The position numbers and the translations under genes were made by a program. DNA of 64,000 bases from Mariannaea sp. PMI_226 (Eukaryota; Ascomycota; Sordariomycetes; Hypocreales; Nectriaceae), in the NCBI GenBank assembly GCA_024336345.1, contig JANFOG010000009.1, positions 186,001 to 250,000 on the forward strand, given 5' to 3'. Each line of letters starts with the position of its first letter. Positions within the stretch are counted from its first letter, which is position 1. Of this stretch, positions 1 through 64,000 are shown one piece after another. The notes under the pieces were generated by a model. The model was not told the DNA's origin, made no database searches, and was given only the letters and a program-made list of their open reading frames with translations.

Positions 1-57
1 GCTTGGACTAGATAGTAACAGAGGACCCCCGGGTGGGAGGGCGGGATCGTCACTCAC

Positions 58-1091
58 CTTTCAGTGACAAATAGAAGCCAAAAGACCCGCCGCCGTACTT
101 CACGATCGCCTGTTGACAGCCCACTATAGCCCTCCTCACTGGTGAGTTCGAGGCTCTGGGCGAGGGTTATGCTCTGGTTCAGATAAAACCAAGCACGGCG
201 AGTGTTGTTGAGGTTGCCATAGCCAGCAAACAAAAAGAAGGACGTTAAAAGAGAGTCCAGACTGCAGTCATCGATGACGCTGTATTGGGATAGTGACATC
301 TCAGCCATACTTAGGAGCATCTCTCCGTTAACTTGCGGCGTAGATGGAATCTCCACACTCAGGGGGTTTCCAAAACTCTCCGCTGCGTTGTCCAGCCCAA
401 GCTGGACGCGGGTAGCAGCGCAGAGCGAGACGACAAGTGCATATCGTGATGGCGTCAATTGCTCCAGTCGAGCAGCGTCAGCGAGCATCTCATGACCATC
501 GACCACGGGCATTATAGGAAACATGTGTCGTAGAAAGGCCTGTACGTGAGCGACCAGGCAGTTGGACAACTGCCGAGTTTGGCCCGCCGCATCGACCAGA
601 GCGGCGGTGGCATCTGAAGAGGAAGCCGGATAGGAGAACGGGGTGATGGGGGCGAGCGGAGCATGCTCTGGAGCCTTGGTTGCGAATAAGGAAGAGGCCA
701 GGAGCGTCGTTTGGCTCTGCACTTGATCTTTAATACGACTTATGTTCCTGCTTCTGGTCCTGCTTGTGCTTCTGCTTCTGCTTCTGCTCCTGTCACTGCC
801 ATTGAATCCAGGCGGACTGGTTGGTGTGGTTATCTCAAGATAGTCCTTATCAATGTCGGTCAGCCCCCGTCGCAGCTGAGACAGTCGACGACCAACGCCT
901 CTTTTGGGGCCTTTGCGCCGAATAACATGCAAATACCGGCATTGTAAAGACGACACGACGCAATGATTGCATGGAGAGCCCCGATCACATTTTATCTTGC
1001 GGCAGCGGCAATTATCGCAGGCTTGCTGGGGGTTCTGCTTTTCCTTTTGCCCGCTGCCTCTCATTGTGCTGATGGCTGACGGTAGATGCAT
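58..1091 (-). CDS. Zn2Cys6 transcription factor, 5' part only (runs off the window)
   Basis: Probable fungal binuclear-cluster regulator, acting in the nucleus. With the ATG at 1091 a C-x2-C-x6-C cluster starts near residue 25 (CDNCRCRKIKC), followed by CNHC and a last Cys, then a basic linker (RRKGPKRGVGRR). A run of Arg-Ser pairs (about residues 100-120, coded by the CTTCTG-like repeat near 768-790) follows. A later region (AFLRHMFPIMPVVD onward) looks like the start of the fungal transcription-factor middle homology domain. A second ATG at 1064 is also possible. The reading frame ends at a good 5' splice site: the exon stops at 58 and GTGAGTG follows on the minus strand. The gene therefore continues beyond the left edge. 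The target pathway cannot be read from this part. Confidence 0.85.
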
Positions 1092-3081
1092 TCTCTCTCT
1101 CACTCTTTTTTTTTTCTTCTCCCTTTCTTTGGGCCTCCTGGGAACAAAAACGCTTGAGCGAGACGACGCGATGACTCCGTTGAATAATGCGGGGTACCCA
1201 GCAGTTAGACGAACTACCACGTGCCTAATACATAGTAAGACCGGGGGAGGGGACTTCCTGTGCCGGACATCGGCAAAGGGACATTACTCCTCTGCTGTGG
1301 ACGGAGCAGTGTGTAGCTTGGAGATGATCGTCGGTGGTCGCTAATACGAATGGGGTAATTCTCGGACGCGAACCCTTGTTGGAGCAGAGAGGTGAAGACT
1401 GGAGTGGTCGTGGAGAAGTGTCATTTAAGCGTGTCGGCTGTTGGCGGGGAAGACCAGAATAGCCCTATTCCCTGCGATCGACCTGACTCCGTACTCCTTG
1501 ACTATTAACTACAGTAGGGAGTAGTCTACATTTTAACTTCTGAGATGCCCAGTCTAGCTGGACGTAGTACGACGTAGGTAGTAGATGTCAGGTTGAAGCT
1601 TGGGAGTGGAGGCGACTCATCAAAGCTTGAACCAGGTAGACCCGAGTCCTTGGGCAGAGGTGGTTGTGTTGAGTATTGATTTGGGTCTAGGGTGAGGCGT
1701 TGGGACTAGTTAATTCGCCACCTGCGTCTGTCAAAAAGAAAACGCTGTTAATCGCGCCACTTCTTCAGGTTGTCAGGTTGTTATCGCAAATAATTAGTAT
1801 CATAGTTATTGTCATTTTCTTGTCTACTGTTTCTTCTCCTTAGCGTAGGGCAATGCCACCATCACTGACTCGAGTTATTTGAGTGGCGGACTGGAAGGGA
1901 GAGAGCTCATCATAAATGCCCGACTTAGCCTGGTTCCTTCATGTCACGGCACTTATTGCATGGGTAGTTTTCATTGGCCTGAGAGTTGGAACAAAGTCTC
2001 AAAAGATAGAATATTAATTAATAATTATAATACGAAAAAGAATTCCACAGAGGCGGGCCCAGCACTGTTGAGAATTTCATGAAAAACACCGAACTTAACG
2101 TTTACTGGTAATGGTCAGGTCATAATGCTGGGTAATATATCTAGGTACCCTTGCCTCTAATCTCAGAGTAGTAATTCGATGGTTATATGTTATTGTAGCT
2201 CGTAGCTTGGTTTATTGACTTGCAGCTTCGTATCCGGTCTTGGAACTATGGTCCGGCATATCGGCAAACCTCGAGATCCTTTCCAACTTCATAACATCTA
2301 ATCACCTTTTTCATTCTAGTGATTTTTGACGGGTGGCTGTAGCTCCCATAGCTCTGAATTATCGCGCATTCCTAAAGAGTTCAAGACTGGAGAGCTGACT
2401 TTGCTCTTTGCTTTAATAGGATGAAGTTTGCGGCCGTGTGTATGAAGAACATCACAAAGATCGAGATATTTGTCATGCTAAGCTCAAAGGCGTTTACGGC
2501 GGCGAGGAGGAGCATCCAGGCCAAAGAAGAAAGGAGATTGGTGCTGTTTATTTCCCCGTGCAGGAGGAGGATTTGTTAGTTAGCTATAGTGTGTGGACCC
2601 CTGTTCCTCGGAAGTTCGGAGCCGGGACCAGCGTCTCAGCTGTCTTTTGCTAGAGCATGGTAGTCTACGAAGTAATCGTTTGCTTGTAATACCTAGAATA
2701 AGTTATGACCAACGAAGTGAGCACAATAGTTCCACTGTGACGTGCTGATGATACATGTCTACCGGAAGGAAATCACCGATACCCATGTTGAAAAGTTGGA
2801 GAGAATGAAACTGTGAGAGCGGAAGTTTTTGGCCTCCAAAGGACCTACTACATAATATTATAAATTATCACAGTCGAGAAATACTTGAGACACGGCAAGG
2901 AACTCAAAATCAACCTTTGTTCGCGAAATTCGCTGGGAAATATAATAATCTAGGTATTGTAATCTGTAGTTAGGTGGTGCGTTTTGATGCTGACAAAAAG
3001 GTGGTGCGGAGCATCTCGTTGGGGTAGCTTGGAGGTGGCTATCCTCACCACATTTAAGGGCTGATTGAACCTCGTCTGACC
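1092..3081. other. intergenic, no gene recognised
   Basis: About 2 kb upstream of the Zn2Cys6 regulator. It has AT-rich patches and only short reading frames without recognisable motifs. It probably contains the promoter and 5' UTR of the regulator at its left end. Confidence 0.5.
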
Positions 3082-3200
3082 ACATACGACCATAGCTCTT
3101 AGAAAATACTGGATCCCGTCTGCTCTCCGTACGTCAAGCTGAGAAGCGGCAGACTAGTACTCGGGTCGGTGACGACCGGGGAATCCCTGCTGTTGTATGT
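3082..3200 (+). rRNA. 5S ribosomal RNA (copy 1)
   Basis: 119 bases starting ACATACGACCATAG and ending GTTGTATGT, so the two ends pair as helix I of 5S rRNA. It contains the internal RNA polymerase III control region (GGGTCGGTGACGACC). A run of T residues follows about ten bases after the end, as expected of a Pol III terminator. Dispersed single 5S genes are normal in Aspergillus-type and Neurospora-type genomes. It belongs to the main sequence class of this window (CTCTCCGTACG, AGTACTCGGG). Confidence 0.9.
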
Positions 3201-5283
3201 TTTTGTTTCTCTTTTTTTTTTCGTTTTGCTTGATTTTGCTCTATTGGTTTGCTAATAGTTGACCTCATGTTGCTGGAGCTCTTCCCCACGCCAATTCTGA
3301 TACCAACATCGGTCCGGAACATGGCTGGGGTGTATCTCCCAGTTGGACAGAACTTAACGGGGTTTCTGAGCACTTAGGAGCTAAACCCAGCCCGACCTTT
3401 AACCGAATCGGTCTCCTCTCCGTTTGTCGAGGGCAAGAAGCGGCGACGGCCAGCGACACCTTACTGTTTCATGTTTTTTTCTCTTCTCCTCAATTCAGAA
3501 ATAAGACATAATTATTCTTTACGCGACTCGAATATTTATCAAAGTTTACCATCTCATTCTCTCCTTCGACGAGGGAGAGAAGGTGTGGATCTGGTGATCA
3601 AGACTTGCTAGACATCAGTTTTGTGGCGTTACATTGTTCCGCTACAAGCTTGGAATTCACCAGGAACAATAAATACGCTGCTGTCTATGCGGTAAGCTAA
3701 TTAGTAACCTTGTCCAAGTCGACGTAAGTTGTAATATTGTTATTAGTTGTGGTTGTCTTACGTATTGTAGAAATAAAATGGATTCAGTGTTTCCTTATTT
3801 ATATCTTAAGAAAATAGCCCGTGAACAATCTTTATAGATATTTTTGGTAAGAAACAGTTAGCCTGAGATCTAGTACAATAAAAAAATTAAAAAGAACCGG
3901 AATAAAAAGGAAGTCAATATCAACGAATCCTATTTCCCTTTGAAGACTCTGTGTTGCAATATTGTAAATATCTAGCGTTTGGATCGAGGTATAATCATTC
4001 TGCCAACGGGATTTCACAATAAACAATTCTATCATTATTGCGGGGATGTGAAATCACGCGTGAACGACTGCGGCGCGGGCCGGCTGGTGGGGAAGGCGGA
4101 CGTGAAGATCAAGGCGAGATGTGGTTCAGCCTCACCTAATTATCAGAAGGGTTTCGCGAGAATAATGGGGTCAATCCAGAAATGTCTCTCAATCGAATAT
4201 CCGGCAATACAATTAGAAGGAGCTACTGAGCTACTAAGGACTGTAATCGAATAAGCGCTACATCCAACACAATTGTTCAGAATAGAGCACTGGTCCAGTA
4301 GTATTGCATAAGGTATCTTTGGATATGCTGGGGAACATAAGAATGAAGCAAGGTAATTTCACTTAGTATACTTACTATAGAAAGCATTCAAAGCCAATAT
4401 GAAATCAGTGATGGAGATTGGAGAAGGACCTAATCATGATGACTTATTCTTCCAACCTAGGACCACCACAAGTAAACAAAAGTGTTTCTTCCAATTGCAG
4501 GGTGATTTAAAATGGTAACCCAAGATTTAAATTTTATGGAAGGGAATGGTTGAACTATTCTAGTATACTATTTTTATATCTAATTAGGGAGCACCATCTA
4601 TTTCTATTTATTTGATATGTCTCTATTTTATCTGTATATAAAAGACTTTAGCTGCGAATACTGCTCTTCCTAGGAGGGGACTGGGGTATAGGGTAGCATG
4701 AATTAGCCATTATCATCGTGGCAAGAATCTGTAACGAGGGCTTTCCCCCCCCCCCCCCCCCCCTTTTGCTAGTTTTCAAAATTGTGAGCGAGCTGAGCGA
4801 GACTGGTCTGCACATGCTAAGCCTAATGCTTTGGTGATTCTAAGTGGTGAAAAGTCGTGATTGGTGCACAAGGATAACAAACAAGGCAATCTAGGGCGTT
4901 GGGTGTTTTGGTGCTTTGCACAGAGTACTTGAGGCTACAAACTCACGCCTGGTATTAGTGTGATAGATAGGCACGCGGCATTTCGCTTGATGTGCGCCAC
5001 CTCTACTTTTGCGGCTGTGGCTGAGGGCAAATTGGTGGGGGTTTTGTCCCACCTTCCGCCACTTCCCAGCATGAGCCTGGCAGGCTCCAGTGACGTGTGT
5101 CGGTCGTTAACTACCGAAGCTGCTGCTCTGCTTCTGGCTCTGTCACTCTTTACTCCTCACACTTTGCTCCGAGCTGACGAAGCTTCTCTTCCTCCGCAAC
5201 TCTACGTTATCTGACCCGTACAACATCCGAGCTTTTTACTCAGCCCAGTAGAGTCAGTAATACAGAGCGGGTTGCACCAAACA
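3201..5283. other. intergenic, no gene recognised
   Basis: AT-rich stretch between a 5S gene and the deubiquitinase gene. It contains a long C homopolymer (listed separately). A short frame at 3979-4254 shows no family motif. The pyrimidine-rich part near 5000-5280 is probably promoter and 5' UTR of the deubiquitinase gene. Confidence 0.5.
4745..4763. repeat. C homopolymer of 19
   Basis: An uninterrupted run of 19 C residues flanked by TTT on the left and TTTT on the right. It lies in non-coding DNA. The exact length is the kind of value sequencing often gets wrong. Confidence 0.9.
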
Positions 5284-7860
5284 ATGGCGTGCCCGCACCT
5301 TGAGACCATCGGTAAAGGACCCCGCCAAAGCTTGGTTTCCTTTGTTTAAAGGAGCTGGCAGCTCCAAAGAGTTGCGACTATGATCCCCAAGACAAAGAAT
5401 GGGCGACTAACCAATTCGTCATAATCAGGGCTCACACCTCCGACTCCATTCCAATCTGTCTATCGCGAAGACTGCACCCAGTGCTTTGACTCGATCGTGA
5501 GTGAGCCTTTCGCCTTTTCGCTGTCCTTCTCCATTCACACTCTTTACTAACCTCTCCTCCATATAGGATGATCCCTCTGGACTCGATGTCTGTCTCCAGT
5601 GTTTCAACGGCGGCTGCGCCGGCGATCGGCTCCATAATAAGCTTCATCATGTCCTCCAAGGCCACCCTCTGGCCCTCAACATTCGTCGAACCCGTAAGGT
5701 CGTCGTCCGAGATGAACCCCCAGCCAAGATGTCGAAACTAGCAATTGCTGCCGAGACCGAAGAGGATCGATATGATACTGCATTAGCAGTCAAATGCCTT
5801 GACTGTAACACTGAGCTGGACAAGACGAGCCCCAAGCTGGCGCCCATCGTTGACAGCATCATGAAGGCCAACACCTTTTCTCGAAAGGAGGAAGTCAAGG
5901 CCTGGGAGCAAGAACTCACCAGCTGTGAGCACATCTTGTTGCTTCAGCAGCATGCATCCAAAAAGATTGAACAAGGCGCCCTTGGCCACTGTTTTGCTTG
6001 TGATCTGAAGGAGAACCTCTGGCTATGCCTGGAGTGCGGTAATCTGGGATGTGGCCGTCAGCAAATGGGCGGCGTTGACGGAAACTCGCACGCATTAGGC
6101 CATGCTCAGGCATCCGGCCATGGCGTGGCCGTTAAGCTTGGTTCGATTACACCCGAAGGTACGGCCGACGTCTATTGTTACAGATGCGATGATGAACGCA
6201 TCGATGACAACCTAGGTGAACACTTGGCGCATTGGGGTATCGTGCTCGCAGAGAGACAAAAGACCGAGAAGAGTCTTACCGAGATGCAGATCGAACAGAA
6301 TCTCAAATGGGACTTTAGCATGACGACCGAGGATGGCAAGGAGCTCAAGCCCCTATTCGGTGCTGGTTTAACCGGCTTGAAGAACTTAGGCAACAGTTGT
6401 TACCTTGCCAGTATTCTTCAGTGTCTATTTGACATGCCTTCCTTCCAGGAGCGTTACTTCCGGCCTGGCGATGACCTCCCGCTCGTCCAGGACCCAGCGG
6501 AGGACTTAGAAACGCAACTGCGGAAGATTGCTGATGGACTGTGGTCGGGGAGATATTCTAAACCTGATCTCGACGTCATTGGCGAATCTGGAATTAACCA
6601 CCAAAAGGGTCTTGCCCCCGCAATGCTCAAGCACCTGATCGGGCGGGGGCATGAAGAGTTCTCAACCATGCGGCAACAAGACGCCTTCGAGCTGCTTCAA
6701 CACTTGCTCAAACTAATTACCCGGTCTCAACACCCCGGCAATCTGGGTGATCCTACGCAGCAATTCCGATTTGTCTTAGAGCAGCGCCTGCAGTGTCTCG
6801 GATGCAACAGGGTCAGATACAGCACAAACGAGCAAGACAGCATCTTCATTGACGTACCTCTTGAGAAAATATCTGCCGATGATGGCACTGAAGCGAGTCC
6901 AGCAGCTTATAAAGCGGTTACTCTCAAGCAATGTCTTGACAACTTTACAGCCTCCGAAATGGTTGAGCTGACCTGCACAGCATGTGGAAGCAAGGATGGA
7001 TTTACGAAAAGATCACTCTTCAAGACTTTCCCAGATACTCTTGTTGTGAATGCTCGTAAAATGACAGTGGTTAATTGGGTGCCTATCAAAGTAGATGTTC
7101 CCGTCATTGTCCCCGACGAGGCCTTCATTTTGGACGAATATCTATCTCAGGGGCTCCAACCATCAGAGGAACAACTTCCCGAAGAGCCCGAGACCGAGGC
7201 TCCTGCCTTTGTTCCTGACGCGACCGCCCTGGCTCAGCTGGAGGCGATGGGTTTCCCCCGCAACCGCTGCGAGCGAGCTCTCCATGCCACCGGAAACTCG
7301 GATGCCAACGCCGCAATGGAGTGGCTGTTTGGCCATATGGAGGATCCCGAGATCGATGACCCTCTTGACTTGGGGGCAGAATCGACGGCAGGTAGCACCT
7401 CGGTCGATCCTGAAAAGATCCAAATGCTTGGCGCAATGGGCTTCGAGGCTCCCCAGGCCAAGAAGGCTCTCAAAGAGACTAGCGGTGATGTTGAGCGAGC
7501 CATTGAGTGGCTCTTCAGCCACCCCAATGATCCAGGCCTTGATGAGGATACTCCCTCAAACCCAGCTCCTCCTAAGGGACCTGCTGGAAGTTCCACGCTC
7601 CCTGCCAATTTCCAACTCTCCTCTATTGTTTGCCACAAGGGAACCAGTATTCATGCCGGGTAGGTTTGATGGGACATGCCCCGACACAGAGATCGACAGC
7701 TAACGATTGTTCCAGCCACTATGTTGCCTTTATCCGTAAATTGTTAGACCAGACCCCAACTTGGGTACTCTTCAACGACGAAAAAGTTGTCGAAGCTCAT
7801 GATATCGAAGAGATGAGCAAGTTTGCCTATGTTTATTTTTTCAAGAGAGTTCAGATCTAG
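5284..7860 (+). CDS. ubp14: ubiquitin carboxyl-terminal hydrolase of the UBP14/USP5 (isopeptidase T) type
   Basis: Cysteine protease that disassembles unanchored polyubiquitin chains and so keeps the proteasome pathway supplied with free ubiquitin. I assemble four exons: 5284-5311, 5429-5496, 5567-7659 and 7716-7860. All joins are GT-AG and in frame, giving 777 residues, the usual length for fungal Ubp14. The ATG starts MACPHLE, typical of the family. Domains in order: an N-terminal zinc-binding variant (ECTQCF-like region in exon 2), a ZnF-UBP domain at about 150-230 with its Cys/His pairs, the catalytic Cys box GNSCYL with Cys310, and two UBA domains at about 583-625 and 645-685. The His box GHYVAF holds His731 and is split by the last intron at its Gly codon. 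Nothing suggests damage. It is convergent with mad2 downstream. Confidence 0.95.
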
Positions 7861-8290
7861 GTTTGGAGGCACAGCGACGCGGCTTAGATGGATTTACTCG
7901 GATTCAGATGTACTCAGATTCAGACGAGGAAGGGGCGCGAGATTAGAAAGAAAAAGAAAAGTCGAGAAAACAGGGGCTCTCTCGAGCGGTCTCTTAAACA
8001 AGTTACAAGGACAGACACCACGCGTCGAATAGATACCAACAAATATTATACAAATCTGTCAACTTGTTTGTTGAAGATGTATGTGAAACCGAAGATAAGA
8101 ATACCCCATCGCGCCGTTCAACGCCATCCTGGCCATGCGGCCGGCCCTCTTCCGTCATCATGTGCAATGGCAAAGCTGCAAAATTTAAGATCGTTCTATA
8201 CAAGATTGCAACCGCACCCAATTTCCCTCGATCCTTCTAGCTTGCTCACTTTATTGTTTGCGTTTTATTCTTCGTCGGGGCTTTATCCCA
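7861..8290. other. convergent intergenic region
   Basis: 430 bases between the stop codons of the deubiquitinase gene (+) and mad2 (-). It should hold both 3' UTRs and polyadenylation sites. The open frame crossing it has no recognisable motif. Confidence 0.5.
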
Positions 8291-9326
8291 TTAATCAGTC
8301 AGGCGGTAGCTCACCAGCGTGTCTACCCTGTGGTTGGCGGTGCTGAAGCCTCGAAGCTGGACCTTTTCGCCATTCTCGATCTCTTTCGAGTCAGAGTCAC
8401 CCCACTCAACGGGCACCTCAGAGTCGGCGTCGGCATAGACGAGCACGTTGAAGGTGCAGTCACCGTGGAGCTGCGGCAGGAAGGTAACGGAGGCAGTGAT
8501 CTGGCGGAAGATGGCGGCGATTTCGGCCTGGATCTCGGTCTCCGTCTTCTCGCCGCCGGCTTGGAGGGGGGTAGCAGCGGCGGAGTTTTCTTGGTCGGTG
8601 GGTTTGGAGGATTTAGACTTGGACTTGGACTTTGTAGGTTGGAAGATTTGGACCTAGAGAGAGAATGGGGGATTAGCAGCTGCCAACGGAAGAATAACAG
8701 AAAGGCTTGAAATCGGAGGGTTGGAACTGGAAGGAAGTCATACATCGAATTGCCATCGCTCGACGTGCTCGCCTGTGTCCTTGTCTGTGATGACAATGAC
8801 CAGCTTGGAGATCTTGCCGCCCACCATCCATTTATCCAACTGAGACATGATCTTCTTTATGTAGGCCTTGACCTGATCATCGGCGGAAACCAGCATGTTG
8901 AGGCCATATTTCTTCACACTAGATATATTCGTCAGCTACTAAGTTCGTATCTCGTTCCGGTCGCACAGGGATGGGGGTGTAAAGTACGCTGTGAAGTCTT
9001 CGGCCGGGTAGACGCCTCGTTGGAAACTGCATAGCATGGTTAGCCAATAGGAACTTGACGAGGGTTGAAGAGAGAGGCGGGATATCGTACAGAATGGTAT
9101 GGATAGAGTATTGGAACTATTACGTGACGAGAATCACCTCCCACGGTCAGCTATTTGGCCAAATCATCTTGACAAAGAAGTTGATTGTGAGGACGGGAAA
9201 GGGAATCCCTTTCGTTCTAGGGGGAAAGGAACGTACGAATTCAGCGACAAGACGAGCACTGCCCTTTAGGGAGAGCTTGTGGACCTTGGATTTGTCCTTG
9301 GACTTGGACGACTCCTTTGACGACAT
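8291..9326 (-). CDS. mad2: spindle assembly checkpoint protein Mad2 (HORMA domain)
   Basis: Mad2 inhibits Cdc20/APC-C until kinetochores are attached. Five exons on the minus strand: 9326-9237, 9116-9091, 9026-8988, 8918-8744 and 8653-8291. All use GT-AG introns and join in frame to 230 residues. Landmarks in order: a Ser/Lys-rich start, SLKGSARLVAEF, FQYSIHTIL, FQRGVYPAEDF, VKKYGLNML, ERWQFDVQIF, and near the end LRGFSTANHRVDTLVSYR, the Mad2 safety-belt region. A 26-base and a 39-base exon are unusually short but restore exactly the conserved sequence. The loop between QIF and the last third is Lys/Ser-rich and longer than in yeast or animal Mad2. The gene is convergent with the deubiquitinase gene. 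Confidence 0.93.
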
Positions 9327-9735
9327 TGTGTGTTGTGCTTCTGTGCGTTCCAGGGTGGAGGTTGGCTGACGTGGCAATGGGTACCAAACGAGGATCGTGA
9401 GCGCCTGTGAGTGTGCTGATGGAGACTCGGGTTCTGGTTGATGATAAAGTCGGAGCTGTTATCGCTTTGTTTACTTTGCGTCTTGCTTTGCTGGTTGCGG
9501 GGTGAGTAAGTGGGTTGAAGGTGGTCTGTGCATATTGCTTCACCGAGCTCTCACCGAGGTGAGGAGGAGTCAATTGTTCAGTTGGGTTGGGTTCTAGCTA
9601 AAATAGAGATGTATTCTTAATTTAATTTCAATCCAATAAGATAAAATCTCTAGTTCGGGTAAGTTCATGTTGATAATATCCTCTAGACTTTTATTACATC
9701 TTAATGGTCCCTTAAGGTCCTGGGACGTCTTGGCT
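9327..9735. other. intergenic between mad2 start and cofilin stop
   Basis: 409 bases that should hold the mad2 promoter and the cofilin 3' UTR, both genes being on the minus strand. No other gene is recognisable. Confidence 0.5.
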
Positions 9736-10507
9736 CTAATAGATCCTGCCCCTGGTAGCCGCCTTGACGACAGCATCCCAGTCCAAATCGTCCAAGTCAT
9801 CAGCATGGATAGAGGCCCCGATATTGAGAGCCCTGTTGAGATGTTCTCGAGTGCTTGCATACAAGGTTCGTGCCTATATACATGATTAATTAGAATGGTG
9901 GCCTGAAGACATTGCTAGACGAGGCATACCTTTACAGTTGTTGCATATGGAACCCAGGAGATGAATACATTCTTGATTCTAGGTCATTTGTCAGTCAGAG
10001 TCTCTTGTTCCAGTTTGAAACTAATTGTAGATATCAACGAAGAAAAAAAAGATGAAGAGATGGAGAGGAATATCTCTTGTGAGAGTTGAGTAGTACCTTG
10101 TGCCGCTCTCACCCAAGTCAATTTCGATTTGATAGACAGCGTAGCGTGGCGCAGGCTTTCCGTTCGCGTCAACCGCTGCCGCCAATTTCTCGAGAAAGAC
10201 TTCGTAGTCATTTTCAGTGGAAGTTTCGTCTACAACGACACTGCTTTCGTCATCGGAGATTTTACAAATCACGAAGCGAGGCGTGTTTGCAGTACGCTTG
10301 CCATGAAGTTGATGGACAGCAGTGATGCACTCGTACGAAACCTGGATTCTAAAGATTTTGGCCAAAGTTAATTCAGTAAATGAAAGAACATATGCAATGA
10401 TACAATCGGAGTTGGAGGACCTACCCTGATGGGTTCTATTGTAAGGAATTGTTTGTCAGTACTGAAACAATGGGCCATTAATCCACGAGGTTTAAACGTA
10501 CCGACAT
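9736..10507 (-). CDS. cofilin/ADF actin-depolymerising factor
   Basis: Cofilin severs and depolymerises actin filaments in the cytoplasm. Five exons on the minus strand: 10507-10502, 10435-10425, 10348-10097, 9978-9930 and 9873-9736. They join in frame to 151 residues, the normal cofilin size. The first exon is only ATG TCG and the second only 11 bases. Both are needed to reach MSNPSGIQVSYECI, which matches the usual cofilin start (GVSVSxECI). Other marks are FVICKISDD, the RYAVYQIE strand, KNVFISWVPY, and the long actin-binding helix TLYASTREHLNRAL. Compared with ordinary fungal cofilin it has insertions near HGKRTAN and AAAVDANGK. It could be a divergent second copy and not the main cofilin. 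Confidence 0.88.
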
Positions 10508-11629
10508 GTTGATTGGTGAAATAAGGTATCAAACTCAATTAGTGACTTAGCAGAGCGTATTCTCCTTTATTTTATTGAGAATTTGAGAATCAAATATGTT
10601 CTGAAAGGAAATGTCTGGGATAGATGTCTCTGGTGAAAACAAATGAATACACACCTAACAAAATATGGGAAGCTCTAAGCAGCAACAGGTTATTATAGAC
10701 ATCGCAATACAGGCAGCAAAATTAAACATATTATCCGATTAAGGCATCCGCCGACAGCAGTTGAAGTTGACGACACAATGTGGCGACAATTTCACTATGG
10801 TGATCCGCGAGAAATAATGCTGCCTGGCGTTGACCTCATTCGGTGGTTGTTCCCACATTCGGCCGAGCAGGCAGCTCAAATAGCCCGAATTGACAAAAAA
10901 GATGACAAAAATAGAAAGAGGTTCAATAGCTAGGAACTTTTAAGAGTGGGAGCCTAAGGCCATGCCGGAATAATTTACCCTGTGATGGTTCGGGGATCTT
11001 TTGGCATTGGGCACATCGGAGGAGACAGTTAGGGCTATGAAGGGATACACTGCATTTGAGAATAACCAAGGACTTCAAATAATTTTACGAAGAACCCCCA
11101 AGATCAAATATTTGCTAGTTGCTTTTGGTATCCATGATAGGTAAAGAATAGAGACAATTTTATCATGATGAAGACTCTGATAAGACGGTTGAGGACTGTG
11201 GCCACCGGCAACATTACGCCTACCAAAAAAACCAATAGCTTGCAGACCCTTCCTTCAGTCCAATGAGCCAAGGAGAAACGACCTAAGATATCAACTCTTT
11301 GTCTTCTCTGTAAAAAGCTTTGTCCAATGGGCTCATGATTTCTCATCGATCTTCATTTTATCCTGTTGCTGACCTTGGATATACAGGTGCCTGTCGTTCC
11401 AGGCGACCCATTTGAAAGCCTTTGGCGTTGGTAACAAAAATTTCGTTGGCGGCACTTGAGTCTCCGTAATTACAGGAGGGGAAGTACCTAAACCTTAGTG
11501 CAGTTACGTACGAAGACCTGGAAGCAAGACTGATGAACCAACAACTACATTGACTGGATGCTTCAAGCATTAGATAAAACATAATTCGGTTTCTAGAGCT
11601 GACAAAACAGAAATTTGGAAAAAAAAAAA
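10508..11629. other. intergenic, no gene recognised
   Basis: AT-rich stretch upstream of the cofilin gene. Only short frames without family motifs are present. The left end probably holds the cofilin promoter. Confidence 0.45.
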
Positions 11630-11748
11630 ACATACAACAGCAGGGATTCCCCGGTCGTCACCGACCCGAGTACTAGTCTGCCGCTTCTCAGCTTGACGTA
11701 CGGAGAGCAGACGGGATCCAGTATTTTCTAAGAGCTATGGTCGTATGT
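11630..11748 (-). rRNA. 5S ribosomal RNA (copy 2)
   Basis: 119 bases on the minus strand with the same termini, internal control region and fold as copy 1. It is followed on its own strand by a 12-13 base T run (the A run at 11619-11630). It belongs to the main sequence class. Copy 3 lies 79 bases upstream on the same strand, so the two form a tandem pair. Confidence 0.9.
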
Positions 11749-11827
11749 ACCAGAACTAGTTAGAATTCTGGCTTAAGTGGACAGACTGCTGTTCGATGAA
11801 AGAAAAAGGTCTAGATTGGAGCAAAAA

Positions 11828-11946
11828 ACATACAACAGTGGGGATTCCCCGGTCGTCACCGACCCGAGTACTAATCCACCGCTTCTCAGCTTAACGTGCG
11901 GAGAGCAGACGGGATCCAGTGTATTCTAAGAGCTATGGTCGTATGT
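11828..11946 (-). rRNA. 5S ribosomal RNA (copy 3)
   Basis: 119 bases on the minus strand, nearly identical to copies 2 and 6. On its own strand it is followed by a run of six T residues (A run at 11823-11828). Same internal control region and helix I termini as the other copies. Confidence 0.9.
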
Positions 11947-12474
11947 ATCTGCTGGTGCTACGATACAGACTATAACCTCAGTATCCCCCCCGCTGCTCCA
12001 CCGAGCACCAGTGAAAACGCGCTATGAGGCAGTCGGATTTACCGAACTATTGTTTAGCTCGTTCTGTGTGCTCTTGAGTGAACCTACCAAAAATGAATCC
12101 ATTTTCTGATTATGGCGATGGCTCACCTGTTGACGACGAAACCAGCGAAGGAAATTCGACGTCGTTTCGATCCGCTGTTGAACATCATGTAGTAAGAACT
12201 AGCCATTTTTCGAGTGCCATCCCAAGCGCTCCAAGTCAGCTTCATTACATCTATTTTTTGTTTGCCTTATTGCTTAAACTTAGAGAGGTATAATTGAGAC
12301 CATCTTACATTACTTCTATGGAAGGGTCCAACCTTCGATATTGCCGCTATAATTTATAGCTAAGCAGTTTAATAGCAACTTGAGTTAGAGGCCGGAAAAA
12401 AAAAGATCAAGATTAAAATGATTATGATTCTCCTTCTTGAATATATATGCTAAAAAATCACTTGGGCTTTTTTC
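11947..12474. other. intergenic, no gene recognised
   Basis: 528 bases between 5S copy 3 and the DUF3632 gene. A 71-codon frame at 12078-12293 has no recognisable motif. I see no gene. Confidence 0.45.
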
Positions 12475-13398
12475 TTAAACTAAATTCTTCATAGCATTTA
12501 GCGCCTCCAATGCTTTCTTAGTGGTAGCAGTTTCAAGCCCCCAGCTGCTAGGATCCGCAACAATTTCCGAGAGTCGTTTCTTCCAAAACTCCCATCGTTC
12601 AATGCTCTGTGGCGGGACGTCGTTACATAACGTTCCTGGCTTTTTTGCTGCAAGATCAATCTCCCTTTTGTCATGCATCACCTCGTGAAGGAGATTGGTA
12701 CAACGGATGATCCACTCGCTGGCTACCCAAACCCTACAGTCCGTTAGGGACTGTTCCTCCGCAGGCGGCTCTTCGAGCGCCTCCTGGAGCTGCCATATGG
12801 AAAAACTGAGCCAAGGAGCGAATTCAGGGCTGGAAAACCGAGCGAGGAACGAGTTAAAGTTTCTCCACTTGACAAGAACCTCACCTTCAACTTTCAGGAC
12901 GTTACTGGGATCTAGAGGAATATTAGCAAATGGCTCTCCAATGAGGAAGGCAAAACTTTCTCTCAAGACTATTCCAATATTCTGCAACACTCATCGACAG
13001 ATCGGGAAGGTCCTTCCACAGGAGGAGCTGTTTATTGACATGTTTAGCAATTACGCTCAAGATCGGGGATAAAATACTCCTCTTCTTGCTGCACTTACCT
13101 TATTTTCCTCGTTAACTGAGCCGTCCCTCTGGCGTAGGATGCTAAGTGAGAGGATCAGGCTATCTTGCCATTCGTGATCCGTCGGAAGGTTGGAGGCAAG
13201 GGCGATAACCATAGGCCAGATCTCCCAGAAGGGAGGATCGTCATCCTTCGCTGATGTGCAGAAGAAGGTAATGTCGTCAGCTAGTTTTTTAGCTTTTGCC
13301 TCTGGACTAGCTGGGTACTCAAGCGTGGCTTTGAGAACATTGAATATTGCCTTGTAAGACGACGGGTAGTCCACAGCAATGTCTAAGTTTACGTCCAT
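12475..13398 (-). CDS. DUF3632-family protein, function unknown
   Basis: Fungal-specific family without known activity. Three exons on the minus strand: 13398-13099, 13027-12970 and 12911-12475. They give 264 residues in one frame. The family look comes from FWEIWPMVIALASNLP followed by HEWQDSLILSLSIL in exon 1, LLLWKDLPDLSMSVAEYWN in exon 2, and NFNSFLARF and VWVASEWIIRCTNLLHE in exon 3. The second intron starts with the weak donor GTCTTG but has a good branch point (GCTAAT) and acceptor (CTCTAG). Without this intron the gene would appear frameshifted. No signal peptide or membrane segment is seen. The family is often found in multiple copies in Eurotiales and is sometimes strain-variable. 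Confidence 0.75.
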
Positions 13399-14233
13399 TT
13401 TCCTTGAGCAGAGAAATGAGATGGGACAGATTGAACGGTGGCTAAATTGAAAGTCGGTTGGTGGTACTGAGATGTAGGTGCAGATGCGGGGTTGCAGAAC
13501 ATACGTGAACCGAGTCGGTCGGGCGCTGAGAACGTACAGACTAAAGATACGATACCGACAACTGATGCGATGGATTGACCTCAGCATGGATGATGCGAGC
13601 ACGCAGCTTATAACCAATAACGCACCAGCCCTGGCTGATTATGTACACAGTCAAAGGAGGCTGTGTAGCGGCTGGCTGGGGAGAGAAAGCCTGACAGTGG
13701 GGCCTTTGGGGGCTGCCGGGATGCCATGGTCTGGTCAGTGAGGCCAACCGCCTACGACCATTGCGGGCGTCTCGCTTTTTGAAATCCTGTTGGATTTGCA
13801 CTTTGCCGCTCCGCGGGCCAGGAGTTGCGAGAGCATCCAATGGGACACCACCAAGCTCGGGTCTAGCGACAAAAACTCAAACAACTTCAAACAATTGACA
13901 AATTTCGGAATGGTCGCGGCGCTTATCAAAACCTGCCCACCGGCGGGCTGTACCCATTAGCACGGCTCTACCATCGACATGATTGGACACATCACGGTGA
14001 TGAGAAACATGGCTTGGAGTACCCGAAAAATGGCGACAACTTTGGCTACGTTGGTGCGCTAAAGGGCTATTTTACAATATCATGAATATTTTCGGCTTGC
14101 TATAGCAAGGAACATAGATAAATAGGCTGCGGTTCTCAGTCTTGTATAATCGTATCAATTACCAGCTACATTACAGCTTCTTCTCTCACTCCTTTCTCAC
14201 TCTTCCACACAACGTCTGCCTTACTGCTCAAAG
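13399..14233. other. intergenic (divergent promoters)
   Basis: 835 bases between the start codons of the minus-strand DUF3632 gene and the plus-strand ribonuclease-like gene. Short frames here show no family motif. Both promoters should lie here. Confidence 0.45.
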
Positions 14234-14768
14234 ATGGCATCAGGATCCGGTGGTGGATCTTCTCGATCAGCTCCAAGCGGCTTTGCGCCTCCTCATCGAA
14301 CACCCACAGACTCATCCTACGTAGGTATCCCTTCCAGAACTTGATTGGTTTCTTCATCAACAGATTCAAAGTCTAAACTTAATTCAGTACGATTTTCATG
14401 GGACTCCGGCGAATAAAAGTAACCCCAACTCCAACTGGATGTATGCGAGGGACGCCAGATCGCAACAGGCCGGTGTACCAGCTGGAACGGCTAGACCCTA
14501 CCCAAGCTACTACGGCAACAAGCCACCCATCGCATTGAGCACCCCTCCAGGCCCAGTTCCGTTTCCCAATGGCAACCCAGGCAGAAATGGATGGGTTCAT
14601 CACCCTCTTATACCGGGACAAACAACAACCTGGACTTCGGGACGGCCAGGAGCGGTTCGAAGTGTATATTCCCCTGGTAACACTGCCAACTTCGATGTTA
14701 TGTATCATGACCCAGCCAAGGGAGGGGATTTTAGTCTGGCAACATATCATCCCAGGAATACAACTTAA
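14234..14768 (+). CDS. small protein resembling guanyl-specific (N1/T1) ribonucleases
   Basis: Two exons, 14234-14320 and 14388-14768, give 155 residues. The intron has a good branch point (TCTAAAC) and acceptor; an alternative acceptor at 14361-14363 would add eight residues in frame. The N-terminus is Gly/Ser-rich (MASGSGGGSSRSAP) and is not a signal peptide. The C-terminal half lines up by eye with the RNase T1 core: a short HHPLIP segment, then GRPGAVRSVY, then DVMYHDPAKGGDF. These match in spacing the T1 segments with the catalytic Arg and His. The position of the T1 catalytic Glu appears to be His, and there is no disulphide pair. It may be an intracellular, altered member of the ribonuclease fold. 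The resemblance is weak and was found without a search. Confidence 0.5.
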
Positions 14769-15501
14769 GGTTGAATTGATTGGGGCCTCATTTGGGTTTG
14801 GTCACGAGGCTAAGTTTTGTAATTATCATGATCAGACTCTTGATCAGTGTTATTGAAGGCAAGGGCTACGTACTTTTGGCTGTCAACTGAGCACAGTCAC
14901 TCTCTTTCGGCTAGTATCATGTAGCGTCACAGCGTATAATAAACCGACTAATATAACCCTTGAACAGAAAAACTTGGGTGATTATACAATCGATACATCT
15001 ATTCTATGTGTTCAGAAGCAATGGAGACTATCGCCTTCTCAGCTTTGGAAAGCGTGGTGATGTGCAAGCCGTCATACAAGCATACCATATACAAGTGACT
15101 ATCGTGTTACCCCATTTAGCAGTCGGTATAATATCTAAGATTTCAATTCCAATCTATATTTGAGATCTCCTGATAATTGTTTAAGTATTCACAGCCTCTG
15201 TCAGTGCATGAAGCAAGGTTTTGGCGATGCTACTCCTGAGTCCCAAACCGGAGCCTCTCCAAATACTTTACTGGGCATACTTTTGTTGACAAGAAAGGTC
15301 TTATCAGAGGACACGAAAACGAAGGAAACCGAATATAAGAGCACCATCAAGAAGACGGCAGGGATCGCAGAGCACATCCACCCCAGGACAGGTGTGTGGC
15401 GTGCTATGACGGCCCCGGTCGAATAGGCAGTACTCGCTTCTGTAAGCGCTTCGTGTACGTATTTGCAAGTGGTTACGATTAAATATAAAACTGGTTTTTT
15501 T

Positions 15502-15532
<31 letters not shown>

Positions 15533-16019
15533 GGGGTAGTAAGACCAGGAATACATAAAATATTCTGAGACGGAACTAAGGAATTTCGTAGTCCAAATGT
15601 GCGAGTGCGAATAACGGTGCAACGAAACGGACATATATGGCCTAGGTGAAGGGAAGGTTTTTAGCAAAAACTAAATCTCGATTTCATGGCTATCATCTGT
15701 CCTCCAGATCGCTCAATAGAACCCTTACTAAGCAAGCGCTCTCACTAGGTGTATCTATATGTATGCCTCTATATATATCTATAAATGTGCCTTTATATCC
15801 CTGCTGTTTATAGTGAGCTACTTTGCTAGAAGGGAATTGCAAGAGGAAACTATAGCGGAAACTGTTAATCAGCAAGGCCGCTACGCAATAAATCGATAAG
15901 GATAACCACCCCATTCTAATGCATTCTTCATATATTTATGATGCATTGTGTTATCTTGAACTTTACCGAAGGAGGCTGGGTTAAGAGGTCTGCATTAGAG
16001 CTGACCTTGATGAATCCGC
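14769..16019. other. intergenic, no gene recognised
   Basis: 1.25 kb with a T/G homopolymer junction (listed separately) and short frames. A 71-residue frame near 15210-15426 ends in sequence that looks protein-like (HPRTGVWRAM) but matches no family I know. Confidence 0.45.
15495..15536. repeat. T17-G25 homopolymer junction
   Basis: Seventeen T residues run directly into twenty-five G residues. Such a long pure G tract is rare and may form a G-quadruplex on the plus strand. The lengths are uncertain in most sequencing methods. Confidence 0.9.
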
Positions 16020-16123
16020 ATTGATGCCAGGCTCACCCAGTTCCCCTGGGTCGCACGATTGGGCAGAGCGACGGAGCCAAATACACATTATCCTGATAGT
16101 CCCCCTACAATGCCTTCGGCCTT

Positions 16124-16483
16124 TTGAGCCCTAGTCTTCCCCAGACGAACAACCGCGCCGAGATCGAGGCCATATCCAAAGCGCTGCGCACCGTTCGCGA
16201 CGATATCCCTAGCGGCTTTTCATTGCAGCAGATACACATTGTATCAGATTTAGTTTTATTTGTGAGGGCAATGTCGGAATGGATTGAAGGTCGGATTGCG
16301 AACTAAGGACACAACGCGAGAGGACAGCCCCTTGCGCACTACAAGGACCTCAAAGAGATCCACGAGCGTCTTGATGAGACGACTTATGGAGATGATGGAG
16401 GTATGAAATTCAAATTCTGGCATGTTTCACGGGAGAAGAAAGAGGAAGCTGACGCTCTTGCCAACCAAGCTTTCACTAGCTGA
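16124..16483 (+). pseudogene. RNase H-domain relic
   Basis: One continuous frame carries RNase HI-like sequence broken by a TAA at 16304-16306. Before the stop are QTNNRAEIEAI (the strand-helix with the conserved Glu) and a HIVSDLVLFVRAMSEWI segment. After it come GHNARGQPLAHYKDL and FWHVSREKKEEADALANQA, the C-terminal His/Asp region of the family. The frame stays the same on both sides, so the stop is a single nonsense change, probably at a Trp codon of the usual NGW motif. In the helix the usual catalytic Asp-Ser pair reads SDL. The N-terminal strand with the first catalytic Asp is not recognisable upstream. The source could be a cellular RNase H-like gene or a retroelement; I see no retroelement sequence around it. 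Confidence 0.7.
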
Positions 16484-16696
16484 GACGGGTACACTGAGGA
16501 TGGATTTCGCCCCTTATGGTAGCAATAGAGGCGAATATCAGAGTAGGTTGCTTGGTGACTAGAATCTTAAGAAACAACAAAAATGAACAGTCATGCAATC
16601 GGATAGCGAGGCATGTTGGTAATAATATTGATTGTGGAAGTTCATAAACTCGAGGGCTTAGAACATGAAATCATATATTTAGGATGCATTCAAGTA

Positions 16697-19600
16697 CTAC
16701 GAATTAATTAGAAATATTCTTAGCGTGCTTCTGGAGTAAACCCAACGAACCTTTTTCAATCGCTCCCGGACAGTGTCAAAATTCGCGTGCCCCTCCACCT
16801 GAAGGGATTTATCGATGATGGTGGACTTGTATTTCTGGACTCCAAGCACATACTAGAAGGCTCGATTACTAACCCACTCGGCTGGCGAAGATCAAGATCA
16901 AGATCCAAATGTTGATTCTTACCTCTTCGATGGAGTCTTTCACAACGTATCGGGCTGCTATCACCTCTTGTGTTTGACCCATTCTGTGCACCCGACTGAA
17001 GGCTTGCTCTTCCGCCATGGGGCTCCATTGCGGCTCCATAAGATGAACCCTGGATGCTGCTGTCAGGTTGAGTCTGGCGTTTATTGGGAAGAGTTAGCAC
17101 GTTTCATATATCGAAGGCACATTCCGTGGGCAGGAGAATGGTGGAAAGTGGCTCTTCATACCCGACACCAGCGCTGCCAATTGAGGCTAAAAGGATAGTA
17201 CAGTTGTCATCCGTACGGAAAATGTTGCATGCTTGTCTTCTATGGGCGTCCGTTTTGCTGCCATCGATCCTTTGGAACTGGAAACCATACTCAGTGAGGG
17301 CTTTCTAGATCAAATCCAACATCTTTGTCCAGCAGGAAAACACAATACTATACTAGAGTCAGCGAAAATGAATCCAGTTCATGGCTTTGATTCATGTTTA
17401 AACTACTACCTCTTGATGGGCTTTCTGCCGGATTCATTGGTGTGCTCCGCCTGTATGTTATTGAGCAACGCAAGCACTTTAGAGGATGGAGCATATACTT
17501 CGTCAATGGCCAGACCTGAGCCGCTGAGAGGCTGAGGGGTAGAGGCCATGGATTCGACACAAAGTTGGCATGCTAACGTGCTGAGGAAGTCGTCTTCATC
17601 GTTCTTGCGCTCGCATCGACTGCAGAGAGAATGCCCACACTCAAGAGACGGCGTGTCCATGGGATTTTCTAGGTTGACACTGATATTGGTTTTGCAGGGT
17701 CCGCATCGTTCCGCCACGTCGAGATGGTGTCTAGTTAGGTTATCCTTATCAAATGGCGCATCGAATATTTCCAGGACATGTTTTGGTAGGAGGTAGAGTC
17801 CATGGTCGCAAAACCGTCGCAAGTTTGAGATGTATTGGAAGATACAGCCCGTTGACTTGGGTTGTTGGTGATCCCAATGATCGTAATTGAGAATCGAAGC
17901 ATAGCTGCTCTTCAGAATATTGTACTTACTGCGCTCTTGCGGGCTGAAATGTACGTAGTTGGTTAGTGTCTTGCGTGGCGGTAGATAAAGTTGCTCAAGC
18001 ACAGAGCTCTTTGTTCTTCTGAGAGATACAGCTTGGACTAGCTTCCTCAAATTCCGGAATCCGTGATCCGTGTTGTTTCTCAGAGGCGTGGATATGTATG
18101 AAGCAAAGGTAGAAGTCTCGTCAAATGGAGAGGCGCCCAAGAAAGCGAGAAGAGACCCAAAATCTTCGACACGGTTGTATATTGGCGTTCCTGTAAGACA
18201 CCAACGGCACCGCCCTTTCAGAGCTCTAGCGGCCCGGAAACGTTTCGATGATTTATTTCGAATCACATGAGCTGGACAATCTCTGATATTAGCTATTGTG
18301 GACCAAATCCAAAGGGTGTAGAATCGCCAGATTCTGGCTCCAAACCTTCATCCAGAACAATTCGAGACCATTCTCTAGACCTCAATGTCTCGTCTTTGGC
18401 ACTCGACTCCGATCGGCGAGTTTCATCTGCTATCAGGGTGTCATAAGTTGTCAACACAATATCATAGCACATTAGCTCAGTCACATCCTTTCTGTTTGGA
18501 CCATGGTACACGTAATAAGCGACTGTTCCCGGGTGGGTATGCCTTTAAATAAAGTCAGCTCTGAACATTGCCGTTTACGAGTCGAAATATCAAACCTCTG
18601 TATCTGTTCTTCCCACTCCTGTAGCACTTCTAGGAGTCAGTCATGTCGAAGTGCGCCTAAAAGAAGACAGATTGTGCTTACAAGGCAGTGGTGTAACAAT
18701 CAGAGTTGTTCGGTTCAATGAACTATGAGACAGCAACATATTTGCCTTGTATCTGGCGATGCTGTCGAGGGAAGAAGTGATAAGTGCGATCATTGATAAT
18801 GTCTTTCCCAGGCCCATTTCCTTTGCGAAATTAGTACATTAATAGACCTGCGGTAGGTTTCAAATCATACTTACGTCCGCAAGAAGTCCCCCTAAGAGGA
18901 TCTGAGGCTCATTTATTTGAGTCGATCCAGTGACCATATTCCGATATCTAAGGGATACTCATAGATCAGCTTTTGTTGCGTTCTGTCACGCTTCGTTTCA
19001 GGGACGTACCTGGAGACGCCGTCACGATGGTCAATCCGGGCCCACAAAGCCCCGAACTCATGATTTTGAAGTCGCCCGCTCTCTTTCTCAATCATCATTG
19101 ACAGTGCTTTCGATTGGTGGCTAGATGACACGTAAGATTAGGAACTGTAACTAGTAGTAGTCAACATCAAACGTACGGCTTCAGTGGTGTGCACAGACGC
19201 GGACTCGGAGAGGTTAGCGAGTAAACCTGGGGTCCTTGACAAGAGTCAAATACGTCTAGCACCTGACGTTTCAACGGATCATTTTCTGTCAATATCTTTG
19301 CACTTCCCAGGCTTGATAATATTAGGGGTGTATCAGGCAATGACACGGATGACCCCGGCCTGCAAAGATAGTGCGGATTTGAATAAGTCGCGGATGGATC
19401 GACAAAGTGAGGATGCTGAAGAAAGAGCTCAGCTCCATCGAGGATTTTGCCAATTGCACTTCCCTGCTCCTTCATGCCGTAGATCATCACAAAGAGGTTG
19501 CCATCTGGGTCCTCTCCCTTTTTGAATCGCTTGACGTGGATGAAGGCCTGAAATGTTGTCTCATGCTTCTCGAAGATCTCCGTTAGTGCCGATGCTGGGT

Positions 19601-20227
19601 CGCGTTTGAGTCGCCCTCCATACTCTCGAGAATGGGGATGTCGGACTGTAACCATGCGGCCTTCGATACTTAGAGTGACGTGAATCAATCCTTGTTTGAC
19701 GTCGCCCAATATCTCCAGCCGCAGGGCCGGAGAGTCTATTTCAACCTCCGTTTTAGTTAGCGTGATAACTATTTTTCATCGGAGATGAGGAGCCATGGCC
19801 AGGGAAGAAGGAAGAGAAGAGGGGGAAAAAAAGGGAGAACGCAATACCATGCCAAAACAAGTGTCGAAGTCGCGATCAATGGGCTCTTCATTGCATATGG
19901 ATTCTGGGGTGGACGAGACTGTAGATTTTGAGCTGTCTGTCAAGGTGTCAAACACAATTCCTATATTGGATCTAATGATAGAAGCCTACCGTCCTTATCC
20001 GGAAATATCAGCGATGATGAGTGTGACGAGGATGACGTGCTGCCCTGGCGGGGCTCGCGATCTTGTGGCTCTGTTGATATAATTATGTTGGGCGTGCCAA
20101 AACGAGGCCTTTTGGGCAACGAGGCTTCGAGATCCGATTGCAGAGGGCACAACACAGGTTGCAACCAATTTCCTGGTCGCTTAGACCCCAGAGGCCAGTC
20201 GTTTCCATCAGGTTTGTTCTGTGCCAT
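16697..20227 (-). CDS. SNF2-family ATPase with RING finger (Rad5/HLTF-like), interrupted by one in-frame stop
   Basis: DNA translocase with an embedded RING, a layout used in chromatin and post-replication repair proteins. I assemble 12 exons on the minus strand: 20227-19990, 19960-19848, 19745-19177, 19120-19010, 18947-18875, 18820-18682, 18626-18596, 18542-18346, 18271-17410, 17347-17162, 17073-16923 and 16852-16697. The open length would be 941 codons. Landmarks: PHQSKALSMM, GGLLADEMGLGKTLSM (ATP site), LIVTPLP, VLDEAHVIRN (DEAH box), CLTGTPIYN, the RING from about CGPCKTN to LACQLC, then FSCWTKML, FQFQRIDGS, LLASIGSAGVG and the motif VI region FSRVHRMGQTQ. Codon 792 is TAG (17307-17305) where homologues usually have Gln, Glu or similar. 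A strict translation therefore loses the C-terminal helicase lobe. All other joins hold, so the lesion is recent, a strain variant or a sequence error. Confidence 0.85.
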
Positions 20228-20630
20228 GGCTAATCTTGTCGTCGCAATGGGAACCAGCGCACCCTTTTACCGTTTTGATGTACCGAACAGGCTGGCCATT
20301 TAAATAATGTGAACCACGCCCCATACTGATACGCCGAGTCAGCCATTCTGCCTGACGGCGTATGCACTGTGATGCACATTGAGCGCCACAATCTCTTCAG
20401 AGCCTCTTGATTGCCTGTCGCCCCTGGCAAAAGGGGCGGCTGAGCCTCTTGGGCGTCTCACGGACGGGCACAGTCCACTGATGGAGGCCCAACCAGATGA
20501 GGCTCTCATATTAAGGCTTTTTCATCTGATGGTTGCCTCTGCGAATCTTGAAAATTCCCCCAAACATAAGTCTTCATGTCAGCTCGAGATCTTTTCACGC
20601 GAGCCCTCGTCAATCTGGACTACGATCAGT
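20228..20630. promoter_or_regulatory. divergent promoter region between SNF2-RING and NACHT genes
   Basis: 403 bases separate the two start codons, which point away from each other. The NACHT frame is open further upstream to about 20379, so an earlier start is possible. The ATG at 20631 is preferred because the conserved N-terminal domain begins directly after it. No specific binding site is claimed. Confidence 0.4.
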
Positions 20631-23600
20631 ATGGCAGGCTCAACAGTCGTAGCCGATGCTTTTGAAAGCGCAAAAAAGGATTTTCACTTGAAATTTCCAG
20701 ACGACCCCAACTACGATTTTTCCAAGTTCTCATCTATTAATGACGTCTACAATGCTACCGACCAGATCCAAAATAAACAAGCAACGACCAGAACGCTGCG
20801 AAACCTTGCTAAAATCCAGCCCTTTCTCGAATGTCTTAGCGGTTACTCTGCAGTAATCGACACATTTGTTCAAGTCAAGCCAGAAATACTGGCTCTCATC
20901 TGGGTATCGCTCTAAAGTGTTACCTCACTGCAACGTAGTCGATTCTGACAAGTCTAGGGACCAATTCGGCTCATGTTGCTCGTTCGTTCCAAATAACAAA
21001 TCAAAATAAGCTCTGATGACTAAATACAGCCTAGATTTCGAGTACATATATGAAGACCTTTGACAAGCTCCTAGATGTTATGGCACGGATAGGCGCGGAA
21101 TTGCCAGCCTTCCAAAAGTATGCAGAGTTGTTTCGTGAGAATACGCAGATGCAACAAGTTCTTTGCCTCTTCTTTCAGGACATTCTGGACTTTCATGCTA
21201 CGATCCTCGATTTCTTCAAACGCAAAAGTATGTACTCATCATTTTTGCCGTATAACAGCAACATGCCACTAATTCACAGACTACAGAATGGGAGATTCTA
21301 TTTGAGTCCCTCTGGCCCAGGTATGCCGGCAAGATCAAAGTTATCCAGGATAATATGGCAAAGCACAGAATGCTCATGCAGAGCGAGGTCACGCTAGCGA
21401 GCATTACTGAAGCACACGACGCTCGCACTCGCGCATTGCGTGAGTACGAAAGAAGTCACCAGTTCCAGCAGCGACAGGATTTCGAAATGATTCTTGCCTC
21501 ACTCACTCCTCATCTGTACGACCAAGACCTAGAACAATTCAGGGAAAGGTGCATTGTAGAGTCTGGGTCTTGGCTCATGAACCATGCACAGTATCAAAAA
21601 TGGTTTGATGCATCTGACGACTCCACTAGGCTGCTCTGGTTCGAAGGGATACCAGGAGCAGGTTTTTCTCTCCTCTTTTCTAATATTCTCGATAACGGCT
21701 AACAAGTGAGCAAAAACTTAGGCAAGACATACTTGTCATCAATCGTCGTCCGCCAGATATTGAAAAGACAGGATCCATTGGCGTTTGCTTTTCTCAATTA
21801 TCGCAAGAACACTTCTACGTTGGGGGTTCTACAGTCATTCGCCTTCCAGATTGTCCTCCACAATAGAGATCTGCAATCTATGCTGGTCTCTGCCTATGAC
21901 AAGGACTTCCGAAAACTTAATAGCTCTGTTGAGTACGTCAAAGATGTTCTCAAGGATCTATTAGTTAGCTTTTCTGCCACATATTTTATTTTAGATGGGT
22001 TGGACGAAATGGCGAGTTCGGAAAGATTGATCCTTGTTCGAGTTCTTTTAGAGCTGCAAGACGAGAGTAAATCTTTAAAAATGCTCATAGCAAGCAGGGC
22101 TGAACACGACATTACCCGTTTGTTATCCGCAAGGGTTGAACCTATCCGTGTCCACGAGGCCAATCACCACGATATTCAGGCATATGTCCACGAGAGATGC
22201 TTGATGTGGATCTCTGAACTGGGTCTGGAGCCAGAAATAGAGAATGAGCTCACCCAACTTATAAAACCAGTTGCAGTCACCGCAAAAGGCGAGTCATGAA
22301 GCAGATATTGACCCTCACTGGCCTCGCAGCGAGGGATTACGCTGACTTTGGAGATAGGAATGTTTCTGTACGCAAGACTCATCTGTGACAGTCTCGTTCT
22401 TTTGGGAGACCTGGATGCGGTTCGAGATGAAGTCAATAATCTGCCTAATGGCCTCGAGGAAGCGTATGTTTCTGAAGATATGCCTCCAGCGAGCCAGGCT
22501 GACCCATATTAGTTACGGACGAATCCTAGCCAGGATCGACAAGGATCTCAGTCAACGTGAACGCGAAGAAGCAAGAGCAATCTTGGGACTGATCGCATGC
22601 TCTGCTGTTCCACTGAGCAAAGCTGAGATCCAGCTCGCTGTGTTTACTGCTCGAGGTGGAAATCCTTCTCAAGGGTGCCAACGACTGTTCTTGAACTTGG
22701 TCCACCGCTGCGGTCCTGTTCTTGAGGAGGTTGACGGCTCTATCCAGTTTGTCCATTTTTCAATCAAAGAGTACGCTCGAGCCACGGCTCTCTCCTCTCC
22801 CTCGAAATGCTTCTGACAGTTTTCAAGGTTTCTCTTCAGTCATCAGAGTGCTCCCGGTGGCTACCTTCAGGACCCAACCGTCCACACATGGCTAGCTTCC
22901 ATGTGCCTTCGATATCTCTGCTCAGACTGCTTTGATAGCGATCTTTCCGATGAGGGGTTACGCAAGCGCATAATATCCGGGGCTTATGTCCTCGAGGGCT
23001 ATGCTTGCTTGCACTGGCTGCGGCACGTGAAGAAAGGCGGTATGGCTATGAACCAAGACCTGCTGAATGACTTGGGTCAGCTTATGGAGGTCCGGCGCAA
23101 TACGAACTTCTGTGGAGATGCCGTATCTCGCACAAAGGACTTTGATTGTTTCAAGAATGCATCGCCAGACATTCACACTGACCTGACCCAAGCGGATGTC
23201 TTCGCACGGAAGCGGTGGAGAGATTTCTGTTTAAGTGAAGGTAAAGATAAAGCCTAAAATCTAATAATCTCTAGAAATCTACCAGTCATACAGGACTAAT
23301 GAGTTGCACGATAGATAACCTGGGCGATTGGGAGCATGTCGACCCTCTCACGTTGTCCAGTGCACAATTACGCATTCGTACAGCTCTTGAATCATTGCTG
23401 TGCAAGACGAAAAGCCATCAACAGTCTTGCCAATGCTCTTCACTCAAGAACATGTATGGTGGGAAAATTTACAAATGTGGTCGATACGGGTGTCCTTTTT
23501 ACCGAACCGGGTTCAAAACTGAAGCTCAAAGAAACAGGCATATGGAAGCTCATACTCGGCCCTACAAATGCGACCAGGCGGGATGTCCCTTCTTCGACCT

Positions 23601-24552
23601 CGGCTTCAGAACACAAGCTCTGTTGAACATCCATCTTAGGCAATGCCATAACGACAACATAGAACAGAGAGAAGCGATGCTCAGAAAGCCAGAAACAACA
23701 GACGAACTGAAGAATATCCTGGAGGATGCGGTCAAAGCAGATGATATTGAAACGATGCGTGATTTGTCGGAAGAGGTGCAAGAAATTTCCAGAGAGTTGC
23801 TATTGGTTGCTGTCAATGAAAATTCTTCATTGCCAATCCTTGAGTTTTTGATGCACAAAGTAAAACCAGATGGAAATCTCAACCTTGTGCAACCGATTGA
23901 TAGACAGATTTACCACGCGGCTGCTAAAATGGGAAACCTGGAAGTCTTTCGCTTCTTTCCTATTCAAGAGTGGGGCTCACTGTCAATAGGGCAGATATTC
24001 AAATTCTCACGTTCTTTGGAAAATGAGAGATGCGCCGACTTGGCAGAGCTCATATTTTCAAATTTGACGTCTGATTATCTGAAGCTAGAGAGTTTGAAGG
24101 GATTACACCCACCACGACCAAATCCGACCAGGGAGACACAGACTTTGGAATGCCTACACCGAATTGCGGAGCACTTGCCAAAATCGATCCTTGACCACGG
24201 CCTTCGAGACATAGCTTCGGGATGCCTCTCCGTTCCTATCGCAGAATTTTATATCAGTCGGGGGGCAAACGCAGAGGGAGCGGCTGGCTGTGATCCACCT
24301 CTCTACCTAGCCTCGGGCAAGGACAGCAAAGAAGCAATACAATTCATGAAATTCTTATTGGAAAATGGAGCAAATCCCAACATACAGTATCTCAGGGCTA
24401 AGCCAATAAGCGCACGGCCAGGCCCAAGAAACTGCTTGCAAACGCTCGGTATGTCATGGGACACTCTCGTGGCACAGACACGGGGAGCGCGCCAAGAAAG
24501 CCTTGGAGGAGGTCGTAGCACGGGCTCGTCGAGACGACCAGGGAACATATAG
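20631..24552 (+). CDS. NACHT-domain (STAND) receptor-like protein with C2H2 fingers and ankyrin-like C-terminus
   Basis: Fungal NLR-like signalling NTPase; relatives act in non-self recognition and regulated cell death. Nine exons: 20631-20903, 20958-20981, 21035-21227, 21287-21661, 21722-22288, 22358-22463, 22513-22770, 22840-23240 and 23294-24552. They join in frame to 1151 residues with no stop. The N-terminal domain (FVQVKPEILALIW, then GPIRLMLL and ISSTYMKTFDKLLD) looks like DUF7708. Walker A is GIPGAGKTYL, with Lys290; Walker B is FILDGLDEM at about 376-384. A winged-helix-like region follows (RILARIDKDL, IQFVHFSIKD). Two adjacent C2H2 fingers lie at 794-819 and 825-851. Ankyrin-like sequence (FLLENGANPNI) and GMSWDTLVAQT close the protein. 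The fifth intron appears to be GC-AG (GCGAGT at 22289). The 24-base exon 2 is needed to recover the conserved sequence. Confidence 0.88.
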
Positions 24553-24991
24553 TCAACGGACAATACAGATCCAAGTGATAGACAATCCTTCTCATCTCTT
24601 TCAAGTTCCTGCAAACGAGTCTATGCAAGGTTGAAATCCGTAGCCAAATATTGGCAACAAGCCAGAGGAAAAGTTACTGTTGATGGTGATGGATATGAAA
24701 TTGCAGAGCTGGAACACGAGATAAGTTGAACATCGGCGGCAGACAGCACAAGATCGGATTGCGACCGACCGAGCATAGATGTAGCCTTGATAGGACGCCA
24801 GAGTTGCACCGTCTGCAACTGCCGCACAAAAGATGTCCATGGTAATTGGGCAAAAAGAATGATGCGAGTCAGCTCGAGTGTTTGTTTACATTGAAGTGCA
24901 ACATGCGGAAGCGCAAGGGGAAGAGATTATACGGAACATTCCTGGGAGAACTCGAAATGATGGAATTTGAAAAAGACAAAAAGAAAACAAT
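24553..24991. other. intergenic, no gene recognised
   Basis: 439 bases between the NACHT gene stop and 5S copy 4. A hydrophobic short frame on the minus strand (24601-24840) has no known motif. The left part should be the NACHT 3' UTR. Confidence 0.45.
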
Positions 24992-25110
24992 ACATACAAC
25001 AGCGAGGATTCGCTGGTCGTCACCGACCCAACTACTAGTTCACCGCTTCTCAGCTTGACTATGGGAGAGCGGACGGGATCCCGTATTTTCTAAGAGCTAT
25101 GGTCGTATGT
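24992..25110 (-). rRNA. 5S ribosomal RNA (copy 4, divergent class)
   Basis: 119 bases on the minus strand with the standard helix I termini and control region. It differs from the other five copies at clustered sites: CTCTCCCATAG against CTCTCCGTACG, AGTAGTTGGG against AGTACTCGGG, and CCAGCGAATCC against CCGGGGAATCC. This version is the one I would call typical of Aspergillus 5S RNA. A mixed A-rich stretch (short T runs on its strand) follows its 3' end. Confidence 0.9.
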
Positions 25111-25369
25111 ACGATCCAAAATGTTTGTTGCTGCTCATAAAGATATCACAGCTGCGCAAATCTCACCAGCACATTCCTCATTCCAAGGCCTGAGAAATAT
25201 GCAATCCGCAGTGTGTTTTCAAATATTGTATTGCCCGAGAGAAGGGCCCAAGCCTCACAGTCGGTTGGTGAGGTGTAGTTAGTTGAATACTAACTTCGTT
25301 TCCAGCTTCCACAACAAAGCTCTTGTCTACGAAATTTTGATGTTGCTTAGTTCAATTATTTAGTTGTGT

Positions 25370-26226
25370 GCTATACAGGCGGATATCGTTCGATATTCTT
25401 CTCTTTCATGCAAGGTTGATGAAGACTTTGGTGAAGACTTCCACCCTCAAGATCGAGACGAAAATATATACCCTGAAGCCGAAGTTTACCGTGATAGTCG
25501 TTACTAAGCGCCACCACATCCGCTTCTTCCCTCAGAAGGGAGATTGCAATGGTAACCCATTGCCTGACACATTAGTTGAAAAGAAGGTTACACACCCCTT
25601 CATGTGGGATTTTTACCTCCGACGTGTTCAGCATCATGCCATTCTTGACGAGTTGAATGTGCCGGTAAACGACTTCTAAAAGTCTTTTACCAGCAGTGCT
25701 ATACCTACGCGCGATCCTCCACGTCTTATGTCACTGCATCCCGCGGCCCACTACGCACATTTAGCCGCGATCCATTACGCCCATATCACTACATCCCGCG
25801 GTCTACTATTGTTGTGACAAAAGACGAACGTCTCTTGCCGCTAGGCAGAGACCTCTTATGTACCTTGACAACTAAATACATTTGGCCGCGATCCACCGCG
25901 CCCATATCACTGCGTCCCGCGGTCTACTACGAACATTTGGATAGTGCACGGGCGAGGGCTCACGAGGACATTGCGAGCAGTGAAGGCTTCCGTGCTGGTA
26001 CAAAGGGTCATGAGATGATCCGAGAGAAGATTGCGCGTGGCATCGCATCTCTCCTGGTCGAGCGGAGAGGGGCGTTGATGTGCCACCCCTACTCACTCTG
26101 GGAGGAAAGGTGGACAAGCAGAAGGGTTCTGTTAGTGAGGAGGAACAGATTCGAGACTTTTTCCGCAGCACGTACATCTAATTATGCTCTTCGAGAGTTG
26201 AGGGGCAGGTTGGGTGAAGGGGGCTA
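25370..26226 (+). pseudogene. Argonaute (PIWI domain) relic
   Basis: Remnant of an RNA-silencing Argonaute gene. The frame at 25476-25679 reads KPKFTVIVVTKRHHIRFFP, then GDCNGNPLPDTLVEKKVTHPF and DELNVPVNDF, which is PIWI-domain sequence from the middle of the domain. Upstream, KVDEDFG-like sequence continues in another frame. After the stop at 25677-25679, QQCYTYARS-like sequence and then YYEHLDSARARAHED in other frames match the C-terminal PIWI region (tyrosine-alanine-rich YYAHLAS motif). That last region is repeated about three times at 25711-25764, 25767-25810 and 25888-25940. Frameshifts and lack of the PAZ and N-terminal domains mean it cannot make a working Argonaute. Confidence 0.75.
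25711..25940 (+). repeat. degenerate threefold repeat inside the Argonaute relic
   Basis: Three imperfect copies of a unit of about 45-55 bases with the core GCGATCC then CCCGCGG then CTACTA/CTACG. They start at 25711, 25767 and 25888. Copies two and three are the closest to each other. An unrelated insert of about 75 bases (25811-25887) separates them. The unit codes for the HPAVYYAHLA-like C-terminal PIWI segment. Confidence 0.7.
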
Positions 26227-26574
26227 GATATCTGGGCTGGAACAGGATTGGTGGATCATCGACGGGGAGGGACGGGTGGGACAAGCGATGACTACGGTCC
26301 TGGGACGTATTCCATATGGTAGCGTTTAAAGACAGACGCTTCAGAGCCGCGGTGGGCGTTTCATTACAACAGAATTGCAGTGCTATTCTGGTTCCTCCAT
26401 TTTTTGGTTTTTGGGTTTGTTGTGGAACCGTCAGTAAGGCCCTAAAATATGCCTGTCTCTAATATTTTGGTATCTATGTCTAACATTTCACTTCCTTAGC
26501 ACAAGTCGGTCTGTACGCTTGAGAGCAACATCGTTTTGCTCACAGACGTTACGACTTTCTTCAAGAATGAAGCA
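26227..26574. other. intergenic, no gene recognised
   Basis: 348 bases between the Argonaute relic and the acyltransferase stop codon. The right part should be the acyltransferase 3' UTR. Confidence 0.45.
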
Positions 26575-28179
26575 TTACCCCACGCTAGTAGATGGTAAAA
26601 GCAGTGGATCCTCTATCAGTCTCTTCATATCCTCAGTCCGGATATGAACAGACACGTCGACGCCGTTATCTGTCCAAGATGAATACGCTGGGCCTGGTGC
26701 TTCTTTGATCAACACGATGCCGTCCATGTCAGGAACAATACCCTCAGTATATATACAAGCATTCTCCAACCCGAAATCTATGTTATAAATCCCCGCTCTT
26801 GCCCAGGTTGTCACCATGATATGGCGCTTTCCTAAGAAGGCTTGCCAGATACGTTGAGGAGACTTTTCATATGCCACGCTGTGAAGGTGTGCGGAAAGGT
26901 TGGCGGGGTTAGCGATTGTGCCAAGTGTTTCGCGTATCTGAGTGGCCACTTGGTTGAGATTCGCTGAAGCTGCTACAAGAGAACCTGGCAGTTCCACATT
27001 CGTCATAATAACTGGAGATCCAAGAAACCGTTCGTCCAGTTCAAAGGAGCGGCGGACGCCAGAGACTAGGTCACAGTGGACAGGGTTTGAGTCATTCATC
27101 AATTCGCGAGCACGCGCAATACATGACCAGATGTGGCCCAGGATAGCGTCGTGACGACTGAGCTTTCGCAAGCCATTCTTGTTCGCTCTTTCGAATAGAA
27201 AATCGACTTGATCTCGGGTCAAATGAATGACGTAGTTAGATACAGGAGCACTGAGATCCCACTCGGTCCACGGCATCACCTTGCCTGAAGGCTGAGGTAC
27301 TGGGCTATCGAATGCCTTTGGTATGTAGACTGGCCATGGGCATGTCGATGCTGAGGCCCACCAGTCATAACGGTGCAACTTGAGGCTTTCAGCTTGTTGA
27401 ATAATTGCCAAGTCTGGCGTTTCCTGATCAATGTCACCTGCAGCCTGCTGGTCCAGCAGTGCAGGATTGAACGACGGCTTGATATCGGGGAGCAAACCAC
27501 CGATCAAGACGGCCCGGCTTACGTGAGCCCAATCCTTAACAAAGGTCATCAAGGTTGTCGTATCAGCGAGTGCATGTCTGATCTTCAGCGAAAGAACAAG
27601 ACCATCACAGGCCAGCTGTGTAATCTGGGCAGACATCAGCGGCCTCAAGCGCCCAGTGTCATCTTCAAAGTTGGGCTCAAACACAGGAGCAAGCGGAGTG
27701 TTTGCCACAAAGCTTCGCAATGAAGCTTCCTGACAATTCCAGACTGGCTCAGTCTGTTTTCGTTTCAACGGATATAGAGTCTCCAGGGTTTCCGAGCTAG
27801 TTGCCCAAACAAACTCAACTCCGGGGTCGTCAAAAGCTCCGAAGCGGGCATATATTTGACCAAGTCGACGGGAATGTATAGGGAGATGCTGTGCTTCGGC
27901 CGGCACAATACCATCAGTAGTGTCGACCATTATGAGTTGTCCGCACCACTGTGGATAAGCTTCGAGAGTCGCAGCCAGGGTGGTGCGGAAATGTTGGTGT
28001 AAATCGAGCTTCTCAGCACCAGGGAGATTAGGCTTCGAGAATAGCCACACAGCACTTGCAGGTGCGAAGTCGGCTGCCGTGCAGTCTAGTAATGAGAGGG
28101 CAACGGTCTGCAATGAACCTCTCGCTCTCGCAGGCACAAGGCGTTCGGACTTTTGAACAGAAAGAGTAAATGTCGCCAT
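26575..28179 (-). CDS. BAHD-family acyltransferase
   Basis: Single-exon gene of 534 residues, typical length for fungal BAHD enzymes, which move acyl groups from acyl-CoA to hydroxyl or amino groups of small molecules. The catalytic HxxxD motif is present as HALAD (His202, Asp206). The structural DFG motif is present as IDFGLEN near residue 468, one position short of the classical DFGWG. Other features are the NPA-type WSCIAR helix and a GVRR segment in the middle. The start at 28179 gives MATFTLSVQKSE, a natural BAHD N-terminus. Many relatives work in secondary metabolism, for example on trichothecene-type or alkaloid alcohols. No synthase gene is nearby, so the substrate is unknown. It sits between two relic genes. 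Confidence 0.88.
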   Translation of the reverse strand: MATFTLSVQKSERLVPARARGSLQTVALSLLDCTAADFAPASAVWLFSKPNLPGAEKLDLHQHFRTTLAATLEAYPQWCGQLIMVDTTDGIVPAEAQHLPIHSRRLGQIYARFGAFDDPGVEFVWATSSETLETLYPLKRKQTEPVWNCQEASLRSFVANTPLAPVFEPNFEDDTGRLRPLMSAQITQLACDGLVLSLKIRHALADTTTLMTFVKDWAHVSRAVLIGGLLPDIKPSFNPALLDQQAAGDIDQETPDLAIIQQAESLKLHRYDWWASASTCPWPVYIPKAFDSPVPQPSGKVMPWTEWDLSAPVSNYVIHLTRDQVDFLFERANKNGLRKLSRHDAILGHIWSCIARARELMNDSNPVHCDLVSGVRRSFELDERFLGSPVIMTNVELPGSLVAASANLNQVATQIRETLGTIANPANLSAHLHSVAYEKSPQRIWQAFLGKRHIMVTTWARAGIYNIDFGLENACIYTEGIVPDMDGIVLIKEAPGPAYSSWTDNGVDVSVHIRTEDMKRLIEDPLLLPSTSVG

Positions 28180-28913
28180 GGCTGTTGAGAGTCACCCAAG
28201 CAACCACAACCAATATGGGTTATCAAGGGTTGTAACTATACACTACAAGTAATTTAGCTCATTTAAGAGCTCATCATTTCTTTGTAGGGCTATTTATTGT
28301 TTAGTTTGTTCCCATGCCGATTTTCTTTTAATTTGCTTTTGTTTGTGGTTGTCCCATTTTGCCTTCTCTTGCTACTCTTATTTTCTCGCTATCCGTTTTA
28401 GGCCAATTGTTGTATGGCATCATAATGACACTGCCAGCTAACGTGACCAAAGGGGTTAGATTTGGAAGGGAGTCATACCGAGTAATCTGTACTACAGAAG
28501 CTATGGACTGTGGGCCAATCTGCTGTACATAGTCCCTTTTCCATCTTACATAATGCATCCTTTTTACACAGCCAGCTGTGCGAAAAGTCGTAAGGTCTTA
28601 TTCAACGCACAGCCGGCTGTGCATGTATGACTCCCCCTTTACGTAGAAGAGTCAGGACACCTTCTCAAAAGAACATATCCTATGTTATCTGCTTACTATT
28701 TTCAATCATTGATGTGTTCAAAAATGAATTCACTATATCAATGAGCCTCTCGATGAAGGCATGAAATTATTCACCTGATCAGCCACTTGCTTGGAATCCG
28801 TAATCCGTACAAGTTGCGTGTCAGACGCCTGTGGCTGGGAGTTTTGTCGTCTTGACCCCTAAGCCTGTCAAAAAAATCAAAAAGCTCCTCAGAGCGACCC
28901 GTGACCATAAAAA
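28180..28913. other. intergenic (divergent) with a palindromic pair
   Basis: 734 bases between the acyltransferase start and the CCA-enzyme relic. It is AT-rich except for the palindromic pair at 28567-28622. It should contain the acyltransferase promoter. Confidence 0.45.
28567..28622. repeat. pair of CACAGCnnGCTGTG palindromes
   Basis: A perfect 16-base palindrome GCACAGCCGGCTGTGC lies at 28607-28622. A near copy, CACAGCCAGCTGTG, lies at 28567-28580, 26 bases away. It could be a paired binding site for a dimeric regulator about 390-430 bases upstream of the acyltransferase ATG, or a mobile-element end. Neither is shown. Confidence 0.6.
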
Positions 28914-30587
28914 ATGGAACCTCCTCAAACGAAGGCGAAGATTAAAATAGCTAAGATCCTAATCCAGTGGCTGATAGTCCCAGCACCTTCACCAAGACCG
29001 CCTCCTGGGTCCAAGACCACAATTATTTTGCTACCTGCCGAGAAGGTCTTGCGGTATCTCCTCCTAGATTGCCGTCAACAACTGCCTAACCCAGATATAG
29101 AGATATGGATTACTGGCGGTTGGGTCCGTGATCGGCTTTTGGGCATTCCTTGTTCAGATGTCGACATTGCAATGAGTAATATGACGGGTGTACAGTTTGG
29201 CGACGCCCTCACCTCGTTCCTCCAGAAAAATAATGATAATTATCAGCAACGAGCGTCCCATATTGTGGTTGACTTTCGTCGCTTCACCGGCTTCCATGTT
29301 ACCAAGAAGAATGTAGATAAGTCAAAGAAACTTGAGACAGCAGGGGGGGCGACTTTTTGACTTGGACCTTGACCTTGTCAACTTGCGCAAGGAAGTTTAT
29401 GGTGCCGATTGTCGGACACCCGAGATGGAATTCGGCACCGCTCGGGAAGATGTATTCCGGCGAGACGCAACCGTGAACGCGCTCTTCTTCGATTTGATTC
29501 ATAAGAGGGTAGCTGATTTTACGCAGCAAGGCCTTGATGATCTTTCTGCCGGTGTAATGCGAACACCACTTGAGCCACGGCAAACATTTCTTGACGACCC
29601 TTTGAGAGTATTACGGTTTATCCGAATTGGAAGCAAGCTAGGGTATCGTATGGATGGATGGAGAAGCTATGCGCTGGGCGGCGTCCAAGGAAATTCATGT
29701 CGCCTTGAACGAGAAAGTAAGCAGGGAAAGGGTTGGAATCGAAGTCTTCAAGATGATGAGAAACCCCAACCCTGACATCGCCTTCAATTTAATTCTTCAA
29801 GCCAATTTGTACGGTACTGCATTTTTCTCTCTAGATTCTCCATTACCAACACCTGAGTCGTGTTCTTCCGTGCCAACAGCCTAACGAACCGTGGCAGGGC
29901 ACATGGGCGACGGCGCTTACCATAGTTGCCTCCCTATCGAAAGATTTGACAAGAAATTTCGGATATTTGATTCGATCAGAGAAGCAAGATAATATGCTCT
30001 GGTCATTGGTTGCCTACACTCCTCTAGTTGGCTTGGATAAGAGGCACTACGAATTGGCAGTCGATGAGGCAATAAATGCAGTCAAGGGCACCAAGTTGCT
30101 TTACAAAATGATCGAGGCATCTCTGAAGAACTTGGAATCTATTCGATCTACTATCACACTCCTGAGTCTTGATGAAGATCACTCGCCATCTCGCAGCACC
30201 ATTGGAATGGCCATGCGGAAATGAGGACCTTCTTGGGGATTGCAACTTGTTTTCTCGGCCATTGGGGAAGTTGTTTATTTGTAACCGTTAACTTCTTCGA
30301 TAACATCGCTCCAAAAAGACGTCGAACTAGTGCTGCGGCGGTATGAGCCTTTTTGTCTTTTGTCCAGCGAGAAAGACTCAACCACGTGACGTCGCTGAAG
30401 CCGGTTCTTGATGGAAACGCCATCAAGAAGGCGTTTGGGATGAAGGAAGGTGGAAAACTTTTCCAGGGCAATTGAGACTCTCCTGGTGTGGCAACTGGAG
30501 CATGAGGGAGAAACTGTGGCAGGAGCTGGAGCATGGCTACTTAACCAGAGACATGAACTAGGAGTTCCTAGTCCTGGCGATAGATAG
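28914..30587 (+). pseudogene. decayed CCA tRNA nucleotidyltransferase copy
   Basis: The enzyme adds CCA to tRNA 3' ends and is essential, so a working copy should exist elsewhere. The N-terminus keeps the nucleotidyltransferase signature (TGGWVRDRLLG then DVDIAM). Further family sequence follows in shifting frames: DLVNLRKEVYG, RRDATVNALFFDL, FLDDPLRVLRFIRIGSKLGY, SRERVGIEVFKMM and, near the 3' end, LKPVLDGNAIKKAFGMKEGG. Breaks are visible at a G7 run near 29342-29349, a duplicated ATGG at about 29651-29662, a disrupted stretch at 29855-29890 ending in TAA, one near 30340-30350, and a missing base near 30468. The frame order and full length show a once complete gene. It has no introns. Confidence 0.85.
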
Positions 30588-31803
30588 ATCTTTTCGTTTT
30601 AGTAGCCTAGGGCTTGTATTCAATCTGCCCCAAGGAAACCCAACGACATATCAGTGAAGACGTAATCGAGGTACATTTCACGACGATTAGCTGCATTTAG
30701 GACCTCGAGGATATTTGCGGACCTACCCCGGTGCCAATAACAACCTCGTAGGCCTTCATGGCCCGCCCTGAGTGGCCTAATAGAGATAAGAATGGTTTGA
30801 ATGATGCCGAACTACGGCTGGAAAGAAATTCATGCCATCCCCGCCATCTAATATAAACAACCGGAGGTGATGCTGATCCTTTGTAGATGTCCATAATTTG
30901 ACTCAGGGCCCCCCTCCCTTTGTACAAAGTTCTGTTGACCAATCGACTTACGTCCGGAGCTCAGAAAATCTTCATTATTATTATTTAGAGATTTGTACTA
31001 TTTTCAGGCTAGAAGACTGGAGAGTCTACAACACTTCTAAAAACGGGGATCTGGGACTCTATTTTCGGAGGCACAAGGCTACAAGGCACCAGAAACTGAG
31101 GCAAAAGCTCAGAAGCGGGAAAATTGACGAGATCCTGTATTTTCTCCAGATTTGTGGTTAAATGTGGTAGAGTCGGGTGTGTTTCGAGCCTATGTAGCCC
31201 CATTACTGAGACCAAAACAAAGGATTGACACTCACAAGTTGAAGTTGAAAACCGAAACCCGATCGGCGGAGTTCTGTTTTGGCTCAAGCGAGAGCTTGCA
31301 TAATCAATGACCAATGTGTCATCTTCCGCCCTGTAAGACAACATTTTTAAGTTAAAGAGAGAAAAAGGTGTTTTTGAATTATTGACGAGATTTCGGATAC
31401 CGGTATCCTGACTCAAATAGAACTGCGAAGTAGAACTGAAGCCAGGGAGCTATGTCTCGCAATATCGTTCAATCATATCGAGTCCAAACGGTTTCAAAAT
31501 ACATAACAGGATTCAACACACAATACAGTCATTCGAGATCGATTATAATTTAATTGTTTACTAAGCTACAGACACCACTTTAAAAACCTAAATCTGTCTT
31601 CATCTTCCGCAGAACCATCGCGTGTCGTTATTCCTACTCTTCATCCATCTCACTGCTCCCACCATGGAGAAACTTTGGACTCCACGTTGCCAAATGGCTA
31701 CAGTCAAGTAGTGACAGACATCCATTAGGTAATTTACCCAAAGACATTTCGGTTGCCACTGTGACCTTAATCCCTACAGGAATTGGACTGACAGCTCCAA
31801 ACT
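30588..31803. other. intergenic or unresolved gene
   Basis: 1.2 kb without a gene I can name. On the minus strand a 70-residue stretch ending KAYEVVIGTG (about 30725-30930) is followed by a good GTAGGT donor, and MYLDYVFTDMSLGFLG can be read further on. This suggests a small spliced gene or the remains of one. I do not recognise the family. Confidence 0.4.
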
Positions 31804-34178
31804 TTAAAGGCTTGTCAAGCCCCCAGCAAAGTCGACCTCCTCTAGCATGGACCACCAGTTCGGCCAAAGTCCAGGGTCCTCAAGATTAATATTCAAATCA
31901 GAAGGGAACTGATTGGTCACTGCTTGCTCATCTGTCACGAGCCCCTCGGCGTCTGAAGACCCCTCGGTGGGAACGTGGACGCGGCTCGCTGCGTCCCTCT
32001 CCGCGCGACGAATTTGCTGAATCTGTAGGTCTGACCTATCGATAATGCGGTACTCATGAACAGATTGGTGCAAAACCTCAAAGTCGAATCGATTCTTCCC
32101 CCTGTACGGTCGACTTTCAGATGTTGCTCGCTCATATAGAAGAGACGAATTTTGGATTGTCTTGATCTGCCATTTCATCACCATTAGCGTCAGAAGTCTG
32201 TTAATGCTGGGACGGTTTGGGGATATTACCCATCCACCACCAAGATCCCAGATATGTTGAAATTCTCTCAGATAGTCAAGACCCATTTCCATTAGCTCTT
32301 TTGCCTTTGGACTGCGCCCAAAATTCATGCCTGGGAAGCGGTATACATAGAGACTACCGAAACAAGCCGAGAAAGCGCAGAAACCGGAGAATGGAGTCAT
32401 GACTGAGATTCCACAGTCTGCAGCCTCCTTGAGGAGATAAGTTACTTGATCTGACGAGTCAAACAGTTCGCGAGCGCATTCATCCCACCATCCTGGCGGG
32501 GCTTCTGCTTCAAGGAGTGGATGGTCTATGGGACCTTGGGGGGTCGTGTCGGCTGAGGGTGGTAAAAAGGGGAAATATTCACGATGAATTAACATTAAGC
32601 TAGAATGTAAGCAGCGATGCATTAGTGAGCTGAGCTTTGGAAACGGCACATAGGGGACGGGACACAAACCTCTGGTAATATAGAAGGTTGAGGTAGATGA
32701 AAGTCTCCCCGAAACCGAGTGTCATATATATCGCGACGCTGTTGTTCGGGTAGTGAAGCCTGCTGTGTTGGCGATCCCTCCATTCTTGAAGTCGTTTTCG
32801 GCACTCTGACCAAGGAGACCCTGGCACCCAGGGGCAATTTTCAGGAGCACACATGCCTGGTGCCCTTCGACCATCGTTGAAGACAAAGGCCATAACCTGA
32901 GCGTTGATATCAAAACCCTCTGCCATGATCTCAAAACTGTGCGCGATGTCCAAGGTTACAGGCATCCCGGGATCGCCAGATATTTGACGAGAAGGCGCAG
33001 TATCTGATCCAAATGCGAATTCGACAGATGTTGGAGGGCGAGCAACCTTTAACTTCTGCATTTCCGGCTTGGGGAGCATCCGCGGGTTATACGTCCCGGA
33101 GTTGATGGTGCAATCCATGATGAAGCAAGCCCAGTACGTCCTTGCCTCCACAGCGGCAGAGAGAGCGTCCATCTCGCTTCCATACGATGTGTCAAGAGGA
33201 AAAGGGGCAACTCTAGAACTATGTAGCGATTGCATAATTCGAATTGCGATACCTGGACAATCTTTCTGTCAGACTCTGGGAAACATGAGTGGTGAATGAA
33301 CAAGACACTACCCCTTATCCCATAATAAGTGGAATGAATTACAGCATCGCTTGGTCGCGAAACGAGCAGGAAAGGGTAAAACAGGGCTGTATGTTCTTAC
33401 CACAGTGCATCCACGCTTTGTGAAAGTCTCGCACACCCCATTCAAACAAAGTCAAGATGAGCAGAGCCTGGACCACAATCACTTTTGGAGGCTGAAGGAT
33501 ACAGTCGGACAAGACTCGGCGAGCATAGCATGCCAAGTCTTGGGCGTCGGGCAGTTCACTCGCCCATGTGTCGCTGAAGACCGCGGGCTGCTTCTTCACC
33601 GAAGCAAGCACCGTAGCAAGCAGGGCTTTGGCTTCTTCTGACCGGTGGGATTGGAACTCCCTGATGAACAGGGAAGGCTGCAAGATGCGCAGTTCAGGGA
33701 ACTTGCTTGTGAAGACGTTCAACGCCTTGAGGATGACATCAGTAGGGATAGCTGCAAGGTAGTCGTCGACTTTGTTCCTACGACGCGTCTGAGTGGATAG
33801 CCGGCTCACTGACAGACCGGGACTGGGATCGCTGAGCACAGCATAGGAGGGGGATACGTGTTGGGGGACCTCCGGAGCTAGGTGAGGTTCTACTGGGTCT
33901 GCCTGTCGTGCAGCAGAACGAGTTCTCTTCCTCTTCAACGATGGCTTGGCGAGAGGGACTGCCACTCGCGGCCTGGTCAGCTCGCAGCCAGACCTACCGA
34001 GCTTTTCGCACTTGGAACATGGTGGTGATCCAGAGTTGACGCACTTGATCTTTGATTTGCTTCGGAAGCCGCATTAGCTATGTACCCAGGCATACAGTAT
34101 GCAACAAAAAAAAAGAAGAAAAAAAAAGGGCTCTCCCGCCTCTTACCGGCAGTATTCACATGATAGACTAGAGCGCAT
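31804..34178 (-). CDS. Zn2Cys6 transcription factor
   Basis: Four exons on the minus strand: 34178-34147, 34059-33401, 33252-32670 and 32599-31804. They join in frame to 689 residues. The zinc cluster is split by the first intron: SCEYCR before it and KSKIKC, CSKCEK and a final Cys after it, giving the standard C-x2-C-x6-C spacing. A basic region (KPSLKRKRTRSAARQ) follows. The middle domain shows the family segment VEARTYWACFIMDC and IAIRIMQSLHSSR. The stop follows MLEEVDFAGG. A first intron inside the zinc cluster is common in this class. The next regulator gene starts 2.4 kb away on the same strand. The target is unknown. Confidence 0.88.
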
Positions 34179-35243
34179 GGTGTGTCCTTGGACTCCAGGG
34201 ACGTCCGCCGGGATGTGAGCGTGAGTGTAAACGTCGGCTTTGAAGGGAAGTGTAACATTTCCGATATCCGATGGCCGGAAATATTTGATGTCATATCAAA
34301 AAAAAAAAAAAGTCCACTAAGAAAGAAACGGCACCAATGAAGCAAAAAAATGCTAGAGCAATCTTATTGAGGCGTGCCAATGCCGTGCGGCTAACGATTA
34401 TTAGCAAGGGATCCATACCTTTTTCGTTTTCCCTACGTTTTACTAGGTAAAAATTGCAGCACATATTGGACTTCATCAATTATGTAGTCTTTTGTTTGAT
34501 TCTTGCGTGGAAAATTCATGTTAGCATCCTTTGTTATAACGATTAGGTAAGATACCTAACTTATCATGAGGTAGGTATTTTCATGCTTAAGCGCTGTTTT
34601 CATGACTATGGCTGCATTCCTTGAATCGTCAAGTGTCTGGTCACAGCGGGACTTGATTTCACTGCGGACCATTCGGCTTCAGCTTTCCTCATGTCAATCT
34701 GAAATATGTGAGCCTCTCTTTACAAGCCTCGCCTTAGAATAAACCATTCTCGCCTTGGAGAAATTTTTTAAATTTTTTTGGGGCGGGGGAGGATGAGAGC
34801 CAGTCCCCCTCACCCATTCAATAAGAGGTGTTTTTTCTCAAATAGTTTGCCAACTTATTGATATGAAGAATTGTACACTCTTACTACCATTCTTGATATT
34901 CAACTAGAAAGTTACTAATAACAACTTTTGCGACTCATAAGGAAAATAAAGAGAAGAGCTAATGGCAACTGAATTGCCCTGCAATTCGTGCCTAATTGAA
35001 CCCGATGAACAGGCCATGCTAGAAAAAAGCTTCAATTGCAAACTTCACTTTATCAAATCTGCTTGCAAGTTCAGGACATGGGATCTGCGGCATTCATCAA
35101 TCTCTAGTGCCCTACCCAAGCAGCCTAATTGAGATTGGAGAATTTCGTTTCTGCCTTTTTTTTTTCCCTTTTTCTATTCTTGCTTTTGTTCATACCATCT
35201 TGGTCCTCATCCTCAGCCGTGATTCTCGAGATTCCCTGGCATC
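34179..35243. other. intergenic, promoter of the 34 kb regulator and AT-rich DNA
   Basis: 1.07 kb, AT-rich, with A/T homopolymers (for example near 34297-34310). No reading frame with a recognisable motif is present. The right end should be the 3' UTR of the next regulator. Confidence 0.45.
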
Positions 35244-36608
35244 TCAGCCGTCATGCGTGCAGCTTGTTACCGCAAACAACATTGTTCCAAATTCGTCCAA
35301 TTTTTCTAGCCACCGGTCAACTCTACGGGTTCTGTCAATGATGGCAGACTCATCTATGTCAGGAGGTGCCGGCCAGAGCTCGTCAATCCGAAAATCTCCC
35401 TCTAGCCAGTCCGTTAGATACAAGTTGTACGACGCCTCCCACTCGCGTCGCGCCCGTGCAATCCACAATGCTTTGCTTGATGGGCAGGGTAGTCCTTGAA
35501 GTTCAATGCCAAGATATGTTGGAAGGCCATCTTGGGCGAGGAGCAAACTGTCGAAAAGGTACATGGTGAATAACGTGCGTCGCTTCGCCTCAACAACAAT
35601 CCAGGCCTCCCACTTGGGACGAGCACGACGCTGTTCAGCTACACACATGAGCCCGCACCTGCTACTTGAAGAAGCGAGCTCTTGGAGGTTCATCATCGCT
35701 TGTCGAAAGAAGGAATTCGGCTCCTGGCTGAGTCGAAAGTACATGACCATGCAGTAAATCAGATAAGCTTGAAATGCAGAGAGGAGAGCTACCCCATCAT
35801 ACGTCCTGTGCTCTTCATATATGTTGTTCATTTCTCTTTGCACCACCTCTGCCGCCACTACTTCACTTCCCGGCAACGGCTCGTCGCAGATGCGAACCAA
35901 GCTGAAGCAGATCGACAGCGGTGCACTTTCTGATGTTGCTGTCAGCTGCATCGGATGCACGAATGGGGGAGCTTGTTGACCATGGACCGCCATTGCTGCA
36001 TATGATTTGAGCATTCGGTGGATAAAGGCCTTGACACCCGTCGGATACGCCTTAATTTTCTGGTCGGGGCCAGGAACATAAGAATTGAGCCACCGGTTTC
36101 TTATTTCATCTGCATTGATTGGGCAGCAGAGGTTAAGAGATGAGAAATCAAGTATTTTAGCATTCTCTGGCGCTGACGTAGGTGCCCGGCTTGACACAGG
36201 TAGCCGAGAGGCATGGGGCATCTGGGCTGCACCGGGGACAGTTGAAGATATGCCAGCAGTGTGGATGCCACCGTAGCATATGGAAGCTGGGGATTCAACA
36301 GCTGCCTCTGTACTTCCCACTCCCCTGGCTGAGCCTTCGGGGGTCAGCGGCAGAACCGGCGGCGAAATTGGCAAGCTGGGTATAGAGAAAGGGCTGGACA
36401 TGGTTGCTTCGCTATTGTCGGTTATGTCGCCCGCTTCCCTGGGGCCTACCAAAATTCTAGAGGCTGCAGCTTGTGGATACGTGCAAGACAAGCCGCGCGA
36501 GGTGCATCTTGTGCACCCTCCCGCTCTGCGATCACATTTTGCTTTCGCGTTCGAACAACGCTGGCAGTTCTTCTGCCTGGACGCCGCATATCTCCCAGTT
36601 CTCATCAT
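35244..36608 (-). CDS. Zn2Cys6 transcription factor
   Basis: Single-exon gene of 454 residues starting MMRTGRYAASRQKNC. The binuclear cluster reads CQRCSNAKAKC then CTRCTSRGLSC at about residues 16-43. A Ser/Pro-rich linker follows, then a helical region (RRTLFTMYLFDSLLLAQDG) seen in regulators with a short fungal-specific domain. The end, KLDEFGTMLFAVTSCTHDG, looks like a natural C-terminus of this group. Its start codon faces that of the isochorismatase-like gene across 357 bases. With the MFS gene beyond, this suggests a local regulator of a small efflux or catabolic group. This is inferred from position only. Confidence 0.87.
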   Translation of the reverse strand: MMRTGRYAASRQKNCQRCSNAKAKCDRRAGGCTRCTSRGLSCTYPQAAASRILVGPREAGDITDNSEATMSSPFSIPSLPISPPVLPLTPEGSARGVGSTEAAVESPASICYGGIHTAGISSTVPGAAQMPHASRLPVSSRAPTSAPENAKILDFSSLNLCCPINADEIRNRWLNSYVPGPDQKIKAYPTGVKAFIHRMLKSYAAMAVHGQQAPPFVHPMQLTATSESAPLSICFSLVRICDEPLPGSEVVAAEVVQREMNNIYEEHRTYDGVALLSAFQAYLIYCMVMYFRLSQEPNSFFRQAMMNLQELASSSSRCGLMCVAEQRRARPKWEAWIVVEAKRRTLFTMYLFDSLLLAQDGLPTYLGIELQGLPCPSSKALWIARARREWEASYNLYLTDWLEGDFRIDELWPAPPDIDESAIIDRTRRVDRWLEKLDEFGTMLFAVTSCTHDG

Positions 36609-36965
36609 GGATAACAGATGAATGATCTTTGTAAACTCTTTTAGAAAAGAGGAAGCTAGTATAAGGAGATACGTCTCTGCTGCTGAGCCATGAACTTCTC
36701 TTTGCAGGACGAGAGTAATCAATTTACCAGGCGGGGTTGAGCGAGATGGCGGGAATGAAGTCGGAGTTCAGCCCCACAACCCCGGAGTTGAGATGTTCAG
36801 TTCCGGCGACCACCAGCCTCATTCCAAACTGCCAGTGCTAGAGAAGACCGTTGCTGGTACTATGTGCTCCGATGGGGCCTATAAATTCGTCCAAGTGTGA
36901 GTAATTCTTGCTGTGACTATGCAATTTAATGTCTGCCTATTGTTTGTGCCTTTCATTTCGCCAAG
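36609..36965. promoter_or_regulatory. divergent promoter region
   Basis: 357 bases between the start codons of the Zn2Cys6 regulator (-) and the isochorismatase-like gene (+). A pair of CGG/CCG triplets can be seen (CCCCGGAG near 36780, CCGGCG near 36803), which is the usual type of Zn2Cys6 target. The triplets are too common to prove a site. Confidence 0.35.
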
Positions 36966-37665
36966 ATGGACGGAAACACCTCCGAATTTGGCAAACGCTA
37001 TGCTGTCTTAAACTTGGATTTAATGTCGATACTCATTAATGAAGTTAAAGATTCAGTTCAAGGGCAATCGTTCATTTCCAACTGCGTTCGGTGGAACAAT
37101 GCGGTCCACCAGAAGGACCAACGGCCCTTGACCATTTTCACAACACTCTACTTCTCGAATTGCACACAGCCAGAGCTGGCTCAGTCATCGCTATTCGCGA
37201 AAATGCTCGCAATGTCAGGGATGGGCTCCTTCGAAAAGGGGTCTGATACTGTGGAGATTTACGGTCAATTTGTGGTAGATGAGAGGGATATTGTGCTTCA
37301 AAAAACCAGATGGTACGCCGGCGCGGGAAATAGTCTCGAGCTCACTTTGAAAGCTCAGAATATTGATACGGTCATTATTGTAAGATGAACAGTGTATTGT
37401 TACATGCCATCAAATTCGCTAATGGAGCACATGTTAGTCTGGGTTGAGCCTTTCGGGTGTCGTCATGAGCACCGTGTACCGTCTGTTCGATCTCGATTAC
37501 AAGATTTATGTTATCTGGGACAATGTTTTGGAGTTGCCTGGAGGTGAAGAGGAGAGTACAATTAGGGCATCGCTGGGCGTTATTTTGGAAAAAATGCTGG
37601 TAAAGAAGATCTCCATTACCGAAGCTCTAGAAATGTTGCAGAGGTCCGAATATGTCGCTGTCTAA
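36966..37665 (+). CDS. isochorismatase-like hydrolase family protein
   Basis: Two exons, 36966-37379 and 37438-37665, give 213 residues. The intron is GTAAGA to GTTAG with the branch GCTAAT. The fold is recognisable from YAVLNLDLMS with the first catalytic Asp (Asp18), LTIFTTLYFS, the KTRWYAG segment with the candidate Lys113, and SGLSLSGVVMSTVYRLFDLDY. In typical cysteine hydrolases the nucleophilic Cys lies in the last of these segments. Here that turn carries only Ser, Gly and Leu, so classical chemistry is doubtful. It lies between a divergent regulator and an exporter in the same direction. It could be a pseudoenzyme or use other chemistry. Confidence 0.82.
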
Positions 37666-38012
37666 GATTATGGTGCCTTGTTTCTTGCATAAAATATCAT
37701 CATTCCTTGGCAAGAATTAAAACAAAAAATGAACTGCTTCATTGTCGTGAATGTTTTCGGTGATAAGACGCTGTATTCCCATTGCCTTCTCACCTCGAGC
37801 CTCAACTCCGACATATTTTGCCACCACTCCGGAGTTCAGTTCTCTCAGCTCCGGGCACGCCTACGACCGTCTCCACTTATCTATCATGTTAAGGCTCGAA
37901 TCACTCGATTCGATCGGTATTAATAAACCAAACAGAGAATCCAGCTTTCTAGATTCATTACATACAATCCATTCATTCAAAATAACCATCACTCTCTACA
38001 GAAACTTTCATA
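37666..38012. other. intergenic (promoter of the MFS gene)
   Basis: 347 bases between the isochorismatase-like stop and the MFS start, both on the plus strand. No gene is recognised; TAATAAAC near 37920 lies close upstream. Confidence 0.45.
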
Positions 38013-39691
38013 ATGTCCTTTCAGGATCACCAGTCTGAAAACGCTCAGCTAGATACCCAGACCCAACCTCAAGGCCTATCAAAATCTCCTGTCACGTTGC
38101 CACAGGCCCAGCAACAAGAGGAGCCCTATCGCATATTTGATAGTCGTCAGAAAGCAGTTATTGTCCTTATTGTATCGACTGCCGCAACCTGTAAGTCTTT
38201 TTTTCTTCTTTTCCTTTTTAATTCCCCTTGAATACTTGCAACGTCCGCGATTGCTCACACCCTATTCACTTAGTCTCCGGCTTTGCCTCAAATATTTATT
38301 TTCCTGCTCTCCCGACTATTGCCCATGACCTAAATGTTTCTGTGGAACTGGTCAATCTTACAGTCACATCTTATCTGGTCTTCCAAGGTATTGCACCGAG
38401 TCTATGGGGTCCTGTGTCTGACGTCAAGGGCCGCCGGGTCGCCTACCTTTGCACATTTGTGGTCTTCCTCGGCGCCTGTGTCGGCCTGGCCAATACCCGA
38501 AACTATGCGACTCTTGTCATTTTGAGGTGTCTGCAGAGTACCGGCAGCGCAAGTACAATTGCAATTGGCTCCGGAGTTATTGGAGATATTACTACCCGGG
38601 CTGAGCGTGGCGGCTTTATGGGCATATTCCAGGCTGGATTGCTTGTACCCGTTGCTGTTGGGCCAGTTATTGGTGGCGCCATAGCTGGATCTTTGGGCTG
38701 GAGGGCCATCTTCTGGTTCTTGACAATTTACAGTGGCGTCTTCCTTATTTTCCTAATTCTGCTTCTTCCGGAGACGCTCAGATCCCTTGTTGCAAATGGA
38801 GGTCAAACACCATCTGGTGGTTTCGCCAGATGGCCTTTATATATCTATCAGAAGACGACCAAGACTCAATGGGATCCAAGCTCTGTTAACTTAGAGCTGG
38901 CTGTGAGGAAACATATTGATATTGTTGGGCCATTTCGCATTCTCATGCAAAAGTCGGCAGCCCCCATAATCTTTTTCCTTGCTGTTTACTATGCCGTTTG
39001 GCAGATGAGCATCACAGTCATGTCCTCACTCTTCAAGGATCGATATGGCTTGACTGAAACGGAAATCGGGTTGACTTTCATCGCCAACGGAGTAGGTTCT
39101 ATGGTAGGGACCCTCATCACGGGCAAAATTCTGGATAAAGACTACCACCGCGTGAAAGCGGATTTTGAGACTCGATCGGCCCAGGTCAATCAAACAACCC
39201 ACCGTGATCCGGTAAATTATACTACCGACGCCAAGGATGACTTTCCACTTGAAAAGGCGCGACTTCGACTTGTCCCAGTCTTTTCTCTCTTGCAGTGTCT
39301 ATCAATCCTTCTCTTCGGGTGGACGATTCACTATGCTACCCACGTCCACATTGCCGTTCCTATTGTGTCAACTTTCATCACGGGTTGGACTGCTGTGTCA
39401 ATGCAGTCCGTCATCATGACCTACCTCGTTGATGTCTACTCTGAAAAGAGTGCAGCGGCAAGTGCAAGTCTCAACCTCGCGAGATGCATGTTCGCGGCGG
39501 GTGGCACTAGTTTTGTGATGCCAATGGTGAACACCATTGGGGTTGGACCTGCGTTTACAGTATGCATTGCTGTTCAATGTCTCTCGCTGGTTGCTGTCGC
39601 AGTGCAATGGAAGTTTGCTGGTAAATGGAGGAGGGAAGCGGAGAGGGAGAAGATGAGACAAAGGGAGGATGAGGAGAATAATTCAGGCTGA
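38013..39691 (+). CDS. MFS multidrug exporter (DHA1, 12 transmembrane segments)
   Basis: Drug:H+ antiporter of the plasma membrane. Two exons, 38013-38190 and 38274-39691, join in frame to 531 residues. The N-terminal about 45 residues are hydrophilic and Gln-rich. The first membrane segment is split by the intron (STAATF then SGFASNIYFPALP). Motif A appears as GPVSDVKGRR between segments 2 and 3. The antiporter motif C appears as GPVIGG in segment 5 (VPVAVGPVIGGAIAG). A central cytoplasmic loop separates the halves. The C-terminal tail is charged (REAEREKMRQRED). The substrate is unknown. The neighbouring regulator and hydrolase suggest a small detoxification or catabolic group. Confidence 0.93.
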
Positions 39692-40094
39692 GTGATCTGA
39701 GTAAAACCCGATAGGTTCGGTGCCTTTGGTTATCCCAGATTGGCCGGATCATTGTTCTTGAGAAATTCAAATTGCTAGGAACAGTGGAGGTTTTTTTTTG
39801 GGAAAGAAATTGAAAAGAAGTTGAGAGGTAATAGATGGAAACGGATCTTAAGTTGATGATCCATAACATTTAGACACGAAGATGTGGGTTAACTCACCAG
39901 TGCCATGGAGGTTCGAGTTCACTACCACGACGAGAGCATCTCTTTTGCACATACATGAGCGCACTAGGATACGAACCAACACGGCTCTTGGTACAGAAAA
40001 CAATTTCAGGGGACTGCTACTTTTTTTTTTTTTTTTTTTACAAAAGATGGGCTGATTTAGTATTTTCACCGTGATCTGACCTAGAAATATCGAT
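39692..40094. other. convergent intergenic region
   Basis: 403 bases between the MFS (+) and HET (-) stop codons. It holds a run of about 20 T at 40020-40039. A tRNA-like sequence was examined here and rejected. Confidence 0.5.
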
Positions 40095-42214
40095 TCAGAG
40101 GATACAAATAGAATGAAGACCGTCTCGATACTCAAGGCAAGGTAGCTGTGACTCCCCATGGCTTCTTTCTAGAATTCTTTTCTTCACTTTGGCACTCCAG
40201 GCATAAGCAATGCCAATGCGGCGAAAGGTTCCCACCTCCCCTTCAACCATTTTGAACAACAGGACATACATACCTCTTCCTTGCTCATTTTTCGATCTGG
40301 CACACATAGAGAATAACAATCCCTTGGCATTTTCTTCCTCAAAATCCCCCTGAAGAATATCGAGCATGACTCGTGGCTCGGCAGTTTCTGGCGGTATCCC
40401 TTCTACGTTATTAACCTTTTTGCCATCTAGCAACATATCCCAATAGTAGCCTCCGGCCGGCGAGGTAGAGCTTATGCGTGCGAGGGCCATCCTTCTGAGG
40501 ACCCCGCGAAGTCGTAGCCAACCGCCGCGAATCGCACCGGTATCATCACTGGTCTGGTAATCAAGGTAAACTTCTTCAACCGTAATCAACGAATCTTGAA
40601 TTCGTGGCTGGCCGGGAAAGATGGGGCCGTCGATTGAAGCCCAAGACCAGGTAGGGGCACGATATTCTCTAGGCCGCGTCCAACGCCCCGGCTGATGGTT
40701 GCCCTGTACTACCCACAGCAATTCGCCTTCAAGGTACCGGCGCCACATACCAGCGACGTAGCTATCCTGTATCACCTCGGTCATCATCTTGACAATGCCG
40801 GAGCATGCAATCAGTTTATCGCATGGATCTGTGAGGGTAGAAGCTGTATACAGTTCTACAATACGAGCCCAAAGCAAATGAGGAGCGGAACTGCCATCTG
40901 TATTGTTGTGTCTGTACCGACTAACGCGACCAACATATTCAGATGGATCAAGTTGTTTAAACCCGGCATCTGAGGACGTCGAGAGAGCAGGTGGCAGGCC
41001 GTCAGGATAGATTTCCGCGGCGTCTTTCTCGCGGCACTCCCATAGCAGTTGTTGCCTTCCAAAGTGGAGTATACGAGGAGCTAAGAAGCGCTCCTGGAGA
41101 ACCCATCCTCTTTTATTCACAACAGCGTTGGAGACCTCCGATTTCCAGAAGTGATAGTCTGAAAGGACAAAACGCTCTGTTGTCGCCATACCGTGGCTGG
41201 CGACCAAAGTCAACTCCACGAGTTGGGGGTTGAGTAAACCGGGATCTCTACTGTTGAATAGTGATTGAGAGCAATCGCTGGCATCGGCTGCCGAGATGTT
41301 GCAAAACGAATTTGAATAGACATCCTTCATAAGGGAAGCCTCGCGCTGCCAATCTTCGATATTATCCTTTCCCTGAAAGATACAGAGGGAATCAATCCAA
41401 ATGTGTCCTATGCCCATATGGCAGCAGACCGAGATGGCATCCTGAAAGACTTGGGGCAGAGCAGATAAGTGAAGGCCTTCGAGAAGCCGCGGGTATGTGT
41501 CCTTTGTTAGTATTATATGGTTAACAGGTCCCCAGCGATGAGTGAGTGTCATGTACTCCTCTGAGGGGGCTACTTGGCCGGTCTCTATTAGGTGCACCGT
41601 TGATGCTCCATGGGGGTCGAAAGATAGGAGGCGCGTGGGGTACCAGGTCTTCTTGTCGATTGGCTCTCTGCATCGGGCATGATGCATGCTACATTCTCGG
41701 ACCCAGCGCTTGGCCAGATACAAAGTCTCTGGGGATTGCGTGCTCGGGGTCAGGCCATGGCATGCGAGGCTTGTCGTATTACCTGCGGCTATGTTAGCCT
41801 CGGGGTAGAACTGTGCAAGAGGTCCCCCGACCACTAACCATCGGTAGGTTCAAGAAGAAAGCTCGCTCTGTAGCAGGTAATGAGAGGCATGCTGTACCCC
41901 ATCTGTAGAAGGTAGCAGCCAGGGTGGCCATAGTTTTTCCCATCATCGAAACACACCCTTGTGAGGCAGGGTTGGGCGGGTTCAACAGCACAAGCCTCAC
42001 CCGTAGGATCAGCAACGCCGCTCAAAGAGCCATGTAGATACTCGCGGTCCTGGGCATTCAAAGCCTCCCAGAAGCGTGTGCAGAGGTAGCATCCCTCTTC
42101 ATTAGATTGCTCGAGACTTTGGTATGTTTGATGGTGTCGAGCCGTATGAGGAGCTTCAAGCGTGGGCAAGGAAATCTCGCTTTTCAGGCAAGTCTGGCAC
42201 TGTGAACATAGCAT
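40095..42214 (-). CDS. HET-domain (heterokaryon incompatibility) protein
   Basis: HET domains, related to the TIR fold, trigger cell death when unlike fungal strains fuse. Two exons, 42214-41839 and 41782-40095, give 687 residues. The start is taken at MLCSQCQTC, after a hydrophobic run that is probably not translated. The N-terminal part has paired Cys (CSQC, CYLCTRF) typical of the zone before the domain. The HET core is seen as YMTLTHRWG, FQDAISVCCHMGIGHIWIDSLCIFQ, WQREASLMKDVYSNSFCNISA and NKRGWVLQERFLAPRILHF. APTWSWASIDG, also conserved, follows. The C-terminal half has no other named domain. No NACHT or repeat domain is attached. Confidence 0.93.
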
Positions 42215-43290
42215 TGCTTCGCTGACACTAGGGTTGGCTGAGATGGCGGGAGGAGACGGGAGCTCGAGAAGGGAATTAAAAAAAAAATAAGAACAAAGCG
42301 AAATGGTAATCAATTTTGGTTTATGTTGTTGAGTTGTCGCAGATCAGCCAACTTCCCACATTCGGCTAAAAATACATTGTTTCGTCTAATTTGAGTGCTT
42401 ACGTGCACGACCAACATGCAGCGTTGTTTCGAGAAGCGCTTCACTGTGATGAACTGACGGACTGGCTAGGCGCTTAAGCAAGCCTTCACAGCCACCCCCT
42501 TCCGCAAGATTGAAGGGGTACTAGTAACTTCGACTAGGCGAAGTGTCTATTAATAATTCTCTTGAATTACTAGTGACTTTTTCGATCGACTTATCCGTCG
42601 GTGACCGGTGAGATATTGTAGTGGTCTTCGTTTGCATCTACTCTGCAGAGCGACCTGCCATTGCGGCACACGCCGTCATCAGGCCAAAGCTATCAACCAA
42701 AAGGATAAGTCAAGCCTAGCATAATGCGCCAGAATGCACCGTATACTCGTAGAAAAGATTGAGTACTTTCGCCTATCTGCCTTCAACCCCCTTTCCAGTG
42801 GAATATAGTTTATGAAACTACCTTCGGAAGAGTAAGAGCGCTGTGCGTATAGGTACTTATAATGCGTTTTAAAACATTCATTATAGAAGTAATAGCATAT
42901 GTTGGCTACACGCATTGTAGCCTTGGGTTTATCAATCCCCGACTCGATCACTAAAGGCAAATGCTGTGAACTCGCCTATTTGGGGGCCATGAGGTTAACT
43001 AGGCCAATAGACAAAGTATTAGACAGGAGAGGGGAGGAGTATTACGACGTACGGTGATTTAACGGCCAGGTCTAATAACTATGTAATTATTTTTACTGTC
43101 GAATCTTCATTTAAGGCCGACCTGTATGACTCTCCTGCTGAATAGACATCTCAATTATCCACGTATTAGCATCAAAGCACCCGCCACGCAGCCCAGTGAT
43201 TCCCAGAGTGCGGTAAACTCTTGTCACCTAGACCGGTTTAGTCCAGGTGCCTTATTCAGCGTAGCTCATCGTTTCTCCATAGTTGCCACA
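42215..43290. other. intergenic, no gene recognised
   Basis: 1.08 kb between the HET start and the kinase stop, both on the minus strand. Short frames show no family motif. The left end should carry the HET promoter. Confidence 0.45.
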
Positions 43291-44628
43291 CTAGATGGTT
43301 TCACGCATCCATACATGTTCCAAAACTCCTCTTGCAGTCAGCCGCTGCCAAGGCTCATATACTAACATGGCCCGAATAAGATGTAATAACTGTTCTCTTT
43401 TGTCTGGCGAGAGATGCGAAGCTCTTTCGTGAATAAGAGATACAATTGGCCACTCGAGAGGAACCTCTTCATCAAACCAGATTTTCGGGGCTCCTTTACC
43501 GTTCAAAATGTCAGAAGCATACTTGTCAGAGTACCGGTCTCTCCAGGCCTCAGGGAACGTGCCGAGGGTGAAGCGTAGGGTTCCCAGAAGCAGCTTAAAG
43601 CTCTTAAACATCATGGGAGCTAATAGCCGCCACGTCTGGACCTCGAAGATAATACATGCCAACGACCACACGTCAGACATCTTTGAAGGAGGGTAGCCAA
43701 AGCAGACTTCTGGCGGAAAGTAGGGAAGGGGGATACCAAGGCCTGTGGGTGGGTTGTCGGAGTTGAAACTTTGGCCGAAATCAATAATGCGGACAGGTCC
43801 AAGCATAGTCTCGTTGACGGTGAATTCAATGGCTTGAACCACTTCTATTGGGGAGTGTGTTGAGTAGGAGCCATCGTGTAGCCGTAGCTCTGCTGTCTTC
43901 GGTTCTCCAAACATCTGACTTATTTCGGTCTCAGTCCAATTCTGGACATCCTGAAGTTCAAAGAGAACATTTGAAGGTGTCAAGTCTAATAGGTCTTGTT
44001 AACAGCCCTTCAACGAGAGAGTTATGGAGATCTTACCACCATGACATACTTCATGATCATGAAGGAACGCCAACCCAGATGTCAGTTCTTTACAAACACG
44101 ATGGCGAGTGGTATTTGCAAGTTGTTTCCACACCTTCTTGAGACTTGGTCCTAGGAGCGGATAAACAAGACAGAGATGCGTACCGTTTTGGCCAATAACC
44201 TCAAAAGAGTCCAACAGGCTGGTAATGTTCGGGAGTTTCTCGCGCTGCTGAGGAAAGTGAGACATGACCTCAAGCTCTCGATCATGAAATGAAGCACTAG
44301 AGCACATGACCTTCAAGGCATAATACCGCTGGTCAACAGATGATCGAGTCCACCAAACCGTTGAGAAGCCGCCCGCTCCGAGTTTGTGAATGACTCTGAA
44401 GCGTTTGATGCCATCAGAATCGCCAAGCACATCGCCGATAGCGACTGGATGGTATCCACCGACGACGTATTTCTGGACGTCCTCAATGTCTTCCATCAGA
44501 GGCGGCGTGCGATACGGTGTTTGGCGGGGCATTCGCGGGAATCCTGGTGGCGGTCCAAGTGGTGGCGGAGGTGAGGGTCCTGACGGAGGTCCCAGCGGAG
44601 GTCCCAGCGGAGGTCCTGGCAGAGGCAT
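43291..44628 (-). CDS. SRPK-like protein kinase with proline-rich N-terminus
   Basis: Two exons, 44628-44037 and 43985-43291, give 428 residues. The first about 35 residues are a Pro/Gly repeat (PPLGPP-like units coded near 44530-44625). The kinase domain follows: glycine loop KLGAGGFSTVW, Lys106 in YALKVM, and the catalytic loop HGDLTPSN with Asp198. The intron cuts this loop between Gly and Asp. The metal-binding motif is IDFGQS with Asp266, and the PPE segment is FPPEVCFG. HGD in place of HRD, with T-P-S-N after it, is typical of fungal SRPK-like kinases, a family greatly expanded in filamentous fungi. A large spacer insert between the lobes is missing or short. All catalytic residues appear present. 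The substrate is unknown. Confidence 0.9.
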
Positions 44629-45615
44629 ATTTGATAGGATTGCAAAACGAGAGAGTCTGCTGTTGTAACAGCAGACTAGTTTGTAGAGACTTGGTGAGAG
44701 TTTACGTGCAATATAAAGAGGTGAGCCGAGACGAGGAGCATGAACTGAGGTTGTACCGGGTTTGTGCTGTGGCGCACGTGATTCACTCCTCCAGCAAATG
44801 GACCCGTGAAGTGTCAAGAAAGGTGCTTGAGTGAGATTGGCAATTCCAAGGAAGTTGTCAATGTGCATAAATAGGTACGCAGAGAACTGCTTACGGGAAG
44901 GGTTGTATCGATATACTTGGCCGGGTTTATGTTTTCGTGGAACAATCTAGCCGAACTTCCTTTGCTGTAAATTTTCCCCTCTCAATTTGCATGGTGTCTG
45001 AAGTTACGTTAATAATAGGTAGTCCTTTGTAGTCCTGCGGATGCACTTATGGCGCTGACGGACCCGACGTTTCAAATTTGTCCAATAGAACCCAAATGCC
45101 TCGTTGACATTGGACGCAAAGAAGTCTTTGGCGTTGACCTACTTGACTCTGTGATGGACGCAAGGTCTAGAAGTCACTTGAGTGAAGCCAGACCCCTGCG
45201 TTTTCAAATGCAGACTTCAAGACTTCTGCCTGCAGGAAGCTAGCTTGGGATGAAGTGCTAACCTCCAGTTATGATCAATGAGTAGTCTCCTCTACGAAGC
45301 TTTTCATAGAAGAGTAAATCGCTCTAGTGTCTGTCACAAAGTGAGAATGGCTAAAACGAAACTTTTCATTCTATATGCAGATATAAAGAGTGTTTTATAA
45401 TTATCTCCCCCGTTTAATAAAACCAGCCTTGCAGTTCAATATCCTCTATTCTCCGTCAAGGATACCAAGCATCACGCATAGGCCGGTCAACATAGCATTC
45501 CGCTTCGGTTCTGACATCCGTAAGGCAATCAAACATAGTACAAAGCCTCGACACCGTGACTTTGGCTACCCATTGCTTCTTTCCGGGGCTAGGAACTTGC
45601 TATGCTAATATTAGT
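44629..45615. other. intergenic, no gene recognised
   Basis: 987 bases between the kinase start and the secreted-protein stop (both genes minus). Two short frames at 45049-45243 and 45390-45608 lack motifs. I see no gene. Confidence 0.45.
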
Positions 45616-46201
45616 CTAGTTCTTATTGCTAGCAGATGTTTCAAAACTTACAAACTTTCCTGGAATATTGAAGCACTTTCCCATCTCCTCCCCAGGATCG
45701 CAAAGTGCGAGGTAGAACTATTATAGAAATTCATTAGTGACTGCCAATCGACCGTGAGAGAACCACTCACGTCTGTGTCTCGGGGGATGTTCGCCAGCTC
45801 AGCGTCACGGTCAAACTCGTAAAAGCCCTTCTTCTTTATGGTACCTGGAAGCCAGTACCCAGGGTGATATCCGTTCAAAGAATCGGTCGCGGACATGGCT
45901 GAATCAGTGTGAGTTCGGTCTGGAACAGATAGGGCGTGGAAGTAAGGGATCCATACGCTTATTAAGGCGGAGAACCCGGAATTCTTTTGAGATGCTATTT
46001 TGTACCTCCAACTGGCCGAGAGACTTATTTACACAAGTCAGTAAGACTGATTACGAGGAGGGGTTTCTCTTAAATTACCATAAACCTGTAGTTTTCGCAC
46101 AGGTCTGCCCGCGAGTCGAGCGACTTCGGTTGCGAAACCGGTGATGCGTCAACAGGCAAGAAGCCCAACAGGAGAGTGATGCAAGCGATTCCCAACTGCA
46201 T
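45616..46201 (-). CDS. small secreted protein, family not recognised
   Basis: Four exons on the minus strand: 46201-46079, 46023-45957, 45898-45771 and 45717-45616. All three introns are GT-AG and the frame is open to 139 residues. The first about 20 residues (MQLGIACITLLLGFLPVDAS) form a good signal peptide, with likely cleavage after VDA. The mature part has only three Cys (in LCENY, LCDPG and KCFNI). It contains GYWLPGTIKKKGFYEF, which looks like an ordered domain. Small secreted fungal proteins of this type are often effectors or wall-associated, but I cannot assign a family. The second exon (67 bases) is the least certain. Confidence 0.6.
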
Positions 46202-47182
46202 GATGAATATTCGAATGGTAGATAGATGGTTGATTGCTTAGGAGAAATGAATGCTGTGATGTGTCGTTTTGAATATACTCTGAATGCGAGCAAGAGCTTT
46301 ATAGACACTTTTCCCTCTCACCTCAATTCATACTTCTCGTCGCAGGGTGGCTTAGCATCTGAACATTGCAAAAGCGTGGCTTTCTCCTTAGTAGCCATTT
46401 TGATAGGATTTCCAATATTCATGACCATGCAGTACATGTGGCTTTGCCCAAGTCACCCTTGCCGGTGGTCAGCCATGATTGCTCAAGAGGGTTTGTCGTA
46501 ACCTTAATGCAACCCTGGCGAAGTAAGCAAACTGTTTAAGTGCTTACGCTCTCCGCGGTTATAAATGTGTTGTCCTCAGCTGATTTCGGTCTCTCCGCCA
46601 ATCCAATCAGAAAAATCCGCTATGTCTTGGCTCTTCCTCGCTTGCGACTTTAGAAGCAATATTATACCTATGATATATCCCCCCTGAGGGAACGTCTTGA
46701 GTAATTAGGGTACCGACTACCGTGATATCGCCGACCACTGCCTCGCAATTTTCTTTTTCTTGTGGGATAATTCGTTGTGAAGCTCTTTACCAGTGTTATG
46801 TGAGACGGACGTTGCATCCACGTGAGAACCATACGAATCACCCAGAGAAGGAGATGCCGCATTCATGCCCTTCGTTAGTGGCAGAATTGCAGCCTGTAGA
46901 AACGTCAACTCGGCATCGCGGGGACCTTCCATGGACCTGCATCAGCTGAACCGACTATAGCGGCAAAAGAAGAATCAACCAGTGAGGCAGAGACCTCCTA
47001 TATTCCTTGACAGTTCCAGAGGCTCGGTTAAACTGGTGGATAAGGAACTCAGTGGAAGCGAATAAGGGAGGAAAGACAGGTTTTTTCACGCAGTTGGGAC
47101 GACACGTTGAAGGCAGGGCTGATTTGCGGACCGTAGTAATCACCGCAAACTTCAGATTCATTCAAAGTCAAGTGCAGACTTT
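46202..47182. other. intergenic, no gene recognised
   Basis: 981 bases between the secreted protein and the caspase-fold gene. Minus-strand frames at 46717-46932 and 46955-47161 contain Lys-rich sequence but no motif I can name. A small unrecognised gene is possible. Confidence 0.4.
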
Positions 47183-49132
47183 CTAGTTACATGATGTCAA
47201 TGGAGTATAGTGCGGCATATCCACCATCCACCATCGAAAGACTTTCGAAACGACCCGGACATTTCGCCCCGTGTCTTCATCTTCCGGCGCTCTCATCTCC
47301 ATCTGGTCCACCTCCCACAGCTCCGGCAACTCTAGGCTCTTCCACGAGACTCCTTGCCCACTAGTGACTATCGCGCGTATAATGTCTCGGTGTGGCTCTC
47401 CCCCTCTAGCCCCCTTGAAGTCACGAAGTTGATCAGGTATGGAAATCTCAAAGGCGAATGACGTTTCGCCCCCCGCTGGTACTTGCTCATAGAATCCTTC
47501 TGGCGGCCAAAGCTGTTTAATGCTAAACCCTGGTGTCATATTCACAACGGTGAGGTACAAGTCGCCGTTGCCTGTGTTCTCGAAACTTAGTTCCAGGTGA
47601 GGCTCATCGTCGTCGTCGACTTCGTCAAGAGTTACGTGAAAAGGCAACTTTCCCTTTGAAGACTTTTTAGGAAGATCCAGGATCTGGCCAAAGCGGGCAA
47701 GATGTCCCAGGCTAACGGCGGCTCGATCACCAAGGCGCTGAAGGGAACCACTTTTGAGGTTCACACATCGCAAAGGGTCACGATACCCTACCAGTTCATG
47801 TGGCGAATATATCTCGACGCCGCCCCCGTTAATCGGGGCTATCCTGAATGTATCCGAACCTGGCATAGAGTGACCATCATATTCAACCTGAACTGTAGAC
47901 ACAAGGAGTTGCTGAAGTCTCTTCCATAAGGCTTTTTTCACTTCGGTACCAAGGGTCGCCTCAATGTAGACCTTGAATGGTTCATCGCCCAGACTCCATC
48001 TTGATGGTACAACTTCCAAAGTGCTCTGGTTTGTGGGCAGATGGCCAGGAGATAGGCTCACACGGCAGTCTCTCGCACCGACACTATCAACAACAAAAAT
48101 GGCATCACTAGAAGGTGGGAATATCTTAAACTCGGTTCCTACCTCCATACCGTGGATCCTACCCATCGGAATGACGAGTGTATCTCCCTCAATTTTCGAT
48201 GCTTGTGGGGCAGTGTGAAAAGGCTCAAAGTTCCCGAAGAAGACCAACGCATCTTGACCATATACCTCTGGATCCTGTCGGTTAGATCGGAGTTTCACGG
48301 CAACCATGTCACATATCAATCGGTACGTCGATGAGACTTGTCTTGGGTCGAAGCGCTGAAAGTACTGGACGAGCTCGTGCGTGAACGCGCCGTGAGAGAC
48401 ATTGTTCACTTCGACCTCTTGTGCTTGCTGTTGAACCGTACAGGCAGCCATTAGTGTGAATCCTTCCGGGTTCATTCCCCAAGTCGTTGCCAGTCTGGCA
48501 TTCCTGTCTGAGGGCTCAATGGGGATAGGCTCTGATAACGGAAGTTGGTCGTTGGGGCTGCTAAGTATATTGTTAAAGTCCTCGGGAGTGCGAGCTGGAC
48601 CTGCCGATCGCCAAGAGCCACCAGAATGGCAACTGTCAAGAATAGCAACGACCTGGACCCTTTTATCGTTCAACTCCTTGAGCCATTGATTCAATTGCCA
48701 GCCCCGCACCGCAGGTTGGTCGCAGCCGTAATCAAAGGTCAAAAGAGATGGATCTGTCGATCGGTCGCTGGGGGAAGCGTCAATCCTCGGAAGAGTTGCA
48801 CCATGGCCAGAATAGTGGAAGAAGAATAAATCTCCTTTCTTGGCTTCATTGATTACGGCTCTGAACTCTCTCTGGATGTTATTGAAAGTCGGCCAGGCAT
48901 CTTCCGGCTCCAGAGGCCTTGCAGCACCATCAGGCGAAGGAGAGGAAGTCAAGACTCTTGGGTGATCCAACTGGAACTGATCTCGTAAAAGCTTCTTCAT
49001 CGATTCAACGTCGTTAAGGCAACCACCAAGGCTTCTGATCCTCACGGGGGTCCCATCTGCACTCTTTCTTGTGTCATCGTTCTTGTAATAATTGATACCC
49101 ACAAGGAGGGCAAACCGTCGCTGAGTTTCCAT
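47183..49132 (-). CDS. caspase-fold peptidase (C14 family), gasdermin neighbour
   Basis: Single-exon gene of 649 residues. The N-terminal about 300 residues form a caspase-like domain starting ALLVGINYY. The catalytic His110 is in FFHYSGHGA and the catalytic Cys168 in AILDSCHSGG, each preceded by the usual hydrophobic strand. A VRGWQLNQWL segment lies between them. The large C-terminal half (from about residue 330) is beta-rich with no family I can name. Proteases of this type cut proteins after basic or acidic residues and often trigger cell death. Its start faces the gasdermin-like gene across 369 bases. It lacks a NACHT or death-fold domain, so the sensor part would be the C-terminal half or a partner. 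Confidence 0.92.
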   Translation of the reverse strand: METQRRFALLVGINYYKNDDTRKSADGTPVRIRSLGGCLNDVESMKKLLRDQFQLDHPRVLTSSPSPDGAARPLEPEDAWPTFNNIQREFRAVINEAKKGDLFFFHYSGHGATLPRIDASPSDRSTDPSLLTFDYGCDQPAVRGWQLNQWLKELNDKRVQVVAILDSCHSGGSWRSAGPARTPEDFNNILSSPNDQLPLSEPIPIEPSDRNARLATTWGMNPEGFTLMAACTVQQQAQEVEVNNVSHGAFTHELVQYFQRFDPRQVSSTYRLICDMVAVKLRSNRQDPEVYGQDALVFFGNFEPFHTAPQASKIEGDTLVIPMGRIHGMEVGTEFKIFPPSSDAIFVVDSVGARDCRVSLSPGHLPTNQSTLEVVPSRWSLGDEPFKVYIEATLGTEVKKALWKRLQQLLVSTVQVEYDGHSMPGSDTFRIAPINGGGVEIYSPHELVGYRDPLRCVNLKSGSLQRLGDRAAVSLGHLARFGQILDLPKKSSKGKLPFHVTLDEVDDDDEPHLELSFENTGNGDLYLTVVNMTPGFSIKQLWPPEGFYEQVPAGGETSFAFEISIPDQLRDFKGARGGEPHRDIIRAIVTSGQGVSWKSLELPELWEVDQMEMRAPEDEDTGRNVRVVSKVFRWWMVDMPHYTPLTSCN

Positions 49133-49501
49133 GCTGTAGGTAGAAATAGAATCGTCGTGTTCTCATACAGAGGTATACTTTCATTGCAAGTTTTCTTAGA
49201 CTGAACTTGAGCGACTTTGTGGCCAGCCAAGAGGCACGGCTGAGAGATTATTCCGTAGTGGTGCGTCAGCTGGTTTCAACCCCCAAAGGACTCATCCCTG
49301 TTCGAGCCTTGATACCGTCGCAGCCTGATCAGCCCCGCTTCCAAGCGCTTATTAGAGATTTATTGACATGGTGAACAGCGCACGGCCTCTCCACATTAGT
49401 ATTGGTTGGCTCTGCTTTTCCTTCCGCTGATCACTTAAGCGTTGCCGTCGACGTTGGATTCACCATCCTTTTCCCCGTTTCTTCCACCAAGCAGAATCAC
49501 C
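49133..49501. promoter_or_regulatory. divergent promoter between caspase-fold and gasdermin-like genes
   Basis: 369 bases shared by the two start codons, which point away from each other. The short shared promoter would allow the protease and the pore former to be expressed together. No defined binding site is claimed. Confidence 0.45.
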
Positions 49502-50443
49502 ATGTCGAAGAAATCCCGCCTTGACAGGGTGTTTGCCCGGCTCCTGATGAACCACCCGTACGGTTGGGCACTTTACAAGAAGGTCACGGTCAAAAACTTG
49601 CGACCAGGGGCTTTCGGTTACTTTGACGCTGACGGGGATTGGCATACTCTCGCTAACCTTTCTGGTAATCAACAAGACCTTGTCAAGTTGGGGCTGAACA
49701 TCCCGGACGAGCCAGTGAAAAGTAGTAGCCAGACGCCAGAAACACTGATATGGGGGCCAAAGAGCTCTACCTCGGTGATTTCGCGAGAGGTTGGCGGAGA
49801 GGTTGGAGCTCCGTAAGTTAAGCCTACATCCCTATGCACCCCATCACGGTTGCTAATGGTGGAACATCTCTCTAGAGTAGTGGCAGCACCCATCGAGGCT
49901 TCTATCAAACTCTCGTTCCAATGTGGAAGCGATGAGGGAGCTGTCCTTGTCACTCAAAGCCCTGTCCTAAAGCACCAGATCGAGGATGAATCGGCAGCTG
50001 TGCAGTGGGTCGAAGACAACACGGCCGACATTCTGAAAAAGCACAAGGCCATCATTGAAAGACACGGCATCTGGGTCGTGACGAAGACGTACACGACACA
50101 GCAATGTGCTGTGGCTGTCATGTCATCGAAGTCTTCTGCTGTAGAGATTGGCATCGCAGCAAACGTTCCCGGCGTCTTGACATTGTCGCCGTCGGGCAAG
50201 TGGTCATCTAGCACTGGCGATGCCGCGTTCGAGATCCATCAAGATGAAGAAGGAGTCGTCACTTTCATCAGTGGTGTATACTTCTCAAAAAGATTGATTG
50301 GGTCGAAACTAAAGCAAGCACATGACCAAGAGGACCAAAAGGATAAGATACTGCGTGGACATGAGGATGAGATACAGCTGGGCAATGAGGAACATGATGA
50401 AGAGGTATTCGAGTTGCAACTCTTTAACTGTCTAGATGATTAA
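49502..50443 (+). CDS. gasdermin-like pore-forming protein (RCD-1/HET-Q1 type), probable
   Basis: Two exons, 49502-49812 and 49876-50443, give 292 residues, close to the size of known fungal gasdermins. Segments that look like the family are the N-terminal HPYGWALYKKVTVKNLRPG, then GYFDADGDWHTL, WGPKSSTSV, and alternating hydrophobic/polar strands (IWVVTKTYTTQQCAVAVMSS, VTFISGVYFSKR) that fit beta-hairpins of a pore former. There is no signal peptide. After about residue 248 the protein changes to a highly charged, mostly acidic tail (about 44 residues, about 5 kDa). In Podospora HET-Q1 a C-terminal piece of similar size is removed to activate the pore. Neighbours support the call: a caspase-fold gene diverges from it and a CHAT protease gene converges on it with only 28 bases between stops. 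Without a profile search this remains probable, not proven. Confidence 0.7.
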
Positions 50444-50471
50444 GCTGGGGATATATTGAGACTCTGTCATC

Positions 50472-53258
50472 TCAAATTCCGTAATGGACATATGGAACCC
50501 AACGTAAACGCTCTGCATCTGTTCCCTTAGTTTTGCTCGTACCCATCAATGAAGCGTTTCTCTCATTACGATTGTTGTAGAGCTGCTCATCCATCTCATC
50601 TTCATCTACCTCTTCCTCGTCCATCTCTTCACTCCTCTCGCTGTCGCTGTTTTCCTCTTCGCCAGTGCCCTCTTCGTTTGCCCCCTCATCGGTGTCCTCC
50701 TCATCAATATCTTCCTCAGAGCTCACAACTGCCTCCTCCGATATAGAGCCACCTCTTTTCATTCCCTGCCTTGCTCTTCTATTACTCAACCACTCATCTC
50801 GCATTTCCCTCACGGCATTGTGAAGGCCTAAAGAAACTGATTCGTCCGTAAGCCCCCCACGTCCTATGGTCTCATAAGTCCTCTTGGCCATCTCTACACA
50901 CATTTCATCGTTTACTTCCCAAAGAGTACCGATGACATGACGAAACCCCGCTAACTGACATGCGCTGATAAGGTGAATACTCTCGTCTGAATATTTCTCA
51001 TCTTCGATTTCGCCCGTTCCACACGCAGAGAGATAGGCCAGCAACGGAGCTTGATCGCGTATATTGACCTCCAGTAGGTCCGCCACATACAGAGGATTCT
51101 CACTGTCTTCCAGAACTAGGTGACTTCTTGATGGATCAATGTTGTTGGAACCGTGGCCCGCAAAATGCAGGATTGTACACTCTCGCAACTCTGACAAAAT
51201 GTCTTGCTTGTGTGGAAGGGGTTGCGCCACGCCGACTTCCATTGACTCCAGTAGCCCACCTATGATTGAGGCCTCTTTTCCTGCAAAAGGAAGGGAGGCG
51301 TATCCTGGGGTTTTCTCCATTGCGATGAGAAGTGCTTTGGGTGTTGATCTCGGCGAGATCGCACTTGTACTATCAAAACGTCGTCGATGAGTGTGGATGA
51401 GTGTCTTGATGGATGAACTGTAAGAAGAGATAGTTCGATCTAGTACAGTCTTTCCCATACCCTTATGATGGTATCCAGCTGCATGTATGGGAAATTTACT
51501 CAGGCGCCCAGTAGGAATCCACCATATATGCGGCCAAGTTTCACCGCTCGAATAGGTCTGTGTGAGGTTGAGGGCAGCCAGAATCGGATCCACCACAACA
51601 TCCCATAGCCATCGGAGAACTTTAGGGCTCCCCATGCTATAATAATATTCCATATGTCTTAGTTGCCGAACTGTCAGGTCAGGTAGAGATATCTGCCTTA
51701 TTTGATTTGGCTGAACGACAATGGCGTCGCAACGTAATCTGCTAGTATTGATGACGACAATATGGCCGTATTTTGCTGCCTCGTGTATTTCTTCTTCCGT
51801 CAGAGAAGAGAGAAAATCTGCAAACCCAGGCTGCCTGCGAATCTCAGCGATGACCTTGTCAAACTGCTTGCCAGCCTCGTAACGCTGACTTCCTTCAGGT
51901 TTCCAGGCGGTCTCGTAGCTTTTTAGGACCGGCAGCCCAGCAACAGCTTCCTCGAGCTTATCCCGGCATTTGGCAAACTGGGCCGCAAGTTCGGGGTGTT
52001 TCTCTTGTAGTAGGGCCGTCTCCGCCCGCAGATCTTCAAGCGATGCTACGAGAACACTACGGCCCTCCTCCAGCAACTTCAGAGCCACCAGTGGGTCTTT
52101 TTTTGCATTTAAAGCCACAGCTGCGGCCTCGGAAGAAAATCCTGCCAGGTTTAGAAGAGTGTCCTGCTTGTCTGCGATCTCAAGCGATCGTGAAGTCAGT
52201 TGGGAGATTAGCGACGTGACTTGGGCCGCAACTTCGTAAGCTTGTTCCCACTCCAAGACAGATGCATACAGCCGGACAATATCCCTCCCAGCTTGTATTC
52301 GAACCTCCGGTGGTGCAAGCTCCTGGGAGAGAGCAAGTTTATAATATGAAATGGTGAACTCAAGGTCCTCTCTAGCTTGTGTAGATAAATATTGATCAGC
52401 AAATTGAATGGCGAGGTTGTGGCAGAGCATTGCTCTATTTGGGTCATCGCTAGGCGTAGCATCGACAGCTTCCTGGCTAACTCGAATGGCGTAATTGAGA
52501 TCATCTGACAACATCGTCTCCAAATACCTGTTGCCGATGTGGTTGCCTAGGTTGCTTAAGAATTTAGCCCGTCGGGGTTCCTTCTTGGGCAAGATTTTGA
52601 TAGCTTCTTCACCGAACTGAATGGCATCGTGGAGATCCTCTATTTCTCCATCTCTCGAGTACCGTTCACCTAACGCAAATGCCAGGTTATTAAGGAAGAC
52701 GGCGCGGTTCGGATCATCGCGGGGTGCTATTGTAGAAATATGTTCCCCTAAACGAATAGCCTCCAATAGGTCATCAATCTCGTCTGTCCGTATAAACCTG
52801 TCTGCAAGCCGATTGATCAGGTTACTGATGAAGACCAATCGGTTTGGATGACCGTCTGGTGTAAGGTCTGTAGTCTCTTGAGCAAGATGAATCGCGTCAT
52901 CGAGATCGGCCAAGGCTCCGATTTGCGTATATCTGCTGCGAAACTTGATTGAGAGCTTATTTATGCGCAGAGGTCGCTCTGGGTGGCCCATCGGAGTCGC
53001 TTTTATAGCCTCTTGTTCTAGCACAATCGCTTCTTCAAGATCAACCATGGCTCCCGTTCTGTAGAACCTGTCTGTAAGAAGATCTGCAAGAGTGCTCAGG
53101 TGCTCTCCCACATTATCCTGATCTTTTGGGGTGCTTGCGACAACTTCTCGGCTCATCCGAATGGCATTTTCCAGAGCTTCAATACTTTCTGCTTGCGGCT
53201 GGATAGTTGGGTCGAGATCTGGTGTAAACCAAAATCGACGCGGAGCTAGATTTGCCAT
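50472..53258 (-). CDS. TPR-CHAT caspase-like protease
   Basis: Single-exon gene of 928 residues. The N-terminal half is a row of TPR-like repeats of about 42-45 residues; each has a DLxxAIxxxxEA core followed by PxxxPNRAxxLxNLA. The C-terminal half is a CHAT domain with His702 in ILHFAGHGS and Cys746 in AYLSACGTGE. Separation and order are normal for CHAT proteases. The last part of CHAT (HVIGTLWEV) is intact. An acidic low-complexity insert (about residues 838-895, mostly Glu/Asp/Ser) precedes the final WVPYVHYG. TPR-CHAT proteins (separase-like) are also known from bacterial defence systems. It ends 28 bases from the gasdermin-like stop codon, on the opposite strand. Confidence 0.93.
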   Translation of the reverse strand: MANLAPRRFWFTPDLDPTIQPQAESIEALENAIRMSREVVASTPKDQDNVGEHLSTLADLLTDRFYRTGAMVDLEEAIVLEQEAIKATPMGHPERPLRINKLSIKFRSRYTQIGALADLDDAIHLAQETTDLTPDGHPNRLVFISNLINRLADRFIRTDEIDDLLEAIRLGEHISTIAPRDDPNRAVFLNNLAFALGERYSRDGEIEDLHDAIQFGEEAIKILPKKEPRRAKFLSNLGNHIGNRYLETMLSDDLNYAIRVSQEAVDATPSDDPNRAMLCHNLAIQFADQYLSTQAREDLEFTISYYKLALSQELAPPEVRIQAGRDIVRLYASVLEWEQAYEVAAQVTSLISQLTSRSLEIADKQDTLLNLAGFSSEAAAVALNAKKDPLVALKLLEEGRSVLVASLEDLRAETALLQEKHPELAAQFAKCRDKLEEAVAGLPVLKSYETAWKPEGSQRYEAGKQFDKVIAEIRRQPGFADFLSSLTEEEIHEAAKYGHIVVINTSRLRCDAIVVQPNQIRQISLPDLTVRQLRHMEYYYSMGSPKVLRWLWDVVVDPILAALNLTQTYSSGETWPHIWWIPTGRLSKFPIHAAGYHHKGMGKTVLDRTISSYSSSIKTLIHTHRRRFDSTSAISPRSTPKALLIAMEKTPGYASLPFAGKEASIIGGLLESMEVGVAQPLPHKQDILSELRECTILHFAGHGSNNIDPSRSHLVLEDSENPLYVADLLEVNIRDQAPLLAYLSACGTGEIEDEKYSDESIHLISACQLAGFRHVIGTLWEVNDEMCVEMAKRTYETIGRGGLTDESVSLGLHNAVREMRDEWLSNRRARQGMKRGGSISEEAVVSSEEDIDEEDTDEGANEEGTGEEENSDSERSEEMDEEEVDEDEMDEQLYNNRNERNASLMGTSKTKGTDAERLRWVPYVHYGI

Positions 53259-54308
53259 GTTTCTCAGACTAGAAGCAAATCAGCTAAGTTTTCGCTATCA
53301 GGGGCCAAACAAACCAGTCCGCCGGGCTCGTTCCTAGGGCGTGAAATGAAATCGCGCATAACCTTGCCGTAACTCATGAACTGATCGATGCGTGAGCGAT
53401 TCACGTGTTCTGGCTATTTTGGAGAGAATCACAGTATGCAGCAATCTAATTGGCCAAGCCCCTTCTTCTAACAGGGGTCGTTATAGCTGAATCGCCGATA
53501 CAGATATGGTTTCCTAGGTAGGTAGAGAAGAGAACTAAAAGTATTTGACATCCCATATTACTAGCTATTGCACTGAAAAATACTCTTTGCTGTATTGATA
53601 TTTCCCCAGTCATGATTTGACACGCGCAATGTGAGGCATGAACGCTACGGACATAGCGATGCTCTAGCGGGCTCATCGAGACGGCGCATGCCATACCTCA
53701 CTTGTTATACGTAAGTCGTCAATCACGAATTCGTAAACCGTAAAACAACTTGGGGCCAAAATTGTAAATGTACAGTTGAATTCATGTTCTAGCTATAAGA
53801 AACCTTTCACCTGGCTGGCGACTGACGTTGAGGGCTGCATTTGGTGTTGATTTTGGAATTGACCCAGAAAGCACACAAAGAGATGCGTCGGTGTCCAGGG
53901 CAGGTTAATAGTTGGCATTGATAGCGAAGGACACACAATATTATAGCTTCATTCCTCTGTGCTAGATGAGCTGCAGCTGACTGAAACGCGACTATGTCCT
54001 CCGTCACTTTCGAGGAGCGCTTGTACACCAGTGGACATTTGTCTTCTGCGCAGTGTATGGTCCAAGTACCGTCTCGATACCTCCAAACTCGGGTAACAAG
54101 AGAAGAAGCGACTTCAAGCCTTTGCCTACTGTGAGGGAAACAAAATCTGCACAAGTCTTGTCAATTTCATTATATACCTGGTTACAATGATTTCCCCATG
54201 TTCCACACTTAACGCTCCAGGTTCAATGCTCCATATCCCATGCTCACTACAACCACACCTACTAGCGTCTTGCCACACACGCACAGTATATTGGCTACAG
54301 TTTCAGCA
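53259..54308. other. intergenic, no gene recognised
   Basis: 1.05 kb between the TPR-CHAT start and the AA9 stop (both minus). Short frames only. The left end should be the TPR-CHAT promoter. Confidence 0.45.
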
Positions 54309-55119
54309 CTAATTCGCAGCAGTCCAAAGAGTAGGACCAGGGTACGGATAGCTTGTGTACGAGGTATACAGATTGAATAAGATGCCCGGCTCTGACCGGG
54401 TGTACAAGGCACTTCCCAGTTTTCCACCAGATGGCGAGACGGTACCGCTACCACCGACTTTCAGGTTGAGACACTGGGGATATGCTTGGGCACCATTGTC
54501 GTTTTGGGCGCTGTGCAGAGCGATGATTTCATGTCGAATGACATAGTTCCCTGGCTTCAGCTTTGAGGGGATCGTAGTAGACGTGGAAAAATTGTTGGCA
54601 ATTAAGTTGTCAGTCACCCAGGTCGTGCCGCTGACGATGCTGCTCTGGCTTATTTTAGACCACGAAAGGGTACCAGCGGTGGTCTCACCTGCGTAGAAGT
54701 CAGTGTCAGTTGTACTTTTCTATTGCACATCTATGGTGAGGGATGCGAGACCACATCGTACCATTATATGGGGCGATGTAGTTGATGATAGGGCCCTTGT
54801 GAGACGAAGGCCATGTGTTCCAGAAAAACGTAATGGTTTGGCCGGCGTTGACATTGATGAAGTTCTTTCCAGCAGTGGCACTCTTATGACAAGATATGTC
54901 GACGGTTCCAAAATTGGCCGGCTCGACAAACCCGTTATCCTGGTTTAGAGCGTTCCAGCCTGCTGTTGCTGGAGCCTGTCCTGCCGGGTAGTAATACCAG
55001 ACCGGATCGGCTCCAGCAGTCCAGACTCCATTCACTTTGACTCCGGAAACGAAGCCGTGAGCCAGTACCAGCTGAGGGATACAGGCCACAAGGCCGAGTA
55101 ACGCCGTGATTGATAGCAT
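54309..55119 (-). CDS. AA9 lytic polysaccharide monooxygenase
   Basis: Secreted copper enzyme that oxidatively cleaves cellulose or related glucans. Two exons, 55119-54762 and 54688-54309, give 245 residues, normal for a single-domain AA9. The signal peptide ([20 protein letters not shown]) ends directly before His21, which becomes the N-terminal copper ligand (HGFVSG). The second histidine-brace ligand is His107 in SSHKGP. The region [10 protein letters not shown] followed by AQAYPQC gives the secondary His and the axial Tyr. No carbohydrate-binding module or linker is attached. The gene looks intact and would act outside the cell with cellobiose dehydrogenase or phenolic reductants. Confidence 0.95.
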
Positions 55120-56111
55120 GATGATTTGTGTTGGGTTGTTGGTTGTTGATCAACTCAGAGGTTTTTCTTGTAGAAATATTTATGCAAAAGCCATCTAACC
55201 GGCCAGGCTCATTCGTCCTTTTTATAAATGACATGATTTACTCGATGCCGCTCGATTGTATGGCAAGGCGTTCCGGGTCTCCGAAAAGTGTGCTCTGAAG
55301 TATGATTTGTGGAATATCCAGCGGATAGTCCTTGTTTATAGCATTCGTTCATGATATCAACTCTGATCAACATTCGCCTTGTCTGAGTCGTATTGAAATG
55401 GATAATATATTGGCTTGGCAAGGCCATAAAAGGCTCCTTTACGACCAACTACCGCGGACCGCCGGACCGTAGGAGCGTCTCAAACGGATTTCCTTCGTCC
55501 GCACTTCTCTCTATGTTCACGACTGCAACTTGCCAAGAGCTCGCCTAGAGAAATGGTTACATTCGTTATGCACTATCAAGTCAATGAGTTGATTCAGTTC
55601 AATCCCAAAGCAATTGAGCTGCTGCAATCCCTGCCATTGACGGAACCTGATGCGCCGAGTCCAATTGTGGAATGTGGTAAGGAAAAGAATAGCCAAAAAA
55701 TCCATTTCTGCTGAAGAACCTTGTAAGAAGAAACAACGAATTAAGCATAATTCTCTTTTCGGAGATAGTACGGGGGCGGGGTTGAGCATTTTAGAATCAA
55801 TCATTGAATAACGGCCAGGTCTCAAAAACGTGGATGGTGGGAGAGATGCCTATATTATCAATACAATAGGTTATTAGGGCCTTTTTTCTTGTTTTTCTTT
55901 TTCTTTTTTCTTTGGTATTTCTTCCTGGACATTTCTTCATCGTATCTATTTTGATTTATTGCGATGTGCGAACCTCATCAAGCATATTAGCTTTTTAAGA
56001 GAGTCTTCACCCACTCCAACCTCTTGACCCTCAGTAGGTGGTCCATACACAAGAAAACACACCAACAGGAAGCAAGAACAAAAAGATTGGGGGAAAAAAA
56101 ACGTCGAAAAA
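55120..56111. other. intergenic, no gene recognised
   Basis: 992 bases upstream of the AA9 gene. Short frames show no motif. The left end should hold the AA9 promoter. Confidence 0.45.
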
Positions 56112-56230
56112 ACATACAACAGTGGGGATTCCCCGGTCGTCACCGACCCGAGTACTAGTCCACCGCTTCTCAGCTTAACGTACGGAGAGCAGACGGGATC
56201 CAGTGTATTCTAAGAGCTATGGTCGTATGT
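56112..56230 (-). rRNA. 5S ribosomal RNA (copy 5)
   Basis: 119 bases on the minus strand, main sequence class (CTCTCCGTACG, AGTACTCGGG). Helix I ends and internal control region are intact. T-rich DNA follows on its strand (A runs at 56094-56112). Confidence 0.9.
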
Positions 56231-56928
56231 GCTCAGTAGTGGCGCTGAGTCAGGTTATAATAGAAGGAGGTCCATAGTGAGAGAAGAAAGTGATTGTCTA
56301 TCTTTCTCATACCTTGACAGTCCTAAGACTGCATCATTGACCATATTACAATGGTCCCAGAAAAAGATTAGTTGTTTAACTTGGTATGAACGAGGCATTG
56401 AGGTTTTTTTTTTTTTTGGAATCTGAACATGAAGATTCAAAGATGAGTGCGCTCTTATCCGTTTGCGCGTATCCATTGCGGCACATCCTGTGTGCTGTGT
56501 TATTGAACAAAGCATATATTTGAGGCTTTGGCTCCTAGAAAGCCCACTTCAAGCGGAATATATCGAGCTGAAGAGGACACTCGGAATCCCAGTAATCGAA
56601 AATAGCATGGCCCATGGCGTAGAGCCAGCTGAAGCGACTCAACTGGAGCTGAAGACCACATTGGTTCATCCCCAAAGTGCCCAAAAGCAGTTTCACGGGT
56701 ACCTACATCAGCCCATACGCCAAAATACGGAGACTATAGGTAAGTATTCCCGAAATCGGAGGTAATCAAGGCTATATTAGCTAAAATTATGCGACATAAG
56801 AATCTGCACACCCACTCCACACCACCATACCTGCAACCACGCAACAACATTTCAAATGTATATTGTGATAGCAATTTAAATGTAACATAAGAAATAAATG
56901 CACTAAAATGAAACCCTGTTTCTGACGT
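56231..56928. other. intergenic, possible transposon flank
   Basis: About 700 bases between 5S copy 5 and the transposase remnant. A 100-codon frame at 56463-56765 has no known motif. The right part may be the 3' flank of the old transposon. Confidence 0.4.
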
Positions 56929-57034
56929 TTAATATTTTGTATACCAACCCTGGGCAAGTCGCACGGCTTGCAAGCGGCGAGGGAGTGACTCTATTAGCCT
57001 CCGAATCAGTTCCTGGGGTATAGCTGCCCACGCC
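56929..57034 (-). mobile_element. Tc1/mariner transposase remnant (C-terminal end)
   Basis: On the minus strand the frame reads AWAAIPQELIRRLIESLPRR then LQAVRLAQGWYTKY and a stop. This is the typical end of fungal and animal Tc1-type transposases (W-x-x-I-P-x-x-x-I-x-x-L-I-x-S-M-P-R-R). Nothing recognisable of the DDE core is left upstream. I could not find convincing terminal inverted repeats. It is an old, truncated copy. Confidence 0.7.
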
Positions 57035-59480
57035 AACTTAATACATTTAAGAAGTAGCATAGGTCCGTAGAATTTACATAATATACTGGGAGCTTGTAGT
57101 GCATGTGTCTATTCAATACCGCCCCCGGTGTTGTTTGCATATAATCTGCACGCACGAGGGCATACCAGGCTGTAGCAACACATAAGTTCCAAGGCAGCTA
57201 CAAAGGGTTAGGGTAGGTCTATTCAAACAACGCTGAATTGATTGTGCATGGTCGAATTTCTGCCACTATTTCTGGGTAGATGTTTTCTATGTCTCCCAAA
57301 CCATGCCAGTACCTGGAGCATATGAAGTTGAGATCTTGACGGCTAATCCAGTTCCCTCTTCCCTTATTTATTCAATAGGTTCGATCAAGGTGAGATTTGC
57401 GTACATGTTCTACTCTGTCAAGAAGTAAGGTGCACTCTGTTGTCCTCACTGAAGGCATCTGACTCTTGCTAATGCTTTAGTACTGAGAAGCTATTGATAG
57501 AGTGAAACTATTCTTCACATAATTACCATAAAGCGAACAGCTAGTAAGAAGGGACAACCAGCCAGCCAGTCGGATTCTACCATTCTTCCTTAAGCATATA
57601 AATTTCATTACAGCTGCGAAGACTCCAAACGAAAAAAAAAAAAAAACAAGCCTCGGAAACTGCGCGAGTCGATTATGCCTTGAAAGTTTTCCACAGTAAT
57701 GTGAAAGTGCTGGATGACAAGCGACCAAGTTCGCCTTGACGGGCGGTTGTGGATACTAGGAATTGACAGTGGGTAAAAGAAGCGGTAATAACAATAAGTG
57801 TCAGATTCAACCGCAGCCCACCCTGTGCCTCACTTCAGCACAGCATGAACTAGGCAGTCAACAATTTTTCAACAATATCCCGACGGCAGCACCTGAGATA
57901 ATTGTGATATGGGAGCGTCGAGAGCCAGGCTGGAGTAAGGATCACTGCTCGCCATGAATAGTTTGGGGATGATGAGGAAGCTGTGCCAGTTCAAGAGTGC
58001 TCGCCGGGCCGGACCGTTGTTGATCGGCCCTGACTATTGAATAGTACCGTATTGGAAGTTTGCACTACGTCGGAGATGTTCGATATCGTGTAAGAATTGT
58101 CCCTGTGGAGTGTGCCATGCTACATGTTGATTTCTACAGCCAGGCGAATCAGTCAACCATTTCTAGGCTATTACATCATGTCCAATTAGAGTCGAGCGAG
58201 TGCAAAGTTGACTGATCACTGAGCACGGTTTTCTCACAAATCTCTGCCTTCTGGCCCGTTGAACGTAAGGATTCTCCCTTGCTTTCAACTTGACACCAAG
58301 AAAACATCCCTGGCTCCTGAGGAAACGGTTAATTATTATCATGTACAAGCAAATTGGTTGTTGAATCGATCAGGTTCATTATAATTTTGTGGGATGATTA
58401 CACTGCTGATGGTTTGTCGTAGCTGGGTAGACCCCAACTAGGTGACTGTTGGTTGGAACACGGATCCAAATGAGTCTATCCACAGCTCAGCTATGACCTC
58501 AGAGGCAAGTCCGGTAGAGGAAAGAAAAAAGTCCAAACTCGAAGAAATGAAACTCAAATGCCCTCTTAATTAGGTTGCATAGGGCTGTATTGACAGTCTA
58601 GGATTGAGAGTGTACATAACGAATTATCTCCTCCTTCATTTCATAAATACACTCAATCAGAAAAGGGGGCTGTCCAACAAGGAATAATCCAGTTTGCAGT
58701 ACGGTAGCTTTCGCAGAGGACGAGGGCGATCCCATTCAAAGATCAGGAGACTGAGCAAGGCGTAAAGCCTGGTAATGCCTCAATAGATTGTTAATTGATT
58801 GTAATTGGTAACTCGTATTGAAATTTACGTAGTTAGGTGGAGCATGTTCATGGGAAAAGGTAGAGGTCATACTATAGTCAAGGATGATGTTAGGGTGATG
58901 ATGGGTGAAATGATGCTTTGGAGGATAATAATTTCTCAAATAAAAGTCAAACTAACATGATGCTTGTTTCGAGAGTCTAAATAGGCAGACAGGGTATTAC
59001 ATAGGCTGACTAGAGAGCAAGAGAAGAGAAATATATGAGCTTGGCGTGATCTAAGCAAGCCGCCAGCTCAGATCACAAGAAGATGGGATCTAATATTTTC
59101 TCAGAGTCCGTGCCACTATATGCCAGATAGAGGCCCCGAAGGTAGTTAAAAGGTTGATAGCGACGATCCAGCGTGCATTCAGATGCCTTGTTCACTCCGA
59201 GCTAGGCCGACGAGCACAATTTCGTGCGGTCAATTCAATTGATAGTATAAGCTATTCAAATTTGGTCATAACATACCGTGCTGTATTGGCAGGGGTGTCT
59301 TGATAGTACAACGTCTGGGTGGGGATTCTATTACCACTCTACCCGACGCTCCTCGGTGCCCGGGGGTTGCTCGAAAGGAGGGCACCTCTAGAAATCAACC
59401 AAGCAAATATGAACCACAAGGAATAGCTGAGATGTGCAAAATAGAAGAAAATACAAATAAACGAAGTCCAAAAAAAGAGA
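57035..59480. other. intergenic, no gene recognised
   Basis: 2.4 kb, AT-rich. Short frames lack motifs. Part may be decayed mobile DNA around the transposase remnant. Confidence 0.45.
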
Positions 59481-59599
59481 ACATACAACAGCAGGGATTC
59501 CCCGGTCGTCACCGACCCGAGTACTAATCTGCCGCTTCTCAGCTTAACGTGCGGAGAGCAGACGGGATCCAGTGTATTCTAAGAGCTATGGTCGTATGT
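59481..59599 (-). rRNA. 5S ribosomal RNA (copy 6)
   Basis: 119 bases on the minus strand, nearly identical to copies 2 and 3. A run of seven T residues follows on its own strand (A run at 59470-59476) as terminator. Main sequence class. Confidence 0.9.
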
Positions 59600-59917
59600 A
59601 CTGTCGAGATGTGATGCAAGGCAATATGAAGACAATAATTGGAGGCATCAATCGAATAATTGGAAGCAGATGTTGAGGGGTGCATCCCCATGCGCCAAGA
59701 AAGTGAACTAGCTGGCATCTAATTACCTGCTCACTCTATGGAATGAATCAAACACCTTCACCACATCCGTCCACAGCCTACCATAGCTAACGTCTTCTAC
59801 AGCTTGCTGATTGCTCTGCGTCGTTGCGCTTCATCGACTTCTAGCTGGCAGCATCCTTCATCCATTATCCCTCGATCGGCACTCTCAGGACCCTCCTTCT
59901 ATGGTATGCATCATCAA
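59600..59917. other. intergenic, no gene recognised
   Basis: 318 bases between 5S copy 6 and the CFEM gene stop. It should hold the 3' UTR of the latter. Confidence 0.45.
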
Positions 59918-60605
59918 TTAAATCAACATGCCCCCCAAGGCTGCCGCCCCTCCAACAAGGCCGACGAAGCCAGCCACTGCCTTGTTCACGGTGGGCATGG
60001 CTGCGATATTGCTCGACGTTTTCGCTGCAGTGGAAGCTGATGAGGGCGCGGACGTGGTGGCAGCAGACTGGTTCGCCGCCGAATCGGTAGCAGTGGGTTT
60101 AGTTCCCACAGCAGTAGAATCGTCGGCGGTTGTAGTCGCAGAAGGTTTTGAGTTGGCGCCGTTGAGGTCTTTTGCGAGCAGGCTGGTGGCCTCTGCATAG
60201 CTCGTTGCTGTTGAGCCAAAGATGTCCCATATGCCGCACATGGAACCAAAAGCTTGCCCAAAATCTAAGGTACCATACGTTCAGATTATGTCTCGGTATT
60301 CTCCAGGATAAGTTTGTGCAATGATGAACATCTTTCCTGAGTAGAAGGGGGTCGTAGATTGAGGATGAAGACTCACCGAGAGTACACTGCTTTTCCAGGC
60401 CCTCGACGGCAGCGGCGACAATTGCATTCGAATGTCTGCACATGCAGCCAATATCCGTTGTCCCGCAGTTCTCTGATTTCAGAGCTTTCTTCAGCTGCTC
60501 AAAGGCGCATGATGGAATGAGAGAAACATCTTGGAAAATGCTGTCAACAGCCGTGGCTCCGAGGATGTTCACGACAAGGAGGCTGCTGAGAAATGAGACC
60601 TTCAT
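59918..60605 (-). CDS. CFEM-like GPI-anchored surface protein
   Basis: Two exons, 60605-60377 and 60264-59918, give 191 residues. A signal peptide (MKVSFLSSLLVVNILGATAV) is followed by a Cys-rich domain at about residues 30-90 with IPSCAFEQL, ENCGTTDIGCMC, KQCTL and GSMCGIW. That is six Cys of the eight in a full CFEM domain, with the Asp before GCMC retained. A Ser/Thr/Ala-rich stretch of about 70 residues then leads to a hydrophobic tail (AVAGFVGLVGGAAALGGMLI), the usual GPI-anchor signal. CFEM proteins sit in the cell wall or membrane and may bind haem or act in host contact. The loss of two Cys is a deviation from the standard domain. Confidence 0.88.
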
Positions 60606-63138
60606 AGTTCCTGTTATGTCAAGTTTGGTGCCCAAATATTCGAAGACGGGTTGTATTTTTATGTAGGCAGATTTCCTTCGAAACCAAGTTTTTTGCAAAA
60701 GATTGAACGAGGCGATGAAGAGGAGCGCACACCGTCCATTATGTGGCGGTCTCTGGAGTCGATATGACAAGGATCCCTAGATCGGCGCGAGTCTAGCTTT
60801 GCGGGATACGCACGATATCAACTCGTTTGTACCGTTGCTTCCGCATCTTGTGCGGTACAGGGATGACAAGTATTTGATGGCTTACTACATAGTACAGAGT
60901 CCAGGGTTGATATCACAGACATGATATGATGCCGTACTTGCATTATTCCGTTCTAGAGGAACACCTGCGGAAAATGCGGAACGATTTAAGCGCCATCCTT
61001 GCATGCTGTGCAAAGTTTGGTTGGCAACTGATGGCTGCGCCTTTCCAATTCCTCTTGCGCCCCTCGATCAAAGAGCATACCATGATACGAGCTTGTATTC
61101 GAAACCTCGATTCATGTAATAGACTACTAGGTAATGCTCGAAACTCAATATGCGAAATAGGTGCCTCAGAGGTTTTCAAAAATTGATTAAAACCATAAAA
61201 TTCATTCTTCATTCGCAAGCGAAACAACACACTTTCGTGCTTTGAAACATCGAAGATCGCTAACAATTGCCTCTGCATATTTATTTGTTTGGTCCAGTAT
61301 ATTAGCCGCTATTAGCATCTTTTGACCATACTATGTATTCCTCTCCAATTTATGGCCCTACCATAGGAATACACTCATGATTGGAGGGTAGCAACCGGGG
61401 TCGTTGAGTTCGGATATTACGGCACACAATGGTTGCGATGATCGCTGCTGGCAGGGCCCCCTCTTTTGGCATCCTATTTTTGAACTGAGCACTGAAGAAC
61501 GCAATATCACAATACTGACTTAGATACTTCTGGAGATGGTGAGGCCACTATTTCCAAAGAATGTCAACATTGACTATTCGCAATTACATGCGTTGACAGG
61601 GTTGGGAAATAATTCAGGCGAGGCGGAACAGAACCCTTTTCAACACATGAGAGGGAGAGTTGATGGCTCAAGTTGCTAGTAGTAAGTACGGATAGTATGG
61701 TGGAAGGATTAATTTTTTACCCCTGACAGAAGCAGGAGCGTGAGCGCATCTGTGGTTCTGCTAGCCGCATCAGTTGTGCCAGGGACATGGTATGAAGCGG
61801 GCCTCGAAGGAATTGCTCCGCAATTGGATGACCTTTGCTGTTCGCTTATCCTAATTGAAACATGGCAATTTAAGCCAAATTCGCGAGATGGGTCAACGAC
61901 TTGGGATATGACAGGATGACTTCTATTACAGTGCCTCGTGGGTGGTATACAAGGCAGATATCTTCCTCGCTAAGTAGGAGAATTGAGAAGAGCGCTCTGC
62001 ATGGGAGTGGATAGTTGTCGCATTTTGTCCGCCTTCAAGAGTGCTCACGTCAGATGCCATGTTTCAGCACGGTGGATGTGCATACAAAATTGCATGGATA
62101 TGGTCTACATACATCTGTATAAGTTACGCTGTCCAGCAGCCAGTTTGATGTCTATCCAAGTTAACCAACATGATCTTCAAATCCCCCGCTTTTACCCGTT
62201 CTTGGCAGCTTTGCCTTGGCTCTTGTTAAGGCAGGGTTTGGACGCTCATCCAACTGTCTTTGTTTACAGTGGCAGCCGGCACTCGCAATCGTAGAATCTT
62301 GCACTATTGTTGAGTAGAGTTGCGTGTTTCATATACCAGAGGAAAACTGCGTCTACTATTTTCTAATCAATAAATGTCTGCCTCGAATAGAAATTGCGCT
62401 GTCGCTGCCACTGGATTGGCTTACTGGTCACTAACCGCAGGAGTGGGTGTACCATCTGTAATGGCTACTTGCTAGAAAGCCACGGTCTGCGATCACCATA
62501 TCTGAAACAATAGTACAGATTATACTCGTCTGAATCACAATATGCAGACAAGGGCGAGCCAAGCATCAAACCGAGCGGTAAGAGGCCAGCCGCATACTAC
62601 AAAAATAGTCATGTGGCTGTTCGTCACAGGGCGAGCCGCGCGCGCTTCCAGGAACAACCTTGCACGGTGCGCCTCATCCGTCATATCCAGACATCATAAT
62701 CTTCTACTGGCTCTCTTTCTAAATCCGTATCGCAGAAGCATATTTCAGTTCTTATTTCCAAGCAAAGTTGCTTGCGCATTTGTAGATGACTGCCCTGACA
62801 TCAAACAGAGCCACGCACGAGTTTTCCATTCATCCAGTCATGACTCACGGTCCAACCCCGTCGGCATCTGTCTTCGGACTACTCAAAAGGGATGCGGGGG
62901 AATGGTGAAATCGCCGACTGATGACGCGGTAGCGACCCTGACCTCAGCTCTAGATTTGCCGATAACCTCGGACAGAATATTTTTACTTCATTGCACCTGA
63001 CATATTTATTTAGCTGACTATTCCAACAAAAATCTCGTCCATACTTCGTATAAGTTCTACCCGAGAATACAATATTCTGCGTCCTCAGACTTACAAGAAT
63101 CCCCTAATCATCCCCATTCTGCTTCACTAGTCCTAAAA
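60606..63138. other. intergenic, no gene recognised
   Basis: 2.5 kb. The left end should be the promoter of the CFEM gene and the right end that of the crotonase gene. Several short frames (for example 61983-62294 and 62542-63000) lack motifs. I see no gene. Confidence 0.45.
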
Positions 63139-63972
63139 ATGACGGATAACGAACCAGATGCTGTTCAGGTCGCCACGACCCCTGACGGAATCACCACTAT
63201 CACTATCAATCGCCAGCATCGAAGGAATGCTGTTGACGGGCTTACGGCTCAGAAGCTCACACAGGCCTTCCTCGCCTTTGAAGATGATCCTTCCCAGAAG
63301 GTATGCATCTTCTATGGAGCACATGGAACTTTTTGTGCTGGCTTCGATCTGCATGAAGTTGCCAAGTTTGAAGAGTCAGGATACAAGGGGCCTATCATCG
63401 ACGCCAGTCACACTGTCCAGGGTCGCAACATTGGACCCATCGGTCCGTCAAGGATGCAAATCAAGAAACCCGTCATAAGCGCTGTTTCCGGGCACGCGGT
63501 GGCAGGAGGTCTCGAACTCTCATTACTGGGGGATATTCGCATCGCAGAGGAAGATGCCATCTTTGGAGTTTTTTGCCGCCGCTTTGGCGTCCCGCTGATC
63601 GACGGTGGTACAGTTCGCCTCCAGGCTATCGTGGGCCTGGGTCGAGCACTGGATATGATCTTGACAGGACGCGGTGTTGGTGCAGCTGAGGCGCTTCAGA
63701 TGGGCCTCGCAAACCGTGTTGTCCCCAATGGCAAAGCGCTGGAGGAGGCGACTAAGATTGCCAAGCAGTTGCTCGTTTTCCCCCAGGAGTGCATGAACGT
63801 TGATCGTAGCAACTGCTACTATTCAGCGTATAACGCGACGTCCTTTGAAGATGCATTGAGAAATGAATTTGATCATGGAGTGAAGGTCATTAGCAAGGAG
63901 AGTGTTCGTGGTGCAGTGAGGTTTAGTGAAGGGGCTGGACGCCATGGTGTCTTTGAAGGACCGAAGATTTGA
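63139..63972 (+). CDS. enoyl-CoA hydratase/isomerase (crotonase) family protein
   Basis: Single-exon gene of 277 residues, normal crotonase length. The CoA-binding start is TITINRQHRRNAVDG. The first oxyanion-hole segment is FCAGFDL (65-71). The second is SGHAVAGGLELSLLGDIRIA (118-136). FGVFCRRFGVPLIDGG corresponds to the helix before the active-site region, and GRGVGAAEALQMGLANRVV to the C-terminal family motif. There is no peroxisomal SKL-type end (it ends FEGPKI). Family members include hydratases, isomerases and non-metabolic relatives. The reaction cannot be decided here. The two Glu of true enoyl-CoA hydratases are not obvious, so an isomerase or other activity is possible. Confidence 0.93.
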   Translation: MTDNEPDAVQVATTPDGITTITINRQHRRNAVDGLTAQKLTQAFLAFEDDPSQKVCIFYGAHGTFCAGFDLHEVAKFEESGYKGPIIDASHTVQGRNIGPIGPSRMQIKKPVISAVSGHAVAGGLELSLLGDIRIAEEDAIFGVFCRRFGVPLIDGGTVRLQAIVGLGRALDMILTGRGVGAAEALQMGLANRVVPNGKALEEATKIAKQLLVFPQECMNVDRSNCYYSAYNATSFEDALRNEFDHGVKVISKESVRGAVRFSEGAGRHGVFEGPKI

Positions 63973-64000
63973 TAGCCAAACAAATGACAGTCAAAAAATT

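What the first reader, a model, noticed from the sequence alone, without database searches (positions are those of the whole stretch)
47183..53258. Caspase-fold, gasdermin-like and TPR-CHAT genes packed in one locus
Seen in the sequence: a divergent pair (caspase-fold 47183-49132 minus, gasdermin-like 49502-50443 plus) and a TPR-CHAT gene (50472-53258 minus) ending 28 bases from the gasdermin-like stop. Both proteases keep their His/Cys pair. Known: fungal gasdermins such as HET-Q1 and RCD-1 are cell-death effectors; HET-Q1 is activated by a protease, and fungal gasdermin genes are mostly clustered with protease genes (subtilisin or caspase-related). Inference: this is a self-contained death module with two different caspase-like proteases flanking one pore former. 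A double-protease arrangement would be new to me; one could gate or antagonise the other.
Basis: partly seen in the sequence, partly recalled or inferred. Interest (0 to 1): 0.92.

Follow-up and report, generated by a model that had tools for sequence, protein, structure and literature searches.

The report
Fungal gasdermin with two caspase-like proteases
In a Mariannaea fungus, a gene for a protein predicted to fold like the membrane-pore killer gasdermin sits between genes for two different caspase-like proteases, one of which likely cuts it at a conserved arginine to set off cell suicide, which would give the long-debated metacaspase-type enzymes of fungi a direct death target.

Summary
The window is Mariannaea sp. 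PMI_226 (Hypocreales, not Eurotiales). Three intact genes lie within 6.1 kb: a metacaspase-type C14 protease, divergent from a 292-residue one-intron gasdermin-like gene, and a TPR-CHAT protease ending 28 bases past the gasdermin stop. Pfam misses the gasdermin, but its predicted fold matches gasdermins first (first 14 of 431 Foldseek rows). The genome search found one gasdermin of this family, 3 C14 genes and 5 CHAT places, so the packing is not chance (about 5e-6). Gasdermin and C14 are also linked in Fusarium nematophilum, Trichoderma compactum and T. aggressivum; C14 and TPR-CHAT share a contig in four further records. The whole triple was seen only here.

A CHAT protease beside a fungal gasdermin is known. 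I did not find the C14 partner reported for fungi. It keeps all four S1-pocket residues of an Arg/Lys-cutting metacaspase, and the gasdermins keep an Arg-Gly (R264 20 of 20, G265 19 of 20) in a predicted-disordered linker before an acidic tail. Best reading: TPR-CHAT senses, and C14 cuts the gasdermin after R264. Both steps are inferred; CHAT may do the cutting instead. New variant of a known kind.

The parts
47183..49132 (-). Metacaspase-type C14 cysteine protease, 649 aa: caspase domain about residues 3-302, then about 350 beta-rich residues
48803..48805 (-). Catalytic His110 codon of the C14 protease
   Evidence: aligned to metacaspase MCA2; 43 of 44 rows of A2
48629..48631 (-). Catalytic Cys168 codon of the C14 protease
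   Evidence: 44 of 44 rows of A2
49133..49501 (.). 369-bp divergent intergenic stretch, possibly a shared promoter of C14 and gasdermin (inference)
   Evidence: read from the sequence
49502..49812 (+). Gasdermin-like gene, exon 1
   Evidence: splice reconstruction, identical to gene model P0001
49813..49875 (+). 63-bp GT-AG intron
49876..50443 (+). Gasdermin-like gene, exon 2 including the stop
50354..50359 (+). Arg264-Gly265 codons: predicted cleavage site between pore domain and acidic tail
   Evidence: R 20 of 20 and G 19 of 20 in A1 without P0016; linker 244-280 predicted disordered
50408..50425 (+). Hydrophobic strand, residues 282-287, in the acidic C-terminal tail: candidate autoinhibitory element (inference)
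   Evidence: strand in the model, at low confidence; hydrophobic pattern in the alignment
50472..53258 (-). TPR-CHAT caspase-like protease, 928 aa: N-terminal tandem repeats, CHAT domain 546-821, acidic C-terminal part
   Evidence: PF12770 E 3.8e-34, TPR_10 E 2.6e-4 below its cut-off; repeats align in several registers
51153..51155 (-). Catalytic His702 codon of the CHAT domain
   Evidence: FAGHG motif
51021..51023 (-). Catalytic Cys746 codon of the CHAT domain
   Evidence: LSACGTG motif

Best explanation
This is a three-gene locus likely to act as a pyroptosis-like suicide module, in which a TPR-CHAT protease would sense a trigger and a metacaspase-type C14 protease would then cut a predicted gasdermin after Arg264, releasing its pore-forming part. 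Shown here: the three intact genes, both His/Cys dyads, the metacaspase-like fold prediction and S1-pocket residues of the C14 protein, the gasdermin-like fold prediction, the invariant Arg264 (with Gly265 in 19 of 20) in a predicted-disordered linker before an acidic tail, and linkage of gasdermin with C14, or of C14 with TPR-CHAT, in other fungi. Inferred: that the tail holds the pore domain inactive, that C14 rather than CHAT makes the cut, that TPR-CHAT acts upstream (perhaps by processing C14 near its invariant Arg210, in a predicted-disordered linker), and that the outcome is death of the cell during non-self or pathogen response.
Confidence: 0.42

Rival explanations
1. TPR-CHAT is both sensor and gasdermin-cutting protease, as in the known P. 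anserina pair, and C14 is a parallel second activator or amplifier.
For: A CHAT-activated gasdermin is demonstrated for a P. anserina two-gene cluster (PMC12881547, passages); about 17-19% of fungal gasdermin genes lie by CHAT genes (PMC10197012 section 15; PMC10989679 passages); the CHAT dyad is intact.
Against: The invariant P1-like residue is Arg, which suits the acidic S1 residues of C14; gasdermin-C14 linkage was read in four genomes, gasdermin-CHAT linkage in one, though only 120 of 776 CHAT hits were listed.
Confidence: 0.35
2. C14 is an off-switch: it cuts the gasdermin pore domain or the TPR-CHAT protein to prevent misfiring.
For: Two proteases beside one pore former would allow gating; no call bears on it directly.
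Against: The invariant Arg-Gly lies in the linker, not in the pore domain, which fits activation better than inactivation.
Confidence: 0.07
3. C14 is an unrelated neighbour; the functional unit is the ordinary gasdermin-CHAT pair.
For: Three further TPR-CHAT genes of this genome have no C14 or family-gasdermin match among open frames of 110 codons or more in the 10-kb stretches read; three named fungi carry gasdermin and C14 hits on contigs of different length.
Against: Gasdermin-C14 linkage recurs in Fusarium nematophilum and two Trichoderma species, in the T. aggressivum model in one direction rather than divergent; chance packing about 5e-6 for C14 and CHAT together.
Confidence: 0.1
4. The 292-residue protein has a gasdermin-like fold but does not make pores.
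For: Pfam Gasdermin does not recognise it; model confidence is middling.
Against: Gasdermins fill the first 14 Foldseek rows ahead of any other fold; tail anatomy matches microbial gasdermins as described in PMC12881547 and PMC9612521 (passages).
Confidence: 0.06

Closest known systems
Fungal gasdermin plus TPR-CHAT two-gene clusters (P. anserina; Clave et al. 2022, known here only through reviews PMC12881547, PMC10197012, PMC10989679)
   Same: A gasdermin directly beside a gene for a TPR-CHAT caspase-like protease; short C-terminal tail
   Different: Here a second, metacaspase-type C14 protease gene lies on the other side, divergent from the gasdermin; the gasdermin family is not recognised by Pfam
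HET-Q1/HET-Q2 (P. anserina)
   Same: Gasdermin with a short C-terminal tail removed by a protease (likely cut at F238, per PMC12881547)
   Different: HET-Q2 is a subtilisin-like serine protease and the two genes are idiomorphs at one locus; here both proteases are cysteine proteases in the same genome as the gasdermin, and the predicted site is Arg-Gly
Bacterial gasdermin operons (Runella, Lysobacter and others)
   Same: Gasdermin beside caspase-like protease(s), which in bacteria include both Peptidase C14 and CHAT types (figure legend of PMC9612521); the Lysobacter four-gene operon has a second, trypsin-like protease (PMC9079055); cuts after Leu or Arg
   Different: Fungal nuclear genes on both strands with an intron; C14 and TPR-CHAT flank one gasdermin. 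Whether a bacterial operon holds both was not checked
RCD-1 (N. crassa)
   Same: Fungal gasdermin fold; model aligns to RCD-1 structures
   Different: RCD-1 is activated by pairing of two allelic variants, without proteolysis (PMC12881547, passages)
Metacaspases (plant MCA4 and MCA9, yeast Yca1, TbMCA2)
   Same: Caspase-fold domain, His/Cys dyad, S1 residues
   Different: Long C-terminal beta-rich part; aligned positions of two TbMCA2 calcium-site Asp residues are invariant Gly144 and Trp145; the genome's other two C14 genes are separate loci

Membership tests
Gasdermin | Gasdermin pore-forming-domain fold | tested here: met
Gasdermin | Recognition by the Pfam Gasdermin profile PF04598 (an aid, not a defining feature) | tested here: inconclusive
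   P0001 not matched; 1 of 21 members matches at E 0.023; no match in the genome
Gasdermin | Autoinhibitory C-terminal part removed by proteolysis | tested here: inconclusive
   Conserved R264-G265 in a disordered linker before an acidic tail; cleavage not testable here
Gasdermin | Oligomeric membrane pores and cell death | not testable with these tools
   needs expression or liposome assays
Fungal gasdermin-protease cluster | Protease gene within 10 kb of the gasdermin | tested here: met
   CHAT gene 28 bp and C14 gene 369 bp away
TPR-CHAT protease | CHAT domain with His/Cys dyad | tested here: met
   PF12770 E 3.8e-34; H702, C746; both motifs found by pattern in 116 of the 120 listed proteins, the window's own included
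TPR-CHAT protease | TPR repeats | tested here: inconclusive
   TPR_10 E 2.6e-4, 21.3 bits below the 27.5 cut-off; repeats align in several registers; many homologs carry PF13374
Metacaspase (C14B) | Caspase fold with His/Cys dyad | tested here: met
Metacaspase (C14B) | Acidic S1 pocket for Arg/Lys at P1 | tested here: met
   By sequence: C38, D41, S108, D166 align with TbMCA2 C92, D95, S156, D211; conserved 40, 44, 43, 44 of 44; TbMCA2 numbering fitted by me to the alignment
Metacaspase (C14B) | TbMCA2-type calcium-binding Asp cluster (from recall, not present in all metacaspases) | tested here: not met
   TbMCA2 D189 and D190 align with invariant G144 and W145; D173 aligns with D127 (39 of 44 D, 5 E). 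I call the protein metacaspase-type, not a metacaspase
Metacaspase (C14B) | Cleavage after Arg or Lys | not testable with these tools
   needs enzyme assay

The most novel reading that the evidence does not exclude
A fungal caspase-gasdermin axis with two tiers: a TPR-CHAT sensor protease switches on a metacaspase-type C14 executioner, which fires the gasdermin by cutting an invariant Arg-Gly. It would give a fungal metacaspase-type enzyme a gasdermin as its natural substrate, and be a fungal counterpart of the inflammasome - caspase-1 - GSDMD order of events.
Probability: 0.35. Interest if true: 0.85.

Novelty: new variant of a known kind. Interest (0 to 1): 0.62.

Why it matters
What fungal metacaspases do in cell death is still argued over (PMC13304501, abstract and passages). 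A metacaspase-type enzyme genetically tied to a gasdermin, with a matching P1 residue conserved across the gasdermin family, gives a concrete one-residue test. It would also show that a sensor-executioner-pore order, as in animal pyroptosis, can be packed into one fungal locus, and it adds a gasdermin family that Pfam does not recognise.

Tried and rejected
Sequence route to gasdermin: Pfam, NCBIfam, PADLOC and PDB sequence searches gave no usable match for the 292-residue protein (with exon 2 only, 6, 28, 29, 63, 64); only the predicted structure did. Other gasdermins in this genome by Pfam profile: none, which given the profile's insensitivity is not evidence of absence.

Prokaryotic counterpart: 20 bacterial loci with a C14 relative held no CHAT or gasdermin match (E <= 0.01) to HMMs built from the fungal sequences; those HMMs would miss distant bacterial forms. 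Viral contigs, gasdermin alignment: none.

C14 tree (54 of the 61 hits, three of them trimmed): gasdermin-linked C14 genes fall in two places, within a Trichoderma-rich clade and as a Mariannaea plus F. nematophilum pair; CHAT-linked ones fall in several. So linkage is either old in the family or arose more than once; the tree does not decide. F. nematophilum has a second C14 (P0145) that groups with Ilyonectria and Dactylonectria copies, so the unlinked copies there may be paralogs.

Considered and dropped: that the public model fusing an AA9 enzyme to the CHAT protein (P0022) is a real fusion; in 202 retrieved proteins the AA9 part matched only P0022, and the AA9 coding sequence ends about 1.1 kb from the CHAT start, so it is probably a prediction error. 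Among the 120 listed CHAT hits no gasdermin or C14 segment was found.

Print: searches (open-licence PMC papers only; seen as listings, some cut to the first 10-20, plus passages of the papers I opened) gave no report of a C14 or metacaspase gene beside a fungal gasdermin. The key primary paper (Clave et al. 2022) is not held, so absence from print is not established.

Full report
What is there. The window belongs to Mariannaea sp. PMI_226: its 292-residue protein is identical to P0001, BGZ63DRAFT_426245, and Mariannaea is Nectriaceae, Hypocreales. Three genes lie in 6.1 kb: a C14 protease (47183-49132, minus), a gasdermin-like gene with one 63-base intron (49502-50443, plus), and a TPR-CHAT protease (50472-53258, minus). 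C14 and gasdermin are divergent across 369 bases; gasdermin and CHAT converge with 28 bases between them.

The predicted cut. In 20 rows (P0016 dropped, as its C-terminus diverges; some rows are close relatives or fragments) R264 is invariant and G265 is kept in 19. Of 37 linker columns only S247, Q258, R264 and G265 have entropy below 0.5 bit. In the five tails inspected, 11-16 acidic residues follow and 0-3 basic ones. Bacterial gasdermins are cut after Leu or Arg about 20 residues from the end, and in the one mutated the next Gly was essential (PMC9612521, passages); Runella is cut after L247 (PMC9079055, passages).

The TPR-CHAT protease. CHAT E 3.8e-34; dyad motifs FAGHG and LSACGTG; NCBIfam's nearest model is the CRISPR TPR-CHAT protein Csx29, far below its cut-off (24.8 against 300 bits). 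The residue two before the catalytic Cys is Ser, where the C14 protein has Asp. The genome search found five CHAT places, one partial; in the 10-kb stretches around the other four no C14 or family-gasdermin match was found among open frames of 110 codons or more.

Linkage. Comparing organism and contig length by eye between hit lists: 3 of 21 gasdermin hits share a contig with one of 61 C14 hits (Mariannaea; F. nematophilum, tags 012220 and 012218; T. compactum, a 62,619-base contig). T. aggressivum P0186 is one annotated protein with gasdermin at 24-295 and C14 at 379-1004, either a fusion or two adjacent genes read as one; its length put it outside the gasdermin search. C14 and CHAT share a contig length in 5 of 61 C14 hits against the 120 listed of 776 CHAT hits: Mariannaea; Apiospora arundinis PG990_001632/001633; Purpureocillium lilacinum Purlil1_12554/12555; Xylaria sp. 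FL1777 (720-kb contig); and one metagenome contig of 26,204 bases. P0164 joins CHAT-type TPR repeats to C14. Gasdermin and listed CHAT share a contig in 1 of 21. Against: D. macrodidyma, I. robusta and Ilyonectria sp. gasdermin and C14 hits lie on contigs of different length; and of 4 tag prefixes common to C14 and listed CHAT hits, 2 have consecutive tags and 2 (ACJ41O, FOPG) do not. Between Mariannaea and F. nematophilum the three proteins are 71, 72 and 66% identical. Random placement of the genome's CHAT and C14 genes both within 10 kb of the gasdermin has a probability of about 5e-6.

What is known. [quoted passage not shown] PMC10989679 passages); a TPR-CHAT protease activates a gasdermin in P. 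anserina (PMC12881547 passages). In bacteria, gasdermin neighbours include C14 and CHAT proteases (PMC9612521 legend). So the gasdermin-CHAT pair is a new member of a known kind. The extra metacaspase-type gene makes the locus a new variant. My paper searches did not find it described for fungi, but the primary survey is not held.

Verdict. A real, non-random locus, most likely a gasdermin suicide module. That C14 makes the cut, with CHAT as sensor, is my preferred but untested order (0.42); CHAT as the cutter is close behind (0.35).

Noticed in passing
window 40095-41846 (-): HET-domain gene (PF06985 E 1.1e-23) about 5 kb from the module: another allorecognition-type gene nearby.
   Followed up: no
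window 43291-44946 (-): Protein-kinase domain split over two adjacent open frames; intron or decay not resolved.
   Followed up: no
window about 54390-55119 (-) and P0022: The public gene model fuses an AA9 (GH61) enzyme to the TPR-CHAT protein; probably an annotation error.
   Followed up: partly
L047 about 540-1410 (genome contig C23) beside the TPR-CHAT gene of L043 5189-8791: Second TPR-CHAT gene of this genome is divergent from a small gene of unknown family, its frame interrupted (intron or decay not resolved), with an acidic tail and no C14 found nearby: a possible other CHAT-effector pair. Not folded.
   Followed up: partly
P0164: Metagenome protein joining CHAT-type TPR repeats to a C14 protease.
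   Followed up: partly
P0165 (Xanthoria lichen MAG) and P0191: C14 relatives with Tyr in place of the catalytic His.
   Followed up: no
L040 and L046 (genome contig C11): Partial CHAT match in an open frame of 146 aa, possibly a decayed gene.
   Followed up: no
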